Positions 1 through 42,830 of a stretch of DNA of 42,830 nucleotides are shown here, one piece after another; the first letter of the stretch is position 1, and the number at the start of each line of letters is the position of its first letter. The notes under the pieces were generated by a model. It was not told where the DNA came from. It saw only the letters and a program-made list of their open reading frames with translations, and did not search any database. This stretch comes from a virus. Made by a program: the position numbers and the translations under genes. The DNA is taken from positions 1-42,830 of IMG/VR virus record IMGVR_UViG_3300022074_000106; one strand, written 5' to 3'.

Positions 1-466
1 AAGTTAATCCTGAAGCTGTTCCTGTTACATTTGTCATAACACCACTTGCTGGTGTTCCTAATGCTGGTGTAGTTAAAGTAGGAGCTGTTAAAGTTTTATT
101 GGTAAGAGTTTGTGAGCCAGTAAGAGTTACTACTGTAGAATCAATAGCTATATCATTTGCATTAGCAGTAATACCTGTACCACCAACTACATCTAAAGTA
201 ATTTCTCCTACAAAACCACCACCTGTTAATCCAGCTCCAGCTATAATTTCATGAATATTTCCTGTTTCATCTTCTTCTCTTGAAAGCTTTGGTATAGCTT
301 CTGTAAATTCTTGTTGGTAAACAACACCATTTCTTTTTTCTTGTTTTACTAATTTACCATCTTCTAAAAATGATATTGGCTCTCCATCTTTTAAAGTATT
401 TATAGATGGTCTTTGCTTAAAGAAAGAGTCAGGAGATATGACTTTGTGTTCACCAGATTTTGGCAT
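1..466 (-). CDS. Tail fibre protein, N-terminal part (runs off left edge)
   Basis: The frame is open from ATG at 466 to the window edge, giving 155 residues. It begins MPKSGEHKVISPDSFF, then has a Gly-rich stretch (AGAGLTGGG) and the TLTNKTL...LGTPASG pattern typical of phage tail fibres carrying shallow beta repeats. The ATG overlaps the stop of the nozzle-like gene as TAATG, so translation is probably coupled. The frame at the edge is compatible with the fibre fragment at the right end of the window, so the two are probably halves of one receptor-binding fibre gene in a circular or permuted genome. The role in host recognition is inferred from the repeats and from the S74 domain on the other fragment. 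Confidence 0.7.
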   Translation of the reverse strand, partial: MPKSGEHKVISPDSFFKQRPSINTLKDGEPISFLEDGKLVKQEKRNGVVYQQEFTEAIPKLSREEDETGNIHEIIAGAGLTGGGFVGEITLDVVGGTGITANANDIAIDSTVVTLTGSQTLTNKTLTAPTLTTPALGTPASGVMTNVTGTASGLT

Positions 467-2616
467 TATGAAGGTCTCTTGTTCGTTTGTCTAAAGTCTA
501 TATTTATGTCGTTAATTTCTATTTTAGCACCAGAAGTTCCACCTCCATCAGAAGAAATTAACTCTAAAGCCATAGACTCACAATCTCTGTCTGAATTTGC
601 AATAGTAAATTCTAATACTTTATAGTCTGCAGAATTAATTTGTTGTGCTGATAAAGAACCTGTATGAGTAGAAGACTTACCATCATTATAATATTTTAAT
701 GCTAGGTCTGTATCTTCTCCATTGTCTCTACAAGTTACATATACACTCTTTACTTTTTTTACTAATCCTGGATTTCCAAAATCTAAATCTTTTGTTTTCA
801 CTGTTATTATATTTGTTCCTAAATCTTGTAGCTGATATTTTTTAACAGTAACATCTTCACCATCACTATCAGCATGACCATCTTCTGTAAATTCATATCC
901 GTAAATACCATCAGAACATTCAACAAAATTTGATTGAACTGTTGCTGTTCTATTTATAATGGACCAAGAATTTCTTCTAAAGTCATAACAATATATTTTC
1001 TTTTCACTGGTAGATTCTACATTTACTGCAACATATAATTGTTTATATTTAGAATTAAATGCTGTTGAAACAGAATTTAAAGTGTTAGAAGCTGATATAT
1101 CTTCTAGCCACTCATTATCTGATAAATTTTCTGTTATTTCTACTGGTGTTGATTGACCGTTATATAAAAAGACTCCATCTACATTGACCCAACAAAGACC
1201 GTATGGAGTTTTACATACAGCTTGCTGTGCATCACATCCATGACCATCATACTCTGCTTCTAAATACCACCCAGCATCAGATGATGAAGATACATTAATT
1301 ACATATATTTTAGATTTTTTAAAACCTATAATTCTATTACCAAATGATTCTATAGCCCTAAAAGAGTCTCCATCATTAATACCAATGTCTAAGTAATATG
1401 AATCAGGAAATGTATTAAATCTATTTACAGGAGTGTAGTATATTCTATCATCAAAAACTTTACTTTCTTTTGCTACATTACACAACCAAACTCTACGTTG
1501 TGCTATACAGGCACTTTTATAGCCATCTACATCAATACTATTTTCTGTGTGTGAAAAACCGTTAATACTATCATAAGTATCTAAAGTAGGTGACTGTATT
1601 ACAAGACCAGTTATTTCTTTTGTACCTGAGCTTTTATATGTTCCAGAACCTCCCCATGCAGTAAAGTCATCAAATAAATTTGTTCTGATTCCTCTTTCAT
1701 AATCTGCGTCTAAGAATAAATTCCATCTTTCATTTTTATCTTTTCTTCTTATATATATTCTAAAACCTTTTTCTTTTTCTCTAAATGCACTTGCAACATT
1801 AATTTTAACTCCTACTGCTGTAAAGAAATGCCCTGCTGATAAAGATGCTGTACTTGGTGCACTAGACCACACGTGTGGAAGTGTTTCATCGTCTGTTAAA
1901 TCTACATAGGTATAAGACCATTCGTATGCTCCTGCTTCCCATGCACCACCACCAGAACTAGATTCTATATCATAAATCATTTCAAATTCACCAGCTACAT
2001 TTAAAGTAGCTGAAAATGAATCTGCATCTGCTATATTTGCATTAGCGTCAGCAGTCGTTCCTAAAGCAGCTGCTCCACTTAACCATTTTAAAGTAGATAC
2101 TCCAAATCTATTAGTATCTAAAAATCTTAAAGACTGTCTAGCAAGATAAGCTACATCAAAAGCATTTGTGTGGCTTTCATCTGCAACATATAACACTCCA
2201 TCAATATAATAGTATATAGGTTTATGTATTCCTGTAATTTTATTGTTTACAGTTCTTGCAAAATCACCAGTACTTCCAAAGTTTCTTGTTAAGTATGTTA
2301 TTTCTTTTTGAGATGATATAGTTTCATGCAGTGTAATTACTTCTTTAGGAGCACCTTGCCACGCACCTCTAGCACCACTTGTTGCAGTTAAGTCATATTG
2401 TGTGTTAAAATGAAAAGCTGTGTTACTAAAGTTTGCAATTTCTATATCAGATATTGTTCCTTTAGATTCTGCAGCTGAAGATGAATAAATTAATCCAGCA
2501 TTAGAAAAAATAGCATTTGTTGTAGACTGAACCTGATTAGGTGCAATATCTCTAGAAGAGGACTTAGTATTAAGTCCTCCACTAAAATCATTTAATTGTA
2601 ATGACCTTCTAGGCAC
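466..2616 (-). CDS. Putative tail nozzle / stabilisation-type virion protein
   Basis: A 716-residue protein starting at GTG (MPRRSLQLNDFSGGLNTK), with an AAGGTG ribosome site seven bases upstream. The early F-S-G-G-L-N motif followed by a long beta-rich, Tyr/Asp/Gly-rich sequence is what marine podovirus tail-tube or nozzle (beta-propeller) proteins look like. Repeated short strands such as GIYGYEF and CWVNVDGVFLYNGQ fit propeller blades. It lies between the holin and the tail fibre, overlapping the holin by 8 bases and the fibre start by one. I infer that it closes the portal channel and carries the fibres. A minor tail protein of another kind cannot be excluded. Confidence 0.5.
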   Translation of the reverse strand: MPRRSLQLNDFSGGLNTKSSSRDIAPNQVQSTTNAIFSNAGLIYSSSAAESKGTISDIEIANFSNTAFHFNTQYDLTATSGARGAWQGAPKEVITLHETISSQKEITYLTRNFGSTGDFARTVNNKITGIHKPIYYYIDGVLYVADESHTNAFDVAYLARQSLRFLDTNRFGVSTLKWLSGAAALGTTADANANIADADSFSATLNVAGEFEMIYDIESSSGGGAWEAGAYEWSYTYVDLTDDETLPHVWSSAPSTASLSAGHFFTAVGVKINVASAFREKEKGFRIYIRRKDKNERWNLFLDADYERGIRTNLFDDFTAWGGSGTYKSSGTKEITGLVIQSPTLDTYDSINGFSHTENSIDVDGYKSACIAQRRVWLCNVAKESKVFDDRIYYTPVNRFNTFPDSYYLDIGINDGDSFRAIESFGNRIIGFKKSKIYVINVSSSSDAGWYLEAEYDGHGCDAQQAVCKTPYGLCWVNVDGVFLYNGQSTPVEITENLSDNEWLEDISASNTLNSVSTAFNSKYKQLYVAVNVESTSEKKIYCYDFRRNSWSIINRTATVQSNFVECSDGIYGYEFTEDGHADSDGEDVTVKKYQLQDLGTNIITVKTKDLDFGNPGLVKKVKSVYVTCRDNGEDTDLALKYYNDGKSSTHTGSLSAQQINSADYKVLEFTIANSDRDCESMALELISSDGGGTSGAKIEINDINIDFRQTNKRPS

Positions 2617-2980
2617 TTCTTTTCACCTTTTCAAAGCTACGCATTCCCCCAAGACCGAGCATACCTAAAAGTACAGTCGTTAGCGTACCCATATCAAAGG
2701 TAGGTAAAACTACTTCATTTCCAAAACTATACAAGATAAATGTAAGTAAAGGCTGTATGATATAATGATACGCTAAAGCAGAAGCACAAATCCATCCAGT
2801 AAAAGGTCTCCATCCAGCTACAAACATAGACGTATGTCCAGCTTCTACTTTATTAACTTCCATCTGAGCTTTATTTATTTCAGCTATTAATTCAGCTTTT
2901 TCTTGTTTATCTAAAGTAAACTTGTCTACGTGACCAGCTACTTTATCTATTATACCTGCAACTATATCTAGTTTAGGCAT
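2609..2980 (-). CDS. Holin of the GTA three-TM family
   Basis: A 123-residue protein. After an amphipathic N-terminal helix (DKFTLDKQEKAELIAEINKA) comes AGHTSMFVAGWRPFTGWICA, the hallmark of the 3-TM holin family first described for gene transfer agent release. The hydrophobic segment LAYHYIIQPLLTFILYSFG (about residues 70-88) and a second near TTVLLGMLGLGGM (about 101-113) are the clear membrane segments. It should form lethal inner-membrane lesions that release the endolysin, which is encoded far away at about 14 kb. The start has only a weak ribosome site and lies inside a 12-codon mini-ORF that has a good one, suggesting coupled translation. Confidence 0.85.
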   Translation of the reverse strand: MPKLDIVAGIIDKVAGHVDKFTLDKQEKAELIAEINKAQMEVNKVEAGHTSMFVAGWRPFTGWICASALAYHYIIQPLLTFILYSFGNEVVLPTFDMGTLTTVLLGMLGLGGMRSFEKVKRSA

Positions 2981-3006
2981 AAGTTACATCCACATTCACA
3001 GTTCAT
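2968..3006 (-). CDS. Cys-rich 12-residue mini-ORF overlapping the holin start
   Basis: ATG at 3006 is preceded by AAGGAGATATT, a strong ribosome site. It encodes MNCECGCNLCLN and stops 13 bases inside the holin gene. Four of twelve residues are Cys, in a C-x-C-x-C pattern. The holin ATG (2980) has no comparable ribosome site, so ribosomes ending here may reinitiate on the holin. It could be a regulatory leader peptide or just a coupling device. Whether the peptide itself does anything is unknown. Confidence 0.35.
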   Translation of the reverse strand: MNCECGCNLCLN

Positions 3007-3017
3007 AATATCTCCTT

Positions 3018-3323
3018 TTAACATTTCCATCTTCTTCTTGCTTGCCTAATTCTTGAATTAGGATTATTTCTTGTTTTAGCACTACTTCTTTTTAGTTGCC
3101 CTAAAGACCTAGCACAATAAGACTTTCTTCTTTTAGCTGCTTTACTACCTTTTTTAACTTTACCAGTAACAGCAGTCTTTAATTTACTACCAGGGTTAGC
3201 TCTTCTGTAAGCAGCTACACCCTTCTTTGTCATTCCAGCACCTTTTTTTGTAGGTCTGTAATTAGCGTTTTTGCCCTTAGTAGTCTTTCTAATTGCTTTG
3301 GCTTTTTTTCTTTTTGCAGCCAT
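3018..3323 (-). CDS. Small very basic phage protein (DUF6321-like)
   Basis: A 101-residue protein with very high Lys/Arg content and almost no acidic residues. The central motif MTKKGVAAYRRANPGSKLKT, followed by GKVKKGSKAAKRRKSYCAR and a C-terminal RRRWKC, matches a conserved small protein common in marine phages and giant viruses. I recall it as DUF6321 but could not check. Its position among late genes and its charge suggest a nucleic-acid-binding minor virion component. No enzymatic motif is seen. Confidence 0.6.
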   Translation of the reverse strand: MAAKRKKAKAIRKTTKGKNANYRPTKKGAGMTKKGVAAYRRANPGSKLKTAVTGKVKKGSKAAKRRKSYCARSLGQLKRSSAKTRNNPNSRIRQARRRWKC

Positions 3324-4412
3324 TTAGTATATTAACCAATTAAATCCAACTTTAGACTCATAACTTTGTACGTCATACATATTTAGATAACGACCTTCTA
3401 AAAATATTCCAAATTTATTAGTTAGTTTCCATCCATAAACTAAACCTAAATCATAGTCCATTCCATTTTCTGCAACATCATAATTAAATGAATAATCAGA
3501 CATACCTTTAGTTATTGGATATGCAGTTGCCCAGAAATGAAACCAATTCTTAGGTGTGTACTTATAATAATCTGTACCTACACTTAAAGATAATTCATTT
3601 TGATACCCTAAGTCTTTAGCATATTCTTCGTTGTACTCTCTTACTATTCTACCATAAATCTGTTTGTAGAATTGGTCATCTGTGTTAGCAACAAGATTAC
3701 CTTCTGCATCATACCACTTGTAATCAAAGTAACTATAACCATATTGTGTAAACTGCTCTACAAACTCATCTGTATATCCATAGAAGTATGCAAACTCCCA
3801 AAATGGTGTAGATTCTGATATGTCTATACCTTGTTCATCCCACCATAAATCAATAGGTCTAAAGTCTAAATATGCTGGATGACTTCTTCCTGCAACACCC
3901 ATAGACAATGCAAGATTACCAAAGTCCTTTTTAAATCGCATATCTAAAGCTGCAAACTCTACGTCTTCTAAACCCCTTGAATCGTAATTGAGTTTCGCCA
4001 AAAAATTTTCACCTAAATACCTTAACATATATTGTTCATTAACAAACTCTTCACCAAACTCTTTATGGTCTGAGTATTCTATTACGTATTCCCAACCAGT
4101 AATATTACCAATAGCAACACTTTCATTGATTGGTGCTTCTTTACCAGTGTACCATACTTCAGGTTTATTCTCATAGCCAAATCGTGCTAACTTTCTAATA
4201 CCAAAAGTCATAATAGAATGGTCATCAAGCTCTTCTTGCAGTTCTTGTAATTGACCACCAGATACTTGATATTGTAATTCTTTTGTTACTGGACTACTAA
4301 AGCTGTAAGCACCGTATATTGTACTAAACTTAAAAAAGTCTTGTGCATACGAAAAACTTAACAATAACAATCCTGCTAATATTTGTTTATAAAACATACT
4401 TAAATAATACAT
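3324..4412 (-). CDS. Secreted beta-barrel-like outer-membrane protein
   Basis: A 362-residue protein with an N-terminal signal peptide (hydrophobic LAGLLLLSFSYAQ, cleavage likely after SYA, about residue 23). The mature part is rich in Tyr/Phe/Trp and alternating strands (e.g. LALSMGVAGRSHPAYL). It ends with a strand pair, KFGIFLEGRYLNMY and ESKVGFNWLIY, whose aromatic C-terminus resembles the beta-signal of outer-membrane barrels. GAGGAGG lies nine bases before ATG 4412, and the ATG overlaps the previous stop (TAATG). It is an unusual cargo for a phage late operon. Possible roles are masking or altering the host surface after infection (superinfection exclusion) or helping virion release; both are inference. 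Confidence 0.6.
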   Translation of the reverse strand: MYYLSMFYKQILAGLLLLSFSYAQDFFKFSTIYGAYSFSSPVTKELQYQVSGGQLQELQEELDDHSIMTFGIRKLARFGYENKPEVWYTGKEAPINESVAIGNITGWEYVIEYSDHKEFGEEFVNEQYMLRYLGENFLAKLNYDSRGLEDVEFAALDMRFKKDFGNLALSMGVAGRSHPAYLDFRPIDLWWDEQGIDISESTPFWEFAYFYGYTDEFVEQFTQYGYSYFDYKWYDAEGNLVANTDDQFYKQIYGRIVREYNEEYAKDLGYQNELSLSVGTDYYKYTPKNWFHFWATAYPITKGMSDYSFNYDVAENGMDYDLGLVYGWKLTNKFGIFLEGRYLNMYDVQSYESKVGFNWLIY

Positions 4413-4813
4413 TATTGAAACCTCCTCAACATTATTTTATCTATTTCATTGTTTATTTCTTTCTTAATCTTATCTTCATCTAAATTAAAAGATAGACCAG
4501 CTTCAAATCTTTTTACTTCTTTACCATACTCAAACATAACAATAGTTGGAACTGATTTAATGTTCCATTCATCAGCTAATACTGCTCCATACTGTTTATC
4601 ATCTATGCTAGCGTTAAACCATTTACAATTTTTTAGTCTACCTAAATCCATAGAAGCCTTTATATTCCAATCTGCATTAACTTGAACTATAACACATTCA
4701 TCTTGACTTAATAATTGTATTTGTTGTAAATCTTTAAGTTTACCTTGAGAGTGTAATGGCGTAAGCCACAACGACAAACCAAGTAACCAAAAGATACCAT
4801 AATATAAGTTCAT
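4412..4813 (-). CDS. Exported thioredoxin-fold protein lacking the CxxC motif
   Basis: A 133-residue protein with an N-terminal signal peptide (YYGIFWLLGLSLWLTPLHSQ). The segments VIVQVNADWN (about 42-51), ADEWNIKSVPTIVMFEYGKE and VKRFEAG follow the thioredoxin fold, including the cis-proline SVPT. Where active thioredoxins have WCxxC, this one has DWNIKAS, so it should be redox-inactive. It is directly followed by the beta-barrel-like protein in an overlapping TAATG arrangement, which suggests the two act together in the periplasm, for instance as a chaperone or adaptor and its client. That pairing is inference. Confidence 0.6.
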   Translation of the reverse strand: MNLYYGIFWLLGLSLWLTPLHSQGKLKDLQQIQLLSQDECVIVQVNADWNIKASMDLGRLKNCKWFNASIDDKQYGAVLADEWNIKSVPTIVMFEYGKEVKRFEAGLSFNLDEDKIKKEINNEIDKIMLRRFQ

Positions 4814-4822
4814 CTCTATACC

Positions 4823-5116
4823 TCATTTTTGCATCATCATACGTTCAATGTTTTTTACATCTTCACGCATTTCTTTTTGCTGTTCTTTAATTTCTGTTAC
4901 ATCTTTTTCTGTTTCTAAAATAGTATTTCTAATCATTTGGTCTTTTAAATCATACTCTGTTCTACCTATTGGTGGTTCTGGCAATTCTTTTGCTTCTTTA
5001 ATATCAGCTTGCAAAGTAAACCACATACCCACAACCATAAAAATAGTAACAGCTAACGATATTAACGTTTCTAGACTAAATGTAAATTTACTATCTTTGC
5101 TAACTTCTGTTGCCAC
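4823..5116 (-). CDS. Single-TM coiled-coil membrane protein
   Basis: A 97-residue protein starting at GTG with AGGAG upstream. One membrane helix (LETLISLAVTIFMVVGMWFT, about residues 16-35) is followed by ELPEPPIGRTEYDLKDQMIR and a charged coiled coil to the C-terminus. This layout (N-in short tail, TM, YDLKDQ motif, coiled coil) recurs in marine phage genomes as a small protein of unknown role. It sits close to the lysis genes and could be a holin accessory or spanin-like component, but there is no lipobox or paired gene to prove it. Confidence 0.55.
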   Translation of the reverse strand: MATEVSKDSKFTFSLETLISLAVTIFMVVGMWFTLQADIKEAKELPEPPIGRTEYDLKDQMIRNTILETEKDVTEIKEQQKEMREDVKNIERMMMQK

Positions 5117-5125
5117 TTTATTCTC

Positions 5126-5578
5126 CTATATCATATTAGCTGGCACAATACCTCTTGTACCACCTGTTTTTTCGTTCTTCTTCATACCAAATTTTCTTAA
5201 CCCTTCTCTGTAGTTTGCTAAACATTGTTGTGCAGATGCCATTCTTATTTGTGCTATAGCAGGGTTATCTTCTCTTGATGCTGCATCCATCAAAGCTTTA
5301 TGTTTTACATAATCAATCAACAAAGGCTGTAATGTGTTATCTATATCTAGTGTACCTGTAATAGAAGTTAGCTTATTTGGTTCTGCGTAATATGATATTG
5401 CTAAACCAGCAATAATTTGGTCGTTGCTTGAGCCTATCTGCACTGCTTTAAGTTTAGATTCACTTGTTTCTGTAGTGTCTCCGTCTCCATCTGTAGTAGC
5501 AATAGCTAATCTATCTCCTTCTATCCACCAAACAAAAGTTTTACTAGGGTCTTTGTATGTACTGTCTACGTAAGCCAT
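5126..5578 (-). CDS. Hypothetical virion-module protein, 150 aa
   Basis: I do not recognise the family. The N-terminal half is beta-like (FVWWIEGDRLAIATTDGDGD). The C-terminal half is helical (DYVKHKALMDAASREDNPAI, then AQQCLANYREGLRKFGMKK). It overlaps the next upstream gene by one base (TAATG) and lies in the adaptor cluster downstream of the portal and capsid genes. A head-tail connector or tail completion role would fit the place and size, but nothing in the sequence proves it. Confidence 0.5.
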   Translation of the reverse strand: MAYVDSTYKDPSKTFVWWIEGDRLAIATTDGDGDTTETSESKLKAVQIGSSNDQIIAGLAISYYAEPNKLTSITGTLDIDNTLQPLLIDYVKHKALMDAASREDNPAIAQIRMASAQQCLANYREGLRKFGMKKNEKTGGTRGIVPANMI

Positions 5579-5919
5579 TATATTTTAGTCCAATTCGTGT
5601 TAGCAGATGTTGCTGTTTCATTATAAAACTGTTTAATTTCTTGATTTGTCAGTCTTGGTATTTTTATATATTCACCATCTGAATTTAAAATTACACATCT
5701 AAAAACTTTGTTTACTGTTATGTCTTCATCGTCATCTAATGCATACCATAATTGATTATGATATAAATTTGTTTTTGCATTTTCTACTTTTTGCAGAAAC
5801 TGACCCATATCAATCATAGCTTCATTGATTAAGTTTAATACATAGTTTTCTGATACTCCAGGAACTGCCTGTAGTACTCTACTATATATTTCTTTTGCTG
5901 TAAATTCTATTGCAGCCAT
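5578..5919 (-). CDS. Small adaptor-like protein, 113 aa
   Basis: Residues 1-45 are helical (FTAKEIYSRVLQAVPGVSEN, then YVLNLINEAMIDMGQFLQKV). The rest is a beta region (NQLWYALDDDEDITVNKVFR) ending in LTNQEIKQFYNETA. The pattern of an N-terminal helical hairpin plus a small beta domain with W-Y and D-D-D is seen in gp6-like head-tail adaptors. The start and stop overlap both neighbours as TAATG, so the gene is tightly coupled to the large adaptor/fibre gene upstream. The adaptor role is inference. Confidence 0.5.
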   Translation of the reverse strand: MAAIEFTAKEIYSRVLQAVPGVSENYVLNLINEAMIDMGQFLQKVENAKTNLYHNQLWYALDDDEDITVNKVFRCVILNSDGEYIKIPRLTNQEIKQFYNETATSANTNWTKI

Positions 5920-7742
5920 TATAATGCTCCTTGTAATGTTTGTATTTGTTCTTTATATCTTGCATCTATCATAGCATATTGTTTTTCATACCAGCTATAT
6001 TTAGCAATATCTTTCTGTAAGTTAGAGTTATATTCCTGAACTTCATCTGTTACTTGTGATGAATATTTTTGTATTTCTGAACGAAACTTAATTAGTACAT
6101 CATCATTGTTTTGTATAGCTGCTGCCATTGTTTGTGCTGCATTTTGCAATGCTAACGCTTGGTCGGCTGCTTTATTAGCTAAATCAACTTGAGTTGCTTG
6201 TTGTGCCTCTTGTCTAGCATCAGCAGCATCTATGTTAGCTTGATTTAATGCTTTTTGTAAATCAGACTGATGTTTCTGTATTTCTGCTTGTACATTTGCC
6301 TGGTATCTTACATTCTCTTTGTTAAATTCATTTAATTCATTTTGTATATCTAAACTAAAGTTTTGTAATTCTGTGTCTCTTTTTTTAGCAAAGATAGAAA
6401 AGTTTTTTTCATAGTTTGCTCTATATAAAGATATTTCTTTATTTACATTTTGTTCATATAATCTTAATTCAGAAACAAACTTAGAAACCAAGTCATCATT
6501 GTTTTGTATTGTTGCTTGCATGGTCTGAGCTGCATTCTGTAGTGCCAAAGCTTGGTCTTGGGCTTTATTAAACTTGTCTACATCTGTAGTTTGAGATGCT
6601 TCTTGTTGAGCGTCTCTAGCATCAAGCTCTGCCTGAGTAATAGCTTTTCTTAAATCTGAATTGTGTTTAGCTAGTTCTGCTTCAACATTAGCTCTATACC
6701 TTGCATTTTCTTTGTTAAATTCGTTAAGTTCATTTTGTATATCAGCTTGATATTCTCCAAGTTCATTATTTAATCTTCCAAGTTGTATTTTTGCCAATTC
6801 TTCATCTTCGTTAGTTTCTAAAAATGTTTCAAACTGACTTATGTCAAAAGTTTGCGTTGGTTTTGTGTAAGAAGGAACGTCTCCAGATATATCTGCTTTA
6901 GCAACAGTAGCAACCGTTATAGCTCCTACTGCAGTAGCACTAGCATCTGCATTTGTTGCAGCAGAATAACTTACTGTTCCTAAACTTGGAGCACTAGGAG
7001 CAGATGAACTTATACTTAAGTCTGATATACTAAGACTTGATAAACTTACAGAAGGCTTAGTATAGCTAGGAACATCTCCTGATATATCAGATTTTGCCAC
7101 ACTAGCAACTGTTATAGCTCCAACAGAAGTAGCACTTGCATCAGAATTGCTTGCTGCTGAATAACTTACTGTTGAAATACTTGGAGCACTAGGTGCACTT
7201 ACGCTAACACTTAAAGCACTAATTGCATTCATACCATTCATCAATCTGTTTAGTGCGTTTCTTGCTCCATATAAAACTACTGCTTCTTCTGCTTCATCTG
7301 GAAAGTTTGCTATTACACTATCTCCATGTGCTACAGTTATTGAAGAGTTTATAAATACAACTCTGCTATCATTGCTTGCATTACTTCCTGGATATGTATT
7401 TAAAACATCATTTTGTATTATATATGCTGGGTCAGTTTCTGAAGCAGCTTCCATATAGTTTGCGTCATTAACAATACCCATCATCATAGACGATAATTTT
7501 CTACATGGCATATAAATTTTACTTGCGTGATTATTGTCTTTTCTAACTACTGCTAAAATCTTTTTACCCTCTACATCTATATTGTTTGTAAAGTTTTCAT
7601 TGCTTGATACTCTCTCTAGCTTATTTAAAGGAAGTATGTTCATTACAGAACGAGCACCAGCTGACAACCAGTCATTTAATGCTGTATCGTCAGTGCTTGC
7701 AAATCCTGTTAAATCATCTATTCTTGTTTTAAAATCAGCCAC
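5919..7742 (-). CDS. Virion adaptor/fibre protein with duplicated modules
   Basis: A 607-residue protein starting at GTG 7742. Residues 1-175 look like a head-tail adaptor (DDTALNDWLSAGARSVMNIL, and later FPDEAEEAVVLYGARNALN). A 49-residue Ser/Ala/Pro-rich module follows twice, at 182-230 and 247-295, each containing SAPSAPS and DISGDVPSYTKP. A long coiled coil from about 305 has a second duplication: residues 334-417 repeat at 465-548 with identical 131-residue spacing (DIQNELNEFNKEN; LQNAAQTM; IQNNDD). This is probably a trimeric, elongated tail or collar component anchored by its N-terminus. The repeats suggest growth by tandem duplication. Confidence 0.55.
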   Translation of the reverse strand: MADFKTRIDDLTGFASTDDTALNDWLSAGARSVMNILPLNKLERVSSNENFTNNIDVEGKKILAVVRKDNNHASKIYMPCRKLSSMMMGIVNDANYMEAASETDPAYIIQNDVLNTYPGSNASNDSRVVFINSSITVAHGDSVIANFPDEAEEAVVLYGARNALNRLMNGMNAISALSVSVSAPSAPSISTVSYSAASNSDASATSVGAITVASVAKSDISGDVPSYTKPSVSLSSLSISDLSISSSAPSAPSLGTVSYSAATNADASATAVGAITVATVAKADISGDVPSYTKPTQTFDISQFETFLETNEDEELAKIQLGRLNNELGEYQADIQNELNEFNKENARYRANVEAELAKHNSDLRKAITQAELDARDAQQEASQTTDVDKFNKAQDQALALQNAAQTMQATIQNNDDLVSKFVSELRLYEQNVNKEISLYRANYEKNFSIFAKKRDTELQNFSLDIQNELNEFNKENVRYQANVQAEIQKHQSDLQKALNQANIDAADARQEAQQATQVDLANKAADQALALQNAAQTMAAAIQNNDDVLIKFRSEIQKYSSQVTDEVQEYNSNLQKDIAKYSWYEKQYAMIDARYKEQIQTLQGAL

Positions 7743-7885
7743 TACTTACCTTGTCCTATATATTTTTTCTTATAATGTTTACTACTCATCTTGTTTCCAA
7801 ACTTTGTATTATGGCTTTGACCTTGCCTTGTTTTCTTCTTACCGTTGCTATGTCTAGCTTGTGGTCCAAAACTTGGTCTTGCCAT
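7742..7885 (-). CDS. Tiny basic protein, 47 aa
   Basis: ATG 7885 overlaps the previous stop (TAATG) and its own TAG overlaps the next GTG start. It encodes MARPSFGPQARHSNGKKKTR and ends KKKYIGQGK. It is Lys/Arg/Gly/Ser-rich with no acidic residues and has no membrane or catalytic motif. Tight coupling on both sides makes it a real gene. It is one of several very basic small proteins in the late operon, perhaps binding packaged DNA or the capsid interior. Confidence 0.65.
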   Translation of the reverse strand: MARPSFGPQARHSNGKKKTRQGQSHNTKFGNKMSSKHYKKKYIGQGK

Positions 7886-8166
7886 TATGCTCTTCTCTTT
7901 CCATTTCTTTTTCTAGCAAATGTGCGTACATTTGTAGGCTTTCCCCCTACTCCTTGCTTTTTTGCTCTCTTTCTTCTTACAGCACTTCTTTTCTGTGCAG
8001 CAGTCATACTTGCTGCTTTTGAAGCTGGTACACACTTAGGATATTTTCTTTTACTACCTTTGGCAGATTTACGACCACATTTTTTGTGACCTCCACCTTT
8101 TTTCTTAGAACCAATGTCTACCCAGTTCTCACTGAACCATTTCCTAAGTCCACCTCTGTAAGCCAT
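7885..8166 (-). CDS. Basic protein with GGLRKWFSExWVDI motif (DUF5872-like)
   Basis: A 93-residue protein. The N-terminal motif GGLRKWFSENWVDIGSK is followed by HKKCGRKSAKGSKRKYPKCV, with two Cys, and a long Lys/Arg tail. The W-F-S-E-x-W-V-D start plus C-G-R...Y-P-K-C is a widely shared small phage and giant-virus motif; I associate it with DUF5872 but could not verify this. Starts and stops overlap both neighbours as TAATG. It is likely a minor virion or nucleic-acid-binding protein. Confidence 0.6.
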   Translation of the reverse strand: MAYRGGLRKWFSENWVDIGSKKKGGGHKKCGRKSAKGSKRKYPKCVPASKAASMTAAQKRSAVRRKRAKKQGVGGKPTNVRTFARKRNGKRRA

Positions 8167-8345
8167 TAATATCTACCACCACGTTTTTTATATTCTCTAA
8201 CAAGCCAAGCATTAGCATACGCTGATGGGTAAACATCAAACTTACGCTTAGCTGCTGCTTTTACTCTAGAATATAGTGCCTTGTTTTTTGGTGTAGGCTT
8301 ACTACTTCTTTTTTTTCTTTTTACTGACTTTCTTTTTCTTGCCAT
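8166..8345 (-). CDS. Basic protein with YPSAYANAW motif, 59 aa
   Basis: Residues 1-25 are almost all Lys/Arg/Ser (MARKRKSVKRKKRSSKP). The C-terminal part KFDVYPSAYANAWLVREYKK followed by RGGRY is a conserved phage and giant-virus motif. ATG 8345 has no clear ribosome site. An overlapping Lys-rich ORF in another frame (8302-8376) does have one, and a +1 shift or slippage at an 8-A run would fuse the two. It is therefore uncertain whether the product starts at 8345 or is made by coupling or frameshifting. The stop overlaps the next start (TAATG). Confidence 0.6.
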   Translation of the reverse strand: MARKRKSVKRKKRSSKPTPKNKALYSRVKAAAKRKFDVYPSAYANAWLVREYKKRGGRY

Positions 8346-8376
8346 AAACTTTTTTCTTCATTCTTTTTGCGTACAT
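8302..8376 (-). CDS. Lys-rich 24-aa ORF overlapping the next gene in another frame
   Basis: ATG 8376 follows AAGGACATAAA. It encodes MYAKRMKKKVYGKKKKVSKK plus four Lys and ends at TAG just past a run of eight A. The downstream frame (8166-8345) continues with RSSKPTPKNKALY. It may be the first part of a frameshifted or slippage product, a coupling leader, or a gene broken by one base in the homopolymer (real or assembly error). Confidence 0.35.
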   Translation of the reverse strand: MYAKRMKKKVYGKKKKVSKKKKKK

Positions 8377-8392
8377 TTTATGTCCTTATAAT

Positions 8393-8644
8393 TTACTTCC
8401 ACTTAATAAGTGAGTTTATCTTCTTTTCTCTGTCTTTTGCATTTTTTTTCTGCGTTTCTTTTATATGGTCTCCCATATTTTTAGAACCAAAATTAATTTG
8501 GTCTTTTCTAATAGCTGCAGCCATAGGAGTATCCCTCATAACAAACTGTGTGCTCCACCTTGGTGGGTGAGCACGTTTACCACATGAAGGACAATTAAAA
8601 TGACCTTCTTTGTTAGGCTTTTTACAATGCTGACAGTTAGCCAT
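8393..8644 (-). CDS. Zinc-ribbon protein, 83 aa
   Basis: The N-terminus has NCQHCKKPNKEGHFNCPSCG, a C-x2-C ... C-x2-C zinc ribbon at about residues 4-21. Then come APPRW-like residues and an amphipathic Lys/Asp-rich C-terminus (KKNAKDREKKINSLIKWK). It follows the 63-aa gene with a TAATG overlap. The family is unknown to me; zinc ribbons of this type usually bind nucleic acid or protein. Its place in the late operon argues for a virion or packaging accessory. Confidence 0.6.
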   Translation of the reverse strand: MANCQHCKKPNKEGHFNCPSCGKRAHPPRWSTQFVMRDTPMAAAIRKDQINFGSKNMGDHIKETQKKNAKDREKKINSLIKWK

Positions 8645-8835
8645 TAAACTTTAGTAATAATAATATATGCAATTCTAGTTCTATCTAACATAACTGCATT
8701 GGTCGCAACAAGCTTTGCATCGTCTATAGTTTCAATATAGTCATTAATTTCTTTTGCTAAAGAACCATCTACAGTGCTAGCTGATACACTTATATCGTTG
8801 ATAATAACTTTTGTTACAGTATCAAAATTCGCCAT
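8644..8835 (-). CDS. Small hypothetical protein, 63 aa
   Basis: It begins MANFDTVTKVIINDISVSAS and ends RTRIAYIIITKV. Two beta strands flank a short helix (AKEINDYIETIDDAKLV). A ribosome site (AGGAG) is followed by AATAAA and ATG, the same initiation cassette used by several late genes here. The family is not recognised. The neighbours are a holin-like two-TM protein and a zinc-ribbon protein. Confidence 0.5.
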   Translation of the reverse strand: MANFDTVTKVIINDISVSASTVDGSLAKEINDYIETIDDAKLVATNAVMLDRTRIAYIIITKV

Positions 8836-8847
8836 TTTATTCTCCTA

Positions 8848-9063
8848 TTATTTTTTATACACTTTTTCTGCTCCTGCTATTCCAAAAGAGCCTAATGTTA
8901 CCCAAACAAATGAGTTGTAAACATAATCATTTATAATTAAATCTTTTCCCAATAACCCTGTTACAAGGTCTACAAGTCCGAATACAACCATAATAGCAAA
9001 GGAAATAAATCCAATGATTGCTTTTTCGTTATAATCGTTTTCGTCTTTAAATATTTTCCACAT
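8848..9063 (-). CDS. Two-TM holin-like membrane protein
   Basis: A 71-residue protein with an acidic N-terminus (MWKIFKDENDYNEK). The first hydrophobic helix is AIIGFISFAIMVVFGLVDLV (about 15-34) and the second is around NSFVWVTLGSFGIAGAE (about 50-66). It ends in Lys residues. Size, two helices and charged ends fit small holins or antiholins. A second, clearer holin of the GTA family lies at 2.6 kb, so this one may be an antiholin or an unrelated membrane protein. Confidence 0.5.
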   Translation of the reverse strand: MWKIFKDENDYNEKAIIGFISFAIMVVFGLVDLVTGLLGKDLIINDYVYNSFVWVTLGSFGIAGAEKVYKK

Positions 9064-9080
9064 AATTCTTTTAAGCTTTT

Positions 9081-9104
9081 GGGAGAGCGTTTAAACGCCC
9101 TCCC
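9081..9104. repeat. Extended dyad around CGTTTAAACG downstream of the capsid genes
   Basis: GGGAGA-GCGTTTAAACGC-CCTCCC is a 12-base-per-arm inverted repeat with one mismatch. It is the only intergenic copy of the palindrome in the late region. It lies 19 bases beyond the end of the decoration-protein gene in the minus direction. No T-tract follows on either strand, so it is not a standard intrinsic terminator. It could be an RNA stability or processing hairpin or a protein site. Confidence 0.7.
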
Positions 9105-9122
9105 CAGTAGCCTATACTGTTG

Positions 9123-9593
9123 TTATGCTATTGTAGTTGCATTAGCTGAGAAATCAGCATCACTTAGGTCTTTAACATAAGCTTGTGCAATCCACTGCGT
9201 ACCATCAGAGACAATATGAATTCTGTCTCCTGGTGTAGCTGCAGCAGTAAACACAAAGAAGTCGTCACCAGTAGCCATAAAGTTACCAGCTGCTCCGTCT
9301 ACTTCGTGAACTTGCCCTGCATTATCTCCTTGACCAAAAGCAACATTAACAACTTGGTCCATAGAACCGTCAGTTGCTGCTATTCCTTCTGTTACAACAA
9401 TATCACAATACCAACCTTTGTTTGCAACGCTTGGTAATGTTAGTGTTGTTTCAGCAGTAGGATTTACTACGAATAGTTTTCCTGAATCTGCTGGAACTAG
9501 TGATTTGTCAGCTAAAACAGATTCAACTTCCATTTGTTTGAACTGCAATCCATAACTACCACTATTTTGTTCTAGTACATTTGATTTAGCCAT
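9123..9593 (-). CDS. Putative capsid decoration / head protein
   Basis: A 156-residue protein, mostly short strands, Ala/Val/Asp/Gly-rich (AETTLTLPSVANKGWYCDIV, then DRIHIVSDGTQWIAQAYVKD). It lies two bases after the major capsid gene, where decoration or head-fibre proteins are often encoded. No catalytic motif is seen. The segment GDRIHIVSDGTQW resembles beta-sandwich head-fibre proteins in other phages. The function is assigned from position and composition. Confidence 0.5.
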   Translation of the reverse strand: MAKSNVLEQNSGSYGLQFKQMEVESVLADKSLVPADSGKLFVVNPTAETTLTLPSVANKGWYCDIVVTEGIAATDGSMDQVVNVAFGQGDNAGQVHEVDGAAGNFMATGDDFFVFTAAATPGDRIHIVSDGTQWIAQAYVKDLSDADFSANATTIA

Positions 9594-9594
9594 C

Positions 9595-10968
9595 TTATAC
9601 TCCTTCCACGTTGATTAAGTAATGAGATTCTGGTAAACATACCTCAAGACCTGCTTCAGTAAGAATCATGTCTTTTCTCAAGTCTTCATCTGCACCTTGT
9701 ACATTTGTCATAACTTGAGTATCTCTATTAACACCGTTACCAACTAATGGTCTGTAATATAATTTACTCATATCAGCCATCATCATTAATCCAGATGAAT
9801 GTCCTCTAAACAATGGTTCTTTAACCATGTATACAGAACCGTGGATAGTGTTGATTTCCATTAACTGGTGACCAAACTGTCCTGATAATTCATCCATATT
9901 AATTTGATATTGACTTGAAGCTGTTGATAAATCAGAAAAACTATTATTACCCATTTTATTGAAGTAAGAAATTACAGGAAGAGAAGCTAATGCTAATCTT
10001 TCGTTACTTCCACCTCTAGCTGGGTCAAATAGTACTTCAAAGTCACCTAATAGTGCATCATAAGTTAATTCAGATGTTGCATATTGTTTAGCGTATGCTT
10101 TACCTGATTCATATTCTAAAGCTGCATTTCCAGCTTTAAAAGTACTGTTTTTAATGATGTGTCCTACTAGACCTTCTGAATATTGAATACCATCTACTCT
10201 TGCTTTTTGATTAAAAAGCATAGCTCTTTCAATATCAATTTTGTGCTCTCTCATTTTCATAGCTAGCACTCTTTCAAATTCGTTGGAATATCCACGAAGT
10301 TGAGTTGCATATGCAGTGTTTGTAACCTCAGCTGCAGTTTTGAAGATTTGAGTATATCCAAATCCGTCATCAATGCTTTCTGAGAATACGTCTGGAGAAC
10401 CAGAACCTTCTGCGTATGCTGAACCGATGATTTGACATCTGTCTTCATCAGCGATACTATCACTACCTGTTGTACCTGATACAGAAATACATTTTGCTAA
10501 GAATGTAGTGTCAGAACCATTATCTACTGGTGCATTTTCTACTCTTAATATTGCATTACCATATCCTGCATCTGAACCTGCAGCTCCAATAGTTCTTACT
10601 GCTACAACCATCCCTTTTACAAGAAAGTCTACAGAAGCTCCACTTGTTGTCGCTGTTTCTACGGTTACTGAGTAATTTGTACCTGCTACTACAGTTCCTA
10701 TAGCTCCTTTAATAAAGAACTCTCTACTGGTATAACTAATCTTTGACCTATCTTCAAGATAACGGAACAAAGAGTCGTCAGTAGGAAGTTTAGCTGTTTT
10801 TGATAAGTACACGAAGAATGGTGATTCTTCAGGTGCTAATTCAGCGATTCTATCACTGAAATTAAACAGTCTTCTTTGGTCAGGAGCAACACCAGTACCA
10901 GAAGCACCAGTTGCTGTAGTGGAAGCAGTTAAATTACTTGCTTTAAGTTGTCCACTTGTTATTGCCAT
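9595..10968 (-). CDS. Major capsid protein
   Basis: A 457-residue protein directly after the scaffold and portal genes. It begins MAITSGQLKASNLTAST and contains FSDRIAELAPEESPFFVYLS and a long basic loop DRSKISYTSREFFIKGA. The C-terminal part (GHQLMEINTIHGSVYMVKEP, then ILTEAGLEVCLPESHYLINV) resembles the SU10-type (DUF5309-like) capsid proteins with an HK97-type fold. I infer that family from overall pattern, not from a search. The ribosome site is GGGGAAATAAAATG. It should be the most strongly expressed gene of the late operon. Confidence 0.8.
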   Translation of the reverse strand: MAITSGQLKASNLTASTTATGASGTGVAPDQRRLFNFSDRIAELAPEESPFFVYLSKTAKLPTDDSLFRYLEDRSKISYTSREFFIKGAIGTVVAGTNYSVTVETATTSGASVDFLVKGMVVAVRTIGAAGSDAGYGNAILRVENAPVDNGSDTTFLAKCISVSGTTGSDSIADEDRCQIIGSAYAEGSGSPDVFSESIDDGFGYTQIFKTAAEVTNTAYATQLRGYSNEFERVLAMKMREHKIDIERAMLFNQKARVDGIQYSEGLVGHIIKNSTFKAGNAALEYESGKAYAKQYATSELTYDALLGDFEVLFDPARGGSNERLALASLPVISYFNKMGNNSFSDLSTASSQYQINMDELSGQFGHQLMEINTIHGSVYMVKEPLFRGHSSGLMMMADMSKLYYRPLVGNGVNRDTQVMTNVQGADEDLRKDMILTEAGLEVCLPESHYLINVEGV

Positions 10969-10987
10969 TTTATTTCCCCTTTACGAT

Positions 10988-11719
10988 TTATTTTTTAATA
11001 TTGCCACGTATAGAGTTTGGGTTACCTGCTTTCATAATATTGGACCACATATTGTCCTCATCAGATTTCTTAGGAGGTTGTCCACCTTGAACTAATCCAG
11101 CTGATTTAGGTTTTTGTTGTGTTCGCTTTACGCTTTCAATATTTTCATTTACTTGAGGTAAACCGTTTTTATTTGTATTCCATACGTTAAACAATGTTTC
11201 TAAAGGAAGTTGGTCTTTAGGTTTTGTAACAAAATCTACAAACTCATTTGCATCATTTTCAGACATCTTGTATTCAGTTTGTGCTCTTAATTTAAGAGTG
11301 TCCACTTGACGCTGTGCTTCTAAGCGACCCATATAGTCTCGCATTTTTGAGCTTACAGCATCATCAATTTCTTGTTGTCTTAATTGATACGATTTACTGT
11401 TTGGATTTGTATACGCATCCCAAGGATTAAACTCCTCTTCATTTATTTGTATTTCTTTGTCCTGTCCTTTACCCCCTGATAAGTGGTCTCTGACAACGCC
11501 TACCAGCTCAGGATTATCCTGAAATAGCTTTGCTACTGGTTTTACTTTGTCTAACTCAGCCTGAGCTTTATCATACATAGACTGGAATTTACGTACATCA
11601 TCTTCTTGTGGTACGTCAGAACTCAAATCCTGTTGAATCTCAGACTCACTTATATCATTATTTTCAGAAGTTTCAGAACCTTCTAAAGTTTCATTTTCAT
11701 TTATATATTCGTCACTCAT
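10988..11719 (-). CDS. Putative capsid scaffold protein
   Basis: A 243-residue protein. The N-terminal 45 residues are strongly acidic (Glu/Asp/Ser-rich). A coiled coil (VRKFQSMYDKAQAELDKVKP, about 42-61) and a helical Gln/Glu-rich middle follow. The C-terminus is basic (GNPNSIRGNIKK). Acidic, helical, low-complexity proteins between portal and major capsid genes are scaffolds as a rule, and a basic end usually binds the capsid shell. No protease domain is visible. Confidence 0.75.
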   Translation of the reverse strand: MSDEYINENETLEGSETSENNDISESEIQQDLSSDVPQEDDVRKFQSMYDKAQAELDKVKPVAKLFQDNPELVGVVRDHLSGGKGQDKEIQINEEEFNPWDAYTNPNSKSYQLRQQEIDDAVSSKMRDYMGRLEAQRQVDTLKLRAQTEYKMSENDANEFVDFVTKPKDQLPLETLFNVWNTNKNGLPQVNENIESVKRTQQKPKSAGLVQGGQPPKKSDEDNMWSNIMKAGNPNSIRGNIKK

Positions 11720-11745
11720 TTTATTTTCCCTTTCCGATGTGCTGT

Positions 11746-13746
11746 TTATTGTTCACCAATATCTTCTGACAGTAATGAATTTATTCCAGCCTGCACCTGT
11801 TGTTCTTCTTGACGTTTGGTTCTTTCCGTATTTACTTTCTGTTGAGCCTTTGCCCCAGTAACCACTTTATTAAGGTCAGTTTTAAACTTCTGTACCTCAA
11901 CACGTTTTCTGTCAGACATAGACTCTCTTTGGGCAGTTTGTAAATCTCCAGATAGAATCTTTATTTGGTCTTGTAATTGACTAATAATACCTTGCATTTT
12001 TTGTACTTCTCCAGTACGTTGCAGAACTCCTTCTTTATCAAAGATTTCTGTTTTCTTTAATGCTTCAGTTCTATCAATCAATCCTAGTTGATATGCCTCT
12101 AGATACATTTGATATTCAGCGTGTTTATTATTAGGCATTGTTGAGCCTGAAACAACACGAACATCAAATTGTCCTGCAGTAATATCATTTTCTATTTTGA
12201 CCAATTCTTTTGTTTTATCATCATACAATCTATTATTAATAGCAAACTGTGTAATATCATTGTTTGGTTGTACGATTCTAAATTTCTTTTCAAATGTGTA
12301 GTGTTCTTTAGACATTTGATATAAAACCTTCCCAAGCTGTTGCAATGCCATTTCAATGTCACGCAACTTTGAAGCACCACGACCTTCTCCCATTTGTGCT
12401 AGTAGCATTGTGCCACGAACACTTTGAGGTGCACCCTCTTTGAACCCCTGCAATAGTTCAGGAACTCCGAAGTTTAAGTCAATATAACGCTCTACTTGAT
12501 TAATAAGAGCATAAAACTGACTTGTTAAAGGTTGTGGAGAAGGAAAATGTGGTTCTCCATAACTTGGGTCATATTCAATTACAGCATTAGGATTAGCCCA
12601 ATCTTTCTCAAGTTGTGAAATGCTTTCAACACTTCCTTGTGGTACTAATAGTTTTAGACCAGCAGAAGTTTGAGCATGAGATAATGCAAGAGAAAATAAC
12701 TTATTAAGCAATCTCTGCATATCTTTTACTTTATTCACATCTGATTTAGGGTATGGTGTATTAGTCCATATATTTGGTATAGGAACGATAGGGTAAGTAT
12801 CAGTGTCCAATATAGTTTCATACAAAAGGACTTGCCCTAATGATGCTGTAACTTTAATTCTTGTTTGTGGTATTTCTACAAAAGCATAAGTATTGTTGTT
12901 AAACTGAGCTTCATTTTCAGCCATAAATATTTGAAATGCTTCTGCACTCATAATCGTTTCAGTATTGTTTTGTTGGTCAGCTACTCTGTAATAAGGAACT
13001 CTTACTTTACTAAAACGTTCAATAATACGATAACGTTGTGCTATTGTACTTTCATAATCTTTGTCTTCTACTTCAGCAGGTGTAAATATATTTTGTGAGT
13101 TTTTTTGCTGTGAGTCAGGGTAATCATCATAATAGTCAGACATATTGTGTGTTTCAATATTAGGTAGAAACTCTTCTACATCTGGATATAAATCTAATAA
13201 TTGTTCTTTAGTTAAGATAGTAGACATTAAAATGTTTGCAGCATCTTTAAAATACCTGTCTCTAGAAGCAGGGTCTACGTACACTCTGAATGGATTTACG
13301 TGAGTAAACATTACTTCTCCTCTACCATAATCTGCTTCTGGTTCTGTGTATGCATAAAAGTAACCAATACCAGCAGTAGCATAATCGTGTACAGCTTGTT
13401 TAAAGTGATGCTGCCCATCTGATATATCATAGATATATTCTAATAATGTTCTCCAAACGTTAGCTAACTTAGTATCTGAATCTTCTCTAGCTGTTACACC
13501 AAACTTTACAGGTCTTGATGTCATTAAAGATTTCAGTTTATCTATAGCAGCATATATTCTATCAATAGTAAAGTCTGCTTGACCTACAGATTGTAATACC
13601 TCTGACTCTTCTGCTGTATAATGATTCCCTAGTGTAAAATCTATTGCATCTCTAGCTTCAACATCCCAGTCTCTTCTAGCTTCTGCATAACGTTGAAAAA
13701 TTTCTCTATTTTCTCTTGCTTTATCGTCTTCTTTAATTCTTGACAT
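11746..13746 (-). CDS. Portal protein
   Basis: A 666-residue protein. Features seen in short-tailed phage portals are the helical N-terminus (REIFQRYAEARRDWDVEARD), the segment VNPFRVYVDPASRDRYFKDA (about 150), a stem region DMQRLLNKLFSLALSHAQT, and the crown with LLQGFKEGAPQSVRGTMLLAQ-like sequence. The C-terminal 100 residues are a long Gln/Lys coiled coil (barrel). It should form the dodecameric channel through which DNA is packed and ejected. It lies between the endolysin side and the scaffold gene; the ATG overlaps the preceding stop (TAATG). Confidence 0.9.
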   Translation of the reverse strand: MSRIKEDDKARENREIFQRYAEARRDWDVEARDAIDFTLGNHYTAEESEVLQSVGQADFTIDRIYAAIDKLKSLMTSRPVKFGVTAREDSDTKLANVWRTLLEYIYDISDGQHHFKQAVHDYATAGIGYFYAYTEPEADYGRGEVMFTHVNPFRVYVDPASRDRYFKDAANILMSTILTKEQLLDLYPDVEEFLPNIETHNMSDYYDDYPDSQQKNSQNIFTPAEVEDKDYESTIAQRYRIIERFSKVRVPYYRVADQQNNTETIMSAEAFQIFMAENEAQFNNNTYAFVEIPQTRIKVTASLGQVLLYETILDTDTYPIVPIPNIWTNTPYPKSDVNKVKDMQRLLNKLFSLALSHAQTSAGLKLLVPQGSVESISQLEKDWANPNAVIEYDPSYGEPHFPSPQPLTSQFYALINQVERYIDLNFGVPELLQGFKEGAPQSVRGTMLLAQMGEGRGASKLRDIEMALQQLGKVLYQMSKEHYTFEKKFRIVQPNNDITQFAINNRLYDDKTKELVKIENDITAGQFDVRVVSGSTMPNNKHAEYQMYLEAYQLGLIDRTEALKKTEIFDKEGVLQRTGEVQKMQGIISQLQDQIKILSGDLQTAQRESMSDRKRVEVQKFKTDLNKVVTGAKAQQKVNTERTKRQEEQQVQAGINSLLSEDIGEQ

Positions 13747-13985
13747 TATTTAACCTTCGTTTGTTGTCTACGTTTTCTATCTTGTTTAATAGCTTTTTGC
13801 TCTTTCATTAAACCTCTTGTAGGTAAATAATCTACTTTTCCTGCATCTCTTTGAGCGTTATATTCTGCTCTTCTTAAATTTTCTGCCTCAACAGTGAATC
13901 TCTTCATAAAGTTTTTTGTCTTATCTTTGGTTTTTTTACCAAAGTTAAATAACCTTCTTTGTAAACCTGCTGTATCTATTTTCAT
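13746..13985 (-). CDS. Small basic protein between endolysin and portal
   Basis: A 79-residue Lys/Arg-rich protein (LQRRLFNFGKKTKDKTKNFM; FTVEAENLRRAEYNAQRDAG) with a predicted long helix. ATG 13985 overlaps the endolysin stop as ATGA, and its stop overlaps the portal start as TAATG. I do not recognise a family. Charge and position fit a minor capsid or head-associated protein. It is tightly coupled to the portal gene. Confidence 0.6.
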   Translation of the reverse strand: MKIDTAGLQRRLFNFGKKTKDKTKNFMKRFTVEAENLRRAEYNAQRDAGKVDYLPTRGLMKEQKAIKQDRKRRQQTKVK

Positions 13986-14554
13986 GCTTTCTCCATATAC
14001 GGTTGTAAAAATTCTTTATAAAATTCTTTATTTCTACCCAGTCTTCTTCTTTTGCCTTCTGGGTCTATAAATACTCTTTCATACTGCTTAAACCCAGGTC
14101 TTCCTGGGTCATTTTCTAACGCACCTTCTACATTGTTATGCATTAAAAATTTTGCAGTTGTTGGAAACTTTTTCAAACTTCCTAAGTTAAAGCAATAATC
14201 AGATAGGGCATACTTCATCCTATCCTCTACATCAGTCCATTTTCTATTATTAGAAATACAATGATTTTTTGCTTTTACAAAAGAAATTTGTGCTTCATGC
14301 AACAAGAGGTCTTCTACTTCTCTTTCACTCAATCCTGTTTTCTCATAAGTCTTTTGTTCTTCAAGTCTTTTTAGTTTGTATCCGTAACCTATTGTTTTTA
14401 ATCCACCTTCAGGTGAATCATATGGATAAAACTTTTCCCCTACTTTATTTGCGTACCCTTCTACCCTTTTTAAGTAGTCAATGTATTCTTCTAATGTATA
14501 ATCAGATACCATAACCCTGTTTAATTTAAAACAAGCTAAAGGGCGAAATCTCAT
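13982..14554 (-). CDS. Endolysin, T4-lysozyme-like muramidase (GH24)
   Basis: A 190-residue protein from ATG 14554, chosen because it forms an ATGA overlap with the terminase stop and has AGGA eight bases upstream. An ATG seven codons further upstream (14575) is less well placed. Glu in KRVEG, Asp in FYPYDSPEGG and Thr in LKTIGYGY line up with the catalytic E-D-T triad of phage GH24 muramidases. The helical C-terminal lobe follows. It cleaves the glycan strands of peptidoglycan. There is no signal or SAR helix, so a holin must let it out. Its gene is unusual in lying between terminase and portal, far from the holin. Confidence 0.85.
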   Translation of the reverse strand: MRFRPLACFKLNRVMVSDYTLEEYIDYLKRVEGYANKVGEKFYPYDSPEGGLKTIGYGYKLKRLEEQKTYEKTGLSEREVEDLLLHEAQISFVKAKNHCISNNRKWTDVEDRMKYALSDYCFNLGSLKKFPTTAKFLMHNNVEGALENDPGRPGFKQYERVFIDPEGKRRRLGRNKEFYKEFLQPYMEKA

Positions 14555-16116
14555 ATTTTTAATCCTGTCATCCAATTTATTTTTGTACGTGCTTGTGTAG
14601 GAAAATCATCAGGTCTTTCATACTCATCATTCTTTATAGTTCTACTTCTAGGAGGCTTTGCAAAAAAGTCAGCATAATACAGTCCATCAAGCAAGTCATC
14701 ATGCTTACCTTTAGGAAACTCAAAGATTTCATCTATTAGTTCTGAATGTTCTTTTTTAATATATAATTTCTTAGTATTGATAATACTACCTAAAGACATT
14801 TCTAACCTATCTTCTTTTTTAATACCGTGTGGAGGTCTTACTCCTTTGTTAATACCAGGCAATAGTCTTTTTTCTTTTCGTGCCATACGCTCTACCATAT
14901 CACGCACCATTTCTTGTGCTCCTACTGTTTCTACAGCACATCTACGTATTGGTGAGTATTTCTTAGCCATCTTTAATATTTCGTCTGGCATATCAAACGC
15001 TGGTATCTTATCGTGGTAATAATCTATTACATATCTGTTTTTGTCTGCATCCATACCCATAACTACAATAACTTGATAGTCTGAAGTACTAGATGCTGTA
15101 TGTGCTAAATCAACACCCATATAAGTGTAAATAGGTATCATTTCTTTGTCATCTCTTAAATATGTAAACTGTCCATCTGTGTGAAACTCATAGTTATGAT
15201 AATTTATATTATCCATTTTAAAAGAAGCTGAAGCAGCATCTCTAGCATCGTTTAGATACTCTTGAGCAAACTTATCTACTTTACCTGCTTCTATGTATTC
15301 TTTTCTTTTTTGATTTAACTTAGATAATGGAAACTGTTCTTCCCATGCTGGTTTACCATCTTCTATAGCACGAATAAATGTTACATCCCATGGATATTTC
15401 TTTTTAACTTTTTCTGCATCTTGCCAACCATCTACAATGTTTTGTAAGAATGCATCATAGTGTACAATCGTACCAGATAACCATATCCATCCCTCTTTAC
15501 CAGGACTTTCTTCTAAAGATGGGTATACCGTAGATACAATCCATTGTTTAATCTCATCTCTACGTATAGCAGTCTTTGTGTTTAGCTCTGACTCAAAGTC
15601 ATCCAGTATAATACCTGTATAACGTGTATCTACCTCAGCACGACCTCTAAGACGCTGTGAAGTACCTTTTGCTATAATACGATGCCCTTTTGTTGTAATT
15701 AAGTCTTTTTCTGTCCATCTCTTACCTACGTCACCTCCACAAAGATTACCAAAGTAATATCTAATAGCTTGATTTGTTTCTAAGTGTGAACGTATATACT
15801 TAACGTGGTCAATAGACTGACCTTGTTCTTCAGCTACCCAAGCCATAAACATAGACTGGTTTTCTGGTGTAAAGCATAACTTATGCATGATTGCTGCTTT
15901 CATTAATACTGATTTTCCAAAACCTCTTGGAAGCACATTACAAATACGTGCTCCAGGTTTTGTACTAATTAATTTTTTACCAAGGTCGTAGTGAAAAGGA
16001 GGTGATGCTGATTTATGTAAAAAATCATTTGGTAAAAATAACTTACCAAACAGTATCAAATCTTTAGAAGCTTTATGTAACAGCTTCTCCTTATCAGATA
16101 AACTAAGCTTTTCCAT
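14551..16116 (-). CDS. terL: Terminase large subunit
   Basis: A 521-residue protein. The Walker A-type motif is LPRGFGKSV (62-70) and Walker B is GIILDDFE (168-175), followed by the coupling SGT motif (about 214-216). The C-terminal nuclease begins at YMGVDLAHT with Asp336 and ends with KGKHDDLLDGLYYADFF. This is the ATPase motor that cuts and packages concatemeric DNA through the portal. It is preceded by the small subunit and a short zinc-like protein, with overlapping ends. Confidence 0.93.
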   Translation of the reverse strand: MEKLSLSDKEKLLHKASKDLILFGKLFLPNDFLHKSASPPFHYDLGKKLISTKPGARICNVLPRGFGKSVLMKAAIMHKLCFTPENQSMFMAWVAEEQGQSIDHVKYIRSHLETNQAIRYYFGNLCGGDVGKRWTEKDLITTKGHRIIAKGTSQRLRGRAEVDTRYTGIILDDFESELNTKTAIRRDEIKQWIVSTVYPSLEESPGKEGWIWLSGTIVHYDAFLQNIVDGWQDAEKVKKKYPWDVTFIRAIEDGKPAWEEQFPLSKLNQKRKEYIEAGKVDKFAQEYLNDARDAASASFKMDNINYHNYEFHTDGQFTYLRDDKEMIPIYTYMGVDLAHTASSTSDYQVIVVMGMDADKNRYVIDYYHDKIPAFDMPDEILKMAKKYSPIRRCAVETVGAQEMVRDMVERMARKEKRLLPGINKGVRPPHGIKKEDRLEMSLGSIINTKKLYIKKEHSELIDEIFEFPKGKHDDLLDGLYYADFFAKPPRSRTIKNDEYERPDDFPTQARTKINWMTGLKI

Positions 16117-16339
16117 TATTTTCTATAAATTCCCTGCTAAATCCTATTAAGTCCATATCTTCGTCATACATACAAAGACAAGCACAATCAACAGTAATGT
16201 ACTTATCCATAGGTATATCCATAATAGTATTTAACAAAAAGTCACTATACGTTATCGGCGACTTCTTTATCTTCACTTTCCTCTCGCACATCTGGCAGTT
16301 GAGGAATTTCTCGTTCTTGGCTTGCGATTTTTTTGACAT
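16103..16339 (-). CDS. Small CxxC protein between terminase subunits
   Basis: A 78-residue protein. NCQMCERKVKIKKSP and the later CACLC give two Cys clusters that could hold one zinc. Its start lies 95 bases inside the small terminase gene, in another frame, after a modest GGTAAAG ribosome site. Its end overlaps terL by 14 bases. The long overlap on the 5' side makes the exact start uncertain. The position suggests a DNA-packaging accessory. Confidence 0.55.
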   Translation of the reverse strand: MSKKSQAKNEKFLNCQMCERKVKIKKSPITYSDFLLNTIMDIPMDKYITVDCACLCMYDEDMDLIGFSREFIENNGKA

Positions 16340-17039
16340 CTTTACCTTCCAATGCTGCTAGCTGTTCAGGGCTAAAACCCTTAAACAATGCGATAGATTC
16401 TGTTTTTTGTTCTTTCTTACCTAGTAACCCAGATATTTCCATCAACATCTTTAGCGACGAAATCTTATCGCTATCTCTTGCTTCAATATTATCTACAATC
16501 TCTTTTGTCTTTAATAGTAGATACTCTGGTGTTATCTCTGTTTTTTCTAATATTTTTTGTATTTCTTTGTCAATCAAGGTTTTTATCCTTTCTGTTTTTA
16601 ATAACATACTACTTTGTTCTTTAATATATTGCTCAGACTTAGATTGAGGATAAGCTCGTTTAAACGCTTCTATTATCCCATCACCCTTTGCAACATACTT
16701 TGCAAACAAAAATTCTTTCTTTGTAGGCTTCTCACGTTCTTTAAATACAGTATTAGAGTTTTTACCACTAAACTTGTATATACTTTGTCGTAGTTCGCCT
16801 TCCATTTTTATGGTAGGAGCACAGTTAAACATCCCAATCGCTGTGCGTACATATCGTTGATTGTTGATAACCCCACGTTCTAACACCTCACAAACCTGCC
16901 CATCGTCTGTTAAGGTCCATGAACCAACTGGAGCATTACGCCAATCTTCTAGTACGTCTTGTAATGGCATAGCCTGCCTGAGCTCGTTGATATTGTCATA
17001 TACAATGTGCTCCTGACCTTTTATAGTTCTTTTCTTCAT
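16245..17039 (-). CDS. terS: Terminase small subunit-like protein
   Basis: A 264-residue protein with a two-part structure. Residues 1-85 form an extra N-terminal domain (NINELRQAMPLQDVLEDWRN). From about 103 a small-terminase DNA-binding domain follows (KKEFLFAKYVAKGDGIIEAF, then KRAYPQSKSEQYIKEQSSML), then an oligomerisation helix (KTLIDKEIQKILEKTEITPE) and an acidic tail. It should recognise viral DNA and regulate the large subunit. One copy of the CGTTTAAACG palindrome (16657-16666) is embedded as Ala-Phe-Lys-Arg in the DNA-binding domain. Confidence 0.75.
   Translation of the reverse strand: MKKRTIKGQEHIVYDNINELRQAMPLQDVLEDWRNAPVGSWTLTDDGQVCEVLERGVINNQRYVRTAIGMFNCAPTIKMEGELRQSIYKFSGKNSNTVFKEREKPTKKEFLFAKYVAKGDGIIEAFKRAYPQSKSEQYIKEQSSMLLKTERIKTLIDKEIQKILEKTEITPEYLLLKTKEIVDNIEARDSDKISSLKMLMEISGLLGKKEQKTESIALFKGFSPEQLAALEGKDVKKIASQEREIPQLPDVREESEDKEVADNV
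16657..16666. repeat. Palindrome copy inside the small terminase gene
   Basis: CGTTTAAACG, read as Ala-Phe-Lys-Arg on the minus strand. It is one of only four copies in the leftward genes (the others are at 9089, 35586 and 37680). Confidence 0.85.
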
Positions 17040-17779
17040 TTACGGTGTACGATGTATTCTGGGTCTTTATCACTTAAACGCACTTCTACCCATCCTTTTG
17101 TTTGTGGTTCAAACATAGCATAGCGTGCATATTCAGCATATCCTATAAAAGAACCTCCACGCACAAACCATTGTCTTCTTATTTCTTCGCTATCTTGCAT
17201 AATTTCAAAAGAATCTACTGGTTTTGCGTATAATTGGTGGTTGTGCCCCAAATAATACATATCAGCGTCTGGAAATATGTTTCTAAGTCTAGTTAGCTCC
17301 ATATCTCCGTTCTTAGCACCACTTTTTCCATGTCCACTTGCAAATGTGAAGCGATTATGCTTGTAATTAATCACTGCATACCCTGGAAATGGGTAATATG
17401 GTACTTCAAGGTCGTCACATAGCACACGAATTATATCAATTCCTGCTAATCTAACAGAACGTAGCGTATCATGATTACCTCCACGTAGAAATACACACTT
17501 ATTCATGATAGGTCGTATCATTTGTACAAATTGAGCGTACTGTTCGTTGTTATCAAACAACTGGTCGCCCTCTGGTATATGATAATTAGGTGGTATAAAC
17601 TCTAACATATCACCATTTCCGAACCAAAGTGCATTTGGGTCTTCATCTATCATCTGTACTGCTTTTAAAAACAGACTTCTATCAAAGACTTTGCTACCTA
17701 CGTGTATGTCAGTAAGACAATGTAGGTTTACTTTAGCTTTTTTTGTATTGTGTTCTAATATTTTACCTGGATTAATCAT
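17036..17779 (-). CDS. Calcineurin-like metallophosphoesterase
   Basis: A 247-residue protein from ATG 17779, chosen for its GGAG site seven bases upstream; an ATG eight codons upstream (17803) has none. The metallophosphatase motifs appear in order: CLTDIHVG (D24, H26), FGNGDM, GGNHDTLR, SGHGKSG and LGHNHQ. These bind two metal ions. Phage members may act on nucleotides, nucleic acid ends or RNA phosphates; the substrate cannot be told from sequence. It overlaps the upstream gene by eight bases and precedes the terminase genes. Confidence 0.85.
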   Translation of the reverse strand: MINPGKILEHNTKKAKVNLHCLTDIHVGSKVFDRSLFLKAVQMIDEDPNALWFGNGDMLEFIPPNYHIPEGDQLFDNNEQYAQFVQMIRPIMNKCVFLRGGNHDTLRSVRLAGIDIIRVLCDDLEVPYYPFPGYAVINYKHNRFTFASGHGKSGAKNGDMELTRLRNIFPDADMYYLGHNHQLYAKPVDSFEIMQDSEEIRRQWFVRGGSFIGYAEYARYAMFEPQTKGWVEVRLSDKDPEYIVHRK

Positions 17780-18101
17780 TCTGTTCTCCGTTTTCTGAGT
17801 CATATTGTTTACTGTACATAGTGTAACTCAGTAATATTACACTATAATTTATCAAATCAAGCATTGTGTCTTCTACCTTTTCTTCATTTACAGCTCTTTC
17901 ACCATTTCTCTTCAAGAGATTAGAGATTCTAGCTATTTTATCAGAGATACGAACAAGAATACCAGTTTGTGCATCACATATTTTTAATGCTTCAACCATT
18001 TCAAAGTTAGAAAACGGTTCTTTTACTTGTGCATAGTCTATATTCTTATCATCACATAGTGCTTTTGCTTTTTTTATTATTGCATCATAATTAGGAATCA
18101 T
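17772..18101 (-). CDS. DUF1599 / MazG-related helical protein
   Basis: A 109-residue protein from ATG 18101 with GGAGG six bases upstream; a longer start at 18137 lacks such a site. The core LVRISDKIARISNLLKRN followed by EEKVEDTMLDLINYSVILL is the D-K-x-x-R...E-D-T-x-x-D-x-x-N-Y pattern of DUF1599/MazG-like all-alpha nucleotide pyrophosphatases. The acidic E-D...D should bind magnesium. A role in cleaning the nucleotide pool or signalling is possible. Confidence 0.6.
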   Translation of the reverse strand: MIPNYDAIIKKAKALCDDKNIDYAQVKEPFSNFEMVEALKICDAQTGILVRISDKIARISNLLKRNGERAVNEEKVEDTMLDLINYSVILLSYTMYSKQYDSENGEQND

Positions 18102-18399
18102 ATTTTCCTCCTGCTTTTTTCCATAAATATTCACCAAAACCCAGTTGGTACAAACTATTAGATAATACTTGTACTTGTGTTTCAGTCATGTCTAAACTAG
18201 TTCCGTGTGTAATACCATGTAATACTTCATGTATTAATACTTCTAGTAGTTTACTATCTTTCATTTCGTGTTCTAGTACTATTTCACAGTTACGCATAGA
18301 AATAGCACCTAGTATTTCTGATTCATCTGAACCTAGGTCTACTTTAGCACCAGATATAAAACGAATGGTATACTCGTGACCGTTTATAGGTAGCTTCAT
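18091..18399 (-). CDS. Small HExxH zinc metalloprotease-like protein
   Basis: A 102-residue protein from ATG 18399; a TTG start 11 codons upstream is also possible. The motif VLIHEVLHGITHG has HEVLH at 57-61 and another His at 65, the pattern of gluzincin or IrrE-like minimal metalloproteases. An N-terminal beta sheet (HEYTIRFISGAKVDLG) precedes it. Phages often encode such short peptidase-like proteins next to DUF1599 proteins. A second, SprT-type metalloprotease is encoded in the early block. Confidence 0.65.
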   Translation of the reverse strand: MKLPINGHEYTIRFISGAKVDLGSDESEILGAISMRNCEIVLEHEMKDSKLLEVLIHEVLHGITHGTSLDMTETQVQVLSNSLYQLGFGEYLWKKAGGKYDS

Positions 18400-18403
18400 T
18401 GTT

Positions 18404-18625
18404 TTATTTTTTATCTTTTTTAGTTTTTTCAACTTTAGCTCCCTTTATTTCGTCTTGTAAAAATTTATTAAATTTATCTGTATCTTTTTTCATTTTAATA
18501 TATTTATTAATGACTGATTCTATTAACATTGTTTTCTCATGTAGTTTAAATATATCCTGTCTAATGAGAGCTATATGATATAGAATATCTTTTTTAGTTG
18601 GTTTTTTTGGTTTTTTTATTGGCAT
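18404..18625 (-). CDS. Small basic helical protein, 73 aa
   Basis: I place the start at ATG 18625 (MPIKKPKKPTKKDILYHIAL), which has AGGA upstream. The longer frame to 18721 would overlap almost all of the neighbouring gene. It has a Lys/Pro-rich N-terminus, then a helical part (RQDIFKLHEKTMLIESVINK), then a Lys-rich end. The family is unknown. It is the second gene of the leftward operon. Confidence 0.5.
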   Translation of the reverse strand: MPIKKPKKPTKKDILYHIALIRQDIFKLHEKTMLIESVINKYIKMKKDTDKFNKFLQDEIKGAKVEKTKKDKK

Positions 18626-18737
18626 TCTTTTTATCCTTTCTAAAGATTTTATCCCAGCGTTCTTCGTATTGTTTTCTAGATATAGATGTAGGTCTTGGTT
18701 TATCACCCTTACCTGCTCCATTTGGTCCTTTGAACAT
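18594..18737 (-). CDS. GPNGAGKGDxPRP small phage protein, 47 aa
   Basis: ATG 18737 encodes MFKGPNGAGKGDKPRPTSIS, then RKQYEERWDKIFRKDKKN and a Lys tail. The G-P-N-G-A-G-K-G-D-x-P-R-P start followed by Y-x3-W-D-x-I-F is a conserved tiny phage protein family of unknown role, so the ORF is real despite its size. It overlaps the next gene by 32 bases in another frame. It is the first recognisable gene of the leftward transcription unit, next to the divergent control region. Confidence 0.75.
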   Translation of the reverse strand: MFKGPNGAGKGDKPRPTSISRKQYEERWDKIFRKDKKNANKKTKKTN

Positions 18738-18815
18738 ATTAAAGCTTAAACCTTTAGATTGGAAAAAGTCAAGAAAAAAATTATAATATTTTTTACACCC
18801 TTGCTTACTTTGTAC

Positions 18816-18844
18816 TTGACATCTGCCGTTTTTTTTATTAACTT
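18816..18844 (+). promoter_or_regulatory. Sigma-70-like promoter, TTGACA-17-TAACTT
   Basis: TTGACA at 18816-18821 and TAACTT at 18839-18844, separated by 17 bases. The stretch around the -35 (CTTGACATCTG) and the T-run in the spacer are shared with the promoter at 21689. The first terminator downstream is at 19058, with no ORF between, so it may drive a non-coding RNA. Confidence 0.55.
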
Positions 18845-18867
18845 TAGTTAGGATAACTGTACAAACC

Positions 18868-18879
18868 TACTAGCTAGTA
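18868..18879. repeat. Perfect 12-base palindrome TACTAGCTAGTA
   Basis: The perfect dyad sits about 25 bases downstream of the -10 at 18839, a usual place for a repressor site. Related CTAGC/GCTAAC strings recur in other early leaders (22675; 25016-25050). Confidence 0.5.
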
Positions 18880-19057
18880 TAGTTATATAGTTAGCCGTTT
18901 CTGTAACTTAAGCAATATCAACACTTCTAGACACAATACAAACTAAAAAAATAGCCCAAGTTTGTGTGAAGTTCTTTTTTTTACATAGCCCCCCTGGTCT
19001 TTTTCTAGTTAGGATTTGTAGAAGTTCGTTGAGATTCGGTTGCTATCTCTACATATT

Positions 19058-19097
19058 GCTAGACTTAACAATATATTTAAAAGTCAAGCTTTTTTTT
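19058..19097 (+). terminator. Intrinsic terminator in the control region
   Basis: GCTAGACTT (19058-19066) pairs with AAGTCAAGC (19081-19089) with one mismatch across a 14-base loop, followed by eight T. This would end rightward transcripts before the first early gene. Confidence 0.6.
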
Positions 19098-19159
19098 ATT
19101 TTCTTATGCTATTACAATTATTTATGACCATAGCCAAACCCCTCTTCTCCGTCTATAAC

Positions 19160-19187
19160 TTGACAACCCCTAGATTATTATTATATT
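19160..19187 (+). promoter_or_regulatory. Sigma-70-like early promoter, TTGACA-16-TATATT
   Basis: TTGACA 19160-19165 and TATATT 19182-19187, spacing 16. It lies downstream of the terminator at 19097 and upstream of the first early gene at 19395, so it is the likely main promoter for the rightward operon. It would give a leader of about 200 nt that includes one GTTTAAAC palindrome. Confidence 0.65.
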
Positions 19188-19271
19188 ACAGCCCGTTTTC
19201 ATACGCCTGAAATTATATATACATCTTATTTCTAGACCCAAACCAGACCCAGTTCTATATATATATGACAG

Positions 19272-19281
19272 CGTTTAAACA
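19272..19281. repeat. Palindrome copy CGTTTAAACA in the early leader
   Basis: GTTTAAAC at 19273-19280, about 115 bases before the first early start codon. A weaker TTGACT box lies 44 bases downstream (19325). Confidence 0.85.
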
Positions 19282-19394
19282 GCCCCAGAGATACATTTTA
19301 CCAGAGACCAAATAAAAAAACCTTTTGACTTGTCATAGAAATTGTTAACTTGTTTTATGATATTAAAAACACAGAAAAATAAGGAGGATTTACA

Positions 19395-19871
19395 ATGGAT
19401 ATCATAAACGGATTAAGATTAGAAAAAGAGAACACAACACAAAAAGGGAACGATATGAAAACAAACAGGCTGGCGAGCCAAAACGCAAAAAACCAAATAA
19501 AACAAGCGTTATTGACGCTAGGTTTTAAAGAGATTGAAGGTCATTATTTCACGAGTAATGAAGGCGAAAATAGATTCTGTACTGGAGAATATGACCAAAA
19601 AGAGATAGACACATTCTTAAAAGTTCTATCAAGAGTTGGCAAATTTCAAGACGGAGTTCAAGTAGTCCAGAAAGATGTAAGCCCAGAGGGAGAAGAGCCA
19701 ATGTTAACTTGGTTTATATCTTCACCAGATTGTGATGAAGACCAATGGCTCTCCGATATTCGCTTTGTTAATATAGAGTTTGACGGCGATAAATTCCGTT
19801 CACTCTGGATTAATTATACGACCATTGAAAATGGCATAGAATACGGACCATTAGACTGGGAATTATACTAA
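19395..19871 (+). CDS. Early protein of unknown function, 158 aa
   Basis: The first gene of the rightward block, with AAGGAGG ten bases before ATG 19395. The N-terminal 20 residues are polar and may be replaced by a second start, ATG 19455 (MKTNRLASQNAKNQIKQALL). The body is a helix, then an acidic, strand-rich domain (CDEDQWLSDIRFVNIEFDGD, then WINYTTIENGIEYGPLDWEL). It is acidic overall, a common property of early host-takeover proteins that mimic nucleic acid. I do not recognise the family. Confidence 0.55.
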   Translation: MDIINGLRLEKENTTQKGNDMKTNRLASQNAKNQIKQALLTLGFKEIEGHYFTSNEGENRFCTGEYDQKEIDTFLKVLSRVGKFQDGVQVVQKDVSPEGEEPMLTWFISSPDCDEDQWLSDIRFVNIEFDGDKFRSLWINYTTIENGIEYGPLDWELY

Positions 19872-19887
19872 GCCAAAGCGAAATGTT

Positions 19888-19908
19888 GAGGGGGTTTAAA
19901 CGCCCCCT
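19888..19908. repeat. Extended dyad GGGGGTTTAAACGCCCCC before a promoter
   Basis: GTTTAAAC at 19894-19901 with G-rich left and C-rich right arms and one mismatch next to the core. It lies 22 bases after a stop codon and 6 bases before the TTGACA of the next promoter, so it could act both as a terminating or processing hairpin and as an operator. Confidence 0.8.
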
Positions 19909-19936
19909 TGACAGCTTGAAAATTTATCACTATATT
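19908..19936 (+). promoter_or_regulatory. Strong sigma-70-like promoter, TTGACA-17-TATATT
   Basis: TTGACA 19908-19913 and TATATT 19931-19936, spacing 17. It abuts the G/C-arm palindrome at 19894 and drives the SprT-like gene starting at 19974. Confidence 0.75.
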
Positions 19937-19973
19937 CTAGTGATTTACACACACAAAACAAGGAGAAAACAAA

Positions 19974-20675
19974 ATGAAAAATACAGAAGTAAAAGTTAGT
20001 GAATGGCTACAAGACGCTCTTCCAGAGCTACAAAAAAGAGTGTTCGGACCAGCTAAATTAGAGATACCGAAAAGACTGCGTTTAAATGTTGGGATGATGC
20101 CAGGAAAATCTGGGTCAAAAAACAAGACGCTAGGCGTCTGTTATAAAGCCAGAGTTAATAACGGCGTGAGCTTAATTACTCTAAATATTGCGTCACCAGA
20201 TGCGATGGAGACAAGCGAGAGAATTTTAGACATTCTCTGCCACGAGATTATACACGCTATTGACGACTGCGAAAATGGACACGGACCAGTGTTTAAGAAG
20301 ATGGCTGAGGCTATCGGCTTAGCTGGTCCTATGAGGTCTACAACAGCAACGCCAGAGCTTACGAAAACTCTCTCAAAAGTCGTGAAATCTATCGGAGCTT
20401 TCCCAGAGAAACCGATTAAATTTGCTGGACTGAAGAGAGATAAGAACAGAATGCTTAAGCTAATCTGTGAGGGTACAGAAGATGTTGCTTGTACTCACAT
20501 TATCAGAGCATCAGCTCAACAGATTGAGAACATAGAGTTTAACAGCTGTCTATGTTGTGGTGAGGGTGAATACCAGGTAGAGCTAAGCAAGGCTGAAGGT
20601 AGTTTTAGGATGTTAATTGAACGCTTTCAATGGGCACAAATGCAAGCTAGATTAGAACAAGGGGGAGACGCCTAA
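19974..20675 (+). CDS. SprT-like zinc metalloprotease
   Basis: A 233-residue protein with AAGGAG upstream. HEIIH at residues 90-94, in LCHEIIHAIDDCENGHGPVF with the third His at 103, is the SprT signature. The C-terminal part has CTHII and CLCCGEGEYQ, a possible zinc ribbon, as in SprT proteins. Cellular relatives (SprT/Spartan) digest DNA-protein crosslinks; a phage copy could clear proteins from replicating DNA or act on a host factor. It is the second early gene, with its own promoter at 19908. A near-match to the palindrome (CGTTTAAATG) occurs in the coding region at about 20078. Confidence 0.75.
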   Translation: MKNTEVKVSEWLQDALPELQKRVFGPAKLEIPKRLRLNVGMMPGKSGSKNKTLGVCYKARVNNGVSLITLNIASPDAMETSERILDILCHEIIHAIDDCENGHGPVFKKMAEAIGLAGPMRSTTATPELTKTLSKVVKSIGAFPEKPIKFAGLKRDKNRMLKLICEGTEDVACTHIIRASAQQIENIEFNSCLCCGEGEYQVELSKAEGSFRMLIERFQWAQMQARLEQGGDA

Positions 20676-20702
20676 CTGATGAGCTGATAACAGCGAAACT
20701 GG

Positions 20703-20723
20703 GGGCGTCGTTTAAACGGCGTC
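20703..20723. repeat. Extended palindrome copy after the SprT-like gene
   Basis: CGTTTAAACG at 20709-20718 inside GGCGTCGTTTAAACGGCGTC. The flanks are partly symmetric, so an RNA hairpin could form. It sits between a stop (20675) and the next ribosome site. Confidence 0.85.
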
Positions 20724-20766
20724 TCTAGTCTTAGGCTTAAATTAACAAACATACTGAGGAGGTATT

Positions 20767-20910
20767 ATGAAATATACAGGCTTAAATTTAGAACAGATTA
20801 AGGGCTTAGAGGCTCAAGCAGAGCAAGGCAGACAAGCCAGAGAGAACAGAGACGCAAAGAAGATTAGACAGCGTTTAAACAGAGCGAAAGCTAGAAGACA
20901 GGAGGCGTAA
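20767..20910 (+). CDS. Small basic helical early protein, 47 aa
   Basis: GAGGAGG lies six bases before ATG 20767. It encodes MKYTGLNLEQIKGLEAQAEQ followed by an Arg/Ala/Lys-rich helix ending RRQEA. It is a single amphipathic helix or coiled coil. One palindrome copy (CGTTTAAACA at 20872-20881) is embedded as Arg-Leu-Asn. The stop is two bases from the next start. The family is unknown. Confidence 0.65.
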   Translation: MKYTGLNLEQIKGLEAQAEQGRQARENRDAKKIRQRLNRAKARRQEA

Positions 20911-20912
20911 TT

Positions 20913-21392
20913 ATGAGACAAATAACACTAAAAACAGCAGATGCTTTTTATAACAGAAAAGCAATGAAAATGAACAATACAGAAGTTAAAGGCAGATATA
21001 TTAGCACAAATGGTAAAGGCGAAGAGATAAAAGACCCTAACGGATTTGTCGAGATGTACCTATATTTGCACGGCAATTTGATAGCAAATTTCAACCAAAT
21101 TCAGAAGGGGCTATACTTTACCTTAGCTGGCTGGAACACACCGACAACGAGAGAGCGTTTAAACGGCTTGTTTGAAACTTACGGCTTGACTTGTAGAGTA
21201 AGACAGATTAAAGGTAAAGCTTACATCTCTACACCAACAGAGCTTGTGGAGATTGACCCATCAAAAACTTATGTAATTGGTGGAGGCAAAAACACCAGCC
21301 AGAGCATCGTAAAAGATTTTCAAAATATGAAGTCTGTTTACACAGCTTGTGGCTGGGTTATGCCAGAAGATGTTGCTGGTTTTACATTTTAA
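20913..21392 (+). CDS. Conserved phage protein with TTxERLNGL motif, 159 aa
   Basis: It contains EMYLYLHGNLIAN, then LYFTLAGWNTPTTRERLNGL, then a short beta domain with STPTELVEID and GGGKNTSQS. Similar sequences with a GW.T.TT.ERLN core occur in many environmental phages without a known role. The GAGCGTTTAAACGG copy of the palindrome (21156-21165) encodes the Arg-Leu-Asn of this motif. The ribosome site is GGAGG inside the previous gene. It ends before an intrinsic terminator. Confidence 0.6.
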   Translation: MRQITLKTADAFYNRKAMKMNNTEVKGRYISTNGKGEEIKDPNGFVEMYLYLHGNLIANFNQIQKGLYFTLAGWNTPTTRERLNGLFETYGLTCRVRQIKGKAYISTPTELVEIDPSKTYVIGGGKNTSQSIVKDFQNMKSVYTACGWVMPEDVAGFTF

Positions 21393-21413
21393 TAAAAAAC
21401 CAACTAAAAAAAG

Positions 21414-21439
21414 AGGGCTAGAAATAGCCCTTTTTTTTT
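21414..21439 (+). terminator. Intrinsic terminator after the early cluster
   Basis: AGGGCTA (21414-21420), loop GAAA, TAGCCCT (21425-21431), then a run of nine T. A textbook Rho-independent terminator with a stable GAAA tetraloop. Confidence 0.9.
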
Positions 21440-21458
21440 GTCTAAATTTTCTTAATAG

Positions 21459-21468
21459 CGTTTAAACG
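21459..21468. repeat. Palindrome copy beside the DnaA-box pair
   Basis: CGTTTAAACG lies twelve bases before TTTTCCACA. With the copy at 21521 it brackets the DnaA-like sites. Confidence 0.85.
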
Positions 21469-21519
21469 ACCTTAAATAGTTTTCCACAAATTGTTAATAA
21501 AATGTGGATAACTTAACAG

Positions 21520-21529
21520 CGTTTAAACA
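21520..21529. repeat. Palindrome copy CGTTTAAACA after the DnaA-box pair
   Basis: GTTTAAAC at 21521-21528, ten bases after TGTGGATAA. The region just downstream has a weaker copy, ATTTAAAC (21561-21568). Confidence 0.85.
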
Positions 21530-21688
21530 GCGTCTTTTTTATAGCTCTAAATTCTGGAATATTTAAACGAGGTTTCAGAGGGCAGATAAAAACAAGCATA
21601 CCATAAGACCTTTTTTTTATTTTAATGCGTTCTAGGGCTATTCTCTGGCGTTTATAGAGGAGTAAAAACAGCCAGGAATAAAAAGTTC

Positions 21689-21717
21689 TTGACATCTGGG
21701 CTTTTTTATACTATGAA
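21689..21717 (+). promoter_or_regulatory. Promoter TTGACA-17-TATGAA
   Basis: TTGACA 21689-21694 and TATGAA 21712-21717. CTTGACATCTG and the T-run in the spacer resemble the 18816 promoter, making a small promoter class. Confidence 0.5.
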
Positions 21718-21748
21718 AACTTTTTTAAAATATTTTTATTTTTTTTGC

Positions 21749-21777
21749 TTGACATTGGTTTTAGGATTTGCAAATTT
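21749..21777 (+). promoter_or_regulatory. Promoter of the TTGACATTGGTTTTAGGATT class
   Basis: TTGACA 21749-21754, then a spacer nearly identical to those at 24177, 22646 and 32707. The -10 position holds AAATTT, poorer than the TAATNT of its relatives. It precedes the gene at 21811. Confidence 0.5.
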
Positions 21778-21810
21778 TATACATATTGCAAAAAACACAA
21801 AGGAGGCGAT

Positions 21811-22371
21811 ATGAAAGAAAGATGGATAAAAGAAACAAAAGCAGATGGTACAACTTACTACTGGACTATTAGAAAAAATGATACAAAAAATGGATGGGGC
21901 TGTGGTTATGTAGCTTTACCTCCAGGACACCCTTGGGCTAATGAACATTTATTTGCTTATAGCCCAGACTTAGCAAACTACGATGCTATGACTGGTGAAG
22001 AAAACAAAGTAAAACAAATACCTTTTTATGACAGAGAGCTAACAGCTGGATTTCACTTGGTAAAAGAACCAGACAGCTGGCAGTGGGCTCACGACAAAAA
22101 GCGAGGATTTAATAAGGATATGGAAGGATATTATGTTATTGGATTTTACGCTAATGGAGGAGAGTTTGATAGTATGAGCGATGTTATAGGTAGCACAATA
22201 AAACTGATGGATGAGGCTGACTTGTTTTTCAGAGACTACAATACTATTAATAATTCTAGAAAAAAACTAGAAAATGGTAGTTATGACAGCTATTTATTTG
22301 ACAGGGATTTAGCCAAAAAAATCAATGAGATAGTAGAAGATAAATTTGGTGAAGGCACTAAGCTGTTGTAG
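21811..22371 (+). CDS. Early protein of unknown function, 186 aa
   Basis: The start is ATG 21811, after AAGGAGGCGAT; the longer open frame would run back through the promoter. The N-terminal half has many aromatic residues and glycines (TTYYWTIRKNDTKNGWGCGY; ALPPGHPWANEHLFAYSPD). A helical C-terminus follows (DLAKKINEIVEDKFGEGTKL). The G-W-G-C-G-Y...P-P-G-H-P-W pattern occurs in small phage proteins of unknown role. It has its own promoter. A palindrome copy follows the stop by six bases. Confidence 0.6.
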   Translation: MKERWIKETKADGTTYYWTIRKNDTKNGWGCGYVALPPGHPWANEHLFAYSPDLANYDAMTGEENKVKQIPFYDRELTAGFHLVKEPDSWQWAHDKKRGFNKDMEGYYVIGFYANGGEFDSMSDVIGSTIKLMDEADLFFRDYNTINNSRKKLENGSYDSYLFDRDLAKKINEIVEDKFGEGTKLL

Positions 22372-22375
22372 ACAG

Positions 22376-22385
22376 CGTTTAAACG
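22376..22385. repeat. Palindrome copy between stop and ribosome site
   Basis: CGTTTAAACG lies between the TAG at 22369-22371 and the AAAGGAGG of the next gene, so bound protein or local structure here could affect translation of 22399-22626. Confidence 0.85.
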
Positions 22386-22398
22386 AAAGGAGGATAAT

Positions 22399-22626
22399 AT
22401 GGAGAAACCAAATTATAAATCAATAGTAATGGGAATTAAAAAAAGTTGCGAGACTACGCTAAGATGCAACAAAAGAATAATGGAAGAACAATTCAAAGGT
22501 TATGATGGCAGATATTATGATGAAGAGAGAGAAGAATATACTATCTTTGAAACTGAAAACACACAAGCAGAGATTATGTTAGATTCAATAAACAAACAAC
22601 TGAAACAAATGAAAGAGGGCGTTTAA
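22399..22626 (+). CDS. Small early protein, 75 aa, stop codon inside the palindrome
   Basis: AAAGGAGG precedes ATG 22399. It is a helical protein: MGIKKSCETTLRCNKRIMEE, then an acidic centre and a final helix ending MLDSINKQLKQMKEGV. The last codons are GGC GTT TAA, so the TAA stop is part of the CGTTTAAACG copy at 22620-22629. The family is unknown. A promoter follows 20 bases after the stop. Confidence 0.6.
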   Translation: MEKPNYKSIVMGIKKSCETTLRCNKRIMEEQFKGYDGRYYDEEREEYTIFETENTQAEIMLDSINKQLKQMKEGV

Positions 22627-22629
22627 ACG
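22620..22629. repeat. Palindrome copy supplying a stop codon, upstream of a promoter
   Basis: CGTTTAAACGAGGTCAAA begins here and TTGACA follows at 22646. The same arrangement, with the same 17-base distance from core to -35, occurs at 24152/24177. Confidence 0.9.
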
Positions 22630-22645
22630 AGGTCAAAGAAAAGTC

Positions 22646-22674
22646 TTGACACTTGTTTTAGAATTTAATAGTAT
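22646..22674 (+). promoter_or_regulatory. Promoter TTGACA-17-TAGTAT
   Basis: TTGACA 22646-22651 and TAGTAT 22669-22674, spacer CTTGTTTTAGAATTTAA. The leader TAGCTAACACACG and a GAGGAGG ribosome site follow. Confidence 0.7.
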
Positions 22675-22702
22675 TAGCTAACACACGAACTGAGGAGGTA
22701 TT

Positions 22703-22888
22703 ATGAAAAAAGTTAATTTTGAATGGGGTGTATTTATTGAATGGTATGATAACAACGGACAGCAGTATGAAGTTATGTTATCTGAAAAAACAGCAAAGAT
22801 AGTACACGATGAAATAAGCACTCTTTTAAAAACGCCTAAAAAAAGCAAAGCAAAACTATTGCAAGGCGATTTAAATATTAAATGGTAA
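22703..22888 (+). CDS. Small early protein, 61 aa
   Basis: GAGGAGG lies six bases upstream of ATG 22703. It begins MKKVNFEWGVFIEWYDNNGQ, with two beta strands, then a helix (EKTAKIVHDEISTLLKTPKK) and a basic end. It is probably a compact beta-beta-alpha fold. It is the first gene behind the 22646 promoter. The family is not recognised. Confidence 0.6.
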   Translation: MKKVNFEWGVFIEWYDNNGQQYEVMLSEKTAKIVHDEISTLLKTPKKSKAKLLQGDLNIKW

Positions 22889-22909
22889 ACACACAAGCTA
22901 GGAGGTATT

Positions 22910-23821
22910 ATGAATAAAACAATTAACAACTTAAAACTGAGCCACTGGAACACTAGACACCAGTTAAAAAGATTTAAAAATCTTGGAGCAAAACTAGGAA
23001 TAGATTGGAACAAATTGCAAGACGATGAGCTCCGTTTAAACGACACCATAGTAAAAGAGGGTATCGTATTTATCATTGCTCAAGAGGATGTAGAGTGGAG
23101 ACAGCTAAGAGGTCGTAGTCATAGTTGGTATGAAACTATTCATATTAAAAAAGATGAAGTGGTATTGGTCCTGAAAGATGGAAAGCCAATGTGGTACAGA
23201 GAAGAGTGGATTAAACACAGAGGAGCACACGGAGGAAGAGACTACACAGCTACTATATGTGGTAGAAGTTCTTACTCTTACAGCACATATACTTTTGGAA
23301 GTAATATCAAAGGATTGCAAAGTATTTCTGGTATTAGAAGAGCAGTCAATGAAGACGGATTAGTAGTTAAATACTTACATCTATCTTTGAAAGAAGATAT
23401 GCCGTATATGACAGCTCAAGACAAAGCAAGTGAGAGAAGACAACACTTAGAAAATAATCTGAAGTGGAAAGACGATAAACAGATAAAAGAAGAGTTCTGG
23501 GCAAAATTATCAGCAATGTACAAGAGCCGTTTAAACGACCCAGTGTCTATCAAGAGTAAATTTAGAAAAGCTAGAAAGACTTGTATCTTTGTAATTAACA
23601 ATGGTCCGTATGATGAGCAGTCAAGGTTTGCTGGTATGCTAAGAAACTTAATCAAAAGCTATCAAGCTTATGAGAAAGAGCGTAAAGACGGCAGAGGTCA
23701 TAGATACGACGCATCTTACTACATTAATCAAAGAGCAAAAGAGTTTCAAACATCTTACTTAGACATTGTTCAAGATAGAGAACATTGGAACTGGTCAAGA
23801 AGTGGATATATTAGTGCTTAA
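22910..23821 (+). CDS. Early protein of unknown function, 303 aa
   Basis: AGGAGG lies six bases before ATG 22910. The N-terminus is basic (MNKTINNLKLSHWNTRHQLK). The middle is rich in Tyr/Ser/Arg (GAHGGRDYTATICGRSSYSY). The C-terminal half is helical and basic (SRFAGMLRNLIKSYQAYEKE, then RYDASYYINQRAKEFQTSYL). Two palindrome copies (23033-23042 and 23528-23537) each encode Arg-Leu-Asn. I do not recognise the family; charge and Trp/Tyr content would suit nucleic-acid binding. Confidence 0.55.
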   Translation: MNKTINNLKLSHWNTRHQLKRFKNLGAKLGIDWNKLQDDELRLNDTIVKEGIVFIIAQEDVEWRQLRGRSHSWYETIHIKKDEVVLVLKDGKPMWYREEWIKHRGAHGGRDYTATICGRSSYSYSTYTFGSNIKGLQSISGIRRAVNEDGLVVKYLHLSLKEDMPYMTAQDKASERRQHLENNLKWKDDKQIKEEFWAKLSAMYKSRLNDPVSIKSKFRKARKTCIFVINNGPYDEQSRFAGMLRNLIKSYQAYEKERKDGRGHRYDASYYINQRAKEFQTSYLDIVQDREHWNWSRSGYISA

Positions 23822-23834
23822 CAAAGGAGGCAAT

Positions 23835-24146
23835 ATGAATAATAAAAAAACAAGTATGAGCAAAAGCTCAATGGAATTTAGGAACGATTTAAGTAAAACT
23901 TTAACAATGGCAAACAGGGTATGTATGAATATATTTATTTACTCTCAAATAGTATGCGTAATTTTAGTGTTGTTATTAAGCCATCACGACTACACATACT
24001 TAACAAATGCTGGACATATTTTACTAGAAAGCATCTTGTTATTTTTTACTTGGATAAGTGTAATAACAATACTAGGAAACTTGATGATTAGAGTCTGGAG
24101 AAAAATCTTCAAACTACAAAGCAATCAATGTTCCATATGGTTGTAG
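23835..24146 (+). CDS. Small membrane protein, 103 aa
   Basis: The start is ATG 23835 after AAAGGAGGCAAT. A polar N-terminus is followed by two hydrophobic helices: MNIFIYSQIVCVILVLLLSH (about 33-52) and HILLESILLFFTWISVITIL (about 62-81), with a third weak segment after that. The C-terminus is basic. It is an early-expressed inner-membrane protein and could alter the host envelope or block superinfection; no family is evident. It is followed by a palindrome and a promoter. Confidence 0.55.
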   Translation: MNNKKTSMSKSSMEFRNDLSKTLTMANRVCMNIFIYSQIVCVILVLLLSHHDYTYLTNAGHILLESILLFFTWISVITILGNLMIRVWRKIFKLQSNQCSIWL

Positions 24147-24150
24147 ACAT

Positions 24151-24160
24151 CGTTTAAACG
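24151..24160. repeat. Palindrome copy upstream of the ART-like gene promoter
   Basis: CGTTTAAACGAGGTCAAA again, with TTGACA 17 bases after the core (24177). It lies 4 bases after a stop codon. Confidence 0.9.
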
Positions 24161-24174
24161 AGGTCAAACAAATA

Positions 24175-24210
24175 GCTTGACATTGGTTGTAGGATTGGCT
24201 AATGTCAAGC
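24175..24210 (+). promoter_or_regulatory. Promoter flanked by a perfect 10-base inverted repeat
   Basis: TTGACA 24177-24182 and TAATGT 24200-24205, spacing 17. GCTTGACATT (24175-24184) and AATGTCAAGC (24201-24210) are exact inverse copies that span -35 and -10, so a dimeric regulator could cover the promoter, or a mirror-image -35 could serve the other strand. Confidence 0.7.
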
Positions 24211-24236
24211 AACTCACTAACACACACGGAGGGTAT

Positions 24237-24728
24237 ATGGAAGACATAATAAATAATTACTACAAACAGGGTGGCATAGCTGTGATGGTTCAAGACCTAG
24301 CTAAGAACAAGATAGAGCCATCAAAGTTTTGGCAGTATTTCAGAGAAGAATATACAGCTATTGATAATGTTCACACGATGATGACGAACACAGATTTACA
24401 GGCTATACTGACTTACTACTACGATGAGATAGGATTTACTATGGATACAAAAGAGTATGAGATATACGAAGATATACTAATGGAACACGATGAGATACTC
24501 TTATACAGAGGTACTCTTGGAGACTATGAACACGGCTTTAGCTGGACACTGGATAAGAACAGAGCCTATTGGTTTGCAACTAGGTTCGCCAAGGTCAAGA
24601 AAGATAAACAGCCAATAGTTTACACAGGTCGTTTAAACGCTCTTGACTTTCTGGTTTATTGGGAACAGGAACAAGAAGTATTTGTACCACCAACATTTTT
24701 ACACAACATAACAAAGGAGGAAGTATGA
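24237..24728 (+). CDS. ADP-ribosyltransferase-like early protein
   Basis: A 163-residue protein from ATG 24237 with GGAGGG five bases upstream; longer TTG starts would overlap the promoter. The C-terminal half has the order of an R-S-E mono-ADP-ribosyltransferase: Arg91 in ILLYRGTLG, Ser102-Trp-Thr in GFSWTLDKNRAYWFATRF, and E145-Q-E147 in YWEQEQEVFVPP. The N-terminal half is helical. Phages use such enzymes early to modify host polymerase or other proteins (T4 Alt/ModA are the known cases). The target here is unknown. One palindrome (24630-24639) encodes Arg-Leu-Asn at about 132-134. It has its own promoter. Confidence 0.6.
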   Translation: MEDIINNYYKQGGIAVMVQDLAKNKIEPSKFWQYFREEYTAIDNVHTMMTNTDLQAILTYYYDEIGFTMDTKEYEIYEDILMEHDEILLYRGTLGDYEHGFSWTLDKNRAYWFATRFAKVKKDKQPIVYTGRLNALDFLVYWEQEQEVFVPPTFLHNITKEEV

Positions 24729-25009
24729 GCAAGACACGCAAAATAAAAGAAACTAGATTATGGACTTGTGAATATGAGATTGAGATAAGGGGATTTTTAT
24801 CTGATGAAGATATAAATGAGGCTATAATGATGGCTTGGCAAACTACTGAAGTTAAACGCTGGTTTGTTTTTAAAACTGAAGATAACAGAGAAGGTAGAGT
24901 TAGAAAACTATCTAGAGAAATCTATGATGACCATAAACACATAGAGCGTTTAAAGGAGACAGAAAAAGAGTTTGATGAAAGAATGAACAGATTAAGAAAA
25001 AATGCTTGA
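24725..25009 (+). CDS. Small early protein, 94 aa
   Basis: ATG 24725 overlaps the previous stop (ATGA) and has AAAGGAGG upstream. It starts MSKTRKIKETRLWTCEYEIE, followed by FLSDEDINEAIMMAWQTTEV, a sensor-like beta-alpha unit, and a charged coiled coil at the end. A near-copy of the palindrome (GCGTTTAAAG, 24948-24955) encodes Glu-Arg-Leu-Lys. It is probably co-expressed with the ART-like protein. The family is unknown. Confidence 0.55.
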   Translation: MSKTRKIKETRLWTCEYEIEIRGFLSDEDINEAIMMAWQTTEVKRWFVFKTEDNREGRVRKLSREIYDDHKHIERLKETEKEFDERMNRLRKNA

Positions 25010-25080
25010 CAAGTTGCTAACATACTAGCTAAACTAACAAAGAGCTAGCAAGCTAGCACAACACTAACAAAGGAGGAATT
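25010..25080 (+). promoter_or_regulatory. Short leader with CTAGC repeats
   Basis: TTGACA at 25006-25011 has no good -10 at 17 bases. The following 60 bases repeat GCTAACA, ACTAGCTAAA, GAGCTAGC and AAGCTAGCAC before AAAGGAGG. This may be a weak promoter plus operator-like repeats. Confidence 0.35.
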
Positions 25081-25269
25081 ATGAAAAATAAAAAAGATAT
25101 TAAAGGCGTACCATTTGAAATAACATTAAATGTTTATTATTACATAGATGATAAAGATAATTACTTACTATCTGATGAAGATATGCAAAAAGAGTTTGAC
25201 GAAAAATTGACATCTTTACGAGCTTTGTTTGCAGATAAAAATATGAAACATACAGGAGTGTGGAAATGA
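25081..25269 (+). CDS. Small early protein, 62 aa
   Basis: AAAGGAGG lies six bases before ATG 25081. It begins MKNKKDIKGVPFEITLNVYY, with a DDKDNYLLSDEDMQKEFDEK centre, and ends MKHTGVWK. A strand plus an acidic helix is predicted. The stop overlaps the next ATG (ATGA). The family is unknown; the S-D-E-D motif is shared with the upstream 94-aa protein, which may mean a common ancestor. Confidence 0.55.
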   Translation: MKNKKDIKGVPFEITLNVYYYIDDKDNYLLSDEDMQKEFDEKLTSLRALFADKNMKHTGVWK

Positions 25270-25637
25270 GCGATAAAATAAAATTTTATAGCCGTACTGG
25301 ATACGGAGAGTGGAACGAAAAAATTGTAGGTAAAGCTAAACAATTTTGTGTTCTTTGTGGAGATGCTTTAGATGTTCTTTATAAAAATGGAATAGCAGTT
25401 TGGACTGGAGGACATAACGCAGAGCCATTGTCTAAAGGTAGTTGCTGTAATTTTTGCAATGATACCAAAGTCATCCCAGCAAGATTGCGTAGTGCTAAAG
25501 AAGGAGGCTTATCTTTTCAAGAAGAACAAATGTTTCTTAATGAACATAATAATATTATAAATATGAAAAACAATTTAATAGATATGTTAGGTCGTTTAAA
25601 CGATTCCATAGAAGAGGAGGTAGATGATGACGAATAA
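25266..25637 (+). CDS. Zinc-ribbon early protein, 123 aa
   Basis: ATG 25266 is chosen for the ATGA overlap and the AGGAG site; a GTG two codons earlier also exists. FCVLCGDALDVLYK and later SCCNFCNDTKVIPARLR give two C-x2-C pairs, a zinc-ribbon arrangement. The C-terminus is helical and very acidic (EEEVDDDE). A palindrome copy (25593-25602) encodes Gly-Arg-Leu-Asn-Asp near the end. A nucleic-acid or host-protein binding role is possible. Confidence 0.6.
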   Translation: MSDKIKFYSRTGYGEWNEKIVGKAKQFCVLCGDALDVLYKNGIAVWTGGHNAEPLSKGSCCNFCNDTKVIPARLRSAKEGGLSFQEEQMFLNEHNNIINMKNNLIDMLGRLNDSIEEEVDDDE

Positions 25638-25869
25638 AGAGATTTTAAATACAATTAGAGATTTTTTAGATGACGAGCTTGTATCAGAGACTGAGATAGA
25701 TTTAATCACTGATGGTACAGCAGACATCATCAGAGGTCGTAAAGAGTTAGCAATAACCTTGATAGATAGAATTAACACTATGACGAAGACAGCGTTTAAA
25801 CGAGATAAGAAAGCTTGTAGCTATTGTTCGTATATACAAACTTGGGATGAAATGAAAGGACTAAACTAA
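25624..25869 (+). CDS. Small early protein with CxxC, 81 aa
   Basis: It starts inside the previous gene after GAGGAGG. The helical N-terminus is acidic (MMTNKEILNTIRDFLDDELV). A basic end follows with KRDKKACSYCSYI, a C-x2-C pair. The palindrome at 25793-25802 encodes Ala-Phe-Lys-Arg just before the Cys pair. The stop overlaps the next start (TAATG). The family is not recognised. Confidence 0.55.
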   Translation: MMTNKEILNTIRDFLDDELVSETEIDLITDGTADIIRGRKELAITLIDRINTMTKTAFKRDKKACSYCSYIQTWDEMKGLN

Positions 25870-26003
25870 TGAAAGAGGATAATTCAAAAAGAGCTTTAAA
25901 AATACACAAATTAATAAAAAAGTTAATTATAAAACTAGATGAACTTGGGTATGAGTTTATGCTTTTTCCAGGTGGAACATCAATAAGGGGTAAAAGAAAA
26001 TGA
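25869..26003 (+). CDS. Tiny basic protein, 44 aa
   Basis: ATG 25869 overlaps the previous stop (TAATG), and its own TGA overlaps the next ATG (ATGA). It encodes MKEDNSKRALKIHKLIKKLI and ends FPGGTSIRGKRK. It looks like a helix plus a short strand with G-G-x-S-I-R-G, reminiscent of tiny toxin or RNA-binding (HicA-like) folds but too short to assign. Tight coupling on both sides argues that it is translated. Confidence 0.55.
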   Translation: MKEDNSKRALKIHKLIKKLIIKLDELGYEFMLFPGGTSIRGKRK

Positions 26004-26245
26004 AAGAAAAAAATATAGAACTACAAAACAAAAACTATAATGATGCTGTTGAAAGCAAAGTTAAAAAGCTACAAGACTATTTAGATAGCAATGCAATACC
26101 TATTGTAAAGCAAGAGCTGTTTTATGTTATTGAAAAAAGTGATTCAGGAATGCAAAAAGTATCTATTGATATACCATTTACTATAAAAGCATTTACTGAA
26201 CAGCTGTTAGAAATTCAAAAAATCTATAACGCAAAGGACGTTTAA
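26000..26245 (+). CDS. Small early protein, 81 aa, stop codon inside the palindrome
   Basis: A Lys/Asp-rich helix (VESKVKKLQDYLDSNAIPIV) is followed by strands (VSIDIPFTIKAFTEQLLEIQ). It ends Lys-Asp-Val-stop as AAG GAC GTT TAA, so the stop is part of the CGTTTAAACG copy at 26239-26248. This is the second such case, after 22626. The family is unknown. Confidence 0.55.
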   Translation: MKEKNIELQNKNYNDAVESKVKKLQDYLDSNAIPIVKQELFYVIEKSDSGMQKVSIDIPFTIKAFTEQLLEIQKIYNAKDV

Positions 26246-26248
26246 ACG
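26239..26248. repeat. Palindrome copy supplying a stop codon
   Basis: CGTTTAAACG followed by GCTTTAAAA. A weak promoter (TAGACT at 26264) starts 16 bases after the core. Confidence 0.9.
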
Positions 26249-26263
26249 GCTTTAAAATAATAG

Positions 26264-26293
26264 TAGACTTTAACTAACAAACTAATGTATATT
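26264..26293 (+). promoter_or_regulatory. Weak promoter TAGACT-18-TATATT
   Basis: The -35 is poor, but TATATT (26288-26293) is good, and the distance to the palindrome mirrors the stronger promoters. It would drive 26336-26542. Confidence 0.4.
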
Positions 26294-26335
26294 ATTAATG
26301 AGAGACTATAACTATAACAATATGAGGATATAACG

Positions 26336-26542
26336 ATGCTAGATATTGAGACATATAAGAAGATTAATGAAGGTGTACTTGCAAGTTTTGTGTTCTTTAT
26401 ACCAAAAAAGCAAAACTCATTTACCTATCACTACGTAGCTAAAAACAAAAAAGATGCGATAGTAAGACTAATGCAAGACTATGACATAGAGTTTGATATG
26501 AGTAAAGGTCATAGACTAATTAATCTAAATAATAATTTATAA
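26336..26542 (+). CDS. Small early protein, 68 aa
   Basis: GAGGA lies eight to ten bases before ATG 26336. It begins MLDIETYKKINEGVLASFVF, then YHYVAKNKKDAIVRLMQDYD. The beta-alpha pattern V-A-K-N-K-K-D-A-I resembles small proteins that sense or bind nucleic acid, but this is not a family call. It is the last gene before the small-RNA region. Confidence 0.55.
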   Translation: MLDIETYKKINEGVLASFVFFIPKKQNSFTYHYVAKNKKDAIVRLMQDYDIEFDMSKGHRLINLNNNL

Positions 26543-26547
26543 TTCAT

Positions 26548-26576
26548 TTGACACCTAATTGTATAGGTGTTAAACT
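26548..26576 (+). promoter_or_regulatory. Promoter TTGACA-17-TAAACT with dyad in the spacer
   Basis: TTGACA 26548-26553 and TAAACT 26571-26576. ACACCTA (26551-26557) and TAGGTGT (26564-26570) form a perfect 7-base dyad filling the spacer, the classic place for a repressor site. No ORF starts within the transcript before the terminator at 26639-26669. Confidence 0.75.
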
Positions 26577-26581
26577 AAAGT

Positions 26582-26670
26582 GTTGTCAATCTGACAACTT
26601 CAATGATGTTTTTTCATTGAACTCCTTAGTGTGTGTGGAAAGAGGCAAGATTTATTTCTTGCCTCTTTTA
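26582..26670 (+). ncRNA. Candidate phage small RNA, about 90 nt
   Basis: It starts about seven bases after the -10. Hairpin 1 is GTTGTCA/TGACAAC (26582-26598). Hairpin 2 is TTCAATGA/TCATTGAA (26599-26621). Then comes an unpaired CTCCTTAGTGTGTGTGG (26622-26638), then a 12-bp terminator. The unpaired part contains ACTCCTT, complementary to AAGGAGT ribosome sites such as those at 26823 and 32759, and GTGTGTG, complementary to the ACACAC seen in several early leaders. A trans-acting regulator of early mRNA translation is the inference. Confidence 0.55.
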
Positions 26671-26672
26671 TT
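26639..26672 (+). terminator. Intrinsic terminator of the small RNA
   Basis: AAAGAGGCAAGA (26639-26650) pairs fully with TCTTGCCTCTTT (26657-26668) across a 6-base loop, followed by TATTTTAT. The A-rich 5' arm would also allow some function on the other strand. Confidence 0.85.
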
Positions 26673-26692
26673 TTATAGTATTAAATTATTTG

Positions 26693-26812
26693 TCTGGAGT
26701 AGATTTGTAAATTAAAATTTAATAGCACTTAAAGGAGTGTTGCAGGTTTTAATCCTGTTCACCTTTGTTAATTAAATTTTGCAAATACATTGGTTTGGCG
26801 ACCTACTCCAGA
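26693..26812 (+). ncRNA. Structured RNA leader with possible pseudoknot
   Basis: TCTGGAGTAG (26693-26702) and CTACTCCAGA (26803-26812) close a 120-nt element with 10 perfect pairs. Inside, ATTTGTAAA... pairs with ...TTTTGCAAAT as an AT-rich helix. Then come hairpin a, CACT/AGTG (26726-26739), with loop TAAAGG, and hairpin b, GCAGG/CCTGT (26742-26758), with a 7-base loop. Loop a can pair with CCTTT (26762-26766), forming a pseudoknot. A 16-base bulge (26787-26802) remains on the 3' side. It ends 11 bases before the AGGAG of the nuclease gene, so a cis-regulatory RNA or riboswitch-like role is plausible. Confidence 0.55.
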
Positions 26813-26833
26813 AAATTTTAAAAAGGAGTTTTT

Positions 26834-27712
26834 ATGGGAGCAGTAGGATTTATTTGTCCAGACAGAGAAGAGATAACGTTTAAACGATGTCTAAAAGAAT
26901 GTCGTATGTCAGAGCGTTGTATGAGTGTAGCTACATTAAAGATGATGTCAGACCAGAGACCAAACGACAGACCTCCAAGCACAACAGAACTATTATCTGG
27001 AACTTGTGAGGCTTATCTAAAAAGAACTGAAGAATATTATGTAGACCCACAAGATATGGCATTTGCTGTTATGGGAACTATTCATCACTTGCATCTAGAA
27101 AGCCAAGAGCTTGATGATAATGCAATACAAGAAGAAAAATTAGAAGGATTAGATATTACAGGTATCTTAGACTTTTATGATAAAGATACGGAAACGCTTA
27201 TTGATTATAAAAACACAGGTAGTTTTAAAGCATCAAAGGTTTTAGGAATGACTCACGTTATGATGCCAGACCCATCAGGAGCAAGATATAAGAAGTCTGG
27301 AGCTTGGGGTAAGAAGGGAGCGTTTAAACAGGTTAAAGTATTTCATAGAGATGAGAATAAAGCAGACTTTGGAGATTGGTTGTATCAGGTAAATATGTAT
27401 AGATATTTATTAGAGAAAAAAGGACACAAAGTTAAAGCAATGAAACTACAAATGAATGTCAGAGATGCTGGTACACATTCAGCTATCGCCAGAGGGGTAG
27501 ATAAAAATATTTATTTTGTTAACATACCAATGGTTGACAATAAAGAAATTGTTTCGTATTTTACGAACAAGAGAGATGTACTTTTAGAGCATCTAAATAC
27601 TAACACAATACCGAGGAGGTGTAATGATGAAGAAACCTGGAACGGAAAAAAATGTGAAAAATATTGTGAGGTCAGAGGACTTTGCCCTTATGTTAATGGA
27701 TTGGGCGAATAG
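26834..27712 (+). CDS. Cas4/RecB-like PD-(D/E)XK nuclease with Cys cluster
   Basis: A 292-residue protein with AAAAAGGAG upstream. Catalytic residues are Asp113 in TGILDFYDK and D124-Y-K126 in TLIDYKNTG, followed by the Gln-Tyr helix motif DWLYQVNMYRYLL. Cys residues near the N-terminus (8, 19, 23, 29) and at the C-terminus (KKCEKYCEVRGLCPY) could hold an Fe-S cluster, as in Cas4 and AddB. It probably resects DNA ends to feed the annealing protein encoded just downstream. A palindrome copy in codons 15-18 encodes Thr-Phe-Lys-Arg, and another (27321-27330) Ala-Phe-Lys-Gln. Confidence 0.8.
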   Translation: MGAVGFICPDREEITFKRCLKECRMSERCMSVATLKMMSDQRPNDRPPSTTELLSGTCEAYLKRTEEYYVDPQDMAFAVMGTIHHLHLESQELDDNAIQEEKLEGLDITGILDFYDKDTETLIDYKNTGSFKASKVLGMTHVMMPDPSGARYKKSGAWGKKGAFKQVKVFHRDENKADFGDWLYQVNMYRYLLEKKGHKVKAMKLQMNVRDAGTHSAIARGVDKNIYFVNIPMVDNKEIVSYFTNKRDVLLEHLNTNTIPRRCNDEETWNGKKCEKYCEVRGLCPYVNGLGE

Positions 27713-27845
27713 TAATAATTACGGAGACTTTACAATGAGACCAGATATAGCTGGAATACCAATGGTACACGAGGGTAATTCAGATAGCTGGGTAAGTGTA
27801 GATAAATTTATACAACTATATGAGGAGGACTACGATGCCAACTAA
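27624..27845 (+). CDS. Small protein overlapping the nuclease end, 73 aa
   Basis: GAGGAGG lies five bases before ATG 27624, inside the nuclease gene in another frame (89-base overlap). It encodes MMKKPGTEKNVKNIVRSEDF, then a Trp/Asn/Asp-rich acidic part ending LYEEDYDAN. The strong ribosome site supports translation. The family is unknown. It overlaps the annealing-protein start by 11 bases. Confidence 0.55.
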   Translation: MMKKPGTEKNVKNIVRSEDFALMLMDWANSNNYGDFTMRPDIAGIPMVHEGNSDSWVSVDKFIQLYEEDYDAN

Positions 27846-28452
27846 AAAACTATCAGTGTTTGAAACACTTAATAAAATAAATGTAAATGAGTTTAAAGAA
27901 AAGAAAGGTAGTTATGATTATCTATCTTGGAGTGATGCAGTTCAATATGTTCTATCTGTATACCCAGATGCTACTTGGGAAACTCATGAATTTGATATAC
28001 CTATGAATAAAGAAAAAGATTGTGGATGGTATGCTAAATTTCCTTATATGACAACACATAGTGGATGTTTTGTAAAAGTATCTGTTACTATTGAAGGCAT
28101 TACAAGAACAGAAGTTCACGCTGTAATGGATAACTATAATAAAGCTATATTAGAACCAACAGCAACACAGATTAACAACTCTATTAAAAGATGTTTGGTA
28201 AAATGTTTTGCATTGTTTGGTCTTGGTCTTTATATTTATAGGGGAGAAGATTTACCAGAAGATGATAAACCTCAAGAAATATCAAAAGAACAATACGATT
28301 ACTTGATGACATTATTAAAAGGTAGAGATAAAGCTTTCGTTGAAAGCATAGAGGTAGCAATAAGAAACAAAAAACTAAATACAAATAATTTTGATGGCTA
28401 TGTAGAACAGCTACAAAAGAAGAAACCTAAGAAGGAGGTAAAGAATGGATAA
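27835..28452 (+). CDS. Rad52-superfamily single-strand annealing protein (DUF1071-like)
   Basis: A 205-residue protein from ATG 27835 (MPTKKLSVFETLNKINVNEF), preceded by GAGGAGG. GSYDYLSWSDAVQYVLSVYP, then YMTTHSGCFVKVSVTIEGIT and NNSIKRCLVKCFALFGLGLY are the conserved blocks of the DUF1071/Sak3-type family. A basic tail follows. It should anneal complementary strands during recombination-dependent replication and repair. It works with the nuclease upstream and the SSB downstream, with which it overlaps by eight bases. Confidence 0.8.
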   Translation: MPTKKLSVFETLNKINVNEFKEKKGSYDYLSWSDAVQYVLSVYPDATWETHEFDIPMNKEKDCGWYAKFPYMTTHSGCFVKVSVTIEGITRTEVHAVMDNYNKAILEPTATQINNSIKRCLVKCFALFGLGLYIYRGEDLPEDDKPQEISKEQYDYLMTLLKGRDKAFVESIEVAIRNKKLNTNNFDGYVEQLQKKKPKKEVKNG

Positions 28453-28966
28453 TACTGATTTAGATAATATACTTGGACAAGATGCTTGGTACGAACCAAA
28501 ATCACAGGGTGGTGGAAGTTCTGTTAAGGCTGGTAAATATGAGAAGGTTTTGGTTAAAGACCTAAACGTAAAGAAAGACATAGTAGTTAGTGGTAAGTTT
28601 TTAGCTGACATCTATGAACCAGTGTTTGATATTGATGGTAAGGATGTTAAACACAAAGGGTTTTTTAGATTTAAGAAACCTGACCCAGCAAAGTACCCAC
28701 AGCTACAAAGTGATATGGGAAGTAATGCTGGTTATCATGCTCTTTGCGATATGATGGATATGGTTCAAAAAAAGGATGATAAACTAATATTACCAGAGCT
28801 TGACTTGGAGTCGTTTAAACGATTTCTATTTAATGTTGAAGTAGTAATTGAAGAGTGGGTAGGAAGAGAAGGAAACGATATGCAAACACCTAGAGTTAAG
28901 ATGGTGTTAAAAGCAGAAACAAGAGGCAAGGAAGCAGTCATGGAGGATGATGATTTGCCATTTTAA
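28445..28966 (+). CDS. Single-stranded DNA-binding protein
   Basis: A 173-residue protein with AAGGAGG upstream. It has a central beta barrel (KYEKVLVKDLNVKKDIVVSG) and ends in EDDDLPF, the acidic tip by which SSB proteins recruit partners. The N-terminal 25 residues are flexible and Gly/Ser-rich. It is encoded straight after the annealing protein, as in many phage recombination modules. A palindrome copy (28812-28821) encodes Ser-Phe-Lys-Arg. Confidence 0.8.
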   Translation: MDNTDLDNILGQDAWYEPKSQGGGSSVKAGKYEKVLVKDLNVKKDIVVSGKFLADIYEPVFDIDGKDVKHKGFFRFKKPDPAKYPQLQSDMGSNAGYHALCDMMDMVQKKDDKLILPELDLESFKRFLFNVEVVIEEWVGREGNDMQTPRVKMVLKAETRGKEAVMEDDDLPF

Positions 28967-29055
28967 TTAATAACTTAGCGTGGGGGTCTTATACCTCTTA
29001 GCTCATCTACTACATCTCATACTAGATTCCCACGCATCACTAACTAGGAGTTAAT
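28967..29055 (+). other. Structured intergenic stretch after ssb
   Basis: GCGTGGG (28978-28984) and CCCACGC (29029-29035) are perfect inverse repeats 44 bases apart, with a small GGT/ACC helix inside. Size and layout do not match a tRNA. It may be an RNA stability element for the upstream messages. Confidence 0.4.
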
Positions 29056-29208
29056 GTGATTGATTTTATAGTAGTATTTACAACGTTATATTTTTTTTAC
29101 AAAGGATATTTATGTCTACTAGATTATATTAAAAAAGAAGAGGATAAACATAATAAAATGTTAAGACGTTCAGAAGATGAACATGACGCAACTGATTGGA
29201 GGATTTGA
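29056..29208 (+). CDS. Small one-TM protein, 50 aa, GTG start
   Basis: TAGGAG lies six bases before GTG 29056; the ATG two bases earlier runs straight into a stop. It encodes MIDFIVVFTTLYFFYKGYLC, with a membrane helix at residues 2-22, then a charged tail ending ATDWRI. The TGA overlaps the next ATG (TGATG). It is an early membrane peptide of unknown function. Confidence 0.55.
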   Translation: MIDFIVVFTTLYFFYKGYLCLLDYIKKEEDKHNKMLRRSEDEHDATDWRI

Positions 29209-29456
29209 TGGGTTTAAATAAAAGAGAAATGGCTTGGCAACAACGAAAAGAAAAAAACGTGCCAAAGCATTTACAAAAAAGAAAAAGTCTTGTAGTACAA
29301 AATGCAAAATGGAGACAAGAAACATCAGAAGAATTTAGAACAAAGTATGGAGCTTGGTGGGTTTTTGCTGGTATGGACTTAAGACATAACAGAAAAAATA
29401 AAAACTGGGTAATGCAATATTGGAAAGGAAGGTTTAACGATGCCAGCGAAGAATAA
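29208..29456 (+). CDS. Small basic protein, 82 aa
   Basis: ATG 29208 is chosen over an upstream TTG because GGAGG is six bases away and it overlaps the previous stop. It is Lys/Arg/Trp-rich (NKREMAWQQRKEKNVPKHLQ, then TKYGAWWVFAGMDLRHNRKN). It is probably nucleic-acid binding; the family is not recognised. It overlaps the resolvase-like gene by 17 bases. Confidence 0.55.
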   Translation: MGLNKREMAWQQRKEKNVPKHLQKRKSLVVQNAKWRQETSEEFRTKYGAWWVFAGMDLRHNRKNKNWVMQYWKGRFNDASEE

Positions 29457-29781
29457 ATTAAGAGGAACATATTACGAAAGAAGATGTGTTGAAAAAGCAC
29501 AAGGATTTGATTTAAAAGCAGAAAGAACTTGGGGCAGTGATGGTAGGTCAAGAGGTTTAGCTCAAGAAGTAGACATGGTTATTGAAGATAATATTTATGT
29601 TCAGTGTAAGAAAAGAAAAGTATTAGCTAAACACTTAAAACCAACAAAAGAAATTCACGTACAATTTGTAGGTGAAGACAGAGGTAAAGATTTAGCTATT
29701 ATGTCTCAGGATTATTATTTAAGTTTAATTGCTATGATTAAACAATTTAAAGATAAAGACGAAGAAGCTATAACTTTTTAA
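29440..29781 (+). CDS. Hjc/PD-(D/E)XK-type resolvase-like nuclease
   Basis: A 113-residue protein. RGTYYERRCVEKAQGFDLKA (Glu13), GLAQEVDMVI (Asp45) and IYVQCKKRK (Gln55, Lys57) follow the E...D...(E/Q)xK order of small Holliday-junction resolvases of the Hjc type. Gln replaces the usual Glu. Its length fits. It would resolve branched DNA before packaging, consistent with the neighbouring recombination genes. Confidence 0.7.
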   Translation: MPAKNKLRGTYYERRCVEKAQGFDLKAERTWGSDGRSRGLAQEVDMVIEDNIYVQCKKRKVLAKHLKPTKEIHVQFVGEDRGKDLAIMSQDYYLSLIAMIKQFKDKDEEAITF

Positions 29782-29783
29782 AA

Positions 29784-30056
29784 ATGAGTTATTTAGAATT
29801 TGTACAAAAAGAAAAAAGTGATAAGCATGGAATGTATGTTCCTGAAATTCAATGTTCTTATTGTGGAAATAGTAAAAAAGGAGATAGTCCTACTATCTCT
29901 ATTGACGAGTGTGATGAGTGTGAAGAAAAGGATTGGCAAAGCACTTGCTGTACAGCCAAACCTTTTGGAAACTCATTCATAGAAGAAGAAAAAACAGGTA
30001 TATGCTCTGAGTGTTATGATGGAGCAAACTTTGCCGATTTAAATATGGAGGAATAA
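29784..30056 (+). CDS. Zinc-ribbon protein, 90 aa
   Basis: It contains CSYCGNSKKGDSPTISIDEC, DECEEKDWQSTCC and a later CSECYDG, giving several C-x2-C pairs that could hold two zinc ions. It is acidic. The ribosome site is poor, but the frame follows the previous stop by two bases. Zinc-ribbon proteins of this kind are common in phage early regions; function unknown. Confidence 0.6.
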   Translation: MSYLEFVQKEKSDKHGMYVPEIQCSYCGNSKKGDSPTISIDECDECEEKDWQSTCCTAKPFGNSFIEEEKTGICSECYDGANFADLNMEE

Positions 30057-30057
30057 C

Positions 30058-30354
30058 ATGGGAAAAATGAAAGAGCTTGATATGGCAAAACAAGAAATGG
30101 AAGCTATATCAGAACCACAAGAGCGTGAGCAAGTCATTAATCGTGATGGAGAAGAAGTTAAATTCTACTTGAGCGATTTAAGTAATGAAGGACAAATGGC
30201 TTACGTTAGAGCTAATCAAATAGCTCAAGAAACACAGATGTTAGAACAACAACTTAATGAAAAAAGGTTTTTGGCTAACAACTACATTAATAATGTTCTT
30301 ACAGAACTAGATGGTGATAAGGAGAAAACAGAAGATGAACAGAACACAGAATGA
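30058..30354 (+). CDS. Helical protein, 98 aa (DUF6447-like)
   Basis: GGAGG precedes ATG 30058. The core VKFYLSDLSNEGQMAYVRAN, then QIAQETQMLEQQLNEKRFLA, a short hairpin plus a coiled coil, resembles the phage family I recall as DUF6447 (unverified). The ends are acidic. It overlaps the winged-helix gene by 20 bases. Confidence 0.55.
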   Translation: MGKMKELDMAKQEMEAISEPQEREQVINRDGEEVKFYLSDLSNEGQMAYVRANQIAQETQMLEQQLNEKRFLANNYINNVLTELDGDKEKTEDEQNTE

Positions 30355-30538
30355 TATGATTTTAGTGGCTCTAAAAAATGGTGAACGTATTACGCCACTA
30401 TCAGCTTTAGAGCAGTTCGGATGTTTTCGTTTAAGTGCTAGGATATGGGATTTACGCAATGAAGGACATCCTATTAAAACCAAGCATATATCAACACCTC
30501 AAGGTAAAGTAGTAGCAGAGTATAGCTATGAAAATTGA
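30335..30538 (+). CDS. Winged-helix DNA-binding protein, 67 aa
   Basis: ATG 30335 follows AAGGAG. MNRTQNDMILVALKNGERIT, then PLSALEQFGCFRLSARIWDL and RNEGHPIKTKHI form the helix-turn-helix of a small winged-helix domain found in many phages. It is a plausible transcription or replication regulator and a candidate to read some operators in this genome. No partner domain is present. Confidence 0.7.
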   Translation: MNRTQNDMILVALKNGERITPLSALEQFGCFRLSARIWDLRNEGHPIKTKHISTPQGKVVAEYSYEN

Positions 30539-30671
30539 ACTTGATAAGAACGATATTAATACTCTTATAAAAATTGCTCAAAAGATTATTGAAGCAATAG
30601 ACAAAGAGAAAAAACAAAAAGAAATGCAACTATCACAAGTGAATCCAAATTGTGAAGTTTGCGATGATTAA
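30528..30671 (+). CDS. Small protein with CxxC end, 47 aa
   Basis: ATG 30528 lies inside the winged-helix gene, overlapping by 11 bases. It encodes MKIELDKNDINTLIKIAQKI, then a Lys-rich helix and NPNCEVCDD. It has one amphipathic helix plus a C-x2-C pair. The stop lies inside the next gene, suggesting coupling. The family is unknown. Confidence 0.5.
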   Translation: MKIELDKNDINTLIKIAQKIIEAIDKEKKQKEMQLSQVNPNCEVCDD

Positions 30672-30978
30672 GAAATTCGCAGAGAAGGTATGGTTATATC
30701 TCTATGAGTCTTTATATTCTAAAGAAACTCTTAGAAATTACTTTGATGATGAGTGGTTTGATGATGAATACATTGAATCAGAGAAGCGTAAGAAGAATGA
30801 AGTGTCTTACAGCAACAAGTCAAAGTTCCAGCCTTATCGTTGTCCACGATGCGATAGACCTTGGAGGTATTATACATTGCCAAAAGGGAAAGTTCCTATG
30901 AGGGAGTTCTTAGGCAGACGTGTTCCTATGGAAAAACGTGAATGTCCAGAAGAACTTCCTTGTAAGGAGAAAAAATGA
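30664..30978 (+). CDS. Cys-rich small protein, 104 aa
   Basis: I chose ATG 30664, which overlaps the previous stop; a GTG four codons earlier is the alternative. The acidic, aromatic helix RNYFDDEWFDDEYIESEKRK is followed by PYRCPRCDRPWRYYTLPKGK and ends ECPEELPCKEKK. Two Cys pairs could form a zinc site. It lies upstream of the helicase operon end. The family is unknown. Confidence 0.55.
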   Translation: MIKKFAEKVWLYLYESLYSKETLRNYFDDEWFDDEYIESEKRKKNEVSYSNKSKFQPYRCPRCDRPWRYYTLPKGKVPMREFLGRRVPMEKRECPEELPCKEKK

Positions 30979-31325
30979 GATGTCCAGCTTGTGGCTGGTC
31001 AAATGCCTTGAAAAACTATCCAAAGATGATAGAAAGGCTACAAAAGAATTTAGATGATAATACATTAGAGCGTTTAAACGACCTCTTCATATCAGCGTTA
31101 GATGACCTAACAGCCTACACTTTACTTAAAGCTTGTCAAGATATTGACGACCATGTAATCAAACATTGTATAACTATTTGGGAACGCAAAGATTTAGCTG
31201 GAAAAGGTTATGATGTATATTATTTTATAGGTATATTAAGGAATGAGAATAAGAAGTATGAGAACAAATTAATTATAGAGCGTAAGAGATTAGATAACTT
31301 ACCACCAGACTTAAAGGAGGATTAG
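30975..31325 (+). CDS. Possible helicase-loader-like protein, 116 aa
   Basis: It starts with CPACGWSNALKNYPKMIERL, then LNDLFISALDDLTAYTLLKA, and ends with GYDVYYFIGILRNENKKYEN, a Tyr-rich end reminiscent of DnaD-type or phage loader C-termini. It is directly followed by the helicase gene with no gap, where loaders are often encoded. The role is inferred from position. A palindrome (31071-31080) encodes Glu-Arg-Leu-Asn-Asp. Confidence 0.4.
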   Translation: MRCPACGWSNALKNYPKMIERLQKNLDDNTLERLNDLFISALDDLTAYTLLKACQDIDDHVIKHCITIWERKDLAGKGYDVYYFIGILRNENKKYENKLIIERKRLDNLPPDLKED

Positions 31326-32675
31326 ATGGATGCTTTTGATAAAAATATAGATGTGTCAAAGATGTTTAGTGGCGTATCTGAAAAACAAGTTTTAGGGTGT
31401 ATACTTAAAAACCCATCATTAATGCAAGAAGCATTAAGTTTTATTACAGCCAGCAAAGTGTTTTATATGACAGACCACCAACACATTTGGGGTGCTATGT
31501 ATTACTTACATCAATCAAACAAAGATATAGATGTAGCAACTGTGTCAAACTTTTTAGGAGAAAAAGGACATAAGCTTACTTATTATGTTTCTGGTCTACT
31601 AAATGACATCATTACAGAAGCAACTTTTAAAACACATTGTAAAACAATTTATGATTTATTTGTAAGAAGACAACTATGGAAGCGTGTAGTAGGATTTAAA
31701 GACAGAATAGAAAAAGATACATCATATAAAGATGTAGCATCTGACATTGATTATTTAGGTAAAATATCAGAGAAGTTTAATGATATGATTAAAATGGAGC
31801 ATCAGTCTATGGAAGGACTTGATGATGAGCTTATAGAATCTATCTTTGCTAAAAAGAATTTAGTACAGACTGGTATTGCATCTATTGATAAGGCTATTGT
31901 TGGTATGACCAAAGGTGAAATATCTATTATTGCTGGTAGACCTGGTAATGGTAAGAGTACATTAGCACTTAATATAACAAAAAACATGATACTTGATGGT
32001 AAGAAAGTAGTATTTATAAGTAGAGAAATGCCAAGAGTAGAGATTGTTAAAAAGTTTTTAGCAATGCATACGTCTGTACCTAATAAACAAATGCGAAACA
32101 ATGCGTCAAACCACAGAGAAGAAATAGAAAAAGGTTTAGATTTTATAAAAAAGTATTACAAATCGCTTCATTTATTTGATAATTTAAGAGGTCTAGATGA
32201 AGGCATTCAAGAAGCCAAAAAGATAAGACCTGATGTAATCATTGATGACCATATAGGTTTTATTGAGTTTTCTCAGCGTGATAATAGAGATGTTAGACAT
32301 CGTATCGCCGAAGTGACAAGAAGATATAAATGGCTTGCAAAAGAACTTGATTGTTCTGTTATATTAGTCTCTCAACTAAATCGTAACATAGAGCATCGTG
32401 TAGATAAGATTCCAAGGCTCAGCGACCTCGCTGAGTCTGGTAATCTAGAGCAAGATGCAGAAATCGTAATCTTTAACTATTATCCATACGTATATGAATA
32501 TGAGCAAGCTGAACATGGAGAGTTTGGGCAACAGATTATTATAGCTAAAAACAGATATGGAACAACTTGTAAGTTTGATGTGGGTTATCACGGTGATAGT
32601 GCATCAATACTAGACACACCTGAACAAGCCAAGCAAAAATTTAGAGACCGTTTAAACGAGCTCTACTCCGATTAA
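31326..32675 (+). CDS. dnaB: Replicative DNA helicase, DnaB-type
   Basis: A 449-residue protein with AAAGGAGG upstream. The N-terminal helical domain (EKQVLGCILKNPSLMQEALS) is followed by the RecA-like domain with Walker A GRPGNGKST (204-212), a modified SREMPR motif, Walker B RPDVIIDDHIGF and VILVSQLNRNIE. It should unwind DNA at the fork. No DNA polymerase or primase was found in the window, so it must link to host machinery. A palindrome (32649-32658) encodes Asp-Arg-Leu-Asn-Glu at the very end. Confidence 0.93.
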   Translation: MDAFDKNIDVSKMFSGVSEKQVLGCILKNPSLMQEALSFITASKVFYMTDHQHIWGAMYYLHQSNKDIDVATVSNFLGEKGHKLTYYVSGLLNDIITEATFKTHCKTIYDLFVRRQLWKRVVGFKDRIEKDTSYKDVASDIDYLGKISEKFNDMIKMEHQSMEGLDDELIESIFAKKNLVQTGIASIDKAIVGMTKGEISIIAGRPGNGKSTLALNITKNMILDGKKVVFISREMPRVEIVKKFLAMHTSVPNKQMRNNASNHREEIEKGLDFIKKYYKSLHLFDNLRGLDEGIQEAKKIRPDVIIDDHIGFIEFSQRDNRDVRHRIAEVTRRYKWLAKELDCSVILVSQLNRNIEHRVDKIPRLSDLAESGNLEQDAEIVIFNYYPYVYEYEQAEHGEFGQQIIIAKNRYGTTCKFDVGYHGDSASILDTPEQAKQKFRDRLNELYSD

Positions 32676-32706
32676 GTCTAACAATATCAGCACTTAAAGA
32701 AATTTC

Positions 32707-32735
32707 TTGACATTTGTTTTAGAGGTTTGTAATCT
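32707..32735 (+). promoter_or_regulatory. Promoter TTGACA-17-TAATCT of the last early gene
   Basis: TTGACA 32707-32712 and TAATCT 32730-32735, spacer TTTGTTTTAGAGGTTTG, matching the class at 22646 and 24177. The leader holds CACACT and AAGGAGT, both complementary to the unpaired part of the small RNA at 26582. Confidence 0.7.
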
Positions 32736-32770
32736 TAAATGTTATATTCACACTAAACAAGGAGTTATTT

Positions 32771-33388
32771 ATGATTAAAACTAAAAAAATAAACTCACTA
32801 CCTATCGGTTCTACCTTTAAACTATCAAGTGGTAAAACTGGTACTTTAATTCAATTAAGTAATATGGGTGCTATGGTTCAATATCCAGGAAAGAGAGCTA
32901 CCTATATATCAGGAAGCACTTCAGTCGTTCTTTCAGAATCAACAGAGCCATCATGGGTCTTTGATGATGGAGGAAGAGAAGAGGCTGGGTATAAAGGGTT
33001 TGCTGGTGATTGCGTATGTCGTGCTATTACTATTGCTACACAAAAGCCTTATAAAGAGGTTTATGATAGATTAGCTGATGGTATGGCAAATCAAAGAAGA
33101 AGCAAGAGAACACCTAAACAGTCACGCTCTGCACGCAATGGCGTATATGTAAAAAGAAAATGGTTTAAAGACTACATGAAAGAGCTTGGCTTTGTCTGGG
33201 TTTCTACATCTGGCATAGGTCAAGGGTTTCAAGCTCACTTAAATTCCGATGAATTACCTAATGGAAGATTGGTGGTATCTAAAAGAAGGCATTACACTGC
33301 TTTTGTTAATGGTGTATTGCGTGATACCTATGATTGTTCATGGGATGGAAAGGTAGGAGTTTATGGTTATTGGTTATTAAAAAACTAA
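32771..33388 (+). CDS. Cysteine-peptidase-like protein with own promoter
   Basis: A 205-residue protein. The N-terminal 60 residues form a small beta domain (LPIGSTFKLSSGKTGTLIQL). The rest has FAGDCVCRAITIATQKPY with Cys81, then RRHYTAFVNGVLRDTYDCSW with His174 and Asp185, the Cys-His-Asp order of papain-like folds. Similar GDC-V-x-R-A phage proteins are known without a tested function. It could be a protease, a transglutaminase-like enzyme or an inactive fold. It is separated from the helicase and driven by its own promoter, ending at the convergent terminator. Confidence 0.55.
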   Translation: MIKTKKINSLPIGSTFKLSSGKTGTLIQLSNMGAMVQYPGKRATYISGSTSVVLSESTEPSWVFDDGGREEAGYKGFAGDCVCRAITIATQKPYKEVYDRLADGMANQRRSKRTPKQSRSARNGVYVKRKWFKDYMKELGFVWVSTSGIGQGFQAHLNSDELPNGRLVVSKRRHYTAFVNGVLRDTYDCSWDGKVGVYGYWLLKN

Positions 33389-33406
33389 AAACACACTCAA
33401 ATCAAC

Positions 33407-33435
33407 GAAAAGCCCCTCTTTTTGAGGGGTTATTT
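33407..33435. terminator. Bidirectional terminator between convergent blocks
   Basis: CCCCTC (33413-33418), loop TTTTT, GAGGGG (33424-33429), flanked by AAAAG on the left and TTATTT on the right, so it can stop transcription from both sides. It separates the last early gene from the end of the late operon. Confidence 0.85.
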
Positions 33436-33499
33436 GTATAAAATCAGAATTAAACATTTAATGATACCCTCACAAAACGTTCGTTATTTAGGCGATAGT

Positions 33500-33545
33500 T
33501 ATATCAAAGAATTTATTTTACGAGCTTCTAGGGGCATTCTCGTAA
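33500..33545 (-). terminator. Inverted repeat at the end of the late operon
   Basis: TTACGAG and CTCGTAA form a 7-base inverted repeat around a 14-base loop at 33518-33545, with AATAAATT following on the minus strand. It is a weak terminator candidate for the leftward block. Confidence 0.35.
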
Positions 33546-33552
33546 GCCGTTT

Positions 33553-36500
33553 TTAAGGGCGATACTTATTTTTTTGACTTTTGACGTATTGTCTGTACTC
33601 TCTTAGCTTATTCTTATATGTTTGCTCTAATACTCTTAATTCTTGTAATTCACTATTATCTAACCTTGAAACAAAGTCATCATAATCAGATGTTTTTCTA
33701 CCTTGTGTTCTTCTTTTTGATAAACTAATAGGTTCTGAATCTTCTAAGTAATTCAAAGCTCTGTCGTATGCGTAATTAAAAGCTTTTCTTTTGTTAGTTC
33801 TTGTGGTGTTTGCCATTTCATATTGATGTTGTATATAAGTAACTGCAGCCCAGAAGTCTTTGTTCTTTTGTTCCAAAGTTCTATCGCTATAAAGATTTGC
33901 TTGTAGCTGTCTATACATAAGACTTTTTGTAGTAGCGTTATTAAAATTAAATTTACCACTATATTCTGTATTTAAGATGTCGCTTTTATATGCACCTTGT
34001 TTTTGTCTGAATGTTCTAAATCTTGTTTCTGTTTTTTTATCAGTTCTTTTTCTAATACCATTAACAATGTCATTAGCTATTGGAATTGCTTTAGTAAGCT
34101 GATTACCTGCTTCTTTTAAAAGCACTTGTCTTTGTCCTGGTGTTTCTGATGCAAATGTTCCTTGTGCCACTAATGATGCTGCACCTAATAAGTTTTGTCC
34201 ATTCTGTACAATAGCTGGTGTAAGAGATTGTGCAATAGGTCTATTAGTCTCAGCTAATGCTGAAAAAATACCTAAACCTTCACCATCAACAAAATAATTC
34301 CAAAAACGTTCTGGTGCTGATACAAATTTGTCTGGGTCTGTGTTATGTACAGTATAATACATATTTTGTATTGCTGCTCCTGCTCCAACAGATGCTCCAA
34401 TATATCTTAACATTGGTGCGACCTCACCATTTTGAACTAATGGCTTATATGCATTTTGATATACATTTTCTGTTACACGATAAGCAATACGATAAAACAA
34501 TGTAAATGGTTTTGCATAAGCATTACTCATAAATCTTGGTAGAGCTGTTGGGTCTGCTAAACCTTGTGTTAGAGTGTGACCTCTAAAATATATTTGATTT
34601 AATTGGTCTGGTGTAAATGAACCTTTTTTAACTGCTTTCTCCCATCCATCAACTTTAAACACATCTTCTAATATTCTTCTTGCAGAGGATTTATCTATGT
34701 TAGCAAATAAACCATCTGATTTACCAGCTAATACTTTTAAGGCATCATCTGATGCAACTTCAGACACAGCAACAGAAAGCAATCTGTTTGCCTGCTCAGT
34801 TTTTTTCATACCTATTGTTAAAGCTCTTTGTGCTCTTGCTTGAAGACCTTGACCACGTATACCTACTGTCTCTACTAATTGTTCTCCTGCATCTAATGCA
34901 CCAATCTTTACTGCTCTTTCATACACTGCCTTTTGAAACTTATCATCAGTAGCCATTTTAGCCATAGCTCTCATAAATTTTGTACCACCAAATGTAGTAA
35001 TATTTTGTACTTGACCCAAAAAGAAGTTCTTTATAGCTGACCTAGGACTACTTAAACCAGTTGCTGCAGTCCAAGCAGTTGCTTGTCTCAAAACAGGACT
35101 TACAATATCATCATAAGCATCACCTCTTAATACAATATCCATATCTTTTTGTAACTCTGATTTGATATAATTTATATCTTTCATATTTCCGACTTCTTGT
35201 TCTATTTGTCTGATTCTTTTTGTAAATGCTTTTGTAAAATTACCATCTTTAATTACACCTTCAGGACCAAAGAATTTTGTAGTAGACGTAATGCTAGCTG
35301 CTCTACCAGCATATCTATCCATTGATAACCCATAGTCTTCTACATAGGTGTCTACAACTTTTCCTATCTTTACTCCATTAAAATCATCACCAACTTTTAA
35401 TTTCATGTTATCTACGCCAGATATAATCCCACCACTTTCATCTAAAAATATCTTTGGAGGTAATTTAGCTGTACGTGAATACTGAGCCCCATAAATACCA
35501 TGCTTAGCACTATGTGATAGTGTTTCATCTAATATCTCTCCAGCTTGTTTGTATTTATCTTTAGAAGCAAAAAACTCTCCACCTCGTTTAAACCTTTTGT
35601 CTGTTTTAAGTATTGAATCAATCATAGAATCTCTAAGTGGTCCGTCTTGTTTTGATAACAAGTCTGCTGCTTCATCTGAAACTGTAAGACTTACAAAGTT
35701 TTTTACTTTTTGTATTGGTTGATTTTTAAAATTTTTCCCATCAAATACTTTTTCTTGAACACCTGCTTTTCTCATTTGGTCATATATGTCTCCTACAAAC
35801 TTTTGATGTATTTGTAGTATGTCTTCTAACGCAAGCTGTTGTTTCCTACTTAATTCGCTTCTTAAATCTAAAAACCTATCATCTATATGATATATTAACT
35901 CTTTATCTAACAAACCTCTTTCTTCTTTTGTTAAATCATAGAAGTCATATTTTTTAGTCATTTTATTTCTTGATGCTCTATAAGTACCTTTGATTTCTTC
36001 TCTTAATCTTGTCATCTGAGTTAAGTCTGTTTCCACTTTTACAAGAGCTTCACTACCTAGTTCTCTACCCAGGTTACCAAACTTAGTACTTACAGGCATA
36101 ATTCTATTCATAAACTTCTTAAAGTTTCCTATAACTGGATTATTATCAAACACAATACCACCATTCTCATCATGAAGTTTTGTAGTGTATGAAGGTTGAT
36201 TATCTATAAGTGCTTTATATTGTTGTAGCTCATCATCTGTCATTTCTGTGATTGACTTCTTACCAAAAACATTAACTTTTAATGCTGTGTGTCTTTGGTC
36301 CACTGGGCTTTTTGTTAATAAGCCTGCTTCTTTCTCAAGAGCTTTTATTTCTTTATATAGTGTAAAGTTTTTGTTTCCAGTGACTTTCTCAGATGATTTT
36401 AATAGTATTTCATCAGCTCTTATAAGTTGTTGTTTTTTACTCATAGTAGGATTTCTTAATCCTACATCTTCTGCAAAGTCTATCATATAGCTAAATGAAA

Positions 36501-38340
36501 GCTCATCATTGTTCTTACTCATAATGCTTGTAGAAAAATCAGTAGCTAATGCATCTTTGCCATATAATACATTTCCTTTACCTTGCGACCTTAAATTGTA
36601 AGCAACTGAAGTAATTTCGTTTTTCTTTGCACCTACTTTATATGGAACATCTTCAAATTGTATGTTACCATCTTTATCTACAACATTCTGTCCATTTACA
36701 GTTTTTTTCACTTTTCTTGTAGGTCTTTTTACGTTTAATAATCCTTTGTTTGTGGTAACAGATTCTTGACCAAATATCTTTGCTAATTCAACAGCATCTT
36801 TTTCTTTTAAATTTTTAACTAAAAAACCTCTACCATCAGCAGTACCCTTATACATACCTTCAACAGACATAATTTGGTTACGTGTATATCCTCTTGCTAA
36901 AAGCTCTCTAATTAATGTTTCATTAGAAGTTTCTCCGTACAGTCCAACAGCTTTATTGTCATAAAATGCAGGTTCATTAGCTGTAATAATACCAAACTTT
37001 TTTGTGTTTATAAAATTTTCTAGGTCATCTTGGTCATCAAAGAATGAAAACTTATTACCTTTTTTATCAAAATTATATTTTATTTGTTGTATGATGTTAT
37101 CATCAGACCTTTTATAGTCTTGATTAAATTTATTAAAATCTTTTACTACTAAATCTTTTTCGTTACCATTGGCGTAGTATGTCTGATATTCTACTTTTAA
37201 TTTACCATCTTTAGGCTCTACGTATACTTTTCTTACTTTAGCTGTAGTTTTAACTTCACCTGTTTTTTTGTCAAAGCTACTAAAATCTATTGTTTTATAT
37301 TGTTCGTCTACTTGTGCTATTGCTTGTTTATTAATAACACCCATAGCTATCTGTGAGTAGTCTCCTAATTTCTTTTCATCAGTAAGACCAATTCTTTCTA
37401 GTGCTCTTCTTACATCTTGTTTAGATGCTTGCATTGTAGCACCACCAAATAAACTACCAAGACCTGTAGTGAGTGCACCTGTAAGAACTCTACTACCCAT
37501 ATCCATACCTTCTTCATTAGGTAAACTAGTAGTAAACCCAGACATAAAATATGTACCTAATTCTGCAGGCTTACTCTTACCTAGGCTTTTCATGTAAGGA
37601 TTGTTAGCAAACTTAAACGCTGGAGCAACAGCAAACAATGCACCTGCTACTGCATCTTGACCAAAAGCTACTGCACGCTGTTTAAACGTTGCGTCATCTT
37701 CTTGCATCATCTGACCAGTAGAACCAAATATGAGGGCTTCTCTACCCATCTCACGACCTAAAACAAATCTTCTTGCAGCAGCTACATCACTCTCTGCAAG
37801 TTTCATAAATTTATCTATATAACCTTTTTGTACACCATTTTTTCCTAGTGCATTTACAAGTAAAGAATTTTTAACACCAATACCAGCCTTTGCAACACCT
37901 TGTGCCATTTCATCTACATTGCCTGCTTTTTTAGCAGCGTTATAAATCTTAGCACCTTTTTGAAGTTTAGAAGCACTTGAACCTAACATAGCTAAACCAC
38001 CAAGACCACCTGTCATTACTGTTGCTAATGCTGTAACTCCAAAGAATGCAGCACCAGCACCTAACATCTTACCAGCTTTTGCTGCTCCTGATAGTTCATC
38101 TGCGTCTAATCTTGGGTCATTGTATAATTTACCAAATGTAAGCTCTTCACCTAAACTACCAAAAAATGCTTCACTGAATGATGGCATCTCTTGTCTAATT
38201 TCTGGTATAGATGTAAGAGCGTTTTGAGTTTGTTGAGGTTGTAAAGATAAAAGATTAGGTATGCTATCTTGTTTTGTATCTTGATTTAATAACGAAGATA
38301 GACTAGGTATACCTGTCTGTGTTTCATTGCCATTTGCCAT
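33553..38340 (-). CDS. Large internal virion protein, 1595 aa
   Basis: The longest gene, last in the leftward block. Its features are a Gln/Ser-rich N-terminus, a Gly/Ala hydrophobic stretch around 90-125 (GAAFFGVTALATVMTGGLGG), charged helical middle parts (e.g. EIKGTYRASRNKMTKKYDFY), and further Gly/Ala segments near the C-terminal third (YIGASVGAGAAIQNMYYT). The end is basic. Very large, helical proteins with membrane-like stretches at the end of a podovirus late operon are usually ejection proteins that leave the virion with the DNA. No lytic transglycosylase or protease motif is obvious. Palindrome copies lie at 35586 and 37680. Confidence 0.6.
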   Translation of the reverse strand: MANGNETQTGIPSLSSLLNQDTKQDSIPNLLSLQPQQTQNALTSIPEIRQEMPSFSEAFFGSLGEELTFGKLYNDPRLDADELSGAAKAGKMLGAGAAFFGVTALATVMTGGLGGLAMLGSSASKLQKGAKIYNAAKKAGNVDEMAQGVAKAGIGVKNSLLVNALGKNGVQKGYIDKFMKLAESDVAAARRFVLGREMGREALIFGSTGQMMQEDDATFKQRAVAFGQDAVAGALFAVAPAFKFANNPYMKSLGKSKPAELGTYFMSGFTTSLPNEEGMDMGSRVLTGALTTGLGSLFGGATMQASKQDVRRALERIGLTDEKKLGDYSQIAMGVINKQAIAQVDEQYKTIDFSSFDKKTGEVKTTAKVRKVYVEPKDGKLKVEYQTYYANGNEKDLVVKDFNKFNQDYKRSDDNIIQQIKYNFDKKGNKFSFFDDQDDLENFINTKKFGIITANEPAFYDNKAVGLYGETSNETLIRELLARGYTRNQIMSVEGMYKGTADGRGFLVKNLKEKDAVELAKIFGQESVTTNKGLLNVKRPTRKVKKTVNGQNVVDKDGNIQFEDVPYKVGAKKNEITSVAYNLRSQGKGNVLYGKDALATDFSTSIMSKNNDELSFSYMIDFAEDVGLRNPTMSKKQQLIRADEILLKSSEKVTGNKNFTLYKEIKALEKEAGLLTKSPVDQRHTALKVNVFGKKSITEMTDDELQQYKALIDNQPSYTTKLHDENGGIVFDNNPVIGNFKKFMNRIMPVSTKFGNLGRELGSEALVKVETDLTQMTRLREEIKGTYRASRNKMTKKYDFYDLTKEERGLLDKELIYHIDDRFLDLRSELSRKQQLALEDILQIHQKFVGDIYDQMRKAGVQEKVFDGKNFKNQPIQKVKNFVSLTVSDEAADLLSKQDGPLRDSMIDSILKTDKRFKRGGEFFASKDKYKQAGEILDETLSHSAKHGIYGAQYSRTAKLPPKIFLDESGGIISGVDNMKLKVGDDFNGVKIGKVVDTYVEDYGLSMDRYAGRAASITSTTKFFGPEGVIKDGNFTKAFTKRIRQIEQEVGNMKDINYIKSELQKDMDIVLRGDAYDDIVSPVLRQATAWTAATGLSSPRSAIKNFFLGQVQNITTFGGTKFMRAMAKMATDDKFQKAVYERAVKIGALDAGEQLVETVGIRGQGLQARAQRALTIGMKKTEQANRLLSVAVSEVASDDALKVLAGKSDGLFANIDKSSARRILEDVFKVDGWEKAVKKGSFTPDQLNQIYFRGHTLTQGLADPTALPRFMSNAYAKPFTLFYRIAYRVTENVYQNAYKPLVQNGEVAPMLRYIGASVGAGAAIQNMYYTVHNTDPDKFVSAPERFWNYFVDGEGLGIFSALAETNRPIAQSLTPAIVQNGQNLLGAASLVAQGTFASETPGQRQVLLKEAGNQLTKAIPIANDIVNGIRKRTDKKTETRFRTFRQKQGAYKSDILNTEYSGKFNFNNATTKSLMYRQLQANLYSDRTLEQKNKDFWAAVTYIQHQYEMANTTRTNKRKAFNYAYDRALNYLEDSEPISLSKRRTQGRKTSDYDDFVSRLDNSELQELRVLEQTYKNKLREYRQYVKSQKNKYRP

Positions 38341-38347
38341 GATTGTT

Positions 38348-39520
38348 TTAGTAGCTCATAATATCATAAAATGGCAAAGTAGCTGCTTCTTTGGCAAGGT
38401 ATGATTGTTGTGCTAAGTTTGATTGTATTTGTTCACCTCTAACACTTAATTCAGATATTTCTTTATCTATTTTATCTAAATCTTTTTTAGTTTTGGCGTT
38501 TCTTCTTTCTTTTTTTAGTTTTTCTAATTTTTGTGCATCAGATTCTAATTCAAAATCATTGTCTACTAATTTTACAGTTCCATCTTTATTACTATACAGG
38601 TACTTATTTCCTGTTGATTCATCCATTCTAACAACTTCTTCGTTTGGTCCTAATGCATTTTTTTCAGCATCTGTTAAAGGTCTTTGAGTCATAGAACCAC
38701 CTGAATTATTATTTTTTTCTATTGATGACATACTTAATAATGTTAATTTATTTTCATATTTTTTAATGACTGACTCTGGTGCGTCTGAATTTCTTAAAGA
38801 TGATATAACGTTTCCTAAATCTATCATTAGTTTATCTTTATCTTTTTGATTTTCAATGGAATCTAGTTTATCTTTATCTAGTCTATCTATCATAAATGTA
38901 GCTATCTGTGTAGGATTGTTTGAACCTGAAATTATATTTTTTAGTTCATCTTCGTTTTCAAACTCAACAATATCAAGCACATCGTTTGCAAATTCTCTGT
39001 TTTTCTTAACTGCTAATCTTTTGTCAAAATTAGATGTATCTCTTTTAATACCTTTAGAGTCTAACTCTAATCTAAAATCACTTAACTGTATTTCTGCTTC
39101 TTCAACAGTCAAGTTTTCAAAATTATCTGACAAATTTTTAAATTTTTTATTTATATCATTATTGTTTGTAACAGTAACACCTTTAGATTTTCTTACAGCA
39201 TTCCCTAAGTTTCTACCTCTATCAGTTTTGTAAGAAATATTATCTCCATAAGCAACAGCTTCGTCACCTTCTAAATCTGCAAGTATATCAACCATCGCAA
39301 CATCTTCTGAAAAATTTCTAGAATCTACCATATCGTTGTATTGAGTATTTCTAAATGATTTTTCATCAGCATATCTTTCATCTTCTTTTTGTTGCTGGTC
39401 TCTATATCTTTCTTGCTCTATTAATAAGCCAGGTAATTGATTTAACATATCACCAAGCGTATCTTGTCTTGATGCCATTGATGCTGCATCTAAAATCTTA
39501 TCTACATAACTTCTAGCCAT
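38348..39520 (-). CDS. Coiled-coil virion protein, 390 aa
   Basis: Long charged helices dominate (IEQERYRDQQQKEDERYADE; KLEKLKKERRNAKTKKDLDK). It has no membrane helix and no catalytic motif. It lies between the large internal protein and a 221-aa protein, overlapping the latter's end by one base. By position it is probably one of the internal core or ejection proteins. Confidence 0.55.
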   Translation of the reverse strand: MARSYVDKILDAASMASRQDTLGDMLNQLPGLLIEQERYRDQQQKEDERYADEKSFRNTQYNDMVDSRNFSEDVAMVDILADLEGDEAVAYGDNISYKTDRGRNLGNAVRKSKGVTVTNNNDINKKFKNLSDNFENLTVEEAEIQLSDFRLELDSKGIKRDTSNFDKRLAVKKNREFANDVLDIVEFENEDELKNIISGSNNPTQIATFMIDRLDKDKLDSIENQKDKDKLMIDLGNVISSLRNSDAPESVIKKYENKLTLLSMSSIEKNNNSGGSMTQRPLTDAEKNALGPNEEVVRMDESTGNKYLYSNKDGTVKLVDNDFELESDAQKLEKLKKERRNAKTKKDLDKIDKEISELSVRGEQIQSNLAQQSYLAKEAATLPFYDIMSY

Positions 39521-40185
39521 TACTCTGTTCCTCCAGACATAGATGCTTCTATTGCTGCTTGTATTGCAGCTAATTGTTCCTCTGTAAAATTAAAGTTAAA
39601 ACCAATATTTTGTAATGATGAAAAGTCAAATCCAGCTCCAGATATAACACCTGGCTGTAGTTCATTTGGAGCAGTAAATCCTTCATCATCAAACAATCCA
39701 GCTAGTTCTGCAATCTTAAGTGCATCACTTCTTCTGTTTGCTTCTAGCCCTGCTATATATCTTCTTTCATTTCCTACTCTGTCTACAATTTCTTCTTCAA
39801 TGTCATAAAGACCTCTGCCAAAAGCAGAGCCAGCTCGTTGTCCTTGCATAGCAGTTTGTTGGCTTAACTCTCCCATAAAATCTCTACCTCTAACAAGACC
39901 TGCTCTACCTTGCATTCCTCTTGCCTCTCTTTGTCCTTGAAATAAACTTTGTTCAAGACCAGTATAAGTTTCTCCTAATTGGTCTGATAGTCTACCTTGT
40001 TGCTCAGTTCTGTATTGCTGATATATTTCTGCACTAGGGTCTGTTAAGGCATATAACTCTTCTGGTATTTCAGTAAAAAATTGTGAATATTGTGAATATT
40101 GTCCTGCCCCAATACCTAAAGGACCAAACATTTCATTTAAAAAATCATCTGTTGATTGTGCTTCCATGTGTCCAGGAATATGCAT
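39520..40185 (-). CDS. Helical virion protein, 221 aa
   Basis: Its Gln/Gly/Arg-rich helices include FQGQREARGMQGRAGLVRGR and NERRYIAGLEANRRSDALKI. It ends FTEEQLAAIQAAIEASMSGG. AGGAAGG lies upstream, about 12 bases before ATG 40185; a second Met (residue 7) is possible. The composition suits an internal virion protein that lines DNA or the ejection channel. The family is unknown. Confidence 0.5.
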   Translation of the reverse strand: MHIPGHMEAQSTDDFLNEMFGPLGIGAGQYSQYSQFFTEIPEELYALTDPSAEIYQQYRTEQQGRLSDQLGETYTGLEQSLFQGQREARGMQGRAGLVRGRDFMGELSQQTAMQGQRAGSAFGRGLYDIEEEIVDRVGNERRYIAGLEANRRSDALKIAELAGLFDDEGFTAPNELQPGVISGAGFDFSSLQNIGFNFNFTEEQLAAIQAAIEASMSGGTE

Positions 40186-40187
40186 AA

Positions 40188-41066
40188 TTAAAAATTCCTT
40201 CCTATATATCTCATTGGTGTTGTGTTAAAATTAAATAAAGCATTTTGATTCTGTTCAAAGGCATTTAATTGTGGTGTTCGTAGATTGCTTAAAATATCAT
40301 CAAAATTTGGTTGTGGCAACAGTTGTTGTGGAATATCTAGATTAGCTAAACCTGTATTGCCATAAGCTCCTGCTAAATTACCAGCAGTTCCTACTGGTGT
40401 AACGTTTTCAATCTTACCTACTAAATTAGACATTGATTTTTCTCCAATACCACCTACAGCTTCTTGACTAAGATATTTTAAATATTCACCTTTAGAAATT
40501 TGACCTGATTCATATAATTCATCTAAAGAAACATCTAAATCTCCAATTTTTATATTAGTTTCACCTAACTTACCAAAAGCTCTAGCAGATAAGAAGTCTG
40601 TGAAAACATTTTTTGCAATATTTTGTCTTTGTGATTTAGTTAGGTCGTCAAAAGCATCTTCAAGGTCATCAGCCTGCTCTCTTAAGTTTCCTCTTTCTCT
40701 GTTATAAAACAATCCTTCAGAAACTAAGTCGTCAGGAACATCTACATCATAATCTTTAAAACCACCTGCTAGACCTTGTCCTGCAGCAGAACCTATTGCT
40801 GCTCCAGCTGGTCCACCTATTGCAAAACCTACAACTTGACCTGCAAGCCTACCTAAAGACAGTTTGCCTTGACGTTTACGTGCTTTTCTTTCTTCTTCTT
40901 TAGCTATTCTTTCTAGTTCGTCTGCTGCTCTTTCTAAAGCTGCTTTTTCTTGTATAGCAGTAAGTCCAGTACGAAACTGAGCTTGACTACGTTCAGATAT
41001 AGCTCTAGCTTTAGCAGCAGAAACCCCTAATGATGATTGTTGATATTGTGAAAATCCGTTTGCCAT
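40188..41066 (-). CDS. Glycine-zipper virion protein, 292 aa
   Basis: A helical N-terminus (AKARAISERSQAQFRTGLTA) is followed by KARKRQGKLSLGRLAGQVVG and AIGGPAGAAIGSAAGQGLAG, a glycine-zipper membrane segment at about residues 75-103. The rest is polar and ends in Asn/Gln-rich strands. Such proteins can insert into the host membrane during DNA entry. With the next three genes it makes a likely ejection-protein set. Confidence 0.6.
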   Translation of the reverse strand: MANGFSQYQQSSLGVSAAKARAISERSQAQFRTGLTAIQEKAALERAADELERIAKEEERKARKRQGKLSLGRLAGQVVGFAIGGPAGAAIGSAAGQGLAGGFKDYDVDVPDDLVSEGLFYNRERGNLREQADDLEDAFDDLTKSQRQNIAKNVFTDFLSARAFGKLGETNIKIGDLDVSLDELYESGQISKGEYLKYLSQEAVGGIGEKSMSNLVGKIENVTPVGTAGNLAGAYGNTGLANLDIPQQLLPQPNFDDILSNLRTPQLNAFEQNQNALFNFNTTPMRYIGRNF

Positions 41067-41128
41067 AATATATATACCCTCAATAATTTATTAATATACT
41101 TGTTACCATTTCTACTATTTTTTTAATA

Positions 41129-41446
41129 TTATCTAGCTAAATACCCTGCTGTTTGACAGCTTCTGCCTACAGGAAACTCCGACATCCTATGTCCTGTTTG
41201 AAGTGTATCATAGCTTGGGTCTAAATTAACAGCTACTAACCAATTTTGTAAATATCCTTCAGAGATAGTAATACTACCACCACTTGTTAATGATACATTA
41301 GCATTGCTATTAAAACTCATACTACCACCACCACTTGAAAGTCCTGCTAAGCTGATATTAGTAGTTTGATTTAAATTACAGCTATCAGCACAATTACTCA
41401 TCTTTAATTCACTTGAAGGATGATTTGGTATTACTGGTATTGACAT
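41129..41446 (-). CDS. Small Ser/Asn-rich protein, 105 aa
   Basis: It contains PNHPSSELKMSNCADSCNLN, then GSMSFNSNANVSLTSGGSIT, a beta-repeat-like stretch, and a C-terminal LDPSYDTLQTGHRMSEFPVG. Four Cys are present. It may be a small fibre, collar or decoration protein. The family is unknown. It lies one gene after the tail fibre. Confidence 0.5.
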   Translation of the reverse strand: MSIPVIPNHPSSELKMSNCADSCNLNQTTNISLAGLSSGGGSMSFNSNANVSLTSGGSITISEGYLQNWLVAVNLDPSYDTLQTGHRMSEFPVGRSCQTAGYLAR

Positions 41447-41447
41447 A

Positions 41448-41687
41448 TTATCCCTTTATCTTTTTGTATTCAACAATGTCTGCTTTTAATTCAGTTACTC
41501 TTGCTTCTGCAACTACTAATTCTGCTTCTGCTTGTTTAATCATATCATCAACTGGTCTTACTTCAGTCCAATCTACTACTGAAACATCTTTACCTGCTTC
41601 ATCTTTCATTGAACGAAGATGTTTGATTTCAACTTGTTTAACTGATAATCCAGCTTCTACTGCTTTTTCTGCTATTTTTTTAGCCAT
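41448..41687 (-). CDS. Small coiled-coil protein after the tail fibre, 79 aa
   Basis: Residues 35-79 form a coiled coil (DDMIKQAEAELVVAEARVTE). The N-terminus is MAKKIAEKAVEAGLSVKQVE. The initiation cassette GGAGAGTAAAATG is like that of other late genes. Being placed right after the S74 fibre, it may be a fibre chaperone or attachment protein; this is positional inference only. Confidence 0.5.
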   Translation of the reverse strand: MAKKIAEKAVEAGLSVKQVEIKHLRSMKDEAGKDVSVVDWTEVRPVDDMIKQAEAELVVAEARVTELKADIVEYKKIKG

Positions 41688-41688
41688 T

Positions 41689-42830
41689 TTACTCTCCTAT
41701 TTTATTTGTAAGTTCATCTATTTGAACTTGTTGTTGTTGTATTGCCTTTATTAAAACTGCTACCATTTTTCCATAGTCCACACTTTTAAAATCTTCTTTA
41801 GTCTTTAAGTCTTTGTTTTCTTTTATAAGTTCAGGTATAAGTTTTTGAATATCTTGTGCTATCACACCAATATCGTGTTTACCACCTCTTTTTTCTTTCC
41901 AATCATATTCTACTGGCTTCATTTTTAAGACTTCTTCTAATCCATAAGGGATAGGATTAATATTTTCTTTTAATCTTTCATCAGAACTTGTTGTAGTTGA
42001 GTATGCAATTACATCTCCATCAGCATGAAAATCTCCATCATTTTGGAAAGCAAATTCAGGAGTAGATAAATCATCTGAACTATCGTCTAAAACAAAATCA
42101 ACTCCACTTGCTGCAATACCAAATCTCCAAGCAGCATTACCTACTCTTTCCATTTTAACATTAGTTAATCCAGTTCCATTTGATATATGTAGTTTTGCAT
42201 CAACAGAAGTTTCTCCTATACCTACATTACCTGATGAGTTTATTCTCATAGCTTCAGAGCTTATACCTGCACCAAATGATAAACCATACTGATTTCCATT
42301 ACCATTGAATTGAATATATGATTGATTTGTTACATCAGTTCTTGCTAAAATTCTTGTACCTGCTGTAGTCCAATCAGAACCATCTGCTTCTCTAATTTGT
42401 CTAAATATTAATTGACTTGCATTATCTGTTTTTGATTCAAGTTTCAATAAATCAAGAGTATTAGTTGCAGTATCACCTAAATCAAATGAACTTGAATTAT
42501 CTCCAATGTGTAAAGTAGCATCAGGTGATGTTTGTCCTATACCGACATTTCCACTATTAAATGTCATAGCTGCATTGCTGCCATCTCCATCTGCAAATAT
42601 TTGAGTCGTAGTATTATTGTCAGTAAAAGCTGCTCTAAAAGTTCCTGAAGCATTATATCTGTAAAAACCACCAGTATCGTTTTGATGTGCTACTCTATCT
42701 CCTACCACATGAAGTTTATGTCCAGGTGATGCAGTTCCTATACCTACATTACCTGATGAGTTTATTCTTGCCCTTTCAGAAGCATTAACTCTAAATGCTA
42801 ATGAGTTGTCATTGTGGTCGTATCTAATGC
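41689..42830 (-). CDS. Tail fibre protein, C-terminal part with S74 chaperone domain
   Basis: The frame is open to the right edge, so the start is outside; more than 375 residues are visible. It has repeats of the type INSSGNVGIG...SPDATLHIG. The end SSDERLKENINPIPYGLEEV, KPVEYDWKEKRGGKHDIGVI and AQDIQKLIPELI is the peptidase S74 intramolecular chaperone, with the Ser-Asp cleavage pair S-S-D-E. After trimerisation it cuts itself off the fibre. A C-terminal coiled coil (AIQQQQVQIDELTNKIGE) keeps the chaperone trimeric. It is probably the rest of the gene beginning at 466. Confidence 0.85.
   Translation of the reverse strand, partial: IRYDHNDNSLAFRVNASERARINSSGNVGIGTASPGHKLHVVGDRVAHQNDTGGFYRYNASGTFRAAFTDNNTTTQIFADGDGSNAAMTFNSGNVGIGQTSPDATLHIGDNSSSFDLGDTATNTLDLLKLESKTDNASQLIFRQIREADGSDWTTAGTRILARTDVTNQSYIQFNGNGNQYGLSFGAGISSEAMRINSSGNVGIGETSVDAKLHISNGTGLTNVKMERVGNAAWRFGIAASGVDFVLDDSSDDLSTPEFAFQNDGDFHADGDVIAYSTTTSSDERLKENINPIPYGLEEVLKMKPVEYDWKEKRGGKHDIGVIAQDIQKLIPELIKENKDLKTKEDFKSVDYGKMVAVLIKAIQQQQVQIDELTNKIGE

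Follow-up and report, generated by a model that had tools for sequence, protein, structure and literature searches.

The viral genome analysed here, a 42.8-kb virus record from IMG/VR (the window, meaning this whole stretch), probably encodes a trans-acting phage small RNA (sRNA) that occludes the Shine–Dalgarno sites of the phage's own early mRNAs, a reading in which both transcription and repression are inferred. The anatomy of the gene, the non-coding nature of the locus, its conserved structure and a covarying complementarity specific to early leaders were established computationally. The late genes form a tailed-phage block on the minus strand, with the portal (phrog_156; 11746–13746) and the terminase (phrog_38), and the early genes a block on the plus strand, at 19.4–33.4 kb, which contains the exonuclease, a Sak-like annealing protein and a DnaB-like helicase. 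The sRNA unit is flanked by a 68-aa gene and the exonuclease gene.

The unit is predicted to span 26548–26670 (+) and comprises a promoter, two hairpins, the unpaired stretch CTCCTTAGTGTGTGTGG and an intrinsic terminator. The promoter is of the sigma70 type (TTGACA-N17-TAAACT, 26548–26576, +), with the −35 box at 26548–26553 and the −10 box, TAAACT, at 26571–26576, and its 17-bp spacer is filled by an inverted repeat (ACACCTA, 26551–26557, and TAGGTGT, 26564–26570, +), which is a probable operator. The transcript is predicted to run from about 26583 to 26670, some 88 nt. It folds into hairpin 1 (26582–26598, +), found at the predicted start of the RNA, and hairpin 2 (26599–26621, +), in which pairs have changed on both sides between relatives. 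These are followed by the seed (26622–26638, +), unpaired in both the MFE and the centroid structures and built of an anti-Shine–Dalgarno core and a clade-specific tail, and by the terminator hairpin (26638–26669, +), which is conserved with compensatory changes and is the top-listed terminator-like site of the scanned 14.7-kb region. The folding energy in the window is −34.8 kcal/mol, versus −16.2 kcal/mol for dinucleotide shuffles (z −7.1; 0/200), and z values of −6.8 to −8.1 were obtained for the sRNAs of three relatives (L008, L010 and L006). Every element of the original prediction (a promoter with a spacer dyad, two hairpins, a 17-base unpaired stretch and a terminator) was recovered where it had been placed, and the predicted length and the fold agree with the self-contained unit of about 90 nt that had been proposed. 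Promoter-like sites in the region show no excess over chance (55 versus 56.8); the sRNA promoter, however, is kept together with its spacer dyad in 10/10 RNA-bearing sequences. The dyad also survives sequence change, reading ACACCAT/ATGGTGT in L004 and ACACTATA/TATAGTGT in L008. At the level of sequence alone, the unit has what is required of the gene for a trans-acting base-pairing sRNA: its own promoter, an intrinsic terminator and a short non-coding transcript.

Searches with the exonuclease gave 15, and then 22, related viral loci in IMG/VR, and the sRNA was found at the same place in ten sequences (the window, L001–L004, L006 and L008–L011). The ACTCCTT core and the layout are invariant across the ten copies, and the seed tail changes from GTGTGTG to GTTAGAG in L008 and to GTAGAAG in L010. 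In the ten-copy alignment, five base pairs are changed on both sides and 96.7% of the cells are paired; the counts observed for hairpin 2 plus the terminator were reached in 0/500 shuffles. As a control, structures slid by one to three columns scored far lower than the true sRNA structure. In hairpin 1, a G-C pair is replaced by A-U in L006 and a U-A pair by C-G between L008 and L010, the last two having been compared by hand (MAFFT misaligned hairpin 1 there). The original prediction would have been refuted by loss of the element where the flanking genes are kept; when this was run, the element proved to be conserved between the 68-aa and exonuclease genes, its hairpins maintained by compensation and its anti-Shine–Dalgarno core unchanged. 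A conserved structure backed by compensatory changes, as expected of an sRNA, is therefore present.

In four phages related more distantly (L097–L100, records G016–G019; exonuclease identity about 67%), the same site is occupied by a similarly laid-out RNA. This group B RNA consists of a promoter, one hairpin (or a long one), the unpaired stretch TTCCTTTCGTGG(T/C)GTTG and a terminator, and its seed, TTCCTTTCGTGGTGTTG, differs from that of the window. With a covariance model built from the ten close relatives, the syntenic distant RNAs (L106, L108, L110 and L111) were nearly the best non-member matches in 689 kb (E 0.009–0.07 for RNAs of the distant group), and reverse-strand matches to the members' own terminators rank among them (best E 0.007). 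No clear anti-Shine–Dalgarno RNA was found in the searches made of G010, G011, G012, G015 and G020, which were used as negative controls; a weak covariance-model match at the syntenic site of G011 (E 0.69) leaves some doubt on its status as RNA-free. The AACGAGG leaders of the RNA-free genomes hinted at a counterpart there with CTCCTCGTT as its seed, but none was found.

The predicted targets in the window are the short leaders of the promoter-proximal early genes 19974, 22703, 24237, 25081 and 32771, which carry an AC-rich stretch before the Shine–Dalgarno, and similar leaders are found on 20767, 22910 and 29056 (genes were called by a simple custom script, not by a standard gene finder). The predicted target leaders, all on the plus strand, are ACACACACAAAACAAGGAG of gene 19974 (SprT-like, Pfam PF10263; 19947–19965, just downstream of promoter 19908; net binding −19.4 kcal/mol), AACATACTGAGGAGG of gene 20767 (47 aa; 20748–20762; −19.2 kcal/mol), AACACACGAACTGAGGAGG of gene 22703 (22680–22698, near the predicted mRNA 5′ end, promoter 22646; −20.9 kcal/mol), AAACACACAAGCTAGGAGG of gene 22910 (303 aa; 22887–22905; −17.0 kcal/mol), AACACACACGGAGGG of gene 24237 (163 aa; 24219–24233, promoter 24177; −17.5 kcal/mol), AACACTAACAAAGGAGG of gene 25081 (25060–25076, promoter 25006; −16.3 kcal/mol) and CACACTAAACAAGGAGT of gene 32771 (205 aa; 32749–32765, promoter 32707; −17.0 kcal/mol). 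The last of these had been named as a pairing partner beforehand, correctly; some eight or nine early leaders, this one included, are similarly complementary. The ortholog of 24237 in L008 and L010 has TTAACAAGGAGT in place of AACACACACGGAGGG, which fits their altered sRNA.

This complementarity exceeds chance. The 14 early intergenic leaders of the window bind their own seed with a mean of −17.1 kcal/mol, versus −12.9 kcal/mol when the part upstream of the Shine–Dalgarno is shuffled (z −5.6; 0/300), and the late leaders show no such fit (z +0.2, n = 4). When both RNAs are allowed to fold, mean net binding is −13.5 kcal/mol for early and −5.9 kcal/mol for late leaders. Shuffling the seed tail alone gave a weaker signal (2/100 in the window), probably because shuffled GT tails stay similar, and leader shuffling is the better control. 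An accessible seed with above-chance complementarity to initiation regions encoded elsewhere, a further property expected of such an sRNA, is thus found. That the unpaired stretch pairs with early leaders had been proposed from the window only; it now rests on shuffled controls and, as stronger evidence, on covariation between phage groups.

In group A, the window type, the seed tail is AGTGTGTGTGG and ACACAC occurs in 10/44 leaders, versus 0/33 in RNA-free genomes and 0/18 late leaders. In group A6 (G006 and G008) the tails are ACTCCTTGTTAG and ACTCCTTGTAG, and AACAAGGAG is found in 6/15 leaders, versus 2/44 in group A. Leaders such as ACCACGAAGGAG accompany the group B seed (4/27, and 0 elsewhere). 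The fit of leaders to their own seed, after removal of row and column effects (double-centred), gave a permutation p of about 5e-5 across the three groups. By leader shuffling, group A leaders reach z −8.2 with the A seed, A6 leaders z −2.8 with the A6 seed only, and B leaders z −3.3 with the B seed; RNA-free genomes give z −0.9 to −1.6, and no comparable fit is seen there or in late genes. Swapping seeds between A and A6 orthologs favoured the own seed by a mean of −2.3 kcal/mol in 46 early families, versus +0.8 kcal/mol in 24 late ones (Mann–Whitney p 3e-4), and most of the largest gains belonged to genes close to a promoter or with an intergenic leader (orthologs of 24237, 19974, 20767, 25081 and 22910). 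Seed and target sites therefore covary, as they should for a base-pairing sRNA, with the exception of G018 in group B, where there is no seed–leader fit (z 0.0). Degeneracy of the GU-rich tail shows in the group A leaders, which also score with the B seed (z −3.3) and with a reversed A seed (z −5.3). The p values are optimistic even after removal of near-duplicates, since leaders within a group share ancestry. As a separate observation, the first early gene of two group B phages (G016 near 38240, −, 157 aa; G019 near 14081, −, 161 aa) has a leader composed of CAACACCA, a small hairpin (ATGTCTCGACAT) and then CGAAGGAG or CTAAGGAG. Its complementarity to the sRNA is split around the hairpin, which, judged by eye, hints at a three-way junction with the sRNA.

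In the mechanism that we propose, the promoter with its built-in operator dyad would drive a transcript of some 88 nt, in which two hairpins at the 5′ end are followed by the exposed seed of 17 nt and the hairpin of the terminator. The CUCCUU of the seed would pair in trans with the Shine–Dalgarno in the short leaders of early transcripts, and the GUGUGUG tail with the ACACAC just upstream of it. Pairing would block 30S binding, and early proteins would drop once the sRNA promoter is active. Of the shut-off of early translation in trans that was originally predicted, the trans pairing has gained strong comparative support; transcription of the sRNA, repression as the outcome and the early-to-middle timing remain inferences, as does any need for Hfq. 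Whether one sRNA switches a whole set of the phage's own early genes, with tags and seed replaced together as a code private to each group, is in our judgement evenly balanced; each tag would consist of the upstream element plus the Shine–Dalgarno, near the mRNA 5′ end in promoter-proximal early leaders. Early-gene shut-off in phages is usually credited to proteins or promoter switching. If true, control of many early leaders by one RNA from the same genome, its seed and targets evolving in step, would be a new means of timing infection, and would offer a natural experiment on an sRNA coevolving with several targets. Such RNAs, invisible to protein-centred annotation, may lie undetected in many uncultivated phages.

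Other elements were observed near the locus and in the genome. A second conserved structured RNA is found in the 5′ leader of the exonuclease (window 26695–26818; L012:3848–3988; L138:2160–2309; also L139, L140 and L142). Its core, TAATAGCACTTAAAAGGAGTGTTGCAGGT..CCTGT..TTGGTTTGGC, is enclosed by an outer stem whose sequences are unrelated between phages (TCTGGAGTAG/CTACTCCAGA; GTCAGGTAGTGATA/TATCGCTACCTGAT; ACAGCTCTC/GAGAGCTGT). It folds with z −3.7 to −6.3, has no match in Rfam, is also present in other phages, adjoining other genes, and is possibly a new phage RNA motif. In L005 and L006, an insertion of about 200–300 bp, absent from the window, separates the structured leader from the exonuclease start and contains its own inverted repeat (TATAGGCGTAT...ATACGCCTAT). 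The palindrome CGTTTAAACG occurs at 18 sites in the window (e.g., 9088, 20709, 21459, 22376, 24151 and 26239), both between and inside genes, at 13–21 sites in the seven sRNA-bearing relatives counted and at none in the eight more distant relatives counted; GTTTAAAC was found 25 times versus 1.6 expected. The palindrome may act as a multi-site operator or mark some other kind of recognition site.

The RNA lies directly upstream of the exonuclease, on the same strand, with a strong terminator and with the second structured element (26695–26818) before the exonuclease start, and it could accordingly be a cis-acting attenuator, that is, the terminated 5′ leader of the exonuclease–annealing protein operon (26834 onward), whose hairpins serve regulated read-through. 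We regard this as unlikely: although alternative folds were not searched for specifically, the MFE and the centroid agree on one fold and no mutually exclusive antiterminator is apparent. The unpaired stretch that is best conserved is an anti-Shine–Dalgarno seed covarying with leaders far from the locus, a pattern not expected from attenuation, and the exonuclease gene is kept in genomes without the sRNA, L012 also keeping the second element. Attenuation and pairing in trans could coexist. It is also improbable that the sRNA is real and works mainly on host mRNAs (or on host small RNA, or Hfq) in the manner of PreS and VpdS, the match to phage leaders being a by-product of generic Shine–Dalgarno-like leaders. 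Anti-Shine–Dalgarno seeds can indeed have numerous mRNA partners, and the same leader sequences are in use in unrelated phages, but the tail of the seed, which is not anti-Shine–Dalgarno, matches the early leaders of its genome, not the late ones, and covaries with the early leaders between groups.

Shared ancestry and low-complexity GT/AC sequence might also produce the seed–leader match, the hairpin unit then being a conserved terminator without function in trans. The relatedness of leaders within each group and the score of the reversed seed on group A leaders leave some room for this, yet it seems very doubtful, since a terminator alone would not keep two 5′ hairpins by compensation or an unpaired ACTCCTT invariant, and the own-group fit recurs with the distinct seeds of all three groups but is lacking from late genes and RNA-free genomes. 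As for a peptide gene, a TTG ORF of 55 aa (26548–26715) overlaps the sRNA and is open in the window and in L001. Its start would fall in the −35 box, however, and frameshifting indels and stops interrupt it in L004, L006, L008, L010 and L011; every frame across the sRNA is broken in relatives by one- and two-base indels and stops. A peptide gene is already contradicted by this lack of a conserved frame and can practically be dismissed, and as far as sequence comparison can tell the locus is non-coding, with no conserved ORF. The trans-acting sRNA remains our preferred reading.

In Rfam, the window matches no family (C4 antisense RNA, VrrA and others) at the gathering score, and none was assigned at relaxed thresholds; the covariance-model match to VrrA (RF01456) is weak, at 26.8 bits far under the 50-bit gathering score, and probably reflects only a shared hairpin/terminator layout. 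Phage isolates, searched by DNA and with two proteins, include no relative of the region or of the exonuclease, the only matches being distant ones to the portal, at about 22%, and the exonuclease has no match in 84,980 bacterial and archaeal genomes. In viral contigs, the 16-mer AACTCCTTAGTGTGTG occurs beyond the relatives mostly in phages of no close kinship, in which the complementary strand reads as an ordinary ribosome-binding leader, and the other matches of a terminator-pattern search have only the terminator in common. ACACAC-plus-AGGAG leaders are present in unrelated phages not known to carry such an RNA. In addition, CACACACTAAGGAGTT and CAACCCCACGAAAGGAA-like sequences recur as ribosome-binding leaders just 5′ of ATG in unrelated phages (L018–L021, L024–L028, L121, L122, L126 and others).

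The c4 and sar RNAs each have one target, ant, and are encoded adjacent to or opposite it. According to a review of phage sRNAs (PMC12197685), c4 (P1/P7) and sar (P22) resemble the window sRNA, for which this is predicted, in that a phage RNA pairs near the ribosome-binding site of a phage mRNA and blocks translation. The same review describes phage-encoded trans-acting sRNAs, PreS of lambda and VpdS of VP882, which are free-standing phage sRNA genes acting in trans, as predicted for the window sRNA. They are Hfq-dependent, belong to temperate phages and are described mainly on host RNAs, with dnaN as partner of PreS, and host mRNAs and sRNAs, with phage mRNAs too, as partners of VpdS (PMC12197685), whereas the predicted partners of the window sRNA are a set of early leaders of its own phage. 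In the parts of that review consulted, no phage sRNA acts on several early leaders of its own genome through a seed that coevolves with them (PMC12197685); as only open-access literature was surveyed, earlier examples may exist. Anti-Shine–Dalgarno sRNAs are known in the alpha-r14 ('cuckoo') family, e.g., NfeR1 of Sinorhizobium meliloti, which shares with the window sRNA (where these actions are predicted) action in trans, a hairpin scaffold, an exposed anti-Shine–Dalgarno seed and silencing of several mRNAs by occlusion of the ribosome-binding site (PMC10746234). The alpha-r14 RNAs are bacterial, with three hairpins, each with CCUCCUCCC in unpaired regions (PMC10746234). Membership of this family was rejected, the window sRNA having two hairpins plus a terminator and a single linker seed of another sequence, CUCCUUAGUGUGUGUGG; unlike alpha-r14 it is phage-encoded, and the tail of its seed varies by group with the target leaders. 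A phage sRNA in which the seed coevolves with early leaders of the same genome seems to be a novel variant.
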